The notes under the pieces are model-generated. The model saw nothing but the letters and a program-made list of their open reading frames with translations, ran no database searches and was not told the origin of the DNA. From positions 1 to 58,296 of the forward strand of contig CANASP010000013.1 in NCBI GenBank assembly GCA_947364365.1: a stretch of 58,296 nucleotides of DNA, given 5' to 3'. This DNA comes from an uncultured Alistipes sp. (GTDB lineage Bacteria; Bacteroidota; Bacteroidia; Bacteroidales; Rikenellaceae). The position numbers were made by a program, and so were the translations under genes. Within the stretch, counting starts at the first letter, position 1; the number at the start of each line of letters is the position of its first letter. Of the stretch, positions 1-58,296 are shown one piece after another.

Positions 1-728
1 ACGTTGTGGCCGATCTGGATCAGGTTGTCGAGCTTCACGCCGCGGCGGATGATCGTCGAGTCGGTCTTGGCGCGGTCGATGCAGGTGTTGGCGCCGATCT
101 CGACGTCGTCCTCGATCACCACGTTGCCCAGCTGGGGGATCTTGTCGAAGCCGCCCGCGGCGTTGGGCATGAAGCCGAAGCCGTCGGCGCCGATGACCGC
201 CCCGGCGTGGAGGATGCAGCGGCTGCCGACCGAGCACCCCTCGTAGATCTTCACCCCGGCGTAGAGCGTGGTATCCTCGCCGATGGTCGAGCCGGCGCCC
301 ACGTAGGTCTGGGGATAGATCTGGCAGCCGCGGCCGATGCGCGCCCCCGCTTCGATGACGGCGAAGTCGCCGATGTAGCAATCCGCGCCCACTTCGGCCT
401 CGTCCGAGACCGAAGCCCGGGGGCTGATGCCCTTCCGGCGGGGCTTGGCGGCGTCGTACATGGCGAGCAGCTTGACGATGCACGCGGCGGTGTCGTTGAC
501 CTTGACGAGCGTGGCGGCGACCTCCTGCGACGGGGTGAACGACTTGTCGACCAGCACGATCGAGGCGCCGGTCGTATAGAGGAAGGGTTCGTAGCGCGGA
601 TTGGTCAGGTAGGCCAGCGATCCGGGCTTCCCCTCCTCGATCGAGGAGACGGTGCGGACCGTCGCGAGCTTGTCGCCCACGATCTCGCCGCCCAGGAATC
701 CGGCGATCATTTCGGCTGTAAATTCCAT
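1..728 (-). CDS. lpxD: UDP-3-O-acylglucosamine N-acyltransferase LpxD, 3' end cut by window
   Basis: Acyltransferase that adds the second hydroxyacyl chain to UDP-3-O-acylglucosamine in lipid A synthesis (cytoplasm, inner-membrane face). About 242 residues are visible. The N-terminal domain carries [13 protein letters not shown], as in the LpxD uridine-binding domain, followed by left-handed beta-helix hexapeptide repeats ([34 protein letters not shown]). The reading ends in IQIGHNV, whose His corresponds to the family's catalytic His, right at the window edge. The start at 728 ([14 protein letters not shown]) lies 7 nt after the coaD stop, so the two are probably co-transcribed. The C-terminal helices lie outside the window. 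The assignment is firm. Confidence 0.95.
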
Positions 729-735
729 TGAGTCT

Positions 736-1209
736 CTATTTTAGGTAATTTTCGATTGCGACGCCCTCGGGCAGGAACTCCTCGACCGTGCGGCCGAACG
801 AGAGCACCTCGCGGACGGTCGACGAGGCGATGTCGGCCACGGGGGCCGGAGTGAAGAGCATGACGGTGGTGATCGAGGGGCAGAGGCGGTGGTTGGTGGC
901 CTCCATCGTCCGTTCGTACTCGAAATCGGTGGTGTTGCGCACGCCGCGCAGGATGGCGCAGGCCCCGATCCGTTCGGCGAACTCGCCCGTCAGTCCCGTG
1001 TAGATCTGCGCCTCGACGCGCTCCTCGTTCTCGTAGAGGTCGTCGATGAGCCGCTTGCGGGCCTCGACGGTGAGCAGGCCGCTTTTGGCGACGTTGTTGC
1101 CGATGCCCACCACGACGCGGTCGAAGAGGTTGAGCGCCTCCTCGACCAGCGCGGCGTGGCCGCGCGTGAAGGGGTCGAACGATCCGGGAAAGAGTGCGAT
1201 GCGTTCCAT
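736..1209 (-). CDS. coaD: phosphopantetheine adenylyltransferase
   Basis: Transfers AMP from ATP to 4'-phosphopantetheine to give dephospho-CoA, the fourth step of CoA synthesis; cytoplasmic. The 157-residue protein has the usual length. It opens with [18 protein letters not shown], containing the nucleotidyltransferase TxGH signature, and has the second ATP-binding motif as IASSTVRE near residues 128-135. A longer open reading upstream is rejected because a promoter (-7 TACATTTG) ends only 7 nt before this ATG. The gene is upstream of lpxD on the same strand and divergent from the small gene at 1374. Confidence 0.96.
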
Positions 1210-1215
1210 AATCCG

Positions 1216-1245
1216 CAAATGTATGAAAATATAGCGAGAAACAAA
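1216..1245 (-). promoter_or_regulatory. predicted promoter of coaD-lpxD
   Basis: On the minus strand TTTG (1245-1242), 18 nt, then TACATTTG (1223-1216), matching the Bacteroidota TTTG / TAnnTTTG pattern. The coaD ATG follows 6 nt after the -7 box, so the 5' leader would be very short or absent. Confidence 0.6.
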
Positions 1246-1373
1246 GAATCGGGCCCGAAAAATTAGCGGAAATACTGTTGTGCCGTCCCCGCCCGTCCGC
1301 CGTTTTTCCACGAAACGGGGAAACCGTCCGGCGCAGCGCGGCCCTATCTTGCGGCGTCGAAAAAACGAATCGC

Positions 1374-1964
1374 ATGAAAAAACTGTTGATGATCTGGGCC
1401 CTGGCGGCGACGGCGTTGCTGGCGGGTGCGGTGCGGCACTACCGCACGGAGAACCGGCGGCTGGCCGGGAATCAGGCTGCTCTGGCGGCCGATGTCGAAC
1501 ACTACCGGACCCGCGCGGGCGAGGCGGCCGCCTCGGTGCAGGCGCTGCGGCTGCGCTGCGCCGAGTTCGAGACGCTGCGGGCCGGCGATGCGGCGCGTAT
1601 CGAGCGGATGGGGGTGAAACTGCGGCGGCTGGAGGCTGCTGCGACGGCTGCGGTGAAGAGCGAGCTGGCGGTGCGGACGCCGCTGCGCGATACGGTGGTC
1701 GTAAGGCTGCGCGATACGGTCTTCGTGCGCGACACGGTGCGGTTTTTCCGCTGGCGCGACGCCTGGGTCTCGGTCGAGGGCGAGATCGGGGCCGACTCGC
1801 TGCGTTGCCGTGTCGAGAGCATCGACACGCTGCGGCAGGTCGTCCACCGCGTTCCGCGCCGTTTTCTCTTTATCCGCTGGGGCACGAAGGCGCTGCGGCA
1901 GGAGATCGTCGCCTCGAATCCCCATGCGCGGATCGTCTATTCGGAGTATGTGAAGATCGAGTGA
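1374..1964 (+). CDS. small membrane-anchored coiled-coil protein, function unknown
   Basis: The 196-residue product starts with an N-terminal hydrophobic segment (MKKLLMIWALAATALLAGAV), probably a transmembrane anchor or signal. A Glu/Arg/Ala-rich coiled-coil stretch follows (about residues 25-95). Then come repeated RDTVVVRLRDTVFVRDTV segments, whose alternating pattern suggests beta strands. The layout resembles the Bacteroidota DUF6549 family seen in conserved and phage-like contexts, but this is only a resemblance. The ATG at 1374 is chosen because it gives the hydrophobic start; upstream codons lie in the divergent promoter region. It converges with the aminotransferase-like gene, with only 4 nt between stop codons, so there is no room for a terminator. 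Confidence 0.65.
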   Translation: MKKLLMIWALAATALLAGAVRHYRTENRRLAGNQAALAADVEHYRTRAGEAAASVQALRLRCAEFETLRAGDAARIERMGVKLRRLEAAATAAVKSELAVRTPLRDTVVVRLRDTVFVRDTVRFFRWRDAWVSVEGEIGADSLRCRVESIDTLRQVVHRVPRRFLFIRWGTKALRQEIVASNPHARIVYSEYVKIE

Positions 1965-1968
1965 CGGG

Positions 1969-2676
1969 TCAGCGGAGCGCGTTCATCGCCGCGGCGATGC
2001 GCTCGGCCGCGAGGGCCATGAAGGGGACGCCGTCGCAATGGGCCAGGGCAGTGACGCCGCGGTGGTCGGCGTAGAAGAGTTCGTCGAAACGCGGCAGGTC
2101 GGCGGCGAGGAGCGGGGCTTCGTAGAGCGGTATCCCGACTGCGGTGCACGCCTCGGCAACCCGTTCGCGCTCGACGCTCGGCAGCGCGGCGCAGGTGTAG
2201 ACCGCATCGTCGCGCACGGCGAAGAGCGGTGCGTCGTCGGCCGAGAGAAGCCTGCCGTCGCAACACTGCACGGCGACGGAGGCCCCCTTGCGCAGGGCTT
2301 CGACGCGGGCCAGGCGGGCGGCGGCCTCGCGGGCCGAGGTGGGGGCTTCGGAGAGGGGCGAGGCGAAGGCGACGAGTGCGGCATCGGGGGTGAGGCTGCG
2401 CAGCGCGAAGCCTTCGTAGAGCGAAATGCCGGCGGGCAGCAGCCGTTCGGTGCCGTCGGCCGCCAGTTCGAGGCGGACGAACGACGCGAGGTCGCGCGGG
2501 TAGCGTTCGCGCCCGGCCAGGTCGGCGATACGCCGCCTTAGGTCGGCCGTGGCGGGTGCGTAGCGGATGCCGAAGAGGTCGGCGGCCCACTCGCCGAGTA
2601 GCGCCGCGTGGCGCGCGACCTGCAACGGCCGGCCGCCGTCGAGGTGGATCGTCTGGTAGAGATAGGGCTCCGTCAT
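1969..2676 (-). CDS. class IV PLP-dependent aminotransferase-like protein
   Basis: This 235-residue protein resembles the branched-chain aminotransferase / aminodeoxychorismate lyase fold. The C-terminal half shows the class IV pattern: a strand with a gene-specific Asp (VQCCDGRLLSADDAPLFAV), then DDAVYTCAALPSVERERV, then VGIPLYEAPLL. The likely PLP lysine is in EALRKGAS. The N-terminal half is weakly conserved, so the substrate cannot be named; a PabC-like role in folate synthesis is possible but unproven. Its ATG overlaps the holA stop by 4 nt (ATGA), indicating translational coupling, and it ends the leftward tricorn-murB-tilS-holA run. Confidence 0.75.
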   Translation of the reverse strand: MTEPYLYQTIHLDGGRPLQVARHAALLGEWAADLFGIRYAPATADLRRRIADLAGRERYPRDLASFVRLELAADGTERLLPAGISLYEGFALRSLTPDAALVAFASPLSEAPTSAREAAARLARVEALRKGASVAVQCCDGRLLSADDAPLFAVRDDAVYTCAALPSVERERVAEACTAVGIPLYEAPLLAADLPRFDELFYADHRGVTALAHCDGVPFMALAAERIAAAMNALR

Positions 2677-3743
2677 CGGACGAAGATTTTGAGCAGCAGC
2701 TCGCGCAGCAGTTCGCCGTCGGAGAGGCCGCCGGCGTTGAGTCCCTTGCTCCGGGCGTCGTATTCGCGCAGCAGCCCGAGGATGCGGAAGACGTGGCGGT
2801 TATCCCATGCGGGTGCCGTCTGCTTGATCTCGGCCACGGCATAGGGGTTGTTCACGCGCAGCAGCTTCATCAGCTCGCCGTCGGAGGGGATGGCGACCCC
2901 CTTGCGGCGGCTCTGCCAGCGCAGGTAGTTCATCGTGAAGAGCTGGCGGAACTGGTTGAAGAGCGCCACGACGGTGACCACGAGCGGATTCTCCTTGGGG
3001 TTGCGGGCGAAGTGGTCGGCGATGCGCAGGGCGCGTGCGACGTCGCGGTCGACGACCGCCTTGCACAGCTCGAAGTTGTTGAACTCCTTCGAGATGCCGA
3101 TGTGGGTCTCGATGTCGGCGTCGGTGATCCGCTGCGTCCCTTCGGGCAGCGAGACGGAGAGCTTGTCCAGCTCGCCGGCGATGCGGGCGATGTCGGTTCC
3201 CAGGTGGTCGGTGAGCATCGCGGCGGCCTTGGGGTCAATGGCGAACCCCTTGCTGCGGACGAACTGCTGGAGCCAGGGGCCGATCTCGTAGTCGCGCGGA
3301 CGGACCGATTCGAGCACGGCGCCGTTGGCCGCGCACCCCTTGTAGAAGGCCGAGCGCTTGTCGACGTTCTTCTCCTTGTGGCAGACGACGAGAATGGTCG
3401 TGGGTGAGGGCTTCTGGGTGTAGAGCGAGAGCTTGTCGATGCCGCGCAGCTGTTGCGCCTCGCGCAGGATCACCACCTGGTACGAGCCCATCATGGGCAT
3501 CTGGCGGCAGAGGTTGATCACCTGTCCCGCCTCCGAGTCCTTGCCGTAGACGGTGATCTGGTTGAAGGCGCGGGCGGCCTCGTCGAGGATCGTCGCGGCC
3601 AGACGGTCGGCCACGCGGTCGATGAAGTAGCTCTCCTCGCCCATGAGGAGGTATATCGGGGCGAAACGGCGGGCGTCGATCTCGCCCAGCAGCGCGTCGG
3701 TCCGGGCGACCGAGTCGCGGAATTTCACAGTGCTTTTGGCCAT
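2673..3743 (-). CDS. holA: DNA polymerase III delta subunit
   Basis: The delta subunit of the clamp loader opens the beta sliding clamp during replication. The 356-residue length is normal. The N-terminal AAA+-like domain contains FAPIYLLMGEESYFIDRVA, the typical start of delta, and YQVVILREAQQL. The middle has LYTQKPSPTTILVVCHKEKNVDK, as in bacterial delta, and the C-terminal domain is helical (LFTMNYLRWQSRRKG). It starts 3 nt after the tilS stop and overlaps the next gene by 4 nt, so it sits within an operon. Confidence 0.93.
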   Translation of the reverse strand: MAKSTVKFRDSVARTDALLGEIDARRFAPIYLLMGEESYFIDRVADRLAATILDEAARAFNQITVYGKDSEAGQVINLCRQMPMMGSYQVVILREAQQLRGIDKLSLYTQKPSPTTILVVCHKEKNVDKRSAFYKGCAANGAVLESVRPRDYEIGPWLQQFVRSKGFAIDPKAAAMLTDHLGTDIARIAGELDKLSVSLPEGTQRITDADIETHIGISKEFNNFELCKAVVDRDVARALRIADHFARNPKENPLVVTVVALFNQFRQLFTMNYLRWQSRRKGVAIPSDGELMKLLRVNNPYAVAEIKQTAPAWDNRHVFRILGLLREYDARSKGLNAGGLSDGELLRELLLKIFVR

Positions 3744-3746
3744 GCG

Positions 3747-5096
3747 TCAGACGATCTCTTTGGTGATGCGCAATACGTTTTCGGTCGCGGCGGTGAGGCG
3801 GTAGCGGTCGTCGATGCGGCGGCCGACGAGCCACACGATCTCGTCGCCCGAGACGAGCACGAACTGCCGCTGCTTTTCGGGCAGCGACACCTTGGCGTCG
3901 ACGAGGTAGTCGCTCACCTTCTTGCGGCCGGTCATGCCGAAGGGGACGAACCAGTCGCCCTCCCTCCAGCGGCGCAGCACGAGGGGGAAGCGCAGCTTGT
4001 CGGCATCGATCTGGGCGATCGGCTCGGGCACCCCGAACGCCTCTATGGTGTCGATGTCGCGGTATTCGTAGTAGAGGACGGCGTTGCCGCAGTAGCTGCG
4101 CAGGGTGCCCTGCGGCACCTCGACCTCGCAGGGGTCGTCGCCGGCGATCGGGGCGACGACGATCCGTCCGCGGTCGACCGTCGCCACATGGTCGCGGGCG
4201 TAGAAGCGGCGCCCGGTGGCTCCGTGGTGCAGGGCCCGGCACAGCGCGTCGATCACGTCGCCCTTGAAGCCGTAGGCCGACCCCAGCAGCTCGTAGACGA
4301 CGAATCCGAGCGGAAACGACGGGTCGATGCGTTCGATGTGGATCGTGTCGATGGCCCCCTCGTGCGTCACGGCCTCGGTACGGATGCGGTCGATGACGCG
4401 GTCGATGAAACGCTGGGCGTCGTCGAGCCGCGCGAGGTTGCGCCGCATCAGGGCCGTGAACTTGGGGTTGATCTCGCGGATGCGGGGGATGAGCCCCAGG
4501 CGGATCTTGTTGCGCAGGTACTTGGTCGAGCGGTTCGACGAATCCTCGCGGAAGGGGATGCGGTTGGCGACGGCGTATTCGAGGATCTCCTTGCGCGTGG
4601 CGAACATCAGCGGGCGGATGATGCGGCCCGCCTGGGTCGAGATGCCCGTCAGGCCGCGCAGCCCCGTGCCGCGCAGCAGGTTGATGAAGAAGGTCTCGAC
4701 CGAGTCGTCGGCGTGGTGGGCGATGGCCACTGCGGTGTAGCCCTCCGCGCGGCTCAGCTCGTCGAACCAGGCGTAGCGGAGCCGCCGGGCGGCCATCTCC
4801 ATCGACTCGCCCGTCCGCTCCATCTCGCCGCGCGTGTCGAAACGGCGGTTGTAGAAGGCCGCGCCGCGCAGCCGCGCCTGCTCCTCGACGAGCAGCTCGT
4901 CCTCGTCGCTCTCGGCGCCCCGCAGCTGGAAGTTGCAGTGGGCGACCCCCACGCGGTAGCCCGCGCGGGTGAACAGGTCGAGCAGCACCATCGAGTCGAC
5001 GCCGCCCGAGACGGTCAGCAGGATGCGGTCGTCGTGCGTGGCCAGTTCGTGGCGTTCGACGTAGCGGACGAAGGAGTCGAGAAAGGAGGAGGGCAT
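3747..5096 (-). CDS. tilS: tRNA(Ile)-lysidine synthase
   Basis: Converts C34 of the CAU-anticodon tRNA(Ile) to lysidine with ATP and lysine, changing decoding from Met to Ile. The 449-residue protein has the PP-loop SGGVDSMVLLDLF near residues 29-41, VAHCNFQLRGAESDEDE, and the catalytic-domain HHADDSVETFFINLLRGTGL segment. The C-terminal TilS domain is present (LVLRRWREGDWFVPFGMTGR), so it is the long form. ATG 5096 (MPSSFLDSF) is the start nearest the conserved domain. The frame stays open far upstream, but that part is the antisense shadow of murB. A 95-nt gap separates it from murB. Confidence 0.96.
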   Translation of the reverse strand: MPSSFLDSFVRYVERHELATHDDRILLTVSGGVDSMVLLDLFTRAGYRVGVAHCNFQLRGAESDEDELLVEEQARLRGAAFYNRRFDTRGEMERTGESMEMAARRLRYAWFDELSRAEGYTAVAIAHHADDSVETFFINLLRGTGLRGLTGISTQAGRIIRPLMFATRKEILEYAVANRIPFREDSSNRSTKYLRNKIRLGLIPRIREINPKFTALMRRNLARLDDAQRFIDRVIDRIRTEAVTHEGAIDTIHIERIDPSFPLGFVVYELLGSAYGFKGDVIDALCRALHHGATGRRFYARDHVATVDRGRIVVAPIAGDDPCEVEVPQGTLRSYCGNAVLYYEYRDIDTIEAFGVPEPIAQIDADKLRFPLVLRRWREGDWFVPFGMTGRKKVSDYLVDAKVSLPEKQRQFVLVSGDEIVWLVGRRIDDRYRLTAATENVLRITKEIV

Positions 5097-5191
5097 GGAG
5101 CGATGTTTGTCGATCCGGGGGCGAGGCCCGTCGCGGATGCGTGGCGGGCGCCGTTCGGCGCCGGCGGCATCCCCGCGGATCGGAGTGGGTG

Positions 5192-6202
5192 TTATAGGAT
5201 ATTGACTTCGGTTTCTATGGCGATGCCGAACCGGTCGAGAACGGCCTGCTGGACCTTGCGGGCGAAGGCGATCACCTCGCTGCCCGTGGCGCCGCCCAGG
5301 TTGACGAGCACCAGCGCCTGGCGCGCGTGGACGCCTACGCGCCCCTCCGTGCGGCCCTTCATCCCGGCACGGTCGATGAGCCACCCGGCGGCCAGCTTGA
5401 CCCGTGCGGGATCGGCGGCGGGGTAGTGGGGCATGTCGGGCCACTCGGCCAGCAGCCGCTCGGCCGTGGCGCGGTCGACCACGGGGTTCTTGAAGAAGCT
5501 CCCGGCGTTGCCCGTCTCGGCCGGATCGGGCAGCTTCGCGCGGCGGATCGAGGCGATCGCCTCGCGGATGTTGCGCAGCGTGGCGCCGCCGCGTGCGGCC
5601 ACCTCGCGCTCGACGTCGCCGTAGCCCAGACGGGGCGCGGGGGTGTGGGAGAGGCGGATCTCGACGGCGGTGATGACGGCCCGCCCGCGCAGCGCGTGCT
5701 TGAACACGCTCTCGCGGTAGCCGAAGCCGCAGTCGGCTCCGGCGAGCGTCTCTTCGGCGAGCGTGTCGGTGCGGAAGAGGTGCACGCGCTCGATGACGTC
5801 CTTCGCCTCGCAGCCGTAGGCCCCGATGTTCTGCACCGGCGCGGCGCCCGCCTTGCCGGGGATCGCCGTGAGGTTCTCGATGCCCCACAGGCCGCGCTCG
5901 ACGGCCCATTGCACCAGGTCGTCCCACTCGACGCCCGCCTCGACGCGCACGAGTGCCGTGCGCCCGTCGTCCGAGAGGATCTCGATGCCGGTGGCCACGG
6001 GCGTGAGCAGCACGCCGTCGTAGTCGCGCGTGAAGAGGATGTTGTTGCCCCCGGCGAGCACCGTCCACCGCTCGGGGACGCCGGCGGCGAAGAGCGTGCG
6101 CAGGTCGTCGGCCGTCTCGAACTCGACGAGCCGTGCGGCGCGCTGCGCCACGTGGAAGCTGTTGCGCGGGGAGAGGTCCGTATCGGTGTATTCGCGGATC
6201 AT
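5192..6202 (-). CDS. murB: UDP-N-acetylenolpyruvoylglucosamine reductase
   Basis: FAD/NADPH enzyme of peptidoglycan precursor synthesis that reduces UDP-GlcNAc-enolpyruvate to UDP-MurNAc. The 336 residues contain the FAD-binding core (VLAGGNNILFT, GVEWDDLVQWAVERGLWG, IENLTAIPGKAGAAPVQNIG) and GNAGSFFKNP with the catalytic Ser. The FGYRESVFK segment marks the type I (E. coli-like) class. It begins 4 nt after the stop of the tricorn-like gene and precedes tilS. Confidence 0.97.
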   Translation of the reverse strand: MIREYTDTDLSPRNSFHVAQRAARLVEFETADDLRTLFAAGVPERWTVLAGGNNILFTRDYDGVLLTPVATGIEILSDDGRTALVRVEAGVEWDDLVQWAVERGLWGIENLTAIPGKAGAAPVQNIGAYGCEAKDVIERVHLFRTDTLAEETLAGADCGFGYRESVFKHALRGRAVITAVEIRLSHTPAPRLGYGDVEREVAARGGATLRNIREAIASIRRAKLPDPAETGNAGSFFKNPVVDRATAERLLAEWPDMPHYPAADPARVKLAAGWLIDRAGMKGRTEGRVGVHARQALVLVNLGGATGSEVIAFARKVQQAVLDRFGIAIETEVNIL

Positions 6203-6206
6203 GCGT

Positions 6207-9200
6207 TTAGCGTTTTTTCTCGGCGTCGATCTCCTCCAGCAGCGCCTTGACGGCCGCTTCGAGCTGCTCGTCGCGTCCCCGGACGACCTCCTCGGGCGAG
6301 TTGGCCACGCGGATATCGGGTTCGAGCTGGGTGTTCTCCAGGTAGCTGCCGTCGTCGAGGCGGTAGCCGACGATGGGGATGCCGAAGACGAGCGTGGGGT
6401 CCTGCAGACGCTCCCACGAGACGCTGGTCATGGTGCCCGGGACGGGCATGCCGACCAGACGGCCCAGGCCGCGGTGTTTGTAGACCCAGGGTGTGCCGTG
6501 GGCGTTGGAGTAGTTGGCCTCGCACGTGATCATGATCGAGGGTTTGTTCCAGCGGCGGCTGGGCATGTCGCACGACTCCTTGCCGCGGATCACCTGCGTG
6601 AAATATTTTTCGCCCGAGAAGAGCACCTCGATGTCCTCGTGCAGGCGGCCGCCGCCGTTGAAGCGGGTGTCGATGACGATGCCCTCGCGGTCGTTGTAGC
6701 GGCCCAGGATGTCGGAGTAGACCGACCGGAAACTGGGGTCGCCCATCGACTCGATGTGGACGTAGCCCAGCCGTCCGCCCGAGAGGCGGTCGACGTCGGC
6801 GGCGCGCTGCTTGACCCAGCGGCGGTAGAGCAGCTGCGAGAGGGCGCTGCGCGAGATGGGTTCGACGACCTCCTCCCAGCGCGATCCGTCGGCCGGCCGG
6901 CGGATCGAGACCAGGACCTTCTTGCCGGCCCGGCCGTCGAGCAGCGGGTAGTAGTCCTCGCTGCGGCGGATCGGGGTGCCGTCGATCTTTTCTACGATGT
7001 CGCCCGCGGCGATCTTCGACGAGGCCTTGTCGAAGGGGCCCTTCTCGACCCGCTCCTCGACCCGCAGGCCGTCGCCGTCGTAGCGTTCGTCGAAGAGGAG
7101 TCCCAGCTCGGCCGTCGCGGCGCTGCCCTGGGGCGCGGCGTGCGAATAGCGGCCGCCCGTATGCGAGACGTTGAGTTCGCCCAGCCACTCGCTCAGCAGC
7201 TCGGCGAAGTCGTAGTTGTTGTCGATGTGGGGCAGGAAGCGGGCGTAGTTGTCGCGCAGCGCCTCCCAGTCGACGCCGTGCATGCGTTCGTCGTAGAAGC
7301 GCTGCTTCTCCTCGCGGTAGACGCGGTGGAACATGTATTCGCGCTCGGCCGCGGGGTCGAGCTTCATCTCCGTGCGCAGCGTGATGGGGGTGAGCTTGCC
7401 GCCCTTGAGCTTCGACATGCGGCCGGCGCCCAGGATGAAGAGATCCTCCATCTTGGCGTCCCAGGCCAGCGATCCTCCGCCGCCCACCTTCTGGAGCTTC
7501 TTGTTGCTCTTCTCGCGGAGATCCATCTCCCACAGGTCGTGGCTCCCCTCGTAGGCGGCCAGGTAGTAGAGCTTCTCGCCCTTGCGGTCGATCACGGCGT
7601 CGCTGATCGCCGTCGACGAAGGGGTGAGGCGCACGATGCGGTCGTCGATGTCGCGCAGGTCGACCTCGATCGCCCTCTTTCCGGCTTCGGCGGTCTTGCC
7701 GTCGGCCGGAGTCTCCTTTTTCGGGCCCTTCTTCTCGGCCTCGCGTGCGAGTTCGTACTCCTCCTTGGTCATGCGGAACCGGTCGTATGCCTCCCGGTTG
7801 AGGAAGACGATCATCGCGTCGTAGAGCGAGCCCCACGAGGCGTGGTTGCGCATGCCGTAGCGCTCCGAGAGGAAGAGGATGGCGTTGCCGTCGAGCACCC
7901 AGCGGGGCGAGTGGTCGGTGTAGCCGCTGTTGGTCAGGTTGACGATTTCGCCCTTGCCGTCGGCGCTTACGAGACCGATGTCGGAGTAGGGTTCGTGGCG
8001 GTTGCCCGTGTAGGAGAGGACCAGCCAGCGTCCGTCGGGCGACCATGCGTAGTCGATGCGGCCCGTGGTGTTGTAGTGCTGGCTGCCGTCGGTGATCTGC
8101 CGCACCTTGCCCGTCGCTATCTCCTTGACCATCAGGCGGCAGCGGTCCTCGACATAGGCCAGCTCCCTGCCGTCGGGCGAGTATTGGGGCAGCATGCGTT
8201 CGTGCTTGGCGTCGTCGAACAGCGGTTTTTCGTCGACGAGCGTGGCGTTGGCGAAGTTGGGCTCCTCGTCGCGGACGATCGTCGCGGTGTAGATGTTCCA
8301 CCGCCCGTCGCGCTCCGAGGCGTAGGCCAGCGTGCGGTTGTCGGGGGCGAAGCAGAGGTCGCGCTCGGCCGCGGCGGTGCGGGTGATCTGGCGCGTCGAG
8401 GGGTAGTCGACCGATGTCGCGAAGACCTCGCCGCGCGAGACGAGCGCCACCTGCCGTCCGTCGGGCGAGACGACGGCGCCGCTGCCGCCCGTCACCTGGA
8501 GCGTGCGCGTCTGGTCGTCCAGCCGGGTGTCGACGATCTCGACGGCGACCTTGCGGGGGGCGGCCGACGCGTGCATGGTGTAGATCTCGCCGTTGAAGCC
8601 GAAGCAGAGCGTCCCGTCTTTGGCTGCCGAGAGGAAGCGCACGGGGTGGGTCTTGAAGCGGGTTACCTGGCGGGCGGCCGAGGGGTCGTCGAGCGGCTGC
8701 GACCAGACGTTGAACGAGCCGCCGCGCTCGCTCAGGTAGTAGAATGTCTCGCCGTCGGGAGCCAGGCGCGGCTGACGGTCCTCGCCCGCGAACTCCGTCA
8801 GGCGGGTGTGGTGCCCCGTGGCGGCGTCGTAATACCAGATGTCGCGTGTGATCGACGAGGTGTGGTGCTTGCGCCAGCTGTTCTCGCCGCCCTTGCAGTC
8901 CTGGTAGAGGAAGCTCTTGCCGTCCTTGGCGAAGGTGATCTCCTCGGCCGGGGTGGCCAGCACCCGTTCGGGACGTCCGCCGTCGAGCCCCACGGCGTAG
9001 AGCTCGCCCATCGAGGCCTTGGGGAAGAGGGCGCTCGACGCCGGGTCGGCGATCGAGGCGGAGAAGTAGATCCGTTTGCCGTCGGGCGAGAAGCTATAGG
9101 GAATCTCGGCCGCCGAATGGGTCGTCAGGCGGCGGGGCTGTCCGCCGTCGGCCGCGACGACGAAAAGGTCGAAGTTGCCGTAGCGGTCCGAGGCGTAGGC

Positions 9201-9428
9201 GATCTGTCGCCCGTCGGGCGACCAGACGGGGGCGTAGTCGTAGGAGGCGTCGGAGGTGAGCCGGCGGGCCCGGCCGCCCTCGGCGTCGACCACGTAGAGG
9301 TCGCCCCGGTAGGCGAAGGCGATGCGGCTGCCGTCGGGCGAGAGGGCGGGGTAGCGCATCCAGAGCGGAGCGGCGATGCCCGTGGCGGCAGCGAGGAGCG
9401 CTGCGAGCACGAGAAGCGTTTTTTTCAT
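6207..9428 (-). CDS. exported tricorn-like S41 peptidase
   Basis: The 1073-residue protein has an N-terminal signal peptide (MKKTLLVLAALLAAATGIAA). N-terminal WD40/PD40-type beta-propeller blades follow, with repeated LSPDG / WSPDG / FSPDG motifs (for example VWSPDGRQIAYASDRYG). A PDZ-like region contains GDIVEKIDGTPIRR, and the C-terminal S41 core is present. SHTGG at Ser755-His756 matches the tricorn Ser-His pair, and MTSVSWER near residue 1002 lies where the second active-site segment is expected. Tricorn proteases cut oligopeptides; the signal peptide places this one in the periplasm. ATG 9428 is chosen for the signal peptide. It is first in a leftward operon with murB, tilS and holA, probably sharing transcription rather than function. 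Confidence 0.9.
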   Translation of the reverse strand: MKKTLLVLAALLAAATGIAAPLWMRYPALSPDGSRIAFAYRGDLYVVDAEGGRARRLTSDASYDYAPVWSPDGRQIAYASDRYGNFDLFVVAADGGQPRRLTTHSAAEIPYSFSPDGKRIYFSASIADPASSALFPKASMGELYAVGLDGGRPERVLATPAEEITFAKDGKSFLYQDCKGGENSWRKHHTSSITRDIWYYDAATGHHTRLTEFAGEDRQPRLAPDGETFYYLSERGGSFNVWSQPLDDPSAARQVTRFKTHPVRFLSAAKDGTLCFGFNGEIYTMHASAAPRKVAVEIVDTRLDDQTRTLQVTGGSGAVVSPDGRQVALVSRGEVFATSVDYPSTRQITRTAAAERDLCFAPDNRTLAYASERDGRWNIYTATIVRDEEPNFANATLVDEKPLFDDAKHERMLPQYSPDGRELAYVEDRCRLMVKEIATGKVRQITDGSQHYNTTGRIDYAWSPDGRWLVLSYTGNRHEPYSDIGLVSADGKGEIVNLTNSGYTDHSPRWVLDGNAILFLSERYGMRNHASWGSLYDAMIVFLNREAYDRFRMTKEEYELAREAEKKGPKKETPADGKTAEAGKRAIEVDLRDIDDRIVRLTPSSTAISDAVIDRKGEKLYYLAAYEGSHDLWEMDLREKSNKKLQKVGGGGSLAWDAKMEDLFILGAGRMSKLKGGKLTPITLRTEMKLDPAAEREYMFHRVYREEKQRFYDERMHGVDWEALRDNYARFLPHIDNNYDFAELLSEWLGELNVSHTGGRYSHAAPQGSAATAELGLLFDERYDGDGLRVEERVEKGPFDKASSKIAAGDIVEKIDGTPIRRSEDYYPLLDGRAGKKVLVSIRRPADGSRWEEVVEPISRSALSQLLYRRWVKQRAADVDRLSGGRLGYVHIESMGDPSFRSVYSDILGRYNDREGIVIDTRFNGGGRLHEDIEVLFSGEKYFTQVIRGKESCDMPSRRWNKPSIMITCEANYSNAHGTPWVYKHRGLGRLVGMPVPGTMTSVSWERLQDPTLVFGIPIVGYRLDDGSYLENTQLEPDIRVANSPEEVVRGRDEQLEAAVKALLEEIDAEKKR

Positions 9429-9497
9429 GATATGCGGTTTTTCGTTCGTTTCGCGGTGCGAAAAAGGGCGGCGGTGAAAAAATCGCCCTTCGGATAG

Positions 9498-9534
9498 CAA
9501 AGTTAGGAATTATTTCCGTAACTTTGAAAGTTAC
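9498..9534. promoter_or_regulatory. divergent promoter palindrome between tricorn-like gene and DUF4301 gene
   Basis: CAAAGTTA (9498-9505) and TAACTTTG (9519-9526) face each other; read outward each is a TAnnTTTG -7 box, one for each flanking gene. Inner GGAA/TTCC arms extend the dyad. A further AAAGTTAC (9527-9534) makes GTAACTTT-G-AAAGTTAC, a second near-perfect palindrome. No good -33 box is visible on either side. Confidence 0.6.
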
Positions 9535-9555
9535 CAAACCTAAACCTGAAGAATT

Positions 9556-10986
9556 ATGTTTACCGAAAAGGATTTGCAGCAGATCGCCGCCCGGGGGCTG
9601 ACGACTGAAGCGGTCGAGCGGCAGATCGAGAATTTCCGCCGCGGATTCCCCTTCCTCAAGGTCGTGCGCGCCGCCTCGCCCGCCGACGGCGTCGCGGTGG
9701 TCGACGAACGGGCGGCCGATGAGGCCGTGGCCCGCTACGATGCGGCCGAGGGGCTCGCGGTGGTCAAGTTCGTGCCCGCGTCGGGCGCCGCCACGCGCAT
9801 GTTCAAGGAGCTCTTCGAGTTCGTCAACGAAGGCAAGCGCGGCAAGGGGATCGACACGCTCACGGGCAACATCGGGCGTTTCGCCTTCTGGCCCGAGTTG
9901 CGGGCCGTCCTGCCCGGGGATGCCGACGACCGCACGCTCGTCGCGGCCATCGTCGGCGAGGGGCTCGACTACGGCCGCAAACCCAAGGGACTGGTGACTT
10001 TCCATGCCTATCCCGAAGGGGCGCGCAAGGCGGTCGAGGAACACCTGGTCGAGGGGGCCGCCTATGCCGCCGCGGGCGGCGTGGTGCGCATCCACTTCAC
10101 CGTCTCGCCCGAGCACCGCGCCGGCTTCGAGGCGCTGCTCTCCGAGAAAGTGCCCCTCTACGAGGCGCGTTTCGGCGTGCGCTACGACATCTCCTTCTCG
10201 GTGCAGAAACCCTCGACCGACACCATCGCGGTCAATCCCGACAACACCCCCTTCCGTCAGGACGACGGCTCGCTGCTGTTCCGTCCGGCGGGCCACGGCG
10301 CGCTGATCGAGAACCTCAACGAGATCGACGCCGACATCGTCTTCATCAAGAACATCGACAACGTGACGACCGACGCGCAGCGCGGTCCCACCGTCCGTTA
10401 TAAAAAGGTGCTGGCCGGGCTGCTCCTCGGTCTGCAGGAGCGTGCGTTCGCCTTCCTGCGTGCCCTCGATGCGGGCGAGGCCGACCTGGACGAGGTGGCC
10501 GCGTTCGTCGAGCGGGAGCTCTGCGTGAAACTCCCCGCCGACCGCGACGCGGCGCTGCTGCGCGCGGTGCTCGACCGTCCGATCCGCCTCTGCGGCATGG
10601 TCCGCAACGAGGGCGAGCCGGGCGGCGGTCCCTTCTGGGTGGCCAATCCCGACGGCACCGAGTCGCTCCAGATCGCCGAGTCGAGCCAGATCGCGCCCGA
10701 CGACATGCACCTGATGAAGTCGGCGACCCACTTCAATCCCGTGGATCTGGTCTGCGGCGTCCGCCGCGCCGACGGCTCGAAATTCGACCTGCGGCAGTAC
10801 ACCGACCCCGCCACCGGCTTCATCTCCTCCAAATCTTCGGGCGGCCGCGAGCTGCGCGCCCAGGAGCTGCCCGGCCTGTGGAACGGTGCGATGGCTCGCT
10901 GGAACACCGTCTTCGTCGACGTGCCCATCGCGACCTTCTCGCCCGTGAAGGTCGTGCAGGATCTGTTGCGCCCCCAACACCAGTAA
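9556..10986 (+). CDS. DUF4301 family protein, UDP-sugar pyrophosphorylase-like
   Basis: Cytoplasmic-looking 476-residue protein with no signal, matching the Bacteroidota DUF4301 family in character and length. Its motifs recall the UDPGP nucleotidyltransferase family: a glycine-rich loop KFVPASGAATRMFKEL (about residues 71-86) where pyrophosphorylases have LAGGxGTRL, a Lys/Thr-containing VRIHFTVSPEH strand, PAGHGALIENL (GHG at 246-248) resembling the PGGHGD nucleotide loop, and IKNIDNV (266-269) like the NxDN metal-binding turn. The nucleotidyltransferase reading is my inference; no sugar substrate can be named. It is monocistronic as far as visible, divergent from the tricorn-like gene, and followed by an 830-bp repeat region. 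Confidence 0.8.
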   Translation: MFTEKDLQQIAARGLTTEAVERQIENFRRGFPFLKVVRAASPADGVAVVDERAADEAVARYDAAEGLAVVKFVPASGAATRMFKELFEFVNEGKRGKGIDTLTGNIGRFAFWPELRAVLPGDADDRTLVAAIVGEGLDYGRKPKGLVTFHAYPEGARKAVEEHLVEGAAYAAAGGVVRIHFTVSPEHRAGFEALLSEKVPLYEARFGVRYDISFSVQKPSTDTIAVNPDNTPFRQDDGSLLFRPAGHGALIENLNEIDADIVFIKNIDNVTTDAQRGPTVRYKKVLAGLLLGLQERAFAFLRALDAGEADLDEVAAFVERELCVKLPADRDAALLRAVLDRPIRLCGMVRNEGEPGGGPFWVANPDGTESLQIAESSQIAPDDMHLMKSATHFNPVDLVCGVRRADGSKFDLRQYTDPATGFISSKSSGGRELRAQELPGLWNGAMARWNTVFVDVPIATFSPVKVVQDLLRPQHQ

Positions 10987-11023
10987 TTTGCAATTCTCGC
11001 GGGCGCTTTTCGCCCCGCCTTGT

Positions 11024-11067
11024 CTGCCCCGAACGGGAAATACGCGAGTATGTCCCGTCCGGGGCAG
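11024..11067. repeat. long inverted repeat (20-bp stem, 4-nt loop)
   Basis: Left arm 11024-11043 and right arm 11048-11067 pair over 20 positions with two mismatches around a GCGA loop. There is no T-run after either arm, so it is not a standard terminator. The right arm runs into the first copy of a 41-bp direct repeat. Confidence 0.75.
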
Positions 11068-11205
11068 CCTGCGTTGTGGCGAAACTCGCTCTGCGACAAG
11101 TGCAAATCGAGTATTCGCACTCCGCTTCGTTTAAGCACGAACCTGCTGCGCTGAAATCGCAAATCGGGGCAGCCTGCGTTGTGACGAAACCCGCTCTGCG
11201 ACAAG
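11060..11205. repeat. 41-bp direct repeat, two copies (11060-11100, 11165-11205)
   Basis: Both copies read CGGGGCAGCCTGCGTTGTG followed by a near-identical tail ending GCTCTGCGACAAG, 105 bp apart, with only about two differences. The spacer between them is unique sequence. No protein product is evident on either strand. Confidence 0.8.
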
Positions 11206-11280
11206 CACAAACCGGGGCGGAGCCGGCATCGGACCGCAGCCGGCGGAGGGGCGGGCGAGGCGCAGCCGATGCGAGTGGCC

Positions 11281-11494
11281 CTCCGCGCCGGGTGGCTGCG
11301 GGCCGCCACGCTTCAAAAGAAGCGTGTCCGGTTTTTGCCCGAAGGCCCTCCTCCGCCCGGGTGGCCGTCGTTCCTCTGTGCCGAGTGGTTGCCGCTCCGC
11401 GCCGGGTGGCTGCGGGCCGCCACGCTTCAAAAGAAGCGTGTCCGGTTTTTGCCCGAAGGTCCTCCTCCGCGCCGGGTGGCCGTCGCTCCTCTGT
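11281..11494. repeat. ~99-bp direct repeat, two copies with internal hairpin
   Basis: Copies at 11281-11379 and 11395-11494 are nearly identical. Each carries the perfect hairpin CACGCTTC-AAAA-GAAGCGTG (11307-11326 and 11421-11440) followed a few nt later by TTTTT. A truncated third copy (GGGTGGCTGCGGGCCGCC) begins near 11498. A related element lies at 45341-45449, so this is a dispersed family. Confidence 0.8.
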
Positions 11495-11768
11495 ATCGGG
11501 TGGCTGCGGGCCGCCGCTCTTCGGGCGAGCCTCAAAAGCGTTCGGCCTTTGCCGACAAGCGTCTCTTTGCCGGGCTGCTTGCGGGCCTTCGCGCTCTGAC
11601 CCTCCCGTCGTCCTTTCTCCCTCGCCGGGACTCCTCCTCTGCGCCGCGTGGCCGGCTCCGCCGCGCTTCGGAAAAAGCCGGGAAGCGGGCGGATATGGAA
11701 AATGCGGCATTGTTGTTCGAAACCGGAGAATTTGTCGGCCCGACGAGCGGTTTTCGGAGAATCTTTTA

Positions 11769-11776
11769 TATATTTG
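11769..11776 (+). promoter_or_regulatory. -7 box of the V-type ATPase operon
   Basis: TATATTTG lies 40 nt before the first operon ATG and matches TAnnTTTG. No clear TTTG or TTG is found 17-21 nt upstream, so the -33 element is weak. Confidence 0.5.
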
Positions 11777-11816
11777 TACGCCCATTGGAAAAACAATAAT
11801 CAAATCATAGACCGAT

Positions 11817-12431
11817 ATGGAAAACAAACTGCAACAGCTGACCCAGAAGCTCTACGACGAGGGGCTGGAGAAAGGCCGCTCGGAGGCCGGGAAACTCGTG
11901 GCCGACGCCGAGGCCAAAGCCGCGAAGATCATCGCCGAAGCCAAGGCCCGGGCCGAGGCCATCGTGCGCGGCGCCGAGACCAAGGCCGAGGATGTCGAGA
12001 AGAACACGATGACCGAGATCGCGCTGGCGGGCAAGCAGGCCGTGGCCCGGATCAAGGCCGAGATCGCCTCGCTCGTCGTGGCGAAGGCGACGTCGGAGGG
12101 GGTGAAGTCGGCGGTGGTCGATCCGGCCTTCATCCGCGAGATGCTGCTCTCGGTGGCCCGTAACTGGAACGGCGCCGACGCGGGCAAGGTCGAGTTGCAG
12201 GCGCTGCTGCCCGAGGCCGAGCGCGCCAAGCTCGACGCCGCTTTCGCCCAGAGCGCTGCGGCGCTGCTCGAGGCCGGCATCGAGGTGGGCTACTCGGAGC
12301 GTGTCCGCACGGGTTTCCGCGTGGGCGCCAAGGAGGGCGGCTACTACATCTCGTTCTCCGAGGCCGACATCGAGGCGCTGCTCTCGGAGTACCTGCGCGA
12401 CAAGGTTTCGGAAATGCTCTTCAAGGCATAG
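11817..12431 (+). CDS. atpE: V-type ATPase subunit E
   Basis: Peripheral-stalk subunit of the V/A-type rotary ATPase. The 204-residue protein has a long charged N-terminal helix (about residues 10-90) rich in Ala/Glu/Lys, with the stalk pattern GKLVADAEAKAAKIIAEAKA, and a globular C-terminal domain ending in IEALLSEYLRDKVSEMLF that caps the A3B3 head. It is first of seven consecutive genes; DUF2764 begins 4 nt after its stop. Confidence 0.93.
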   Translation: MENKLQQLTQKLYDEGLEKGRSEAGKLVADAEAKAAKIIAEAKARAEAIVRGAETKAEDVEKNTMTEIALAGKQAVARIKAEIASLVVAKATSEGVKSAVVDPAFIREMLLSVARNWNGADAGKVELQALLPEAERAKLDAAFAQSAAALLEAGIEVGYSERVRTGFRVGAKEGGYYISFSEADIEALLSEYLRDKVSEMLFKA

Positions 12432-12435
12432 ACCC

Positions 12436-13266
12436 ATGTTCGCGACCGATTACTACTGTCTGGTAGCGGGGCTGCGCGAGTATACGCTCGACTCCGACAC
12501 CAAGGGCTTCGACGCTGCGGCGATCCGCGCCGGGATCGTCGAGGAGCTCACCGCCGCCGACGCGCGGCAGGTGCGGCTGCTCTGGGGCTACTACGACTGC
12601 GAGAACCTCTGCGCCCTGCGTGCGGGGCGTGCGGCCCACAATCCGCTGGGCAACTTCTCGCGCGAGGAGCTCGAAGAGGAGCTGAAGGCTCCCCGCCGTC
12701 TGCCGGGGGCGCTCGCCGATGTCGTGCGCGCCTATGCCGATCCCGAGGGCGAGGAGGCCGAGCGGGTCGACACCGCGCTGCGCTTCGAAAAGTCGCTCTT
12801 CGCCGCCTACTATGCCCTCGCCGAGTGCGAGGGGTGCCGTTTCCTCCGGGCGTGGTCGCGCTTCGACCGCAACCTGCGCAACGTCGCGGCCGCCGTCGCG
12901 GCCCGGGCCGCGCAGCGTCCCGTCGAGGAGGCGGTCGTGGGCGGAGGCGAGGTGGTCGACCAGCTGCTGCGCAGCTCGGCGGCCGACTTCGGCCTGCGGG
13001 GCGAACTGCCCTACGTCGATGCGGTGATCGCCGCCGTCGACGACGCCAATCTGGTGGAGAAGGAGCACAAGATCGACCTCATCCGCTGGAACGAGGCGAC
13101 GGAGCTGGCCGCCTTCGACTATTTCGACATCAATGCCGTGCTCTCCTACCTGGTGCATGTCGCCATCGTCGCCCGCTGGATGCGGCTCGACGCCGTGCGC
13201 GGCCGGGCGATGTTCGACCGCCTGGTGGCCGGTCTCGACGCGGGAGAGATCATCAAACAGAAATAA
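12436..13266 (+). CDS. DUF2764 protein, probable V-ATPase subunit C equivalent
   Basis: A 276-residue, largely helical soluble protein starting MFATDYYCLVAGLREYTL, the typical opening of DUF2764. The family is known from V-ATPase operons of Bacteroidota, Chlamydiae and spirochaetes, always between E and A. No separate subunit C gene exists in this operon; the length, helical character and position suggest this protein links rotor and stator as subunit C does. That role is inferred, not shown. ATG 12436 is chosen because it starts directly after the atpE stop. Confidence 0.85.
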   Translation: MFATDYYCLVAGLREYTLDSDTKGFDAAAIRAGIVEELTAADARQVRLLWGYYDCENLCALRAGRAAHNPLGNFSREELEEELKAPRRLPGALADVVRAYADPEGEEAERVDTALRFEKSLFAAYYALAECEGCRFLRAWSRFDRNLRNVAAAVAARAAQRPVEEAVVGGGEVVDQLLRSSAADFGLRGELPYVDAVIAAVDDANLVEKEHKIDLIRWNEATELAAFDYFDINAVLSYLVHVAIVARWMRLDAVRGRAMFDRLVAGLDAGEIIKQK

Positions 13267-13282
13267 ACAACAGAATATACCG

Positions 13283-15031
13283 ATGAAAACAACAGGACGT
13301 GTAAACGGTATCATCGCCAACATCGTGATCGTCAAGGCCGACGGCCCCGTGGGTCAGAACGAGATCTGCTACGTGTGGGTGGGCGATACCAAGGTGATGG
13401 CCGAGGTCATCAAGGTCATGGGCGACAACGCCTATGTACAGGTTTTCGACAGCACGCGCGGTCTTCGGATCGGCGACCGGGTCGAGTTCCAGGGGCACAT
13501 GCTCGAAGCGACGCTGGCGCCGGGTCTGCTCTCGCGCAACTACGACGGTCTGCAGAACGATCTGGAGAAGATGGACGGGCTGTTCATCGCCCGCGGATCG
13601 ATCACCGATCCGATCGACTTCGGGGCCGAGTGGCCCTTCACCCCGCTGGCCAAGGCGGGCGACAAGGTTTCGGCCGCCTCGTGGCTGGGCGAGGTCAAGG
13701 AGCAATGGGTGATGCACAAGATCATGGTCCCCTTCACGATGACGGGCGACTATACGGTCAAGAGCGTCGCCCAGGCCGGCAACTACAAGGTGACCGACAC
13801 GGTGGCCGTCCTCGTCGACGAGGAGGGGCGCGAGCATGCGGTCACGATGGTGCAGAAGTGGCCCGTCAAGCAGGCCGTGCGCTGCTATACGGAGAAACCC
13901 CGTCCGTCGCGCGTGATGGAGACGGGCGTGCGTCCGATCGACACCTTCAACCCGCTGGCCGAGGGCGGCACGGGCTTCATCCCCGGGCCGTTCGGCGCCG
14001 GTAAGACGGTGCTCCAGCACGCCATCTCGAAGCAGGCCGAGGCCGACATCATCATCATCGTGGCGTGCGGCGAGCGTGCCAACGAGGTGGTGGAGATCTT
14101 CAAGGAGTTTCCCGAGCTGGTCGACCCCCGCACGGGCCACAAGCTCATGGAGCGCACGATCATCATCTGCAACACCTCGAACATGCCCGTGGCGGCGCGC
14201 GAGGCGTCGGTCTACACCGGCATGACCATCGGCGAGTACTACCGCTCGATGGGTCTGAAGGTGCTCGTCATGGCCGACTCGACGTCGCGCTGGGCCCAGG
14301 CCCTCCGCGAGATGTCCAACCGTCTGGAGGAGCTTCCGGGTCAGGACGCCTTCCCGATGGACCTCTCGGCGATCATCTCCAACTTCTACTCGCGCGCCGG
14401 TCTGGTGAAGCTCTCCAACGGCCAGACGGGTTCGGTGACCTTCCTCGGCACGGTGTCGCCCGCGGGCGGTAACCTCAAGGAGCCGGTGACCGAGTCGACC
14501 AAGAAGGCCGCGCGCTGCTTCTACGCCCTCTCGCAGGGCCGCGCCGACTCGAAGCGCTACCCGGCCATCGACCCGCTCGACTCCTACTCGAAATACCTGG
14601 AGTACCCCGAGATCCGCGCCTACCTCGACGAGCACATCGAGAAGGACTGGGTCGACCTGGTCTACGAGGGCAAGACCATCGTCCAGCGCGGCAAGGAGGC
14701 CAACGACCAGATCAACATCCTGGGCGACGACGGCGTGCCGGTCGACTACCACGAGCGTTTCTGGAAGTCGGAGCTCATCGACTTCGTCATCCTCCAGCAG
14801 GACGCCTTCGACGAGATCGACGCCAACTGCCCGATCGAGCGTCAGAAGATGATGTACAAGATGGTGATCGACATCTGCCGCCGGGAGTTCGGCTTCGCCG
14901 ATTTCGAGCAGTGCTCGCAGTTCTTCAAGGGACTGATCAACCTCTTCCGCCAGATGAACTACGCCGAGTGGCAGTCGGAGAAGTTCAACAACTACCTCCG
15001 CCAGATCGAAGAGTACGTAAAAAACAAGTAA
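13283..15031 (+). CDS. atpA: V-type ATPase catalytic subunit A
   Basis: Catalytic subunit of the A3B3 head. The 582-residue protein has an N-terminal beta-barrel (TTGRVNGIIANIVIVKADGP), the bulge domain typical of V-type A subunits (about residues 110-190), the Walker A motif GPFGAGKT at 235-242, CGERANEVVEIFKEFPEL with the catalytic Glu, and MADSTSRWAQALRE as the Walker B and sensor region. ATG 13283 gives the conserved start; an earlier in-frame extension would run back into the DUF2764 gene. Spacing to the preceding stop is 16 nt and to atpB 3 nt. Confidence 0.98.
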   Translation: MKTTGRVNGIIANIVIVKADGPVGQNEICYVWVGDTKVMAEVIKVMGDNAYVQVFDSTRGLRIGDRVEFQGHMLEATLAPGLLSRNYDGLQNDLEKMDGLFIARGSITDPIDFGAEWPFTPLAKAGDKVSAASWLGEVKEQWVMHKIMVPFTMTGDYTVKSVAQAGNYKVTDTVAVLVDEEGREHAVTMVQKWPVKQAVRCYTEKPRPSRVMETGVRPIDTFNPLAEGGTGFIPGPFGAGKTVLQHAISKQAEADIIIIVACGERANEVVEIFKEFPELVDPRTGHKLMERTIIICNTSNMPVAAREASVYTGMTIGEYYRSMGLKVLVMADSTSRWAQALREMSNRLEELPGQDAFPMDLSAIISNFYSRAGLVKLSNGQTGSVTFLGTVSPAGGNLKEPVTESTKKAARCFYALSQGRADSKRYPAIDPLDSYSKYLEYPEIRAYLDEHIEKDWVDLVYEGKTIVQRGKEANDQINILGDDGVPVDYHERFWKSELIDFVILQQDAFDEIDANCPIERQKMMYKMVIDICRREFGFADFEQCSQFFKGLINLFRQMNYAEWQSEKFNNYLRQIEEYVKNK

Positions 15032-15034
15032 GCC

Positions 15035-16357
15035 ATGACCACACGCGCATTTCAGAAGATATACACCAAGATTGACAACATCACCAAGGCGACCGTGACG
15101 CTGCGCGCCACGGGCGTGGGCAACGACGAGCTGGCCACCGTGGGCGGCAAGCTGGCCCAGGTGGTGAAGATTATGGGCGAGAACGTGACCCTGCAGGTCT
15201 TCGCCGGTACGGAGGGCCTGGCCACCGATTCGGAGGTCGTCTTCCACGGCGAGCCCCCCAAGCTCCGCGTCTCGGACAACCTCGCCGGCCGCTTCTTCAA
15301 CGCCTACGGCGAACCGCTCGAGGGCGGCCAGGCCGTCGAGGGCGAGGCCCGCGAGATCGGCGGCCCGACGGTCAACCCCTTCCGCCGTATCCAGCCCTCG
15401 GAGCTCATCGCCACGGGTATCGCCGGCATCGACCTCAACAACACCATCGTGACGGGTCAGAAGATCCCCTTCTTCGCCGATCCCGACCAGCCCTACAACG
15501 CCGTGATGGCCAACGTGGCCCTGCGCGCCAAGGCCGACAAGATCATCCTGGGCGGCATGGGTCTTACGAACGACGACTTCCTCTACTTCAAGTCGGTCTT
15601 CGAGAACGCCGGTGCGCTCGACCGCATCGTCTCGTTCGTCAACACGACGGAGAACCCGCCCGTCGAGCGTCTGCTCGTGCCGGACATGGCCCTCACGGCC
15701 GCCGAGTACTTCGCCGTCGACAAGGGCGAGAAGGTGCTGGTGCTGCTGACGGACATGACCCTCTACGCCGACGCCCTGGCCATCGTCTCGAACCGTATGG
15801 ACCAGATCCCCTCGAAGGACTCGATGCCCGGTTCGTTGTACTCCGACCTGGCGAAGATCTACGAGAAGGCCGTGCAGCTGCCCAACGGCGGTTCGATCAC
15901 GATCATCGCCGTGACGACCCTCTCGGGCGGCGACATCACCCACGCCATCCCCGACAACACGGGTTACATCACCGAGGGCCAGCTGTTCCTGCGCAACGAT
16001 TCGGACACGGGCAAGGTCATCGTCGACCCGTTCCGCTCGCTGTCGCGTCTGAAGCAGCTGGTCATCGGCAAGAAGACCCGCGAGGACCATCCCCAGGTGA
16101 TGAACGCCTGCGTGCGCCTCTACGCCGACGCGGCCAACGCCAAGACCAAGCTGGAGAACGGCTTCGATCTGTCGGACTACGACGAGCGCGCCCTGAAGTT
16201 CGCCCACGACTACTCGGAGAAGCTGCTGGCCATCGACGTCAACATCGGCATCACGGAGATGCTCGACACGGCCTGGTCGCTCTTCGCCGCCTACTTCTCG
16301 CGCGAGGAGGTGGCCATCAAGGAGGAGCTCATCAAGAAGTACTGGAAGGAGGCCTAA
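15035..16357 (+). CDS. atpB: V-type ATPase regulatory subunit B
   Basis: Non-catalytic nucleotide-binding-fold subunit alternating with A in the head. The 440-residue protein carries the beta-barrel domain and, in place of a Walker A loop, the degenerate TGQKIPFFADPDQPYN expected for B subunits. It also has LVLLTDMTLYADAL and DQIPSKDSMPGSLYSDLAKIYEK, hallmark B-subunit motifs. It starts 3 nt after atpA and ends 6 nt before atpD. Confidence 0.98.
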   Translation: MTTRAFQKIYTKIDNITKATVTLRATGVGNDELATVGGKLAQVVKIMGENVTLQVFAGTEGLATDSEVVFHGEPPKLRVSDNLAGRFFNAYGEPLEGGQAVEGEAREIGGPTVNPFRRIQPSELIATGIAGIDLNNTIVTGQKIPFFADPDQPYNAVMANVALRAKADKIILGGMGLTNDDFLYFKSVFENAGALDRIVSFVNTTENPPVERLLVPDMALTAAEYFAVDKGEKVLVLLTDMTLYADALAIVSNRMDQIPSKDSMPGSLYSDLAKIYEKAVQLPNGGSITIIAVTTLSGGDITHAIPDNTGYITEGQLFLRNDSDTGKVIVDPFRSLSRLKQLVIGKKTREDHPQVMNACVRLYADAANAKTKLENGFDLSDYDERALKFAHDYSEKLLAIDVNIGITEMLDTAWSLFAAYFSREEVAIKEELIKKYWKEA

Positions 16358-16363
16358 GCGACC

Positions 16364-16972
16364 ATGGCTATCAAGTTCCAATATAACAAGACCTCGCTCG
16401 GCGAGATGGGCAAGCAGCTGAAAATGCGGCAAAAAGCTCTCCCTACGATCAAAAGTAAGGAGTCGGCCCTGCGCTCCGAGGTCAAGAAAGCGAAGGACTC
16501 CGCCACGGAGTACCGCCGCCGGCTCGACTCGCTGAAGGCCGAGTACGACTACATGGTGGCGCTGTGGGGCGAGTTCGAGAGCGATCTGCTGCGCGTGGGC
16601 GACGTGCGCCTTTCGACGCAGAAGATCGCCGGCGTGCGCACGCCGGTGCTGGAGGAGGTGCTCTTCGAGGAGAAGCCCTACGACCTCTTCTCGTCGCCCG
16701 TGTGGTATGCCGACGGCGTGGAGATCCTCAAGCGGCTGGCCCGGCTGGGGATCGAGTTCGAAGTCTACAACCGCAAGATGGAGCTTCTGGACTATGCGCG
16801 GCGCAAGACCACGCAGAAGGTGAACCTGTACGAGAAGGTGCAGATTCCCGGCTACGAAGACGCCATCCGTAAGATCAAGCGCTTCATGGAGGACGAGGAG
16901 AACCTCTCCAAGTCGGCCCAGAAGATCGTGAAAACCAAACAGCAGGCCGCCGGGGAGGGCGCGATGTTATGA
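16364..16972 (+). CDS. atpD: V-type ATPase central stalk subunit D
   Basis: Rotor shaft subunit that turns inside the A3B3 head. The 202-residue protein is predicted to be almost entirely two long antiparallel helices: N-terminal KTSLGEMGKQLKMRQKALP and C-terminal KVNLYEKVQIPGYEDAIRKI, the latter characteristic of subunit D. Its stop overlaps the ATG of atpI by 4 nt. No subunit F, its usual partner, is encoded in this operon. Confidence 0.96.
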   Translation: MAIKFQYNKTSLGEMGKQLKMRQKALPTIKSKESALRSEVKKAKDSATEYRRRLDSLKAEYDYMVALWGEFESDLLRVGDVRLSTQKIAGVRTPVLEEVLFEEKPYDLFSSPVWYADGVEILKRLARLGIEFEVYNRKMELLDYARRKTTQKVNLYEKVQIPGYEDAIRKIKRFMEDEENLSKSAQKIVKTKQQAAGEGAML

Positions 16973-18813
16973 TAGCCAGAATGTCCCGATACGACTTTGT
17001 GCTCCATGCGGCGCAGAGCGAACGCTTCATCGAGCGGCTGCGCGAGCTGGGGCTGGTCGACATCACCGCGAAGGGCTGGGAGCCCTCGGAGGAGGACCGC
17101 CAGCTGCTGCTCGACATCGAGGGGGCGGCCAAGGCCGTCGATTTCCTCGGTGGCTGGAGCGCCGAACACCCCGCCGCGAAGGGCGAACCCTACGCCTCGG
17201 GCGAGGAGGCCTATGCCGCCTACGCCGCGGCGCAGCGCGATGCCGCGTCGCTGCGCGGCGAGATCGCCCGTCTGGAGAAGGCCGCCGACGAGCTGCGCCC
17301 GTGGGGCGCGTTCGATGCGGAGCGGGCCCTCCGTCTCGCCGACGAGGGGGTCGTGCTGCGTTACTTCTCGGCCCAGGCCGTGACCTACGACAAGTCGCTC
17401 GCCGCGTGGTCCGAAGCGCACACGCTGGCGGAGATCGCCCGCACCGACTCCACGGTGTGGTTCGTGGCCGTGACGGCTCCGGGCGAGGAGGTCGACTTCG
17501 ACGCCCAGGAGATGAAGGCCCCGGCGATGGATGTCCGCGAGGCCGAGCGGCGCATCTCCTCGGAGCAGGAGCGCCTCGCGGCGCTCGACGCCGTGTTCGC
17601 CCGTGCCGCCGCGTCGCTTGACGCCCTGCGTGCCTACGGCGCCTCGCTGCGCGAGCGGTTGCAGGGCGTTAGGGTCCTCGCCACGGCCGAAAAGGCCGCC
17701 GAAGGCCACCTGGTCGTCATGGAGGGGTGGGCCGAGGCTGCGACCTCCGACCGGGTCGATGCCCTGCTGGAGGAGTTCCCCGACGTGGTCTATCTCAAGG
17801 GAGACCCCACGCCCGAGGACGACACGCCCGTCAAGCTGCGCAACGGCTGGTTCGCCCGCATCTTCGAGATGGTGGGCGACATGTACGCCCGCCCGAAGTA
17901 CGGCACGCTGGACCTCACGCCGCTCTTCGCGCCCTTCTACATGCTCTTTTTCGGCATCTGCCTCAACGATGCAGGCTACGGCCTCGTCCTGCTGGCCATG
18001 GGCCTCTTCCTGCTGCGCAAGAATCCCCGCGAGGGGATGATGCGCCGTGCCGCGTGGTTCGCCACGATGTGCGCCGCCGCGACCGTCGCCTTCGGTCTCT
18101 TCTGCGGGTCGTTCTTCGGCATGAACCTCAAGGATTACTTCCCCTCTGTGCCGTTCTTCGACTTCCAGGGGCAGTTCTTCTCCATCGCCCTGGCGATCGG
18201 TATGGTGCAGATCCTCTTCGGCATGGCCATCAACGTGTGGGTCACCGCGCGCACGTTCGGCTTCAAGTACGCGCTGGGCGCGCTGGGCTGGCTCGTGATC
18301 CTGCTCGCGGGATCGGTGGCCGGCGGCCTTCCGATGCTCAACGAGGCGTGGGTCATCCCCGGCTTCACCACCTCGTCGCCCGCCTTCTATGCGGCGCTGG
18401 GCGCGGGGGCCGTGCTGATGCTGCTGCTCAACACGCCCGGGAAGTTCCACAATCCGCTCGTCAACCTCGGTTCGGGCCTGTGGACCTTCTACAACAACCT
18501 CACCGGTCTTCTGAGCGACGTGCTGTCGTACATCCGTCTGTTCGCCATCGGACTGTCGGGCGGCGTGCTGGCGCTGGTCTTCAACTCGCTGGCCGAGGGC
18601 TTCGTGCCCGAGGGGGCCAACCTCGCCGTGCGCATCCTCGTCATGGTGCCCATCCTGCTCGTGGGCCACGGCATCAACCTCTTCATGTCGACGATCTCGT
18701 CGTTCGTCCACCCGATGCGTCTTACGTTCGTCGAGTTCTACAAGAACGCCGGCTTCGAGATGGCCTCGCGCTCGTTCGACCCCATCCGCAAAATGGATCA
18801 AACAAACGAATAA
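16969..18813 (+). CDS. atpI: V-type ATPase membrane subunit I (a subunit)
   Basis: Stator membrane subunit that forms the ion half-channels. The 614-residue protein has a cytoplasmic N-terminal half (about residues 1-310) with coiled-coil arms and a membrane half with about seven or eight hydrophobic segments (for example PLFAPFYMLFFGICLNDAGY and LLSDVLSYIRLFAIGLSGG). SYIRLFAIGLSG contains the conserved Arg needed for ion transfer. ATG 16969 overlaps the atpD stop (ATGA); a second ATG at 16981 would shorten the protein by four residues and cannot be excluded. Confidence 0.96.
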   Translation: MIARMSRYDFVLHAAQSERFIERLRELGLVDITAKGWEPSEEDRQLLLDIEGAAKAVDFLGGWSAEHPAAKGEPYASGEEAYAAYAAAQRDAASLRGEIARLEKAADELRPWGAFDAERALRLADEGVVLRYFSAQAVTYDKSLAAWSEAHTLAEIARTDSTVWFVAVTAPGEEVDFDAQEMKAPAMDVREAERRISSEQERLAALDAVFARAAASLDALRAYGASLRERLQGVRVLATAEKAAEGHLVVMEGWAEAATSDRVDALLEEFPDVVYLKGDPTPEDDTPVKLRNGWFARIFEMVGDMYARPKYGTLDLTPLFAPFYMLFFGICLNDAGYGLVLLAMGLFLLRKNPREGMMRRAAWFATMCAAATVAFGLFCGSFFGMNLKDYFPSVPFFDFQGQFFSIALAIGMVQILFGMAINVWVTARTFGFKYALGALGWLVILLAGSVAGGLPMLNEAWVIPGFTTSSPAFYAALGAGAVLMLLLNTPGKFHNPLVNLGSGLWTFYNNLTGLLSDVLSYIRLFAIGLSGGVLALVFNSLAEGFVPEGANLAVRILVMVPILLVGHGINLFMSTISSFVHPMRLTFVEFYKNAGFEMASRSFDPIRKMDQTNE

Positions 18814-18836
18814 CAAACAATAAAAAACTTTTTTGA

Positions 18837-19292
<456 letters not shown>

Positions 19293-19318
19293 ACCGGGGT
19301 CGGCTCTGCCGATTCTTC

Positions 19319-19350
19319 GCCCCGCAGCCATCGACTGCGGGGCTTTTTTG
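19319..19350 (+). terminator. intrinsic terminator of the V-ATPase operon
   Basis: A 9-bp perfect stem, GCCCCGCAG (19319-19327) with CTGCGGGGC (19335-19343), 7-nt loop, followed by TTTTTTG. Confidence 0.93.
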
Positions 19351-19414
19351 TTCCGGTTCGTGATGAAAAACCGGGTGTTCGTTGAAAATATTTTTTAAAA
19401 AGGGCCCGTTGTGC

Positions 19415-19422
19415 TACTTTTG
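19415..19422 (+). promoter_or_regulatory. -7 box of the surface lipoprotein operon
   Basis: TACTTTTG fits TAnnTTTG and lies 24 nt upstream of the chosen ATG at 19447. The A/T-rich stretch 19387-19400 occupies the -33 position without an exact TTTG. Confidence 0.5.
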
Positions 19423-19446
19423 GACCAATTTAGAATGGTATATCCG

Positions 19447-21234
19447 ATGACTTTATCGCGTCTTTCGTTCCTGCCGGCTTTCGCCGCCTTCGCTTCGCTC
19501 TTCGTGTCGTGCGACGATCCGAAGAGCGAGTACGTCGCCCCGCAGGGCGACGTGGAGGTCTGCATCGGGATCCCCGAAACGCGCACCGTGCTCGATGCCG
19601 ACGGGCTGACGACCCGCTGGGAGAAGAACGACAGCTTCTCGCTGTGGGCCTATGCCGCCGACGGTTCCGAAACCTTCGCCGGCGCCCAGTTCTCCTACCT
19701 CGGCGGCAAGGGCGGCAGTGCCGCGCTCTTTCGGGGCCGGGTCCCCGCGATGGCCGCCGGTACCTATACTTATTATGCCGCCTCGCCGGCTCCCGCCTCG
19801 ATCGACGGCCTCAGGGTGAGCTACGACGTGCCTGCCGTGCAGGACGGCGAGTGGCACGGCGAGCGCGACATCCTGCTGGCCCGCGCCTCGGCTCCCGAGC
19901 TGCGTGTCGCTCCCGGCGCGGGCGATCCCGCCACCGACGACGTCAATGCGCTCGATCTCAGGTTCCGCCACAAGATCCACGCCCTGAAGGTGACCATCCC
20001 CGAGGGGCGCAACCGCTTCGGCCGTCCGGTCACGCGGCTGCGCGTGCAGTTCCCCGCCGCTGTCGCGGGGCGTCTGACGTGGGACCTCTCCGCTCCCGAC
20101 GCCGCCCCCTCGCTGGAGGCGTCGAGCGATGCCGTCGAGCTGGCCTTCGCCCGGCCCAAGGGCGAGGGCGACACCTTCTGGGTCTATGTCGCCCCCTGCG
20201 ACCTGCGCGGCGGGGTGGTGCGCTTCACCGCCACCGACGGCTCCGAGTTCTCGTGGCCCATCGAGAGCGGCGCCTTCGGCGACTGCCCCGCGGGCGAGAT
20301 CACGCCGGTGACGCTGACGATTCCCGCGCTTCGGCCGATGAGCGATTATCGGATCGCGGTCGATCCCGCGCAGTTGGGCGAACCGGTTACCGGAATCGAT
20401 GCACTCGATCTGCCCGAGGGCTATAGTTTTCCGAGTCTCGACTTGGCTCTGACTCATGCGGAGCACCTGACACCCAATGGTGACGGAACTTTCTCCGTGC
20501 GTATCTTCCGCGATATGGCCGACGATTTCCCTGCCGAGGTGGGGTTGTCCGTAGCCTCGGAGCATACCGAAGGCGTTGTCGGTCGTCTCGGCACGGGACA
20601 GTGCACCGTCAGCGGTGCGACGGCCTCCGGCTGCACGGTCAAGGCGCCCTATCTGTTCTTCGAGGATTTCAGCGAGGTCGGCACCCATTCGACCGAATCC
20701 GCTGCTATTCTTTCCGATTGGGGCTTGTTCAACTGGAGCGGAGCCCGCGCGGAGACGTTGGCCAATACCTGCATTACGGCCAACTGTCATGTATCGACGC
20801 ATTCGGGCATCACGGATTCCCGTTCCAGAGGACGCGTCGATACGTCGCGCATGCCGATCCGATCCGGTGCGACGCTCAATCTGTCGGTTTCGTTCGATAT
20901 GGGGTACGATACGCATGCCGGTACGGCTGGAACGGGTGCCGGAAATAGTTGGGCCATATGCACTTTCGGACGGACGGATACGAACGATGCTACGGTCGCG
21001 ATCGGTGCGGATGCGGATTTTTCCTACAAGGTCTTTTCGGACCAGAAGGTGAGCAGCCTGTCCAGCGCAGATAATCTTCCCGACAAATTGTCCGGCCAGC
21101 GTGTGACGGGATGCAGCGCGTTGTCGCGCCTGTCGTGGCAGGTTTACACCTCGAAACGCAGTTGGGGCGCTACGACTACCAATATTACATTCCGTTGCCA
21201 TATCGACAACATCCGCGTGACGATCGTCCCCTGA
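19447..21234 (+). CDS. fimbrillin-like surface lipoprotein
   Basis: A 595-residue lipoprotein with signal MTLSRLSFLPAFAAFASLFV and lipobox Cys in FVSCDD. Residues about 30-290 have the fimbrillin/Mfa-like pattern (ETRTVLDADGLTTRWEKNDS, FSLWAYAADG, GTYTYYAASP, LRFRHKIHALKVTIP). The C-terminal half (FFEDFSEVGTHSTES... ending NITFRCHIDNIRVTIVP) looks like a separate beta-sandwich, perhaps ligand-binding. ATG 19447 is preferred to 19435 because the -7 box would leave the latter almost no leader. The DNA from about 20340 to the stop is visibly less GC-rich than the first half, suggesting a mosaic gene. It leads the seven-gene operon. Confidence 0.75.
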   Translation: MTLSRLSFLPAFAAFASLFVSCDDPKSEYVAPQGDVEVCIGIPETRTVLDADGLTTRWEKNDSFSLWAYAADGSETFAGAQFSYLGGKGGSAALFRGRVPAMAAGTYTYYAASPAPASIDGLRVSYDVPAVQDGEWHGERDILLARASAPELRVAPGAGDPATDDVNALDLRFRHKIHALKVTIPEGRNRFGRPVTRLRVQFPAAVAGRLTWDLSAPDAAPSLEASSDAVELAFARPKGEGDTFWVYVAPCDLRGGVVRFTATDGSEFSWPIESGAFGDCPAGEITPVTLTIPALRPMSDYRIAVDPAQLGEPVTGIDALDLPEGYSFPSLDLALTHAEHLTPNGDGTFSVRIFRDMADDFPAEVGLSVASEHTEGVVGRLGTGQCTVSGATASGCTVKAPYLFFEDFSEVGTHSTESAAILSDWGLFNWSGARAETLANTCITANCHVSTHSGITDSRSRGRVDTSRMPIRSGATLNLSVSFDMGYDTHAGTAGTGAGNSWAICTFGRTDTNDATVAIGADADFSYKVFSDQKVSSLSSADNLPDKLSGQRVTGCSALSRLSWQVYTSKRSWGATTTNITFRCHIDNIRVTIVP

Positions 21235-21263
21235 TCTCCGACGAAATAAAATAAACCTACGAT

Positions 21264-22133
21264 ATGAAAAACACACTTGTCTTACTGGCCTTCGCGGCGG
21301 CGCTGGCCGCCTGCTCCAAGGGCGACGCGCCGGATCCCGATGCCGCGTCGGGCTTCGGCTCGCTGGCTGTCGAGGCGGTCTGCGAGCCCGTCGTCGAGGC
21401 CGTGACGCGCGCCCAGGTCGCCCTGCCCGCCGGAACGGAGATCCCCGACTGGCGCGAAATGACCATGCGCATCGTCAACCCCACGCCGGGTATCGAATAC
21501 GGCCGGGCCTGGGCGCGCGTGGCCAACTACAACAAGAAGACCGACCAGCTCCCCGAGGGCCGCGGCTACACGGTGACGATCTTCTCGACCTCGACCTGGC
21601 GGGAGGACGCCAAGGAGAACAAGACGAACGTCGATTACGTCGAGGAGGGTGTCGACAAGCCCTATTTCGAAGGGGTCGTCTCCGACGTCGCGATCGAGCG
21701 CCGCAAGGAGACGCCCGTCGAGATCAAGGCCCGGCTGGCCAATACGATCGTGAGGATCGAGTTCTCCGACACCTTCAGGAACTACTTCGCCGGCGGGGCG
21801 ACCTTCACGCTCCGAACCGCCGCGGGCAACGCGTTCACCACGGGTTACGAGGCCGACGATCCCACGGTGGCCGAGACCTACTGGTACGTGCGGCCCGCCG
21901 CCTTCACCATCTCGGGCCGTGCGACCAAGCAGACCCCCTCGGCGACGGCCGATCCCGAGACCGTGCAGTTCCGCGAGGTGGTCAACAGCGCCGTGCAGCC
22001 CACGACGCTCTACACCTACCGCTTCGACATCACGGGCGTGGGCGGTACCGAGGGGGTGGAGATCACCCTCAACGGCCAACCCGTCGCCACCGAGACGATC
22101 GACGAGGAGCTCAACCCCGATTCCTACATCTAA
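21264..22133 (+). CDS. DUF4493 domain lipoprotein
   Basis: A 289-residue lipoprotein (MKNTLVLLAFAAALAAC, lipobox ALAAC). The body follows the DUF4493 plan: GFGSLAVEAVCEP after the anchor, a GRGYTVTIFSTSTW strand pair, PYFEGVVSDVAIERRKETPVEIKARLANTIVRIE and LYTYRFDITGVGGTEGVEITLN. DUF4493 proteins are Bacteroidota surface lipoproteins of unknown role, often in series as here. It sits 29 nt after the previous stop and 18 nt before the next start. Confidence 0.82.
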   Translation: MKNTLVLLAFAAALAACSKGDAPDPDAASGFGSLAVEAVCEPVVEAVTRAQVALPAGTEIPDWREMTMRIVNPTPGIEYGRAWARVANYNKKTDQLPEGRGYTVTIFSTSTWREDAKENKTNVDYVEEGVDKPYFEGVVSDVAIERRKETPVEIKARLANTIVRIEFSDTFRNYFAGGATFTLRTAAGNAFTTGYEADDPTVAETYWYVRPAAFTISGRATKQTPSATADPETVQFREVVNSAVQPTTLYTYRFDITGVGGTEGVEITLNGQPVATETIDEELNPDSYI

Positions 22134-22151
22134 CGCATATTCCGAGTGACC

Positions 22152-23900
22152 ATGAAAATCGCATTGAAATATCTCGCAGCGGCGGCCGTAGCCCTCACGG
22201 GGCTCGTGGCCTGCGTGAGCGAAGACCCGAAAATCGATCCCGTGCCGCCCGTCCCGGAGGAGGGTACGGGCTACCTCTCGCTGGGCGGTTCGTTCGTTCT
22301 GACCGTCGAGTCGCGCAACGAGGAGATCGACAGCACGCCGGGCGCTCAGTCGCGCATCCCGACGCGTGCCGACAACGGCAATATCGACGTGGACTCCTAC
22401 ACGGTGGAGATCCTCGACGCCGCCGGCGCCGCCGCCGTGGAGCCGTTCCGCTACGGCGACATGCCGGCCGACCCGATCGAACTGCCGGTGGGTGCCTACA
22501 CGCTCGTCGTCTATTCGGCCGAGACGCCCGACACGGCGTGGGAGGGCGAGGCCGACACCCCGACCTACGGCGCCGAGCAGGTCTTCTCCATCACCAAGGG
22601 GGCGACGACCGATCTGGGGACGGTGACCTGCCATCCGCTCTCGGTCAAGGTGACCGTGGCCTATCGCCAGTCGCTCTACGAGTTGCTCAGCGCCGATACC
22701 GAGGCCGAGGTGGAGCTGGGCGGCAAACACCGCGCGACCTTCGTCAAGGACGAGACGCGCGCCGCCTACCTGCGGCCGGTCTACTCGGACGGGGAGCCCA
22801 ACGAGCTGTGGCTCTACCTGACCACCGTCTACGAGGGCAAGCAGATCACGCGCCAGCCGCTCAAGGTCAACAACAACGTCAAGCCCGGCGAGTGGCGCAA
22901 GATCACCATCTACCTCGAAAACGGCGAGAGCGGCTCGGTGATCATCAACGGCGAGATCGAGACGTGGGTCAACGGCCAGACGGTCGATGTCGACGTGCAG
23001 ACGCTGGCGACGATCTCCGAGGCGACGATTCCCGACATCGACGATCCCGACGCGCCGAAGATCGTCTGGTCGAAAACCGACGAGGCGATCGCCGATAAGC
23101 TGCTGCTGACCGACGACAGCTACGACGAGAACGGCTACTACACGGGTGACGCGCGCGTGACGGTCAAGGCGCTCGATCCCATGCAGCGGTTCACGGTGGA
23201 GATCGCGAGCGACAACCGGGCCGTGATGGACCACATCGAGCTCAACGGCATCAAGGGGGCCGTCGATCTCTTCACGGTCGACGGTGCGGCCCGCACGATG
23301 CTGCGTCTGTGGGGCTTCCCGGTGGTCTTCCCCGAGCCCAAAATGGAGCGCACGTTCGACCTGAAGGAGCTCATGAAGGTGCTTTCCGACTACGAGGGGA
23401 CCCACACCTTCACGATGACGGTCGCCGACGCGAAGAACCGCCGCACGACCACCGAGCTGGTGATCGAGGTCGACAAGTCGGGCGGCGCCGATCCCAACAT
23501 CATCTGGGAGGGCAACAGTATCGACGTGCGCCATGAGGCCTACGCCGGCCTTCAGGTGGTGATCCGCGTCAAGGCCCGCACGGGTATCAAGTCGCTCAAG
23601 GTGGCCATTTCCGGAACGCTGGCCTCCGATCCCGCCGAGTTGAGCGGCCTGGGGCTGACCGATTCGTTCGACCTGGTCGATCCCGAGGCTTCGCGCGAGG
23701 GGCTCGGTGCTGCGCTTCAGGGGCTGGGCTTCCCCGTCGGTGCCGACGTGCGCGACCAGTCGGAGATCTCGTTCGATATCTCGACCTTCATGGGGCTGCT
23801 GGGCTCGTTCCCCGGGAACAACGACTTCAAGCTGACGGTGACCGACAACTCGGGACAGATTCTCGAAAAGACCCTCATGCTCTACGTGCCTGAAGAATAA
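22152..23900 (+). CDS. DUF4493 lipoprotein with two repeated C-terminal modules
   Basis: A 582-residue lipoprotein (MKIALKYLAAAAVALTGLVAC). Residues about 35-290 form a DUF4493 domain (GTGYLSLGGSFVLTVESRNE, YTLVVYSAETPDTAWEGEA, VKVTVAYRQSLYELLS). Residues about 300-440 and 441-582 look like two copies of one module: each begins IVW/IIW, then has a VxVKA strand, an FDL element, GFPV and a closing FTMTVAD or FKLTVTD strand. ATG 22152 is preferred over a GTG two codons earlier because it begins the signal peptide. The next gene starts immediately after its stop. Confidence 0.8.
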   Translation: MKIALKYLAAAAVALTGLVACVSEDPKIDPVPPVPEEGTGYLSLGGSFVLTVESRNEEIDSTPGAQSRIPTRADNGNIDVDSYTVEILDAAGAAAVEPFRYGDMPADPIELPVGAYTLVVYSAETPDTAWEGEADTPTYGAEQVFSITKGATTDLGTVTCHPLSVKVTVAYRQSLYELLSADTEAEVELGGKHRATFVKDETRAAYLRPVYSDGEPNELWLYLTTVYEGKQITRQPLKVNNNVKPGEWRKITIYLENGESGSVIINGEIETWVNGQTVDVDVQTLATISEATIPDIDDPDAPKIVWSKTDEAIADKLLLTDDSYDENGYYTGDARVTVKALDPMQRFTVEIASDNRAVMDHIELNGIKGAVDLFTVDGAARTMLRLWGFPVVFPEPKMERTFDLKELMKVLSDYEGTHTFTMTVADAKNRRTTTELVIEVDKSGGADPNIIWEGNSIDVRHEAYAGLQVVIRVKARTGIKSLKVAISGTLASDPAELSGLGLTDSFDLVDPEASREGLGAALQGLGFPVGADVRDQSEISFDISTFMGLLGSFPGNNDFKLTVTDNSGQILEKTLMLYVPEE

Positions 23901-26090
23901 ATGCGGACAATGATGAAAAAGATAGCTTTACATATCCTGCTGGCTGTCCTCTGCTCGCTGTCGCTCGTCGGCTGCGAGAAGGATCCCGCGGGCCACGACG
24001 GCGAGGGCGCCGTGTCGTTCGAGGTGGCCGTACCCCGTTCGCGGGCGGCGGTCGACGAGTCGGTCTATCCCTGGACCGATTGCGCCATCCGCATCTACAA
24101 ATACGCCGCCGCCCCGTCCGACGGGGAGGAGCGCGGCCGCGAACTGATCCGTCGCTACAATTCGGTCGGCGAGATGCCCGCCTCGATGTGGCTCGCGGCC
24201 GGCGACTACGTGATCACGGTCGAGCTCGGCGCGAAGGAGGAGGCTACGTTCGACCGCCCGTTCTACCGCGGCGAGAAGGACTTCGCCATCGTCGGAGGCC
24301 GCACCGTGCAGGTCGCCGTCGAGTGCCGCATCGCCAACACGATCGTCGAAGTCGACTACGACGCGACGGTGACCGACCTGTTCACCGAGGAGCTGTGGAC
24401 CGATGTCGTGCTGGCCGAGACCTACAATTCGCAGGCTGTCGGCAACGGCGAGGTTCCCGTCCTGCGCTATACGGAGAGCCGCCGCGGCTACTTCATCCTG
24501 CCCGAGGGGCTGGAGGCCTTCAGCTGGCGTTTTCGCGGCGTGGGCCAGAAGAAGGACCGGGAGGAGATCGTCCAGATCGACAAGACCAAGCACATCTCCA
24601 CCGACCCGGGCATGCTCTACAAGCTCCGCTTCCGCTATTCGCCCGACCTGGGCGGCAAGCTCGTCTTCTCGATCGTGGTCGAGAATACGTGGAACGAATA
24701 CTCCGACCCCGTGGTGTTCGCCCCCGATCCGCAGATCTCGGGCGACGGATTCGACATCGAGGAGCGCCGCGAGTTCGCCTCGGGAACCATCGGCTACCAC
24801 ATCGCCTCGATCTCCGACCTCTCGTCGGTGAAGCTGCGCTGCGGCGGCCGCGAATGGCCCGTCGCCCTCTCGTCGGAGGGGCAGACGGCGGGTGTCGCGG
24901 TGATGATGACCAGCGCCTCCGACATGCTGCTCTCGCTTGCACCCGAGTTTTTCGCCCAGCTTCCGGGCGGCGATCTCGACCTGACGCTCTATGCCCAGGA
25001 CGAGGACGGCCGTGAATCGGAGAAGGTGGCGAAGGTCCGCACGCAGGGTGTCTTCGATCTGACGACGACCGACGCGTGGAACGACCGCGGCGAGCTGAAG
25101 GCCTACGTGTTCGATCCGTCGGCCGCCGACGTGAAGATCCGCTACCGCGCCGCGGGCGCCGCGGAGTGGCGCGAGGCTGCGGCTGCGTCGACGGCTCAGA
25201 GCGGCGTCTACGCCGCGTCGGTCTCCGTGTCGCCCAACACCTCCTACGAGTGCCAGCTCTGTTTCGGCCAGACGGCGGTCAACGGCGCCTCGGAGCAGCG
25301 TATCGACGTCGCGGAGCCGCAGATTCCCGGCGCGGGATTCGAGGATTGGTTCACCTACAAAGACAAGGTGCTGGTTCCGGCTCCTTCCGAAGCCTCTTGG
25401 TGGTGGGACTCGGGCAACCACGGTTCGTCGACGCTGGGTGTGAACGTGACCCAGTCGGTCGCCGATCCCCGTCCCGGCTCGACCGGAACGAAAGCAGCCT
25501 GCCTCCAGTCGCAGTTCGTCGGACTGATTTCGGTCGGCAAGTTCGCCGCCGGCAATATCTTCTTCGGCAAATACGGCGGCACCAACGGCACCAACGGTGT
25601 GATCGGTTTCGGCAACCCGTTCTCGTTCACCTATCGTCCGCGTCAGCTGACCTTCTGGTACAAAGGTACGGTCGGGACGATCGACCGGATCGACGGCGAC
25701 AATGCGCCGGTCAGCAAGGGCGACACCGACGTGGCGCAGATCTACATCTGTCTGTGCAAGATGGGCGGTCCGCACGTCATCGATACGCGCGATCAGACGA
25801 CGTTCTTCGATCCCAGCTCCAAGACCGTCAGCTATTGCACCGGCGCGCTCGACAAGAGCAGCAAGAACGACGCGACCGACGGCAAGATCATCGCCTGGGC
25901 CGAGTGGACCAACACGAAGACCGTAGGCGAGTGGACGCAGTACACGCTGGATCTGAAGTATAACGACGAATACGAAGGCGAGGTGCCCGACTATTTGATG
26001 CTGACCGCCTCGGCCAGCAAGTACGGCGACTATTTCGCCGGTTCGACCGGGAGCGTGATGTATCTCGACGATTTCGAACTGGTCTACTAA
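23901..26090 (+). CDS. DUF4493-PCMD surface lipoprotein
   Basis: A 729-residue lipoprotein (lipobox SLVGC). The N-terminal DUF4493 domain spans about residues 35-270. One copy of the module repeated in the preceding gene follows (about 275-385), then an FNIII-like linker. The C-terminal PCMD (putative carbohydrate metabolism domain, about 475-729) begins GAGFEDWFTYKDKV, with WWWDSGNHGSST and GKFAAGNIFFGKY, and closes GSVMYLDDFELVY. PCMD proteins are thought to bind or process glycans; no catalytic residues can be assigned here. Starts at 23901, 23910 or 23913 are all possible; the first abuts the preceding stop. Confidence 0.82.
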   Translation: MRTMMKKIALHILLAVLCSLSLVGCEKDPAGHDGEGAVSFEVAVPRSRAAVDESVYPWTDCAIRIYKYAAAPSDGEERGRELIRRYNSVGEMPASMWLAAGDYVITVELGAKEEATFDRPFYRGEKDFAIVGGRTVQVAVECRIANTIVEVDYDATVTDLFTEELWTDVVLAETYNSQAVGNGEVPVLRYTESRRGYFILPEGLEAFSWRFRGVGQKKDREEIVQIDKTKHISTDPGMLYKLRFRYSPDLGGKLVFSIVVENTWNEYSDPVVFAPDPQISGDGFDIEERREFASGTIGYHIASISDLSSVKLRCGGREWPVALSSEGQTAGVAVMMTSASDMLLSLAPEFFAQLPGGDLDLTLYAQDEDGRESEKVAKVRTQGVFDLTTTDAWNDRGELKAYVFDPSAADVKIRYRAAGAAEWREAAAASTAQSGVYAASVSVSPNTSYECQLCFGQTAVNGASEQRIDVAEPQIPGAGFEDWFTYKDKVLVPAPSEASWWWDSGNHGSSTLGVNVTQSVADPRPGSTGTKAACLQSQFVGLISVGKFAAGNIFFGKYGGTNGTNGVIGFGNPFSFTYRPRQLTFWYKGTVGTIDRIDGDNAPVSKGDTDVAQIYICLCKMGGPHVIDTRDQTTFFDPSSKTVSYCTGALDKSSKNDATDGKIIAWAEWTNTKTVGEWTQYTLDLKYNDEYEGEVPDYLMLTASASKYGDYFAGSTGSVMYLDDFELVY

Positions 26091-26100
26091 ACCGCACGGC

Positions 26101-27015
26101 ATGATACGACGCGCAGTCATCCTCCTGTTCGCTTGCGCGGGCCTGTGTCTCCCGGCACGGGCCCGCGGGGCCGTATCCGCGCCCGAGTCCGCATCGTCCC
26201 GAGCCCTGGATGCGGCCGCAGTCGCAGCGCCTGCCGCAGCGTCCCGCGCCGCCGCTTCCGCCGCTGTCCCCGGCTCCCCGTCGGCTGCTCCCGCCGCCGA
26301 ATCCGTCGACAGCCTCGCCGACGGCCGGATCGCGGATCCCCGTGCCGAGCGCGGTCTGGTCGATATCTCCCATGTCTTCGTCCCCCGGGGGCAGTGGATC
26401 TTCGGCGGCACGGCCTCCTATTCGACCCACTGCAACGAGAGCTACACCTTCTTCGTCATCGAGAACATCGGCTCGGAGGGCTACACCTTCAAGGTGAGCC
26501 CCATGATCGGCTATGCGCTGCGCAATAACATGGCCGTCGGCGGACGCTTCATCTACGGCCGTTCGCTGCTCCGGGTCGACTCGGGCGAGCTGAACCTGGG
26601 CGACGAGGAGTCGGGCACGCACCTGACGGCCGAATACTACTACACGCTGCGCCACTCCTACTCGGCCGCGCTCTTCTGGCGCCAGTATATTCCGCTGGGG
26701 CGCAACAAGCGTTTCGCGCTCTTCAACGAGATGTCGCTGACGGTGGGCGGCCACCAGAAGAAGTTCGCCGCCGACAACCCCATTCGCGGCACCTACGAGA
26801 CGGGCTATTCGGTCTCGCTCGGCGTCTCGCCCGGCATCATCGCCTTCGCATCCAACACGATGGCCGTGGAGGTCAACGTCGGCGTGATGGGGCTCAGCTA
26901 CACCCGCTCCCACCAGGACCAGAACCACGTGGCCGAGGCCGACGTGAAGTCGAGTTTCATGAACTTCAAGGTCAACCTGCTGTCGATCGGCCTGGGTGTG
27001 TCGTTCTATCTCTAA
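26101..27015 (+). CDS. small outer-membrane beta-barrel protein (first of a pair)
   Basis: A 304-residue exported protein. The signal peptide (MIRRAVILLFACAGLCLPARA) is followed by a low-complexity Ala/Ser/Pro stretch to about residue 72. Alternating amphipathic strands typical of 8- to 12-strand barrels follow (WIFGGTASYSTHCNESYTFF, FKVSPMIGYALRNNMAVGGR, HLTAEYYYTLRHSYSAALFW), ending in aromatic-terminated GVSFYL, as barrel assembly requires. It is paralogous to the next gene. It lies between two PCMD lipoproteins in the operon, 10 nt from each neighbour. Confidence 0.8.
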   Translation: MIRRAVILLFACAGLCLPARARGAVSAPESASSRALDAAAVAAPAAASRAAASAAVPGSPSAAPAAESVDSLADGRIADPRAERGLVDISHVFVPRGQWIFGGTASYSTHCNESYTFFVIENIGSEGYTFKVSPMIGYALRNNMAVGGRFIYGRSLLRVDSGELNLGDEESGTHLTAEYYYTLRHSYSAALFWRQYIPLGRNKRFALFNEMSLTVGGHQKKFAADNPIRGTYETGYSVSLGVSPGIIAFASNTMAVEVNVGVMGLSYTRSHQDQNHVAEADVKSSFMNFKVNLLSIGLGVSFYL

Positions 27016-27025
27016 CCGCTCCACG

Positions 27026-27946
27026 ATGAAAAGATTGCTCAAACATACCCTCGTGCTGCTCGCCGCGGTGCTGTCCCTTTCCGGGGCTTCGGGCGCCGCG
27101 CCCGCCGTGCCCTCCGCGCCCGACGGCGCGACGCTGTCGGTCGATACGGTCGCTTCGGCTTCGGCCGCTGCCGTGCGCGCCGATACGCTGGCCCCGCACG
27201 GCGGCATGCGCCTCAAGCGCCGCTTCCTGCCTACCTCGCGCCGTTTCGACCGCGAGATCAACAAGGGCCGCTTCGTCTACAAGGGCGAGAAGATGCTGGG
27301 CCTCACGGTCTCCTACGGCACCCTCACGTCGGAGGACGCCGACATGTTCCCCGTTTTCGAGAACATCAATCTCAACGGGAGCGTGATGACCGTCAACCCC
27401 TTCTTCGGCTACTTCTACCGCAACAACAACTGCTTCGGCGTCCGCTTCGGCTACTCCCATCTCTCGGGCAAGCTCGATACGTTCGACGTCAATCTGGGCG
27501 ACCAGAACGACCTCGACATCGACATCCCGTGGCTCGACCTGTCGAGCGAGCGCTTCTCGATGGCGCTGTTCCACCGCTCCTACGTGGCGCTCGACGAGAA
27601 GGGGCGTTTCGGTCTGTTCGCCGAACTCGAAGTCTCCTTCGCCACGGGCGAGAACTCCTTCTCCTACAAGTCGGGCGAACAGGTCAAGCATACCGATTCG
27701 GAGACCATGACCCTCAAGGCGGGCTTCAACCCCGGCGTGGCGGTCTACGTCTTCCCCAACGTCTGCGCCACGCTCTCGTTCGGGCTGGGCGGCTTCAAGT
27801 ACACCTCGACCAAACAGTACGACGCCGAGGGGGTCGAGATCGGTTCGCGCCAATACTCCAAGATGAACTTCCGCCTCAATCTGGCCGATATCCGCATCGG
27901 CATGAATATCCATCTGTGGAACAAGAAAAAGGGGATACGTCCATGA
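27026..27946 (+). CDS. small outer-membrane beta-barrel protein (second of a pair)
   Basis: A 306-residue exported barrel protein with signal MKRLLKHTLVLLAAVLSLS and an Ala-rich leader. Segments align with the preceding gene: GRFVYKGEKMLGLTVSYGTL against RGQWIFGGTASYS, MTVNPFFGYFYRNNNCFGVR against FKVSPMIGYALRNNMAVGGR, and both contain VENI/FENI-type turns. It ends MNIHLWNKKKGIRP, so a short basic tail follows the last strand. ATG 27026 gives the signal peptide. The stop overlaps the next ATG by 4 nt. Confidence 0.8.
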   Translation: MKRLLKHTLVLLAAVLSLSGASGAAPAVPSAPDGATLSVDTVASASAAAVRADTLAPHGGMRLKRRFLPTSRRFDREINKGRFVYKGEKMLGLTVSYGTLTSEDADMFPVFENINLNGSVMTVNPFFGYFYRNNNCFGVRFGYSHLSGKLDTFDVNLGDQNDLDIDIPWLDLSSERFSMALFHRSYVALDEKGRFGLFAELEVSFATGENSFSYKSGEQVKHTDSETMTLKAGFNPGVAVYVFPNVCATLSFGLGGFKYTSTKQYDAEGVEIGSRQYSKMNFRLNLADIRIGMNIHLWNKKKGIRP

Positions 27947-29577
27947 TCAAACGGCTGGCAATAGCGTGTGCGGCGCTGGGTGCGTCGCTCTTTTCGGGGT
28001 GCATCGAAAACGATCTGCCCTATCCCGTCGTCGTGTGCGCGATCGAAGCGATCGAGGCCGAGGGGCTCGCGGGCGCTCCCGTGATCGACGCGGCGGCCCG
28101 GCGGGTGACCCTCCCGCTGCTGGAGACCACCGACATACAGGCCGTCGAGATCACCGCGGCGACCATCACGGAGGGGGCCGAGGCCTCCGAGCCCGTCGTC
28201 GGGCGCCACGACCTGCGCACGCCGCTCTACGTCACCCTCTCGCTCTACCAGGATTACCCCTGGACGATCGAGGCCGCGCAGACGATCGAGCGCCGCTTCT
28301 CCGTCACGGGGCAGATCGGCGCCACGGAGTGGGATGTCGCTGACCGCGAGGCCCGCGCCTACGTCGGCTTCGACGACCTCTCGTCGGTCGAGGTCACCGC
28401 GCTCAAGCTCGGGCCTGCGGGTATCACCACCATGTCGTGCGCCGACGTGGCGGATCTCAACGACGGCAACCTGGAGCTGCTCCACGACTTCTCGTCGCCG
28501 CGCCGCATCGAGGTGACGAGCCACGGCCGCACCGAGGTGTGGCACCTCTCGGTCGTCTACACCCCCGTGAAGGTTTCGTGGTCGCACATCGACCCCTGGT
28601 CGCACTCGGCCTGGCTCTATGCCCAGGGGCAGAGCGACGCGCAGCCCGGCTTCCGCTACCGCGAGGAGGGTGCCGAGGAGTGGATCGAGGTGGCCCCGGA
28701 GGCGATCGCGGTCGACGGCGGCTCGTTCTCCGTGCAGCTGCGCGGCCTGCGTCCCGAGACGCGCTACGAGGCGGTCGCCTCGTCGGGCGCCGACCAGACG
28801 GCCGCCGAGGCCTTCACCACCGAGCGGGCTCTGGTGCTTCCCAACGGCGGCTTCGAGCAGTGGAGCAAGCCCGGCAAGATCGTCTATCCCTACCTTTCGG
28901 CCGACGAGGCCTTCTGGGACAGCGGCAACAAGGGTTCGGCGACGGTCAACGAGACCATCTGCGAGGGCTCCGACGACCCGCGCCCCGGCTCCGAGGGCAC
29001 GCAGTCGGCGCGTCTTACCTCTAAGTTCGCCTCGGTGTTGGGTATCGGCAAGTTCGCCGCCGGCAACATCTTCGTCGGCACCTACGCCGAGACGGTCGGC
29101 ACCAACGGCAAGGTCAACTTCGGCCGTCCCTTCGCCGCCCACCCCGTGGCGCTGCGCGGCTGGCTCAAGTATACGCAGGGCAAGATCGACCGCATCGACA
29201 AGCAGCCCGCCGGGGTGACGCTCACCACCGACGACTACGACCAGGGCTCGATCTACATCGCGCTGGGCACGTGGACGGCGGCGGCCTACGGCGGCACCGA
29301 CGAGTCGCCCGTGCAGGTCTACACGCGCGAGCCGTCGACCTTCTTCAACAAGGACGGCGCCGATGTGGTGGCCTACGGCGAGCTGATCCTCACCGAGAAT
29401 GTCGACGAGTGGCGGCAGTTCACCATCGAGCTCGACTGGCGCCGCACCGACGTCGTGCCGACGCATCTGATGATCGTCTGCTCGGCCTCGCGCTGGGGCG
29501 ACTACTTCACCGGCTCGACCGCCAACCGCATGTCGCTCGACGACTTCGAGCTCATCTACGACTACGCCGACCTCTGA
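27943..29577 (+). CDS. PCMD domain surface lipoprotein
   Basis: A 544-residue lipoprotein (MIKRLAIACAALGASLFSGC). The N-terminal third has Bacteroidota DUF5018-like or repeat-type beta strands (VTLPLLETTDIQAVEITAAT), then an FNIII-like segment (LRGLRPETRYEAVASSGADQ). The C-terminal PCMD (about 295-544) is clearly related to that in the gene at 23901: GGFEQWSKPGKIVYP, FWDSGNKGSATV, DDPRPGSEGTQSARL, GKFAAGNIFVGTY and MSLDDFELIYDY. Its ATG overlaps the preceding stop, and it ends the operon. Confidence 0.83.
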   Translation: MIKRLAIACAALGASLFSGCIENDLPYPVVVCAIEAIEAEGLAGAPVIDAAARRVTLPLLETTDIQAVEITAATITEGAEASEPVVGRHDLRTPLYVTLSLYQDYPWTIEAAQTIERRFSVTGQIGATEWDVADREARAYVGFDDLSSVEVTALKLGPAGITTMSCADVADLNDGNLELLHDFSSPRRIEVTSHGRTEVWHLSVVYTPVKVSWSHIDPWSHSAWLYAQGQSDAQPGFRYREEGAEEWIEVAPEAIAVDGGSFSVQLRGLRPETRYEAVASSGADQTAAEAFTTERALVLPNGGFEQWSKPGKIVYPYLSADEAFWDSGNKGSATVNETICEGSDDPRPGSEGTQSARLTSKFASVLGIGKFAAGNIFVGTYAETVGTNGKVNFGRPFAAHPVALRGWLKYTQGKIDRIDKQPAGVTLTTDDYDQGSIYIALGTWTAAAYGGTDESPVQVYTREPSTFFNKDGADVVAYGELILTENVDEWRQFTIELDWRRTDVVPTHLMIVCSASRWGDYFTGSTANRMSLDDFELIYDYADL

Positions 29578-29904
29578 CATGCCGGCGGGTCCCCGCTGAA
29601 ATGCCGCCGGGCCGCGTGCTTTCCGGCAGCCTGCGGCTTTTCAAGCCGCACAGCCCGGAGCCGCCCCCGGGCGGAGGGCTGTTTCTGCCGCTGTCGCTCC
29701 GAACCCGCCTCCGCCGGCTCCGGGCTGGCTGCTCTCTCGATTCAACCCCTATTGGAACCGTGCGGGCCGCTGCCTCATCCGCGCCTCTCCCGGCACTGCC
29801 CGCGCTTCGCTTCGCCCGATAGCGCTTACCCGAATGGCAAGCGGCCTCCGACGATTCGGAGGCCGCTCTCTTTTTGCCGGCTGTTCGCTGGATCCTGCCC
29901 TCTG
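29578..29904. other. 327-bp gene-free region between convergent genes
   Basis: GC-rich sequence without a gene. It contains a perfect small hairpin TGCGGCTT-TTC-AAGCCGCA (29632-29650) after the operon, and nearer its right end the terminator at 29841-29876. Pieces resemble the GC-rich repeats at 11.3 kb in style, but I could not align a full copy. Confidence 0.6.
29841..29876 (+). terminator. intrinsic terminator of the surface lipoprotein operon
   Basis: GCGGCCTCCGA (29841-29851) pairs perfectly with TCGGAGGCCGC (29856-29866) around CGAT, followed by TCTCTTTTTG. The T-run lies only on the plus side, so it serves the rightward operon rather than rnr. Confidence 0.92.
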
Positions 29905-32145
29905 TCAGCGCCTATTGCGGCGCGTTGAGCGGCCCACGCGGGGAGAGGTGCCACGTGCGGCCTGACCCTTCGTGCGGCGCTGGGGAAGGCCGTCGATCAC
30001 CAGCTCGAAGTCGAGCTGGCGCTTCTGCAGGTCGGCGCGCTTCACGCGCACGCGCACCGGGTCGCCCAGCGTCATGCGGCGGCCCGTCGAGCGGCCCACG
30101 ATCTCGTAGGTCGCCTCCTCGAAGTCGAAGAAGTCGCCCTCGATGTCGCGCAGGAACGACATGCCCTCGATATGGGTGTCGTCCAGCTCGACGTAGACGC
30201 CCCACTCGGTGAGTCCCGAGATGTGGCCCGCGAACTCCTGCCCGAGGCGCTCCTTCATGAACTCCACGGCCTTGTACTTGATCGAGGCGCGTTCGGCCTC
30301 GGCGGCGATGACCTCGCGCTCCGAGGCGCGCTCGCACAGCGCTTCGAGCGCTTCGCGGTCGGCCGACTTGCCGCCGTCGAGGTAGCGCGCCAGCAGGCGG
30401 TGGACCATCATGTCGGGGTAGCGGCGGATGGGCGAGGTGAAGTGGGTGTAGTAGGGGAAGGCCAGGCCGTAGTGGCCGATGTTGTCGGTCGAGTAGTAGG
30501 CCTTGGCCATCGACCGCACGGCCATCGTCGAGACGGCGTTCTCCTCGGCCGTGCCCTTCACCTGCTTGAGGAGCTTGTTCATCTCCTTGGCCACGGCGCG
30601 CCCCTTCTGCGCCTTGAAGATGTGGCCGAAGCGCAGGATGAACTGGCGGAAGCGGTCGAGCTTCTCCTCGCTCGGGGTGTCGTGCACGCGGTAGACCATC
30701 GTGCGGGCGACGCTGCGCCCCTTGTCGGTCTTGCGGCGGCCGCAGAACTCGGCCACGCGGCGGTTGGCCAGCAGCATGAACTCCTCGATCATCTGGTTGG
30801 CCTCCTGCTGGACCTTGAAGTAGACGTCGACGGGGCGGCCCGCCTCGTCGAGGCGGAACTTCATCTCCTCGCGGTCGAACGCCACGGCCCCCTCCTTGAA
30901 GCGGCGCGCGCGCAGCGCCTGCGCCAGGCGGTTGAGCGTCAGCACCTCCTCGGCGTAGTCGCCGCGGCCGGTCTCGATGATCTGCTGCGCCTCGGCGTAG
31001 GTGAAGCGGCGGTTGGAGTAGATCGCCGTGCGGCCGAACCACTCGTCGCGCAGCGTGAGATCCTCGTCGAGGGTGAAGACGGCCGAGAAGCAGAGGCTCG
31101 TCTCGTTGGGGCGCAGCGAGCAGAGCTCGTTGGAGAGCCGTTCGGGAAGCATCGGGATCGTGCGGTCGACCAGGTAGACCGACGTGCCGCGCTCGACCGC
31201 CTCGTCGTCGATCGTCGAGTGGGGCCGCACGTAGTGGGTCACGTCGGCGATGTGCACGCCGATCTCCCATACTCCGTCGCCCACCTTCCTGACCGACAGC
31301 GCGTCGTCGAAATCCTTGGCGTCGGCCGGGTCGACGGTGAAGGTCACCGTGTCGCGGAAGTCGCGCCGGCGGGCGATCTCCTGCTCCGTCACGCGGCCGT
31401 CGATCGCGGCGGCAGCCTGCTCGATCTCGGGCTCGAAACGGTACGGCAGGTCGTATTCGGCCAGGATGGCGTGCATCTCGGTGTCGTTGTTGCCGGCCAT
31501 GCCCAGCCGCTCGACCAGCTCGCCCGTGGGGCTCTTGCTGCCCGCCGTCCAGTCGACGATCCTCACGACGACCTTCTCGCCGTCGCGCACGTCGGGATAC
31601 TGGCGCTTCGAGAGGTAGATGTCCATGGGCATGCGGCGCGAGTCGGCCCGCACGAAGATCTGGTGGGCGCCCACCTCCGCCACGCCCACGTAGGGCTTGC
31701 GGTTGCGCTCGACGATCGCCGTGATCTCGCCCTCGGGCTGGCCGCTGCGGCCGCGCTGCATGACGACCACCTCCACGCGGTCGCCGTCGAGCGCCGTCGA
31801 GGCGTTGCGCTGGTGGACGTAGATGTCCTGCTCCTGCCCCTCGACGCGCACGTAGACCGCGCCGCTCTGCGTCATGTCGGCCACCCCCTCGAAGCGGGGC
31901 AGGTGGCGGGGCGCCAGGCGGTATTTCTCGCGGGCGCACTCCTCGACGACCCCTTCGTCGAAGAGGCGGCCGAGGATCTCCAGCGTCTCGCGGCGCCCCT
32001 CCTTCGAGGCACCGCCCGAGGCGGCAGCGAGCTGCTTGAGCGAGAATTTGTTGTTGGGAAGTTCGCGCAGCAGCTGCATGATCATCGCTGCGCGATCCGA
32101 TTTTGCGGCCCCCTTTGCGGAGCCGCGTTGTGTTCGTTTGTTCAT
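29905..32145 (-). CDS. rnr: ribonuclease R
   Basis: Processive 3'-5' exoribonuclease that degrades structured RNA. The 746-residue protein has an N-terminal winged-helix region (NNKFSLKQLAAASGG), two cold-shock OB domains (GAVYVRVEGQEQDIYVHQRN), the RNB catalytic domain with DPADAKDFDDAL (Asp272, 275, 280, 281) and HYGLAFPYYTHFTSPIRRYPD, and a C-terminal S1 domain (EFAGHISGLTEWGVYVELDD). The tail is rich in Arg. ATG 32145 overlaps the amidohydrolase stop by 4 nt (ATGA), so translation is coupled. The frame stays open far upstream, but that is an antisense shadow of the amidohydrolase gene. Confidence 0.97.
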   Translation of the reverse strand: MNKRTQRGSAKGAAKSDRAAMIMQLLRELPNNKFSLKQLAAASGGASKEGRRETLEILGRLFDEGVVEECAREKYRLAPRHLPRFEGVADMTQSGAVYVRVEGQEQDIYVHQRNASTALDGDRVEVVVMQRGRSGQPEGEITAIVERNRKPYVGVAEVGAHQIFVRADSRRMPMDIYLSKRQYPDVRDGEKVVVRIVDWTAGSKSPTGELVERLGMAGNNDTEMHAILAEYDLPYRFEPEIEQAAAAIDGRVTEQEIARRRDFRDTVTFTVDPADAKDFDDALSVRKVGDGVWEIGVHIADVTHYVRPHSTIDDEAVERGTSVYLVDRTIPMLPERLSNELCSLRPNETSLCFSAVFTLDEDLTLRDEWFGRTAIYSNRRFTYAEAQQIIETGRGDYAEEVLTLNRLAQALRARRFKEGAVAFDREEMKFRLDEAGRPVDVYFKVQQEANQMIEEFMLLANRRVAEFCGRRKTDKGRSVARTMVYRVHDTPSEEKLDRFRQFILRFGHIFKAQKGRAVAKEMNKLLKQVKGTAEENAVSTMAVRSMAKAYYSTDNIGHYGLAFPYYTHFTSPIRRYPDMMVHRLLARYLDGGKSADREALEALCERASEREVIAAEAERASIKYKAVEFMKERLGQEFAGHISGLTEWGVYVELDDTHIEGMSFLRDIEGDFFDFEEATYEIVGRSTGRRMTLGDPVRVRVKRADLQKRQLDFELVIDGLPQRRTKGQAARGTSPRVGRSTRRNRR

Positions 32146-33254
32146 TTTTCCAATAATTGCAGGGCGAGGCTCCGCATGAAGCCGATGCCCGTCTCGATGG
32201 CCCCTTCGTCGGGTGAGAACGTCGCCGTGTGGGGCCTTCCGGCGGCGTGGCCCACGCCCAGCCGGTAGAAGAGGGCGGGGTAGTGGAGCGTGTAGAAGCC
32301 GAAATCCTCGGCCGTGGTGCGCAGCGGCAGCATCTCGACGCCCAGCCCCTGCGTGCGGGCCAGCGCCGTGGCGCGCGCGACCAGCGCCGGGTCGTTGACC
32401 ACGGGCGGGTAGCCGCGCGAGATGTCGACCGCCGTGCGGGTGCCGTGGCGGGCGTCGACCTCGGCCGCGATCGCGGCGATGCGCTGCCGCGTGCGGTCGC
32501 CCTCTGCGACGTCGAACGTGCGCAGTGTCCCCTCCATCCGCACCCGGTCGGGTACGACGTTGGTGGCTCCGGCGGCCTCCACGCGACCGATGGAGAGCAC
32601 CCGCTCGGGGGCGTTGAGCGTCAGCAGACCGGTGATCAGGTCGGCGGCAGCGGCCACCGGGTCGCGCAGCTGGGCGCGCAGGGCGCCGTGGCCGCCCGCA
32701 CCTTCGACGGTGAAGCGCAGTTCGTCGCTCGCGGCCATGTACTTGCCGGCGCGGAAGCCGAGCGTGCCCACTTCGAGCTGCGGCTCGACGTGCTCGCCCA
32801 CGACGGCGAGGATGTCGTAGTCGTCGAACGGCCGCTCCGCGAGCACCAGCGAAGCGCCGCCCGGGTTGCACTCCTCGCCGGGCTGGAAGAGGCCGAGCAG
32901 GGTCCCCGCGAAGTCGGGGGCCGCGGCGATTTCGCGCAATACGCCGTAGAGCACCGCGGCGTGCATGTCGTGGCCGCAGGCGTGCATCACCCCTTCGTTC
33001 TGCGAGGCGCAGGCCAGGAGGGTCCGTTCGGCGATGGGCAGGGCGTCGATGTCGGCGCGCAGGACGACGGCGCGCTGGTCGCCCGGGGCGGTGCGGCGCC
33101 CCTCGATGCGGGCCAGGATGCCCGTGCCGGCCACCGGGCGGTGGTCGATGCCCAGTTCGGAGAGCCGTTCGGCGATGAAGGCGGCGGTGTCGTGCTCGGC
33201 GAACGAGAGCTCGGGATGCGCGTGCAGATGACGGCGGAATTCGACAGGTGTCAT
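32142..33254 (-). CDS. M20 family amidohydrolase (N-acyl-amino-acid or peptidase type)
   Basis: Dizinc hydrolase of the M20D group that removes acyl groups from amino acids or cleaves small peptides; cytoplasmic (no signal). The 370-residue protein contains RRHLHAHPELSF, VLRADIDALPI, MHACGHDMHAAVLYG (metal-binding His residues), LGLFQPGEECNPGG and GAGGHGALRAQLRDP, ending TAEDFGFYTLHYPALFYRLG. The substrate cannot be read from sequence. ATG 33254 (MTPVEFRRHL) is chosen because a TTG four codons upstream falls inside the -7 box of the nearest promoter copy. It is first in a two-gene unit with rnr. Confidence 0.92.
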   Translation of the reverse strand: MTPVEFRRHLHAHPELSFAEHDTAAFIAERLSELGIDHRPVAGTGILARIEGRRTAPGDQRAVVLRADIDALPIAERTLLACASQNEGVMHACGHDMHAAVLYGVLREIAAAPDFAGTLLGLFQPGEECNPGGASLVLAERPFDDYDILAVVGEHVEPQLEVGTLGFRAGKYMAASDELRFTVEGAGGHGALRAQLRDPVAAAADLITGLLTLNAPERVLSIGRVEAAGATNVVPDRVRMEGTLRTFDVAEGDRTRQRIAAIAAEVDARHGTRTAVDISRGYPPVVNDPALVARATALARTQGLGVEMLPLRTTAEDFGFYTLHYPALFYRLGVGHAAGRPHTATFSPDEGAIETGIGFMRSLALQLLEK

Positions 33255-33263
33255 AGTGAAGGA

Positions 33264-33508
33264 CAAAGATACGAAGAGCCGAGGGCAATGCCAAATTTAT
33301 TTGCGCATTGCCGAGGCCGAGTATCTTCGGCGAAGCCAAAGATACGAATAAGCCGAGAGGAAACCAAAACTTGTTCTGAGCTTCCCGAGGCGCAGCCGAA
33401 GTCAAAGATACGAATAAGTGAGGGCAATGCCAAATTTATTTGTGCATTGCCGAGGCCGAGTATCTTCGGCGCAGCCAAAGATACGAATAAGTGAGGGCAA
33501 TGCACAAA
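33264..33508 (-). promoter_or_regulatory. tandem array of four promoter-bearing repeats driving amidohydrolase-rnr
   Basis: Four copies of TATCTTTG read leftward at 33271-33264, 33344-33337, 33410-33403 and 33483-33476. Each is preceded by TTTG with a spacer of 20, 20, 20 and 21 nt (TTTG at 33295-33292, 33368-33365, 33434-33431, 33508-33505). The repeat period is 73, 66 and 73 bp. In the first and third copies the -33 box lies in a dyad, GGCAATG...CAAAT / ATTTG..CATTGCC. Between copies is a short GCCGA/TCGGC hairpin. The proximal promoter leaves a leader of only a few nt. Confidence 0.8.
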
Positions 33509-33794
33509 AGAGCCGGGTATCTGAACGGTACGAATAGGACAGGGTGGACCGAACCGGGTCGCGGACTGCGATGAGCGCACGGGCTGGCGGCTCTGCGCGT
33601 CGCGTCCCCTCTGACGGCCGGGCGATCCGTGGTCTTCCCGCTTGTGCGATCTATTGTAGATCGTATGTTTATAGATTGAAATTCCGCTTCGTCCGGTCGG
33701 TTCCGAAATATAGAACTAAAAAAAGTAGTTGCATATCCGTTTTGTTCGAAAAGATTCGTATATTGCGGTCGAATCCTAAAAAAATCAGACCATT
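33509..33794. other. intergenic sequence before the thioredoxin-like gene
   Basis: No gene is seen. The left part is GC-rich and unremarkable, with a decayed GGTACGAATAGG that resembles the repeat edge. The right part (about 33650-33790) is AT-richer and probably holds the promoter of the gene at 33795; TATATTGCGG at 33759-33768 is a possible -7 variant without a well-placed -33. Confidence 0.5.
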
Positions 33795-34901
33795 ATGCGA
33801 AAGATCGTATGCGTGGTGTGCGTCGCGCTGCTGTCGGCCCTCTCCGTGCGGGCGGGCGTGGCGGTCACCGTGCCGAAGGGGTGGAAAGGCCGGACACTCT
33901 ATCTCAAGCAGACCGACATCCATAGCGTGGTGTCGGGAGAGGAACTGGTGCAGCTGCGCGATACGCTTACGATCGACTGCCCGACGTTCCATGTCCCGAT
34001 CCGGCTCGACGGTCCTACGTGGTTCACCGTCCTGCGGCCGGCCGCCGACGAGACCGATTTCGACCGCAAGGTCGGCGTCGCCTTTCTGCTGCCGACCGAC
34101 TCGGTGTCGATGACCTTGGACGACGGGGTGTGCCGGATGGAGGGTACGGAGCTCAATCGCCAGATCGGCGAGATCTGGACGCACATCCAGCCCATTCAGG
34201 CCCGTTGGGAGCAGGCCTATGTGGCGGGCGACCGGGAGCGGGTCGCTGCCCTCGCCCGCGAGAACGCGCAGTGGCTGACCGACTATATCGAGGAGGATCC
34301 TTCTCGTCCCGGGGCCGCCTACGCCCTCTACGAGTTGAGCGACCCGGAACGGGTCGTCGCGTTGAGCCGGACGCTGTGCGGCGAGGCGGTCCGCTCGCTC
34401 TTCTATCCCATCGCCCGGATCGAGGTGCGCAAGATGGAGCGCATTCTGGAGCGCCGCGCCGGGCAGGCCGCGATGAACGACGGGCGCACGATCGCCCCCG
34501 ATTTCGAACTGGAGGATTTCGCCGGCGGGCGGGTGTCGCTGCGCGATTTCAGGGGCCGGTGGGTCGTGCTGGACTTCTGGGGTTCGTGGTGTGCGCCCTG
34601 CCTGAAGAACTTCCCCGAGCTCAAGGAGATCTACGCGGCCCATTGCGGCGAGGTGGAGATCGTGGGCGTCTGCTGCAACGACAGCCCCAAGGCCTGGCGG
34701 GCGGCGGTCGAGCGGTTCGAGCTGCCGTGGGTCTCGCTCTTCCAGCCGAAAGGGGGGCGCGTCGCGGCCGATTACCGGGTTTCGGCCTATCCCACGAAGG
34801 TTATCGTCGATCCGCAGGGGGGCATCCGCAAGGCCTATTCCGGTGAATCTCCCACGTTCCGCGAGGAGCTGGAGGCGCTGCTGAAAGGCGACGTCCGGTG
34901 A
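33795..34901 (+). CDS. TlpA-like exported thioredoxin-fold protein with DUF4369-like N-terminus
   Basis: A 368-residue exported protein with signal peptide MRKIVCVVCVALLSALSVRA. Residues about 20-220 form the N-terminal region common to Bacteroidota TlpA-like proteins (DUF4369-like strands followed by helices). The C-terminal thioredoxin domain starts IAPDFELEDFAGGRVSLRDF and carries the redox motif WCAPC in VVLDFWGSWCAPCLKNFPEL, then the cis-Pro segment VSAYPTKVIVDPQGGI. It is probably a periplasmic thiol-disulfide oxidoreductase; the partner is unknown. It stands alone between divergent amidohydrolase-rnr and the regulator gene. Confidence 0.88.
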   Translation: MRKIVCVVCVALLSALSVRAGVAVTVPKGWKGRTLYLKQTDIHSVVSGEELVQLRDTLTIDCPTFHVPIRLDGPTWFTVLRPAADETDFDRKVGVAFLLPTDSVSMTLDDGVCRMEGTELNRQIGEIWTHIQPIQARWEQAYVAGDRERVAALARENAQWLTDYIEEDPSRPGAAYALYELSDPERVVALSRTLCGEAVRSLFYPIARIEVRKMERILERRAGQAAMNDGRTIAPDFELEDFAGGRVSLRDFRGRWVVLDFWGSWCAPCLKNFPELKEIYAAHCGEVEIVGVCCNDSPKAWRAAVERFELPWVSLFQPKGGRVAADYRVSAYPTKVIVDPQGGIRKAYSGESPTFREELEALLKGDVR

Positions 34902-35072
34902 ACGGGGGTTGCGCGTAACGCGGAAGAAGGGGGATGCCCGACCCCGCTTTTTGTCGGGCCGCCTGCCTCGGGCCGCTGTTGTCCGCGCGCCGCCCGCTCG
35001 CGGGCAGGGGCGGGGCGGCGTGAAAACCCGCCCTTCGTTTCGCCGTTTGCCGAAAAGTCGCTATCTTGCGGC

Positions 35073-38000
35073 ATGCAAACCGCGCTTTTCCTTCCGCGTC
35101 TTCCGCGTCTCGTCGCTTCAGGTCGCGCGCACGCGCTCCGGCGCGGGGCCCGGGGCCTCGTCGTCGCGCTGCTCTGCCTGCTGGGCGGGGCGGTGCCCGC
35201 CGCTGCGCGCCAGCTCGTGAGGGCCGACGTCCAACTCTCCAACAACGCCGTGCTGGCCATGCACCAGGACGGGCGGGGCAATCTCTGGATCGGCACCTAC
35301 GACGGCCTGCACCTCTACAACGGCAAGAACACCTTCGTCTACCGCATGGAACTCGACAACGAGTCGTCGCTCTGCAGCAACATCGTGCAGCAGATCGCCC
35401 CGGCCGACGAGGATCACCTGTGGGTCGTCACCTCGCTGGGCCTGAACCGCTTCTCGCTGCGCGAGCGGCGCGTCACGGAGAGCTACATGCAGTACAACGA
35501 CGTGGAGAACATCCGCATCGTCTCCGATGCCGCCGGCAATGCCCTCTGCTTCTCGGGCAGCAACTCCGTGTCGTGCTATCGCGCCGGTGCGGGCTGCTTC
35601 GACGAGGTGGCCGTGCCCGACCTGCGGGCCGCCGATATCGCGGCCCTCTGGTCCGAGGCCCCGGGCCATTTCTGCGCCATGCTGTTCGACGGCCGCCTGC
35701 TCCGCTACCGGCTCGTCGCCGACGCCGCGTCGCGTGCGGCCGCTGCGGAGGGCGACCAGGCCGCCGCCCCGGTGGTCTGCACGTCGCAGCGGCACCTCGC
35801 CCCGCGTCCGATCGCCAAGGCGTTCTACGAGGAGGGATGCCTCTATTTCGTCGATACCCGGGCCGTGCTGTGGCGTTACGACAGCCGCGACGAGGCGCTG
35901 GTCGCCCTCTCCGACCTGTCGTCGCTGGGCGATACGGGCCATACCGTGTCGGATGTCTGCGTCGCCGGCGACGAGGTGTGGGTGGGCTTCTTCGCCGGTG
36001 CCCTGGGGCGTCTGCCCGCCGCCGGGGGGCGCTGCGAACTGGTCGAGCGCGGCTACCGCATCTTCTGTCTCTCCTACGACAAACGGCAGGACCTGCTGTG
36101 GGTCGGCACCGACGGCTACGGCGTATTCATGTATTGCGACCGCCGGGATCTGTTCACCTCGCTGCGCATGGAGGAGCTGCCCGATGCGCTCACCAAGCCC
36201 GTGCGGGCGATCCGTACCGACGGGCAGGGCGACCTGTGGATCGGCACCAAGGGCGACGGCATGCTGCGTATCGCCGACTACCGTTCGCGTCCCGCCGGAG
36301 GGTATCCGGCCGGCCGCGTCGAGCGTTTCGACCGCCGTTCGGGGCTCACGAGCAACGAGGTCTTCGCCTTCTGCGGCAGCCGGAGCCGCGACCTGTTCTG
36401 GATCGCCACCTCGGGTCCCGGCCTCTCCTATTACTCCTATAAGGAGCGCCGCGTGCGGCCGCTGCCCCCCTGCGAGGGCTCCGAGCCGCTGCGCAACGCC
36501 CACCAGATGTGCGAGGCGGGCGACTCGACGCTCTACGTCGCCTCCGACACCGAGGGGCTCGTCGAACTGACGCTCGCCGGCGGCGACGCGCCCCGCGTGG
36601 TGGCCGAGCGGCGCTACCGCTTCGGGGTGGGCCAGCGCGACTGCAACGAATTCTACGCCCTGATCCGCGAGAGCGACTCGACGCTGCTGCTGGGCATGCG
36701 GGGCGGGTACGGCGTCATCCGCTTCGACATCCGCACCAAACGCTATGCCTTCGTCGACATGCGCCACCTCCACAACCGCGCGCTGGGCGACGTGCTCTGC
36801 CTCTGGTCGAGCCGGCGGTCGGGGCTCTACTGTGGCGCCAGCTCGGGGTTGATCCGCATCGCCCCCGACGGCGAGATCCGCCACTACGACCGCCGCGACG
36901 GCATGGCCAACGACATGATCCACGGCGTGCTGGAGGACGACCACGGCAGCATCTGGCTCAGCACCAACAAGGGAGTCGTGCAGTATAACCCCCGCGTGGA
37001 CCTCTTCCACCGCTTCGCCTCGTCCGAAGGGGCCGTGTCGGAGTTCTCCGACGACGCCTACTGGAAATGTCCCTATACGGGCCATCTCTTTTTCGGCGGC
37101 GTCGACGGCGTGGTGTGGATCGACCCTGCGCAGGCGCTTCCGGGAGGCTATCGCCCCGACCTGCAGTTTCTCGACCTGACTTCGTCCGACGGCGAGACCC
37201 GCTCGCTCTACGACCGCACGGGCGGCGGAGCGCGCGACGAGGCGCCGGTGGTGATCCCGTCCCACATAGCGGGCTTCTCCGTCTCGTTCGTCGCGGTGGA
37301 TTACCTCGGCGGCGACAATTACGAATACTCCTACCGCTTCGAGGGGCGGGGCGATGAGTGGATCGGCCTTCGGCGCGACAACAGCGTCTCGTTCTCCCAC
37401 CTGCCGCCGGGCGACTACCGTCTCCAGGTCCGCTACCGCAGCAGCGCGATGGACGAGCTCAGCCCGATCTATACGCTGCCGCTGCGGGTGCTCCCTCCGT
37501 GGTACCGCACGGCGGCGGCCTTCGTCGCCTATGGCATCGCGGCGCTGCTCGCCGTCGCTGTCGTCGTCGTCGCGCTGCGCCGCCACTACCGGCGCGAGCA
37601 GCGGCGCGTGGTGGCCCGCATCGAGGAGGAGCAGCGCGAGAAACTCTCCGAGGCGCGGCTCAACTTCTTCGTCAACATCTCCCACGAGCTGTGCACCCCC
37701 CTGACGCTCATTAACGGCATGAACGAGCGCATCGCCCAGCTGGGGGCCTCCGACGAGCGGATGGAGAAATATACCTCGGTCATGGCCGAGAACGTGCGGG
37801 GACTCAACGAGCTCATCCGCGAGATCCTCGATTTCCGCAAGATCGAGGAGGCGGGCTTCGGCCGCGCGCGCATCCGGCGGGTCGACATCGCCGGGGTGCT
37901 CTCCGCGCAGCTCCGCTCTTTCGCCGATGCCGCCGACCGCAACGAGATCCGCCTCGTCGAGCGCTATCCCGCGGCGCTGACGTGGAATACCGACGGCGCC

Positions 38001-39272
38001 TTTTTCCGCAAGATCGTCGCCAACCTGCTCTCCAATGCCATGAAATACACCCCTGTGGGCGGGCGGATCACGGTGGAGGCCGTGGCCGGCGAGCAGGCGC
38101 TCGAACTCGCCGTGACCAACACCGGGCGCGGCATCGAGCCTTCGGAACTGGCGCATCTTTTCGACCGCTATCGCGTTCTCGACGACATGGACCGCAACAT
38201 GTACACCGCCTCGGCGCAGCGTCACGGACTGGGGCTCTTCATCTGCCGCGGTCTGGTCGAGGCGCTCGGCGGCCGTATCGAGGCGGCGAGCGAGCCGGGC
38301 CGTTCGACCACCTTCACGGTCGTCATTCCCTGGCACGAGGCCGATGCCGACGATGCGGCCGTCGGCGCCATCGCTCCGGGCTTCGCCCCGGCGGCGGCAC
38401 CGACCGAAGACCCGGGTCCCTCCTCCGCTCCGGCTGCGTCGCCGGCCTCGCCGGCGCATGACGGGGAGACCCCGGCAGCCGACGCCGCGGCGGCACCCGC
38501 TCCGTCGGAGGGGCGCAGGCCCCAGGTGCTCGTCGTCGACGACAACCACGATATCGTCTGGCTGATCGAGTCGGCCCTCTCGGCCGATTTCTCGGTCAGC
38601 TCGTGCGGCAGCGTGGCCGAGGCGCTGGAGCTGCTCACGCACGCGATCCCCGATCTGATCGTCACCGACCGGGTGATGGCCGGCGGCGACGGCCTGGAAC
38701 TCATCGCCGCCGTGCGCGCCGACAAGATCCTGCGCAACATCCCCGTGGTGGTGGTCTCGGCCCGCATCTCCGACGCCGAGCAGGCCGAGGGGCTCGTGAC
38801 GGGCGCCGACGCCTACCTTACGAAGCCCTTCTCGCTGCCCGTGCTCACGGCCACCGTCCGGCGTCTGATCGAGAGCCGCCGCATGCTGGGCGAATACTAC
38901 CGGGCCCCCGAGAGCGCCTATACGGTCGTCGAGGGGCAGACGCTCCACCGCACCGAAAAGGAGTTCATGGATGCCGTGGCCGAGGCGGTGCAGGAGCATA
39001 TCGAGAGCGAAAATCCGCTGGAGGCGATCGCTGCGCGCTTCGGCCTCACTCCGCGCAACTTCTACCGCAAGTTCAAGCGGATCTCGGGCCGCACCCCCAG
39101 CGAGTTCATCAAGGAGTACCGCTTCGAGCAGGCCGCCCGGCTGCTGCGCACGACCGACCTCACGGTGCAGGAGATCATGTACCGGGTCGGTATCTCCAAC
39201 AAATCCTACTTCTACCGCGAGTTCCAGGCGAAGTACGGCATGCGTCCGCGCGAGTACCGTTCGGGGCAATAG
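35073..39272 (+). CDS. hybrid two-component system sensor-regulator (HTCS)
   Basis: A single 1399-residue protein combining sensing and DNA binding. After an N-terminal signal or anchor come periplasmic Reg_prop propeller blades (for example GRGNLWIGTYDGLHLYNGKN, GDLWIGTKGDGMLRI, GSIWLSTNKGVVQYNP) and a Y_Y_Y domain (DNYEYSYRFEGRGDEWIGLR). A transmembrane helix near residue 815-840 follows, then HisKA with FVNISHELCTPLTLI (His871), HATPase_c (NLLSNAMKYTPVGG, GLGLFICRGLVEALGG), a roughly 60-residue Ala/Pro-rich linker, a receiver domain (phospho-acceptor Asp1199 in IVTDRVMAGGDG) and an AraC-type HTH. HTCS proteins sense glycan fragments and activate nearby polysaccharide genes, here probably the two GH92 genes. 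Confidence 0.95.
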   Translation: MQTALFLPRLPRLVASGRAHALRRGARGLVVALLCLLGGAVPAAARQLVRADVQLSNNAVLAMHQDGRGNLWIGTYDGLHLYNGKNTFVYRMELDNESSLCSNIVQQIAPADEDHLWVVTSLGLNRFSLRERRVTESYMQYNDVENIRIVSDAAGNALCFSGSNSVSCYRAGAGCFDEVAVPDLRAADIAALWSEAPGHFCAMLFDGRLLRYRLVADAASRAAAAEGDQAAAPVVCTSQRHLAPRPIAKAFYEEGCLYFVDTRAVLWRYDSRDEALVALSDLSSLGDTGHTVSDVCVAGDEVWVGFFAGALGRLPAAGGRCELVERGYRIFCLSYDKRQDLLWVGTDGYGVFMYCDRRDLFTSLRMEELPDALTKPVRAIRTDGQGDLWIGTKGDGMLRIADYRSRPAGGYPAGRVERFDRRSGLTSNEVFAFCGSRSRDLFWIATSGPGLSYYSYKERRVRPLPPCEGSEPLRNAHQMCEAGDSTLYVASDTEGLVELTLAGGDAPRVVAERRYRFGVGQRDCNEFYALIRESDSTLLLGMRGGYGVIRFDIRTKRYAFVDMRHLHNRALGDVLCLWSSRRSGLYCGASSGLIRIAPDGEIRHYDRRDGMANDMIHGVLEDDHGSIWLSTNKGVVQYNPRVDLFHRFASSEGAVSEFSDDAYWKCPYTGHLFFGGVDGVVWIDPAQALPGGYRPDLQFLDLTSSDGETRSLYDRTGGGARDEAPVVIPSHIAGFSVSFVAVDYLGGDNYEYSYRFEGRGDEWIGLRRDNSVSFSHLPPGDYRLQVRYRSSAMDELSPIYTLPLRVLPPWYRTAAAFVAYGIAALLAVAVVVVALRRHYRREQRRVVARIEEEQREKLSEARLNFFVNISHELCTPLTLINGMNERIAQLGASDERMEKYTSVMAENVRGLNELIREILDFRKIEEAGFGRARIRRVDIAGVLSAQLRSFADAADRNEIRLVERYPAALTWNTDGAFFRKIVANLLSNAMKYTPVGGRITVEAVAGEQALELAVTNTGRGIEPSELAHLFDRYRVLDDMDRNMYTASAQRHGLGLFICRGLVEALGGRIEAASEPGRSTTFTVVIPWHEADADDAAVGAIAPGFAPAAAPTEDPGPSSAPAASPASPAHDGETPAADAAAAPAPSEGRRPQVLVVDDNHDIVWLIESALSADFSVSSCGSVAEALELLTHAIPDLIVTDRVMAGGDGLELIAAVRADKILRNIPVVVVSARISDAEQAEGLVTGADAYLTKPFSLPVLTATVRRLIESRRMLGEYYRAPESAYTVVEGQTLHRTEKEFMDAVAEAVQEHIESENPLEAIAARFGLTPRNFYRKFKRISGRTPSEFIKEYRFEQAARLLRTTDLTVQEIMYRVGISNKSYFYREFQAKYGMRPREYRSGQ

Positions 39273-39294
39273 CCTCGGCCGGATGCGCGCGAAA

Positions 39295-39356
39295 GGTATC
39301 CCGATCGGCACAAAAAGGGCGCTGCGTCGCTCCGTGCCGGCCGGGATACCTCTTTT
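39295..39356 (+). terminator. probable terminator of the HTCS gene
   Basis: 17-nt arms GGTATCCCGATCGGCAC (39295-39311) and GTGCCGGCCGGGATACC (39334-39350) pair with one mismatch and one wobble around a 22-nt loop, followed by TCTTTTG. The T-run is short, so efficiency is uncertain. Confidence 0.6.
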
Positions 39357-39392
39357 GCGGGCGGAGCGCCGCGCCGGGAGCCTTTCTCCATT

Positions 39393-39400
39393 TATATTTG
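39393..39400 (+). promoter_or_regulatory. -7 box of the GH92 gene pair
   Basis: TATATTTG matches TAnnTTTG. It would give a leader of about 100 nt to the ATG at 39509. No TTTG is present at the -33 spacing, as might be expected if the HTCS activates the promoter. Confidence 0.5.
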
Positions 39401-39508
39401 TGTAGCCGCTTCCCCGGACCCGGGCCGTCATGCACGACGGGCCGGTTTTCGTCCGCCGGGACGGGGCTTCCGACCGAATCCAAAACCAATCAAAAAAAAC
39501 TTATTTCG

Positions 39509-41857
39509 ATGAACATGCCTGTTTTGGCCGCATGTGCGGCTCTGGCGGCGCTGCTGCCCGGCCCGGTGCTCCGGGCCCAGACCGCGGCGGATCCTACCGT
39601 CTATGTCGATCCGATGATCGGCACGCGCAGCATGGGCCACGTCTTCCCCGGCGCCTGCTATCCCCACGGCGCCGTGCAGCTGAGCCCCGACACCGAGGTC
39701 ATTCCCTTCAGCGTCGACGGCCGCTACCAGCCCGACACCTACCGCTACTGCGCCGGTTACCAGTACGACGACAAGACGATCGTCGGCTTCTCGCACACCC
39801 ACCTGAGCGGCACGGGCCACTCGGACCTGGGCGACATCCTGCTCATGCCCTTCGTGGGCGAGTGGCACACCGACCGCGGCACGGCCGACGAGCCCGGGAA
39901 GGGCTACCGCTCGCGCTTCTCGCACGAGCGCGAGGAGGCCCGCGCGGGCTACTACGCCGTCACGCTCGACGACTACGGCATCCGCGCCGAACTCACCGCC
40001 ACGCCCCGCGTGGGCGTGCACCGCTACACCTATCCCGCCGGCAAGGAGCAGCGCCTGCTGCTCGACCTCGAGCACGCCATCTACGGCTACAAGGGCAAGG
40101 TGCGCTGGGCGCAGGTGCGTGTCGAGAACGACACGCTGGTGACCGGCTACCGCATCACCAGCGGCTGGGCCCGCACCAACTACACCTACTTCGCCATGCG
40201 CTTCTCGAAGCCCATCCGCAACTACGGCACCCACGACCGCGCGCCGCTGGAGTACCGCGGCGGCTGGGGCAAGTTCGACACGGCGCACAACTTCCCCGAG
40301 GTGGGCGGCTGCGGCCTTGTCATGCACTTCGACTTCGGCGACGATCCCGCGCCGCTCGAGGTCGAGGTGGCGCTCTCGGCCGTGGGCACGCAGGGTGCCG
40401 TGGCCAACCTCCGCGCCGAGGCCGACTCCCGCAGCTTCGAGGCCGTGGCTTCGGCTGCGCACGATGCGTGGCGCGACGCGCTGTCGGTGGTCGAGGCCGA
40501 GGGCGACGAAGCTTCGCTCTGCATGCTCTACACGTCGCTCTACCACACGATGATTAACCCCTCGGTCTACCAGGATGTCGACGGCCGCTACCGCGGGCTC
40601 GACCACGAGATTCACACGGCCGAGGCGGGCCGCACCAACTACACGGTCTTCTCGCTGTGGGACACCTACCGCGCCCTGCATCCGCTCTTCAACCTCGTCT
40701 GCCGCGACCGCAGCGCCGATCTGGTGGGCTCGATGCTCGACCACAGCCGTCAGAGCGCCCACGGCATCCTGCCCGTATGGTCGCACATGGGTAACGAGAA
40801 CTGGTGCATGATCGGCTACCACGGCGTCTCGGCCGTGGGCGACGCCATCGACAAGGGCATCGCCGTCGACGCCTCGGAGGGGCTCGACGCGATGGTCCGC
40901 AGCGCCAACTGCGACTATTTCGATGCGACCGACGTCTACAAGCAGCTCGGCTACGTCCCCTGCGACGTCCGCTCGACCGGCTCGTCGATGACGCTCGAAT
41001 ACGCCTACGACGACTGGGTGATCTACCGCATTGCCCGCAAGATGGGGCGCGACGACCTGGCCGAGGAGTACCGCCGCCGTGCGCTCAACTACCGCAACGT
41101 CTTCGACCCCGGGTCGGGCTTCGCCCGCGGCCGCCTGAAGAACGGCGACTGGAAGCCCGACTTCAACCTCTACGACACCCACGGCCAGGGCTTCATCGAG
41201 GGCAACTCGTGGAACTACTCCATGTACGTGCCCCACGATCCCGACGGACTGATCGCGCTGATGGGCGGCGACCGACAGTTCGTGGCGCGCCTCGACAGCC
41301 TCTTCACCGAGTACCTGCCCGACAAGTATTTCGCCCAGACCGAGGATGTCACGCGCGAGGGGCTGCTGGGCATGTACGTCCACGGCAACGAGCCGAGCCA
41401 CCACGTGCCCTACCTCTATATGTGGACCTCCCAGCCGTGGAAGACCCAGTATTGGGTGCGCGAGATCATGGAGCGCATGTACCGTCCCGAGATCGACGGC
41501 CTGTGCGGCAACGACGACTGCGGCCAGATGTCGGCCTGGTACCTCTTCACGGCCATGGGCTTCTATCCCGTCTGCCCGGGCTCGGACCAGTACGTCATCG
41601 GCGCCCCCTACCTGCCCGAGATGAAGGTGCGCGTGGGCGACGGGGCCGTGCTCGAAATCCGCGCCCCCAAGGTCTCGTCGCGCAACCGCTACGTCCATGC
41701 CGTGCGTCTCAACGGCCGCCCGTGGACCAAGGCCTACCTGACCTACGACGACCTGAAGGAGGGCGGTGTGCTCGAGTTCGACATGCGCCCGACGCCCGAC
41801 CGTCGTCGCCGCTACGCCGCCGACGAGCGTCCCTATTCGTTGAGTTCCGAACGTTAA
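39509..41857 (+). CDS. GH92 family alpha-mannosidase-like enzyme, exported
   Basis: GH92 enzymes are Ca2+-dependent inverting exo-alpha-mannosidases acting on N-glycans and mannans. The 782-residue protein has signal MNMPVLAACAALAALLPGPV and a predicted mature start near QTAADP. The N-terminal beta-sandwich opens YVDPMIGTRSMGHVFPGA; then come GFSHTHLSGTGHSDLGDI, the (alpha/alpha)6 core with FSLWDTYRALHPLFNL, FIEGNSWNYSMYVPHD (probable general-acid Glu in EGNSW), YVHGNEPSHHVPYLY, and CGNDDCGQMSAWYLF with the probable catalytic Asp pair. ATG 39509 is chosen to give the signal peptide. The linkage specificity cannot be read directly. Confidence 0.94.
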   Translation: MNMPVLAACAALAALLPGPVLRAQTAADPTVYVDPMIGTRSMGHVFPGACYPHGAVQLSPDTEVIPFSVDGRYQPDTYRYCAGYQYDDKTIVGFSHTHLSGTGHSDLGDILLMPFVGEWHTDRGTADEPGKGYRSRFSHEREEARAGYYAVTLDDYGIRAELTATPRVGVHRYTYPAGKEQRLLLDLEHAIYGYKGKVRWAQVRVENDTLVTGYRITSGWARTNYTYFAMRFSKPIRNYGTHDRAPLEYRGGWGKFDTAHNFPEVGGCGLVMHFDFGDDPAPLEVEVALSAVGTQGAVANLRAEADSRSFEAVASAAHDAWRDALSVVEAEGDEASLCMLYTSLYHTMINPSVYQDVDGRYRGLDHEIHTAEAGRTNYTVFSLWDTYRALHPLFNLVCRDRSADLVGSMLDHSRQSAHGILPVWSHMGNENWCMIGYHGVSAVGDAIDKGIAVDASEGLDAMVRSANCDYFDATDVYKQLGYVPCDVRSTGSSMTLEYAYDDWVIYRIARKMGRDDLAEEYRRRALNYRNVFDPGSGFARGRLKNGDWKPDFNLYDTHGQGFIEGNSWNYSMYVPHDPDGLIALMGGDRQFVARLDSLFTEYLPDKYFAQTEDVTREGLLGMYVHGNEPSHHVPYLYMWTSQPWKTQYWVREIMERMYRPEIDGLCGNDDCGQMSAWYLFTAMGFYPVCPGSDQYVIGAPYLPEMKVRVGDGAVLEIRAPKVSSRNRYVHAVRLNGRPWTKAYLTYDDLKEGGVLEFDMRPTPDRRRRYAADERPYSLSSER

Positions 41858-41869
41858 TCCGCTATTCCG

Positions 41870-44179
41870 ATGAAACGATTCATTCTGTCGCTCTGCGGCG
41901 GGGCCCTGCTGGCCCTCGCCGCCGCACCGACCGCCGCGGCCGCCGACCGCAAGGTCGACTACGTCCGTCCGCTGGTGGGCACCGACGGCTTCGGCAACGT
42001 CTATCCCGGGGCGCAGGTCCCCTTCGGCGGGGTGCAGATCGGCCCCGACACCGACCGTGACGACTACGACACGGCCGCGGGCTACAAGTACAACCGCCCG
42101 ACGATCATGGGCTTCTCGCTCAACCACCTGAGCGGCACGGGAATTCCCGACCTGGGCGACTTCCTCTTCGTGCCGGGCACGGGCGAGATCCGGCTCGATC
42201 CCTCGACCCACGCGGCGCCCGACGAGGGCTACCGTTCGCGCTTCTCGCACGACGAGGAGCAGTGCGCGCCCAACTACTACGCCGTGCGTCTGGCCGACTA
42301 CGACGTGCGGGCCGAGATGACGGCCTCGGCCCACAGCGGCATGTTCCGCTTCACCTATCCCGAGGCCGACGACGCCTTCATCCTCGTCGACCTCGACCAC
42401 ACGCTCTGGTGGAAATGCCGCTGGTCGAACCTCCGTCTGGAGGACGACCACACCATCTCGGGCTACAAGCTCGTGCAGGGCTGGGGTCCCGAGCGCCATG
42501 TCTATTTCCGCGCCGAGTTCTCGGTGCCGCTCGCTGATTTCGGCATCGTGCAGAACGGCAAGCGGGTCTGCTACGACACGTCGCGCTTCCGCAGCGACCG
42601 CGAGGCGTGGGGCACGGGGCTGCGGTTCTGGGTGCGCTTCGCCACGCAGCCCGGCGAGCAGGTCACCGTGCGCGTGGCCCTCTCGTCGGTCGACGGCGAG
42701 GGTGCGCGGTTGAACCTGGCCGAAAGCGAGGGAATGACCTTCGATACGATGCGCCAAAAGGGAGAGCAGGCTTGGGAGCGCGAGCTCTCGCGCTTCGACA
42801 TGAAGGGCTCGCAGCGCGAGAAGGAGACCTTCTACACCTCGGTCTACCGCTGCTTCCTCTCGCCGTTCCTCTTTCAGGACGTCGACGGCCGCTTCCGCGC
42901 CCACGACAAGACGATCCGCCGTGCCGAAGGGTTCACCAACTACACCACCTTCTCGCTGTGGGATACCTACCGCGCCTTCCATCCGCTCCTCGATCTGGTG
43001 CGCCCCGATCTGGCTGCCGACCTGGCCGGCTCGATGCTGGAGCACTACGACCGCAGCGCCGAGGGGATGCTGCCCATCTGGTCGTTCTACGGCAACGAGA
43101 CGTGGTGCATGATCGGTTACCACGCCGTCTCGGTTCTCGCCGACATGATGGTCAAGGGGATCGGCGGCTTCGACTACGAGCGCGCCTGGGAGGCGATGCG
43201 CCGCACGGCCACCAACCCCCACTACGACTGCCTGCCCGAGTACACCGCGCTGGGGTGGGTGCCCTTCGACAAGGAGCGCGAGTCGGTCTCCAAGACCCTC
43301 GAATACGCCTACGACGACTACTGCATGGCGCGTGCCGCCCAGGCGCTGGGCAAGGCCGACGACTGCGACTTCTTCCTCCGCCGTTCGCTCAACTACCGCA
43401 ACATCATCGATCCCGAGACGGGCTTCATGCGCGGTCGCGACAGCGAGGGCCGCTGGCGCACCCCCTTCTCGCCGATCGCCTACGAGGGCCCGGGCTCCGT
43501 TCACGGCTGGGGCGACATCACCGAGGGCTTCGCGCTGCAATATTCGTGGTATGTGCCCCACAACGTCGCCGACCATATCGACCGGCTGGGCCGCGCGCGC
43601 TACGAGCAGCGTCTCGACTCGCTCTTCGTGACCGAGCTGCCCGACGACATCCCCGGGGCCCACGACATCCAGGGCCGTATCGGCGCCTACTGGCACGGCA
43701 ACGAGCCCTGCCACCATGTCGTCTACCTCTACAACTACCTCGGCCAGCCGTGGAAGTGCCAGCAGTGGGTGCGCCGCATCTCCGATGCGTTCTACGGCAA
43801 CGAGCCCGGCTCGCTGAGCGGCAACGACGACTGCGGCCAGATGTCGGCCTGGTACCTCTTCAACACCATGGGCTTCTATCCCGTGGCGCCGTCGAGCAAC
43901 GTCTACAACATCGGCTCGCCCACGGTCGAGGCCGTCACCGTGCAACTCCCCGAGGGCGAACTGCGTGTGACGACCGAGAACTGGAGCCCCGAAAACGTCT
44001 ATGTCCGCAAGCTCTATGTCGACGGACGCGAGTGGAACAAGTCGTACCTCACCTACGACGACATCCGTCGCGGCGCCCATCTCCATTTCTTGATGAGCCG
44101 CAGGCCCGACAAGCGGCGCGCCACCGCGGCCGACGCCATCCCGCCCTCGCTGCCGGGATTCGAGCGGTGCGGTCTGTGA
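41870..44179 (+). CDS. second GH92 family alpha-mannosidase-like enzyme, exported
   Basis: A 769-residue GH92 paralogue starting 12 nt after the first. The signal peptide is MKRFILSLCGGALLALAAAP. Family landmarks are present: YVRPLVGTDGFGNVYPGAQV, FSLNHLSGTGIPDLGDF, FSLWDTYRAFHPLLDL, YWHGNEPCHHVVYLYNY and GNDDCGQMSAWYLFNT. The acid-region differs from its neighbour (HGWGDITEGFALQYSWYVPH instead of EGNSWNYS), which suggests a different linkage preference; this is inferred. The two enzymes together with the HTCS form a compact mannose-glycan module without SusC/SusD genes in the window. Confidence 0.94.
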   Translation: MKRFILSLCGGALLALAAAPTAAAADRKVDYVRPLVGTDGFGNVYPGAQVPFGGVQIGPDTDRDDYDTAAGYKYNRPTIMGFSLNHLSGTGIPDLGDFLFVPGTGEIRLDPSTHAAPDEGYRSRFSHDEEQCAPNYYAVRLADYDVRAEMTASAHSGMFRFTYPEADDAFILVDLDHTLWWKCRWSNLRLEDDHTISGYKLVQGWGPERHVYFRAEFSVPLADFGIVQNGKRVCYDTSRFRSDREAWGTGLRFWVRFATQPGEQVTVRVALSSVDGEGARLNLAESEGMTFDTMRQKGEQAWERELSRFDMKGSQREKETFYTSVYRCFLSPFLFQDVDGRFRAHDKTIRRAEGFTNYTTFSLWDTYRAFHPLLDLVRPDLAADLAGSMLEHYDRSAEGMLPIWSFYGNETWCMIGYHAVSVLADMMVKGIGGFDYERAWEAMRRTATNPHYDCLPEYTALGWVPFDKERESVSKTLEYAYDDYCMARAAQALGKADDCDFFLRRSLNYRNIIDPETGFMRGRDSEGRWRTPFSPIAYEGPGSVHGWGDITEGFALQYSWYVPHNVADHIDRLGRARYEQRLDSLFVTELPDDIPGAHDIQGRIGAYWHGNEPCHHVVYLYNYLGQPWKCQQWVRRISDAFYGNEPGSLSGNDDCGQMSAWYLFNTMGFYPVAPSSNVYNIGSPTVEAVTVQLPEGELRVTTENWSPENVYVRKLYVDGREWNKSYLTYDDIRRGAHLHFLMSRRPDKRRATAADAIPPSLPGFERCGL

Positions 44180-44202
44180 TCCTGTCGCGAACGCCCGAAA
44201 CG

Positions 44203-44236
44203 AAAGGGTCCGAGCTCTGAGCTCGGACCCTTTTTC
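44203..44236 (+). terminator. intrinsic terminator of the GH92 pair
   Basis: Near-perfect inverted repeat AAAGGGTCCGAGCTC (44203-44217) and GAGCTCGGACCCTTT (44219-44233) with a T-run (TTTTT) on the plus side. The complement also ends CCCTTT, so it may work weakly for the converging metF. Confidence 0.9.
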
Positions 44237-44316
44237 GTGCCGGTCGTGTGTGTCGGTTGTGTGCCGGTCGCCTGCGTGCCGTCTGCTTTCGTGCCGGTCG
44301 CCCGGTGCGCACCGCG

Positions 44317-45282
44317 TCAGAAGATCGCCCGGGCGATCTGGATGATGTTCTCGGCCTTGCCCATGGGGTAGTAGTGGAGCACGGGTACCCCCGCCTGCAT
44401 CAGCTCGCGGCTCTGGGCGATGGCCCACTCGGTGCCGATCTGCCGGATGGCGGCGCGGTCGTCGCGGTGGGCCAGCACCTCGCGGCGGAGCGCCTCGGGG
44501 ATGCTGCATCCGAAGGTCTCGGGCAGCAGCGTGAGGTGGCGCAGCGTGGCCAGGGGCTTGATGCCGGGGATGATCGGCACCGCGATCCCCGCCGCGCGGC
44601 AGCGTGCCGTGAAGTCGAAGAACTTGGTGTTGTCGTAGAAGAGCTGCGTGACCACATACTCGGCCCCGGCGTCGACCTTGGCCTTGAGGGCCGCGATGTC
44701 GGCTTCGGGCGAGGCGGCCTCCTCGTGGCATTCGGGGTAGCCCGCCACGCCGATCGAGAAGCGCGAGTGGTGGCACACCTCCACCTCGCCGTCGACGAAC
44801 TCGCCGCGGTTCATCGCCGCGATCTGCCGCACGAGGTCCACGGCGTGGGCGTGGCCCTGGGGGTGGGGCATGAAGATCTTCTCGTTCTGCGACTTGTCGC
44901 CGCGCAGCGCCAGCACGTTGTGCAGCCCCAGGAAATCCATGTCGATGAGCGCATCCTCGATGTCGTAGCGCGACAGTCCGCCGCAGATGAGGTGGGGGAC
45001 CACCTCCACGCCGTATTTCTGCCGGATGGCGGCCGAGATCCCCACCGTGCCGGGCCGCCGGCGCACCACGTGCCACTCTGCGGAGCCGTCGGGCCGCTGG
45101 GTCTGCTTGATCCCCTCGCGGTGGAAGGTGATGTTGATATAGGCCGGGTCGAACTCCATCAGGGGGTCGATCGCGGCCATTACGCCGCCCATGCCGTCGC
45201 CCTTGAGCGGCGGCAACAGTTCGAATGCGAAGCGGGTCTTCTGCCGGGCCGCAGCGCTGTGTATGAGGTCTGTAACGTTCAC
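44317..45282 (-). CDS. metF: 5,10-methylenetetrahydrofolate reductase
   Basis: Flavoenzyme that reduces methylene-THF to methyl-THF, the methyl donor for MetH. The 321-residue TIM-barrel protein contains the start of the barrel TRFAFELLPPLKGDGM (with the catalytic Glu), YINITFHREG, GLHNVLALRGDKSQNEKIF, FSIGVAGYPECHEEA, GAEYVVTQLFYDNTKFFDF and PIIPGIKPLATLRHLTLLP. It lies downstream of metH on the same strand, separated by 273 nt of repeats, so the two methionine-cycle genes may share regulation. No SAM riboswitch was recognised upstream. Confidence 0.96.
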   Translation of the reverse strand: MNVTDLIHSAAARQKTRFAFELLPPLKGDGMGGVMAAIDPLMEFDPAYINITFHREGIKQTQRPDGSAEWHVVRRRPGTVGISAAIRQKYGVEVVPHLICGGLSRYDIEDALIDMDFLGLHNVLALRGDKSQNEKIFMPHPQGHAHAVDLVRQIAAMNRGEFVDGEVEVCHHSRFSIGVAGYPECHEEAASPEADIAALKAKVDAGAEYVVTQLFYDNTKFFDFTARCRAAGIAVPIIPGIKPLATLRHLTLLPETFGCSIPEALRREVLAHRDDRAAIRQIGTEWAIAQSRELMQAGVPVLHYYPMGKAENIIQIARAIF

Positions 45283-45340
45283 TTCGGTATGGATCTTTTA
45301 ATTATGGTATGCGGTTTCGCACGGAGCCGCTTTCAATTGC

Positions 45341-45449
45341 CGGACGGCCCGCAGCCAGCGGAGGATGCCGGCGAGTCCTTCGGCGAGCCGAGCGGCCCTC
45401 CGCCCGGGGTGGCTGCGGTCCGCCACGCTTCGGCCTTGCCCGAAGCGTG
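45341..45449. repeat. dispersed repeat related to the 11.3-kb direct repeats
   Basis: The segment 45407-45431 matches 11290-11314 (GGGTGGCTGCGG then T or G, then CCGCCACGCTTC) with one difference. Upstream, CGCAGCCAGCGGAGG and GGCGAG...GGCCCTCCGC also align with 11235-11286. The internal hairpin is kept with changed arms: CACGCTTCGG / CCGAAGCGTG (45424-45433, 45440-45449). Confidence 0.7.
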
Positions 45450-45514
45450 CCTGCGAAGCTGCAACGCATCCGCTGCGTCCGCCGGCGCGGGCCGCCGCAA
45501 ACCGGTATTATCCC

Positions 45515-45555
45515 TAATTTTTAATTTTCAATTCTCAATTTTCAATTGTCAATTG

Positions 45556-45556
<1 letters not shown>
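45515..45556. repeat. heptanucleotide tandem repeat at the metH stop
   Basis: Six perfect-phase 7-bp units: TAATTTT, TAATTTT, CAATTCT, CAATTTT, CAATTGT, CAATTGT. The last base touches the metH stop codon. This is an AT-rich island in GC-rich surroundings. Confidence 0.8.
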
Positions 45557-49172
<3,616 letters not shown>

Positions 49173-49176
<4 letters not shown>

Positions 49177-49967
49177 CGGGCTACGAGTTCTATTTCATAG
49201 AGTTTGGGCCATCGCTTGCCCGTCACGAAGATCCGCTTCGCGTCGGGGTCGTAGGCGATGCCGTTCAATACGTCGGTGGTGTAGTCGGTCTCCTCCGCGG
49301 GCAGCAGCCCTGCGAGGTCGACGATCGCCTCCACGACGCCCGTCGCGGGGTCGATCACGACGATCCGGTCGGTGGTGTAGACGTTGGCCCAGATGCGCCC
49401 CTCGATCCACTCTAGTTCGTTGAGCAGCACCACGGGCCGGCCCTCGCACGTGACGGTCTTGCGCCCGGTGCGGCGGAAGGTCTCGGGGTCGACGGTGTAG
49501 AGCGTCGACGAGCCGTCGGTCATGTAGAGCCTCTCGCCGTCGGAGGTGAGGCCCCACCCCTCGCCCGGGTAGCGGAAGTCGCGCAGCGGGCGTCCCGTCG
49601 CGGCGTCGTAGACGTGGGCCGTGTTCGACTGCCACGTCAGCTGGTAGATGCGCCCGTCGTGCAGCGCGATCCCCTCGCCGAATTCGGTGCGGGGAAGGCT
49701 GGCGACGACCGTCGCGCGGCCCGAGGCGGTGTCGAGGCGCTGGAGCTTCGAGTGGCCCAGCTCGCCCGTCCCCTCCCACAGCTCTCCGTCGGCCCAGTAG
49801 AGCCCCTGGGTGTAGCTTTCGCGGGAGTGGGGAAAGGCCTTCACCACGCGGTAGGTGTACTCGACGGGGGGCTTCGCCTCGGCCGGGGCGGGTTGCCCGG
49901 CGCGCGTCGCCCGGCCGCCGCAGGCGGTCAGCAGCGCGAGTATCGTAAGGATCGGAATCGTTTTCAT
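49173..49967 (-). CDS. glutaminyl-peptide cyclotransferase, lipoprotein
   Basis: Converts N-terminal Gln of exported proteins to pyroglutamate. The 264-residue protein is of the bacterial/plant beta-propeller type: signal and lipobox (MKTIPILTILALLTAC), then AFPHSRESYTQGLYWADGEL, WEGTGELGHSKLQRLD, FGEGIALHDGRIYQLTWQS, GWGLTSDGERLYMTDGSSTL, NELEWIEGRIWANVYTTDRI and VLNGIAYDPDAKRIFVTGKRW, the classic QC motifs. The lipobox puts it in the periplasm or outer membrane. ATG 49967 gives the lipoprotein signal; upstream in-frame codons lie in the promoter zone. Its stop overlaps the metH start, an unexpected coupling. Confidence 0.93.
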
Positions 49968-49992
49968 CGTTCGGTAAGGATGGAAAATCCCG

Positions 49993-50000
49993 CAAAAATA
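49993..50000 (-). promoter_or_regulatory. -7 box of the glutaminyl cyclase-metH unit
   Basis: Minus-strand TATTTTTG (50000-49993) lies 26 nt before the ATG. The nearest upstream TTTG is only 14 nt away, shorter than usual, so the -33 is uncertain. Confidence 0.45.
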
Positions 50001-50057
50001 CGAAAATCGTTTCACAAATCATAATCCGTACCTTATATATGTCGTCGGCCCCTCCCG

Positions 50058-50089
50058 TTTGGAAAATCGCGCCGGATCGCTTATTTTTG
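50058..50089 (+). promoter_or_regulatory. promoter of the fucosidase gene
   Basis: TTTG (50058-50061), 20 nt, TATTTTTG (50082-50089): an exact Bacteroidota promoter, 24 nt before the ATG at 50113. Confidence 0.75.
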
Positions 50090-50112
50090 TCGAAAACCGA
50101 AAAGCGGAATCC

Positions 50113-52341
50113 ATGAACCTCAGCCACCTCCTTCTCGCGGCGCTCGGCGTCGCGCTTGCCGTGCCGTGTGCGGCGCAGGACCCCGACATCCCTTACCGCA
50201 ATACGATCGCCATTGAACCGGGCGACAGCCCTGCGACGATCGTCGACAAGGCGGCCCACGTCGTCCCCACCCCCAACCAGCTCGCCGCTCTGGGCAACGA
50301 ATTCATCGCCTTCGTCCACTTCGGTCCCAACACCTTCACCCGCCGCGAGTGGGGCGACGGCATGGAGGATCCCGGCGTGTTCGACCTCAAGGAGCTCGAC
50401 ACCGACCAGTGGTGCGCCGCCATGCGGGCCGCGGGGATGAAGATGGTGTTGCTGACGGTCAAGCACCACGATGGCTTCGTGCTGTGGCAGAGCCGCTACA
50501 CGCGCCACGGCGTCATGTCGTCGCCCTTCCTCGACGGGCAGGGCGACATCCTGCGCTCGCTCTCGGAGTCGTGCCGCCGCTACGGGCTCAAGCTGGGCGT
50601 CTACCTCTCGCCCGCCGACCTCTACCAGATCGAGAGCCCCGAGGGGCTCTACGGCAACGGCAGCGCCTACACGCGGCGCACCATCCCGCGCGAGGTGCCC
50701 GGGCGTCCTTTCGACTGCGGCATCCGCTTCGAGTTCGAGGTCGACGACTACAACGAATACTTCCTCAACCAGCTCTACGAGCTGCTGACCGAGTATGGCC
50801 CCATCGACGAGGTGTGGTTCGACGGCGCCCACCCCAAGCAGAAGGGCGGCCAGCGCTACAACTACGCCGCCTGGCGCACGCTGATCCGCACGCTGGCCCC
50901 GCACGCCACGATCTTCGGCCGCGAGGACGTGCGCTGGTGCGGCAACGAGGCGGGCGCGACGCGCGATACGGAGTGGAACGTCATCCCCTATGCCGACAAC
51001 CCCGCCACGATGACCTCGTTCCCCGACCTTACGGACGCCGACCTGGGCAGCCGCGAACGGCTCGGCGAGGGGCGCTACCTCCACTACCAGCAGGCCGAGA
51101 CCGACACCTCGATCCGCGAGGGGTGGTTCTACCGCGACGACGAGCACCAGCGCTCGCGCAGCGCCGACGACGTCTTCGACATCTACGAGCGCTCGGTGGG
51201 CGGCAACGCCACGCTGCTGCTCAACATCCCGCCCAATCGTGAGGGACGCTTCTCCGCCGTCGACGTCGCCGTGCTGGAGGAGGTCGGGCGCCGCATCCGC
51301 GCGACCTACGGCGAGGACCTGCTCGCGGGCGCCGAGGGTTCCGCCGGGCTGCTCGACGGCGATGCGGCCACCTTCGTCGAGCTCGATCCCGCGCATCCGG
51401 AGGTCGAGGTGCGCATGCCCCGACGGGTGCGGATCAACCGCCTGGTGTTGCAGGAGGCCGTCGGGGTGCGCGGCGAGCGGGTCGAGCGCCACGCGGTCGA
51501 CGCCTGGATCGACGGCGCCTGGCGGCAGATCGCCCGGGCGACCAACATCGGCTACAAGCGCATCCTGCGCTTCCCCGACGTGGAGACCGACCGCCTGCGC
51601 ATCCGCGTGGAGGCCATGCGCGCCGCTCCGGCCCTCTGCCGCCTCTCGGCCCACCGTTACGACGCCCGCCCGCCGCGTCTTGAGGTGACGCGCGACGCCG
51701 CCGGACGCGTTACGATCGCCCCTGCCGCGCACGCCTTCGGCTGGAAGCCCCACGGCGAGGATGCGGCCGCCAACCTGGCCGCCGGCTTCGAGATCCGCTA
51801 CACGACCGACGGCTCGGAGCCCGGCCCCGCCTCGCCGCGTTACGAAGGGCCCTTCGTGGCCGAGAACGTGCAGCTGCGGGCCGTCGCGCTGCTCGACGGC
51901 CAGGCGGGTCCTGTCGTGCGCGAGCGGCTGGGCTGGATCCCGCAGGGGTGGCGCGTGCACGATGCGAGCGGCTCGGAGGCGGGCGCGGAGGCCGCCCGGG
52001 CCTTCGACGCCGACCCCGCGACCGTGTGGCGGTCGCAGGAGGGCGACGGCCCCCGTTTCCTCACGATCGACCTGGGCGCCGAACGGCCGCTCGCGGGCAT
52101 GGCCTACACCCCTCCGACCGACGGCCGCGGCGGCATCGCCCGCGGGGCGGTGCTGGTGAGCTCCGACGGCGTGCGGTGGCGGTGCGCCCACCGCTTCGAG
52201 CTGGGAAACCTCATTAACGACCCTTCGCGCCGCATTTGTCATTTCGACGCGCCGGTCAGCGCCCGCTACGTGCGCATCGAGGCCCAGGCGACGGCCGCCG
52301 ACGCGCCGGCCGCCGCGATCGCCGAGCTCGAACTGTTCTGA
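50113..52341 (+). CDS. GH29 alpha-L-fucosidase with C-terminal binding domains
   Basis: Exported retaining alpha-L-fucosidase acting on fucosylated glycans. The 742-residue protein has a signal peptide (MNLSHLLLAALGVALAVPCA) with a predicted mature start at Gln (QDPDIP). The TIM-barrel domain (about 55-400) contains FVHFGPNTFT, LTVKHHDGFVLWQSRYTRH and EVWFDGAH, with the probable nucleophile Asp237. Next come an F5/8 type C-like domain (about 410-515), a chitobiase C-terminal-like segment (FEIRYTTDGSEPGPASP) and a second F5/8-like domain (AFDADPATVWRSQEGDG to the end). It is monocistronic with its own promoter and divergent from the glutaminyl cyclase gene. Confidence 0.94.
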   Translation: MNLSHLLLAALGVALAVPCAAQDPDIPYRNTIAIEPGDSPATIVDKAAHVVPTPNQLAALGNEFIAFVHFGPNTFTRREWGDGMEDPGVFDLKELDTDQWCAAMRAAGMKMVLLTVKHHDGFVLWQSRYTRHGVMSSPFLDGQGDILRSLSESCRRYGLKLGVYLSPADLYQIESPEGLYGNGSAYTRRTIPREVPGRPFDCGIRFEFEVDDYNEYFLNQLYELLTEYGPIDEVWFDGAHPKQKGGQRYNYAAWRTLIRTLAPHATIFGREDVRWCGNEAGATRDTEWNVIPYADNPATMTSFPDLTDADLGSRERLGEGRYLHYQQAETDTSIREGWFYRDDEHQRSRSADDVFDIYERSVGGNATLLLNIPPNREGRFSAVDVAVLEEVGRRIRATYGEDLLAGAEGSAGLLDGDAATFVELDPAHPEVEVRMPRRVRINRLVLQEAVGVRGERVERHAVDAWIDGAWRQIARATNIGYKRILRFPDVETDRLRIRVEAMRAAPALCRLSAHRYDARPPRLEVTRDAAGRVTIAPAAHAFGWKPHGEDAAANLAAGFEIRYTTDGSEPGPASPRYEGPFVAENVQLRAVALLDGQAGPVVRERLGWIPQGWRVHDASGSEAGAEAARAFDADPATVWRSQEGDGPRFLTIDLGAERPLAGMAYTPPTDGRGGIARGAVLVSSDGVRWRCAHRFELGNLINDPSRRICHFDAPVSARYVRIEAQATAADAPAAAIAELELF

Positions 52342-52359
52342 TGATTTCTGCGTAAAGAG

Positions 52360-52390
52360 TTGTATGTCACCGAATATTTATGTATCTTTG
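52360..52390 (+). promoter_or_regulatory. promoter of tig
   Basis: TTG (52360-52362), 20 nt, TATCTTTG (52383-52390), then about 49 nt of AT-rich leader to the ATG at 52440. Confidence 0.7.
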
Positions 52391-52439
52391 CCCTCCGGTT
52401 TTGAAAAGTCAATAGAAAAATCAAAATAAAACATTCAGT

Positions 52440-53768
52440 ATGAATATCGTAAGAGAACAGCGCGGCGACAAGGGCTCGCTGCTGAAGATCACCCTCACGC
52501 CGGCCGACTACGGCCAGGAGGTCGAGAAGGCTCTGCGCGAGTACCGTCGCAAGGCCAACATCCCCGGTTTCCGCCCCGGCATGGTCCCCATGGGCATCGT
52601 CAAGAAGATGTACGGCAAGGGCGTCACGGCCGAGCAGTCCTACCGCATGGCCTCCAACGCCGCCTTCGAGTACCTCCAGAAGGAGCAGATCGACTACCTG
52701 GGCGATGTCATCCCCTCGGACGAGCAGGGCGACTTCGACTTCGAGAACGGCACCGACTTCGAGTTCGTCTTCGAGTTCGGCGAGGCTCCCGAGATCAAGC
52801 TCGAACTGTCGGCCAAGGATAAGCTGACCTACAATACCATTGCCGTCGACGAGAAGATGCGCGCCGACTACCGCTCGAACTACCTGCGCCGCTTCGGCCG
52901 TCTGGTCGACGCCGAGGAGGTGACCTCCGACGAGGCCCTCTCCGTTACGCTCGACAACGGCGAGATGAACATCGCCGACGCCTACGTGGGGCTGATCTCC
53001 ATGTCGGAGGAGGAGCGCAAGCCCTTCATCGGCCAGAAGGTCGGTTTCAAGACCACGGTCAACGTCAACGACCTCTACAAGACCCCGTCGCAGCGCGCCG
53101 CCATTCTCCAGGTCAAGGAGGAGGAGCTGGCGAACATCAACCCCGAATTCACGCTGGAGATCACCAAGATCCGCCGCTTCGCCGAGCCCGAGCTCAACGA
53201 GGAGTTCTTCAAGATGGCCTTCCCCTCGGGCAATGTCAAGACGGCCGAGGAGTTCGAGGCGATGATCGACGGTCAGATCGCTTCGGAGCTGCGCCGCGAG
53301 AGCGACTACCTCTTCACGCTCCAGCTGCGCAACTACCTGGTCGAGAAGGCCAACCTCGACATGCCCGTCGAGTTCCTCAAGCGCTGGCTCTATACGATCA
53401 ACGAGGGCAAGTTCTCGATGGAGGAGATCGAGAAGGACTTCGACCAGTTCCTGCGCATGTTCACCTGGAACTACCTCCAGAAACACTTCATCAAGCAGGA
53501 CGACATCAAGGTGACGAAGGAGGAGGCCGAGGCCGAGGCCCGCGCGCTCGCCGCCGCCCAGTTCGCCCAGTACGGCATGCCGTCGGCTCCCGACGAGATG
53601 CTCGACGGCTACGCCAAGCAGATCCTCGAGAACAAGGAGCAGGGTCAGAAGATCTACGAGAAGCTCTACGAGGTGAAGGTTGTCGAGGATGTGAAATCGA
53701 AGATCAAGGTGACGGAAAAGGCCGTTTCTTCGGACGATTTCGCCCGCATGGCCGACGAGCTTCGTTAA
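52440..53768 (+). CDS. tig: trigger factor chaperone
   Basis: Ribosome-bound chaperone that meets nascent chains at the exit tunnel. The 442-residue protein has the N-terminal ribosome-binding domain with the signature loop PGFRPGMVPMGIVKKMYG (about residues 42-59), a middle domain of divergent FKBP/PPIase type (VTLDNGEMNIADAYVGLI, IGQKVGFKTTV) in which the prolyl-isomerase active site is not obviously kept, and a long helical C-terminal chaperone domain (LNEEFFKMAFPSGNVKTAEE onward). It sits upstream of clpP-clpX, the common bacterial order, but a terminator separates them. Confidence 0.94.
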   Translation: MNIVREQRGDKGSLLKITLTPADYGQEVEKALREYRRKANIPGFRPGMVPMGIVKKMYGKGVTAEQSYRMASNAAFEYLQKEQIDYLGDVIPSDEQGDFDFENGTDFEFVFEFGEAPEIKLELSAKDKLTYNTIAVDEKMRADYRSNYLRRFGRLVDAEEVTSDEALSVTLDNGEMNIADAYVGLISMSEEERKPFIGQKVGFKTTVNVNDLYKTPSQRAAILQVKEEELANINPEFTLEITKIRRFAEPELNEEFFKMAFPSGNVKTAEEFEAMIDGQIASELRRESDYLFTLQLRNYLVEKANLDMPVEFLKRWLYTINEGKFSMEEIEKDFDQFLRMFTWNYLQKHFIKQDDIKVTKEEAEAEARALAAAQFAQYGMPSAPDEMLDGYAKQILENKEQGQKIYEKLYEVKVVEDVKSKIKVTEKAVSSDDFARMADELR

Positions 53769-53784
53769 GTTTCGCCAAAAACAC

Positions 53785-53792
53785 TACCTTTG
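53785..53792 (+). promoter_or_regulatory. candidate -7 box of clpP-clpX
   Basis: TACCTTTG matches TAnnTTTG and ends on the first base of the tig terminator stem. TTCG, not TTTG, lies 20 nt upstream. A transcript from here would begin inside the terminator sequence. Confidence 0.45.
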
Positions 53793-53828
53793 GACTTTGC
53801 AGGCTCGGAGTTTGCAAAGTCCTTTTTT
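53792..53828 (+). terminator. intrinsic terminator after tig
   Basis: GGACTTTGCA (53792-53801) pairs perfectly with TGCAAAGTCC (53813-53822), 11-nt loop, followed by TTTTTT. Confidence 0.9.
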
Positions 53829-53847
53829 AGTTTAATATATAATAGGT

Positions 53848-54513
53848 ATGTCAGAATTCGAAAAATACGCGCGCAGTCGCGGTATCTCGTCGCTGCGGCT
53901 GCACGATTTCCAGTCGATCTCGGCCTCCTACGTCTCGCCGACGATCATCGAGGAGCGCCAGTTGAACGTGGCGACGATGGACGTCTTCTCGCGCCTGATG
54001 ATGGATCGCATCATCTTCCTCGGCGCGCCGATCTACGACGATGCGGCCAACATCATCCAGGCCCAGCTGTTGTTCCTCGAATCGGCCGATCCCGACAAGG
54101 ATATCCAGATCTACATCAACTCGCCCGGCGGTTCGGTTTCGGCCGGTCTGGGCATCTACGACACGATGCAGCTCGTGGGCTGCGACGTGGCGACGATCTG
54201 TACCGGTCTGGCCGCCTCGATGGGCGCCGTGCTGCTCACGGCGGGCGCTGCGGGCAAGCGCTCGGCGCTGCCCCATTCGCGGGTGATGATCCACCAGCCG
54301 CTGGGCGGTGCCCAGGGCCAGGCCTCCGACATCGAGATCACCGCGCGCGAGATCCTCAAGACCAAGCGCGAGCTCTACGAGATCCTTTCGCACCACGCCG
54401 GCGTGCCGATGGAGAAGATCGAGCACGACGCCGACCGCGACTACTGGCTCACGGCGGCCGAGGCCCGCGACTACGGCCTGATCGACGAGGTGCTCACCAA
54501 ACGTACGAAGTAA
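53848..54513 (+). CDS. clpP: ATP-dependent Clp protease proteolytic subunit
   Basis: Self-compartmentalised serine protease of the Clp system. The 221-residue protein has [20 protein letters not shown] (oxyanion region), the nucleophile Ser in [15 protein letters not shown], the catalytic His in [16 protein letters not shown], and the C-terminal [20 protein letters not shown] containing the acidic member of the triad. The N-terminal 25 residues form the axial-loop region. It overlaps clpX by one nucleotide (TAATG), so the partners are co-translated. Confidence 0.97.
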
Positions 54514-55790
54514 TGGCACAGAATCATAACGGCAAAAACCGCGGCACCGACGACTGCTGCTCCTTCTGCGGCTCGGCCCGCGACGAGGTGGAGGTGCTCT
54601 TCCAGGGCATGGACGGCGCCAACATCTGCAACCGCTGCATCGAGAACGGCCACCGCATGCTCGCCGAGAGCGAGGAGGCCGCGCGCAAGCAGGCGGCCCC
54701 TGCGCCCCTCACGCGCGATGAGCTGATGAAGCCCGCCCAGATCAAGAGTTTCCTCGACGCCTATGTCATCGGCCAGGACGATGCCAAGCGCTACCTGTCG
54801 GTGGCCGTCTACAACCACTACAAGCGTCTGCTCCATGCTCAGGAGCCCGGCGAGACGGAGATCGACAAGTCGAACATCATCCTCGTGGGGCCCACGGGCA
54901 CGGGCAAGACGCTCATCGCCCGCACCATCGCGCGTCTGCTGAAGGTCCCCTTCACCATCGTCGACGCCACGGTGCTCACCGAGGCGGGCTACGTGGGCGA
55001 GGACGTCGAGTCGATCCTCTCGCGTCTGTTGCAGGCGGCCGACTACGACGTGGCCCAGGCCGAGCGGGGCATCGTCTTCATCGACGAGGTCGACAAGATC
55101 GCCCGCAAGAGCGACAACCCCTCCATCACGCGCGACGTCTCGGGCGAGGGCGTGCAGCAGGCGCTGCTCAAGTTGCTGGAGGGCACCGTCGTCAACGTGC
55201 CGCCCCAGGGCGGGCGCAAGCACCCCGAGCAGAAGCTCGTGCCGGTCGATACGCGCAACATCCTCTTCATCTGCGGCGGTGCGTTCGACGGCATCGAGCG
55301 CAAGATCGCCCAGCGGCTCAACACGCGGGCGCTGGGCTACGGCCGAGCCGCCGTCGAGCGGGTCGACCGCGACAACCTCATGCGCTACGTCTCGCCGCAG
55401 GATCTGCGCGCCTTCGGGTTGATCCCCGAGCTGGTGGGGCGTCTTCCGGTGCTCACCTACATGCACCAGCTGGGGCGCGACGCCCTGCGGCGGATCCTCA
55501 CCGAGCCGCGCAACGCCATCGTGCGCCAGTACGAGCAGCTGTTCGCCATCGACGGCGTGGCGCTCCGCTTCGACGACGCGGCGCTCGACTACATCGTCGA
55601 CCGGGCCGTCTCGTGCGGGCTGGGGGCGCGCGGCCTGCGGTCGATCTGCGAGACGGTCATGATCGACGCGATGTTCGAGCTCCCCACGTCGGGATGCACC
55701 GAGTTCGTCGTGACGGCCGATTACGCCCGTGCGCGGGTCGAGTCGGCGGGCGGCGCGGCGAATGATGCGGAGATGAAAAAGGTCGGTTGA
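54513..55790 (+). CDS. clpX: ClpX ATPase, unfoldase partner of ClpP
   Basis: AAA+ unfoldase that recognises tagged proteins and feeds them to ClpP. The 425-residue protein has the N-terminal C4 zinc-binding domain ([27 protein letters not shown]), Walker A GPTGTGKT, the [18 protein letters not shown] pore segment, Walker [32 protein letters not shown], the IGF-loop zone altered to [12 protein letters not shown], and the sensor 2 [15 protein letters not shown] 54513 is chosen because [11 protein letters not shown] precedes the zinc domain closely. It is co-transcribed with clpP. Confidence 0.97.
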
Positions 55791-55872
55791 TACCGGCCTT
55801 TCTCTTTTACCGTCTGTCGCGGGGGGGGGTGAAAAATCTCGCCGCGGAGCCGCGTATGTCGGCGTTTTTTCC

Positions 55873-55953
55873 TATATTTGGCTGCGCCGAATATACTCCC
55901 GCTCGGCAATGTTCAAATAAATTTGACATTGCCCTCGCTTATTCGTATATTTG
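55873..55953 (+). promoter_or_regulatory. promoter-bearing repeat upstream of tkt
   Basis: Two TATATTTG boxes (55873-55880 and 55946-55953) 73 bp apart. The second is preceded by TTTG (55922-55925) with 20-nt spacing and is the likely tkt promoter, 34 nt from the ATG. The sequence is a reverse-oriented relative of the repeats at 33264-33508, including GGCTGCGCCGAA, CTCGGCAATG, CAAATAAATTTG and CATTGCCCTCGCTTATTCG. Confidence 0.75.
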
Positions 55954-55987
55954 GGCTGCATTTACGAACTTCAACCCAAACCACGAT

Positions 55988-58021
55988 ATGTCAACCAATC
56001 CCAAACTTGTTGCGCGCGTAGCCGACAACATCCGTATTCTGTCGGCCGCTATGGTCGAAAAAGCGAAATCGGGCCATCCCGGCGGCGCGATGGGCGGCGC
56101 CGACTTCATGGCGGTGCTCTATGCCGAGTATCTGCGTTACGATCCCCGCCGGATGGACTATCCCTTCCGCGACCGGTTCTTCCTCGACCCGGGCCACATG
56201 TCGCCGATGCTCTACGCCGTGCTCTCGATGGCCGGGTGCTACTCGATCGACGACCTGAAGTCGCTGCGCCAGTGGGGCAGCGTCACCCCGGGCCACCCCG
56301 AGGTCGATGTCCTGCGCGGCGTGGAGAACACCTCGGGTCCGCTGGGCCAGGGCCATGCGATGGCGCTGGGCGCAGCGATCGTCGAGCGCTTCATGGTCGC
56401 CCGCTTCGGCGAGTGGATGGCCCACAAGACCTACGCCTACGTGTCGGACGGCGCCATCGAGGAGGAGATCTCGCAGGGCGTGGGCCGCATCGCCGGCCAC
56501 CTGGGACTGGCGAACTTCATCATGTACTACGACGCCAACAACGTCCAGCTCTCGACGACGGTCGACGAGGTCGACACGGAGGATATCCGCATGAAGTACG
56601 AGGCGTGGAACTGGCGCGTCATCGAGATCGACGGACATGATATCGAGGCGATCCGTGCCGCGCTCGATGCGGCCAATGCCGAGACCGAGCGCCCGACGCT
56701 CATCGTCGGCCGCACGGTGATGGGCAAGGGTGCGCTGGGCCCCGGCGGCGAGAGCTTCGAGAACAAGGTCTCGACCCACGGTCAGCCCCTCACGGCCGCC
56801 GGTGCCGATATCGACGCCACGATCCGCAACCTGGGCGGCGATCCGGCCGATCCGTTCGTTGTGTTCGACGAGAGCCGCGACCTCTTCGCCGCACGCCGTG
56901 CCGAACTCGCGGCATGGGCCGACGAGCGCGCCGCCGTCGAGAAGCAGTGGCGCTCGGAGCACAAGGACCTGGCGCGCAAGCTCGATACGTTCCTCTCGGG
57001 CGAGCTCCCCGAGATCGATTACAAGTCGATCGAGGTCAAGGCCGACGGCCCCACGCGCGGTGCTTCGGCCACGGTGCTGGGCGTCTATGCCGAGAAGGTC
57101 GAGAACATGATCGTCGCTTCGGCCGACCTTTCGAACTCGGACAAGACCGACGGCTTCCTCAAGAAGACCCACGCCTTCGCGAAGGGTGACTTCACGGGCC
57201 GCTTCTTCCAGGCGGGCGTCTCGGAGCTGACGATGGCCTGCGTGATGAACGGCATGGCGCTCCACGGCGGCGTCATCCCCGCCTGCGGCACCTTCTTCGT
57301 CTTCTCCGACTACATGAAGCCGGCCATCCGCCTCTCGGCGCTCATGCGGCTGCATGTCATCTATGTCTGGAGCCACGACTCGTTCCGCGTGGGCGAGGAC
57401 GGTCCTACGCACCAGCCCGTCGAGCACGAGATGCAGATCCGTCTGATGGAGCACCTGCGCAACCACAGCGGCGAGCGCTCGATGCTCGTGCTGCGTCCGG
57501 CCGACGGCGACGAGGCGGTGATGGCCTGGAAGATGGCGCTCGAAGAGCAGCGTCCCGTGGGGCTTATCTTCTCGCGTCAGAATGTCAAGTCGCTGCCCCA
57601 GCTGTCGCGCAGTCGCCGCGAGGAGGCCGCCCAGATCGCCAAGGGCGGCTACGTGGTGATGGATGCCGCCAAACCCGCCGCCGTGCTGGTCGCTTCGGGT
57701 TCGGAGGTCTCGACCCTGATTGACGGCGCGACGAAACTCGCCGCCGAGGGGATCGCCGTGCGCGTGGTGAGCGTCCCGAGCGAGGGGCTCTTCCGCGATC
57801 AGCCCAAATCCTATCAGGAGAGCGTGCTGCCTGCCGGCATCGTCCGCTACGGTCTCACGTCGGGGCTTCCCCTGACGTTGCAGGGGCTCGTGGGCGAGCA
57901 CGGCGCGATCCACGGTCTCGACCACTTCGGCTACTCGGCGCCCTTCAAGGTGCTCGACGAGAAGTTCGGTTACAACGGAGATACCGTAGCCGCCGAGGTG
58001 AAGCAGTTGCTCGGGAAATAG
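55988..58021 (+). CDS. tkt: transketolase
   Basis: TPP enzyme moving two-carbon units between sugar phosphates in the pentose phosphate pathway. The 677-residue full-length protein contains SGHPGGAMGGADFMAVLY, DPGHMSPMLYAVLSMAG, ENTSGPLGQGHAMALGAA, the TPP/metal region YVSDGAIEEEISQG with DANNVQLS (the Bacteroidota form; many others have GDG), MGKGALGPG, the pyrimidine domain FFQAGVSELTMACVMNGMAL and FRVGEDGPTHQPVEH. ATG 55988 follows the promoter by 34 nt. The final codons (AEVKQLLGK, stop) are the first copy of the 73-bp tandem repeat that follows. Confidence 0.97.
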   Translation: MSTNPKLVARVADNIRILSAAMVEKAKSGHPGGAMGGADFMAVLYAEYLRYDPRRMDYPFRDRFFLDPGHMSPMLYAVLSMAGCYSIDDLKSLRQWGSVTPGHPEVDVLRGVENTSGPLGQGHAMALGAAIVERFMVARFGEWMAHKTYAYVSDGAIEEEISQGVGRIAGHLGLANFIMYYDANNVQLSTTVDEVDTEDIRMKYEAWNWRVIEIDGHDIEAIRAALDAANAETERPTLIVGRTVMGKGALGPGGESFENKVSTHGQPLTAAGADIDATIRNLGGDPADPFVVFDESRDLFAARRAELAAWADERAAVEKQWRSEHKDLARKLDTFLSGELPEIDYKSIEVKADGPTRGASATVLGVYAEKVENMIVASADLSNSDKTDGFLKKTHAFAKGDFTGRFFQAGVSELTMACVMNGMALHGGVIPACGTFFVFSDYMKPAIRLSALMRLHVIYVWSHDSFRVGEDGPTHQPVEHEMQIRLMEHLRNHSGERSMLVLRPADGDEAVMAWKMALEEQRPVGLIFSRQNVKSLPQLSRSRREEAAQIAKGGYVVMDAAKPAAVLVASGSEVSTLIDGATKLAAEGIAVRVVSVPSEGLFRDQPKSYQESVLPAGIVRYGLTSGLPLTLQGLVGEHGAIHGLDHFGYSAPFKVLDEKFGYNGDTVAAEVKQLLGK

Positions 58022-58296
58022 CGCGATGCCGGTCTTGCCTCGGCGGCAACGAATTCTGAGTTGCGCCGAGGTGAAGCAATTGCTCGGGAAATAGCGCGAT
58101 GCCGGTCTTGCCTCGGCGGCAACGAATCCTGCGTTGCGCCGAGGTGAAGCAGTTGCTCGGGAAATAGCGTGATGCCGGTCTTGCCTCGGCGGCAACGAAT
58201 CCTGAGTTGCGCCGAGGTGAAGCAGTTGCTCGGAAAATAGTGCGATGCCGGTCTTGCCTCGGCGGCAACGAATCCTGCGTTGCGCCGAGGTGAAGC
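57991..58296. repeat. 73-bp tandem repeat beginning in the tkt 3' end
   Basis: Units start with CGCCGAGGTGAAGCAG at 57991, 58064, 58137, 58210 and 58283, exactly 73 bp apart; the last is cut by the window. Each unit repeats the last ten tkt codons and stop plus 42 nt of downstream sequence. CCTCGGCGGCAAC and GTTGCGCCGAGG form a near-perfect hairpin in every unit (58038-58071 in the first). Copies differ by only a few bases. No T-run follows the hairpins. Confidence 0.92.

Follow-up and report, generated by a model that had tools for sequence, protein, structure and literature searches.

A 73-bp hairpin unit that ends on the -7 box of promoters in Alistipes, dispersed and in tandem arrays in front of many genes

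Why should a single gene be preceded by four promoters in a row? In the DNA from an uncultured Alistipes sp. analysed here (the window, that is, the whole stretch of 58,296 nucleotides), four leftward matches to TTTG-N20/21-TATCTTTG lie at 33264-33295, 33337-33368, 33403-33434, and 33476-33508, ahead of a gene pair formed by an M20 peptidase-family gene and rnr. A preliminary description had read them as four promoters in units of 66-73 bp with a diverged second copy, had held that promoter function was selected in each copy, had pointed to an opposite-strand relative near tkt, and had called the repeat a dispersed, possibly mobile promoter element, a view against which copies lying away from genes or in random orientation would speak. 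All four leftward copies were recovered, as was the relative before tkt, and the general promoter pattern has seven matches in the window compared with a mean of 0.01 in 100 shuffles. The features concerned are as follows.

33264..33336, minus strand: gene-proximal complete unit, with its -7 box at 33264-33271 and its -33 TTTG at 33292-33295
33284..33312, minus strand: hairpin H2 of the proximal unit, stem GGCAATGC/GCATTGCC, with the -33 TTTG within its 3' arm
33321..33345, minus strand: hairpin H1, palindrome GTATCTTTGGC-TTC-GCCGAAGATAC, formed by the first bases of the unit together with the -7 box next upstream
33337..33402, minus strand: second unit, diverged, 66 bp, box at 33337-33344 and TTTG at 33365-33368
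33403..33475, minus strand: third unit, complete, box at 33403-33410, TTTG at 33431-33434, H2 at 33423-33451
33460..33484, minus strand: hairpin H1 spanning the junction of the third and fourth units, as read from the sequence
33476..33508, minus strand: fourth, upstream partial unit (promoter half), box at 33476-33483 and TTTG at 33505-33508
32142..33254, minus strand: M20 peptidase-family gene directly downstream of the array, ATG 9 nt past the proximal box
29905..32085, minus strand: RNase R-type gene (rnr), after the M20 gene
55873..55880, plus strand: second TATATTTG box, immediately 5' of the tkt unit, taken to be the native -7 box
55881..55953, plus strand: single unit before tkt, its 3' end being a TATATTTG box and its H1 arm GAATATAC fitting the TATATTTG box variant
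55988..58021, plus strand: transketolase gene (tkt), ATG 34 nt past the box (the gene caller picked a later start, 56051)

The copies of the M20 array follow one another at steps of 73, 66, and 73 bp. The first and third copies share 93% identity over 89 nt, the dyad of copy two is altered, and copy four comprises the promoter half of the unit only. Tandem Repeats Finder, run at score 50, did not report this array, probably because the 66-bp copy disrupts the period. All four -7 boxes and all -33 elements are intact, and the predicted folding of the array reaches a z of -6.45. The M20 gene is most likely transcribed from the gene-proximal unit. Two other repeats occur in the window: a 73-bp tandem repeat at 57991-58296 (4.2 copies, 95% matches), which covers the 3' end of tkt at the window end, is unrelated to the promoter unit by eye, and may explain why the contig ends there; and a 7-nt AATTTTC-type repeat at 45516-45558 with six copies.

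The unit consists of two hairpins and a promoter; its 3' end falls on the -7 box of the gene and its 5' end often adjoins another box. Read in promoter orientation, a typical unit runs GCTTCGCCGAAGATACTC-variable-CTCGGCAAAATGC..GCTTTTGCCCTCGCTTATTCGTATCTTTG. The palindrome H1 has a centre whose length differs among units, and the stem of H2 varies widely in sequence, with a tendency for pairing to persist. There are no MITE-type repeats at the very termini; by eye, an AAGATAC close to the 5' end and a GTATCTT at the 3' end can pair. By its sequence, the promoter within the unit is of the known sigma-ABfr type, for which part of the text of PMC7366714 gives a Bacteroidota consensus of TAnnTTTG at -7 and TTTG at -33. 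Among boxes intact as TAnnTTTG, a TTG stands at 19-22 bp in 81/81 terminal and 35/39 internal cases.

How widely is this unit distributed? A search of the genome and its relatives for the 73-bp unit, as the preliminary description had proposed, gave 53 matches to the 73-75 bp element in the source genome (DNA search; 2.15 Mb, 87% complete). Of 61 genomes that counted the source among them, 9 have unit matches, and copies are numerous in the source and four relatives (G002, G007, G009, and G012). Within the genus, 33 of 180 genomes matched a whole-element pattern, the richest with 39 copies, while a reversed control pattern matched none; across the order the whole-element pattern matched 2 of 393 genomes, one of which is the source. 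The pattern of box plus first hairpin was found in at least 114 stretches. Among the 80 titles listed, 56 are Alistipes (hand count), and others among the matches listed are Prevotella/Prevotellaceae, other Rikenellaceae, Muribaculaceae, Marinilabiliaceae, Porphyromonadaceae, and unplaced Bacteroidales, with one labelled Ruminococcus flavefaciens. Alistipes muris DSM 112343, a cultured strain, is among the carriers of matches. Carriage by phages was considered and rejected, two exact element patterns having 0 matches among viral contigs. Within the source genome, all 47 complete units are distinct; the identity of each to its closest counterpart at a different locus has a median of 0.93, and reaches at least 95% in 17 of the 47.

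A profile search of the window and 87 further stretches, which were picked for containing matches and carry home-made gene calls, yielded 198 unit matches in 96 arrays. For the relatives, scoring covered the 15 best candidates of each genome, so that their arrays sample the most similar part; arrays, orthologs, and tandem copies are non-independent observations. The next gene is co-directional in 90 of the 96 arrays and opposite in two, both with a degenerate TATCTTCG box; in four there is no gene in the stretch. In the source genome, 32 of 34 arrays face a co-directional gene, one faces an opposite gene, and one has no gene in the stretch. Copies mainly away from genes or in random orientation were thus not seen. 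The genes behind the arrays are of many kinds with no evident common function, and include, as we take it from their proteins, dnaX, lepA, uvrA, truA, asnS, aroQ, and tkt. One trait of mobile promoters, homology of the promoter but not of the genes behind it within a genome, is accordingly present (32/34 own arrays).

The distance from box to ATG has a median of 21 nt over 28 arrays of the source genome, all at 60 nt or less (lower quartile 8.5 nt); in the relatives, where 51 arrays were measured and 47 lie at 60 nt or less, it is 23 nt (lower quartile 7 nt). In roughly a quarter of the arrays the ATG lies 7-9 nt from the box, which would yield nearly leaderless mRNAs; in Bacteroides thetaiotaomicron the commonest leader length is 23 nt and 5' UTRs under 10 nt are rare, at about 3.7%, according to part of the text of PMC7366714. 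The units resemble sigma-ABfr promoters in their terminal box and in a -33 at 19-22 bp spacing, but differ from ordinary ones in that the promoter here is part of a repeated hairpin unit before many genes and that some arrays lie nearer the ATG than usual. Nine arrays with an intact box lack an open frame of 80 aa within 160 nt. At L272 (match at 3247) the terminal box is followed by an apparent tRNA, by eye, and not by a protein gene. At L038:8799-8866, two opposite-strand unit matches overlap head to head on one H2, which gives divergent promoter boxes.

Are all promoters of an array kept? With the box taken as TAnnTTT[GA], and the 3 of 198 unit matches that lie next to N excluded, it is intact in 88 of 96 terminal units compared with 41 of 99 internal ones. 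The difference is seen in the source genome (31/34 versus 24/36, p 0.019) and in the relatives (57/62 versus 17/63, p 2e-14). The strict box gives 81/96 versus 39/99 over all units; in the source genome alone the strict difference is not significant (26/34 versus 24/36, p 0.43), as A is the last base of several terminal boxes. Among the 154 of 198 matches that are nearly full length, terminal boxes agree with the consensus at 0.951 and internal ones at 0.718; outside the box the values are 0.808 and 0.800, respectively. Internal boxes are broken in various ways (TTCG-ACTTTG, TACATTG, AACTTTG, TACTTTG, and GATATTTG). As they are broken while the unit body is kept, the upstream promoters are not generally retained, and there may be selection against them.

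The view that promoter function is selected in every copy is therefore not borne out in general, although it agrees with the M20 array, which has all four boxes intact and whose three internal ones suggest that it may be young or that they may be in use. That array and its -33 elements, along with the 24 of 36 intact internal boxes of the source genome, are what one would expect of four working tandem promoters selected to raise or buffer expression of M20 and rnr. The relatives' counts, the confinement of the extra divergence to the box, and the very different kinds of genes that arrays precede make this explanation quite improbable. The equal conservation of the unit body in internal copies, where the box is often broken, is in favour of units acting as regulatory sites, either through a protein that binds H2 or the CTCGCTTATTCG segment or through hairpins that act in RNA as terminators or attenuators. 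The predicted folding of the array is in keeping with this, as are the paired changes that conserve the H2 stem: over 35 distinct sequences of the source genome, pairing holds in 0.845 of cells (highest of 500 shuffles, 0.769), 44 cells show double changes (at most 27 in 500 shuffles), and slid registers give less pairing, in a count of only those 29-mers caught by one anchor pattern and with a shuffle control that ignores kinship. However, the H2 sequence is highly variable, the target genes lack an evident common function, no T-run follows H2 by eye, and many arrays occupy the space between divergent genes, a place where no stop to read-through is needed. A known RNA family was likewise sought and rejected, Rfam 15 having no match at E<=1 in 33200-33600 and none at gathering score in five stretches. 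We regard a regulatory role of these units as improbable.

What do the edges of the units tell us? Where the first unit of an array is complete (43 arrays), a strict TAnnTTTG stands just 5' of it in 16, and many of the others show near-boxes. Ten single-unit arrays have TAnnTTT[GA] on both sides, and the variable bases of the two boxes agree in nine of them (five TATC, four TATA). The H1 arm corresponds to the 3' box in 81 G-type cases with TATC and 10 T-type cases with TATA, with 3 exceptions, and to the 5' box in 42 and 5 cases, respectively, with 4 exceptions; these counts include tandem neighbours, which are non-independent. Two units of G012 (L077 and L081) have TATA-type boxes on both sides and a G-type arm. 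Two boxes that match while the arm differs favour a duplicated target. At L080 the boxes are unlike (TATATTTG upstream, TATCTTCG downstream), which would go against duplication.

Orthologous loci, whose comparison the preliminary description had suggested between strains, were compared here across species, and units are present in only a few loci of each gene, a variable presence among orthologs that is a further trait of mobile promoters. At lepA, TAnnTTTG lies within 130 nt in 27 of 30 species loci, in 24 of them 20-43 nt before the ATG, and units are found in two loci only, those of the source and G007. At ychF, a box is present in 19 of 29 usable loci and a unit match in four, with several units in G007 and G012 and one partial or degenerate unit each in G009 and G032; the source has a plain promoter. 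At tkt, 21 of 30 loci have a box and two have units, the source and G012. In G012 the stop of the upstream gene is followed by TATCTTTG, a three-match array, TATCTTTG, and the leader; in G013, G023, and G032 it is followed by box and leader. Other loci are less simple. Units precede the M20 gene in one of 30 loci, the window's own, and a box in three of 30, the window's included; in many other species the gene stands, by eye, closely behind the end of a different gene with no promoter box, so that the window's M20 gene is in a new neighbourhood and the locus is rearranged. At lptG, just 3-35 nt precede the gene in 25 of 30 relatives, which leaves no room for such a promoter, and no clean empty site was obtained among the 30. 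The lptG and M20 loci thus give no evidence of a pre-existing box at every site, and the comparison turned up no two close strains that differ by a unit at an otherwise identical site.

In L353, the lptG relative nearest by protein among those lacking a complete unit, a different gene lies upstream, and there is a hybrid in which a second repeat replaces half of the unit before an lptG-type gene. This second repeat, which ends GCGCTAATAAAAA..TTCG, joins the TATCTTTG box in some Alistipes loci (L353:1349-1500, L250, L274, L282, L313, L334, and L339).

We consider it probable that a dispersed hairpin element enters -7 boxes, carries its own -33, and restores the promoter, with arrays arising from repeated events. 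A non-coding 73-bp unit would arrive at the -7 box (TAnnTTTG) of an existing sigma-ABfr promoter, after which the order would be native promoter, box, unit, box, native leader, and ATG. The unit's -33 TTTG, in the 3' arm of the second hairpin, would lie 19-22 bp before the terminal box; as the 3' end of the unit would thereby supply a properly spaced -33, the gene would retain a complete promoter near the old distance from its ATG, and transcription would continue from almost the same place. Repeated arrival or local duplication at one box would build head-to-tail arrays of fixed orientation. The gene-proximal promoter would be kept, and the old promoter and the boxes displaced upstream would become redundant and decay. 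Speaking against this reading are the absence of a strict 5' box from most of the 43 arrays, the short box-to-ATG distances, the arm or box disagreements at L077, L081, and L080, and the lptG and M20 loci. The phrase dispersed, possibly mobile promoter element is upheld by copy number, orientation towards genes, and the ortholog comparison; what we infer is that the box serves as their way in for the units, that the terminal promoter works, and that movement, not recombination, spreads them.

Spread through recombination between shared boxes is the serious rival to this reading. Here there would be no transposition: homologous recombination or gene conversion would act between promoters that share TTCGTATCTTTG, and slippage between box copies would multiply units in place. 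The exact sharing of the box at both ends, the tandem steps of mostly 73-75 bp, and the 47 distinct complete units with their median best cross-locus identity of 0.93 are all compatible with such a process. However, native-looking upstream promoter sequence is kept, not replaced, 5' of several arrays; some species have many copies while 147 of the 180 genus genomes have no match to the pattern; and a shared sequence of 8-12 bp is, on general grounds, short for RecA-type exchange. On balance we think this route unlikely. Mobilisation of REP/REPIN elements by a RAYT (Y1) transposase would also place short palindromes across intergenic DNA. No transposase or integrase is linked to the element in a search that covered the Y1 family, and Y1_Tnp (PF01797) was found in 0 of 41 genus genomes, with a control that was positive in 5 of 14 known genomes; this result and the fixed orientation of units towards genes make a REPIN origin extremely improbable, and Y1/RAYT mobilisation was rejected.

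The element favoured above, which enters at -7 boxes, can be compared with several known systems. The attachment core of CTnDOT/IntDOT, GTAnnTTTGC, contains the -7 box, and H1 has the look of two inverted arms with a short centre between them. By analogy, this suggests a tyrosine-recombinase core site; such a reading is less likely because the length of the H1 centre differs from unit to unit, whereas a recombinase overlap would be fixed. Putative mobile promoters were reportedly described by Matus-Garcia in 2012 and van Passel in 2014 as similar promoter sequences before unrelated genes. Compared by description only, the present units share with them the similar promoter sequences ahead of unrelated genes, and differ in having a defined hairpin unit that ends exactly at the -7 box, tandem arrays of one orientation, and internal boxes that are often lost. 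Mobile promoters are an existing concept, as cited in part of the text of PMC8049555. With REPINs, as portrayed in part of the same article (PMC8049555), the units have in common that they are short, dispersed hairpin DNA, but there is no Y1 in the genus sample, the orientation is fixed, and the units contain a promoter. The nearest Bacteroidales repeat with promoter activity met in description is the BrickBuilt MITE of Porphyromonas gingivalis, which part of the text of PMC4596501 presents as a non-coding intergenic repeat with tandem content and promoter activity, built of 23-nt repeats between a leader and a tail, with inverted ends and bidirectional promoters, 49-591 nt from genes. To that extent, the unit is like BrickBuilt as a non-coding intergenic repeat of Bacteroidales with tandem content and a promoter, and unlike it in build and position, being 73 bp long and ending at the -7 box itself. 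Among the matches listed from open-licence PMC titles and abstract starts, this unit is not described.

It is conceivable, and we put it forward tentatively, that these units represent a family of mobile DNA that takes the -7 element of the main host promoter as its target and, through its own -33 half, gives back a working promoter. On this view, repeated and perfect-looking promoter boxes need not all be active, and lepA, ychF, and tkt offer natural sets of orthologous promoters with and without the element. If such a family does exist, a selfish or recombining repeat can occupy the most sensitive part of a gene harmlessly, entry before essential genes would be nearly without harm, and the promoters of a genome would gradually be rewritten with element sequence, which would make these units a source of promoter turnover in gut Bacteroidales.
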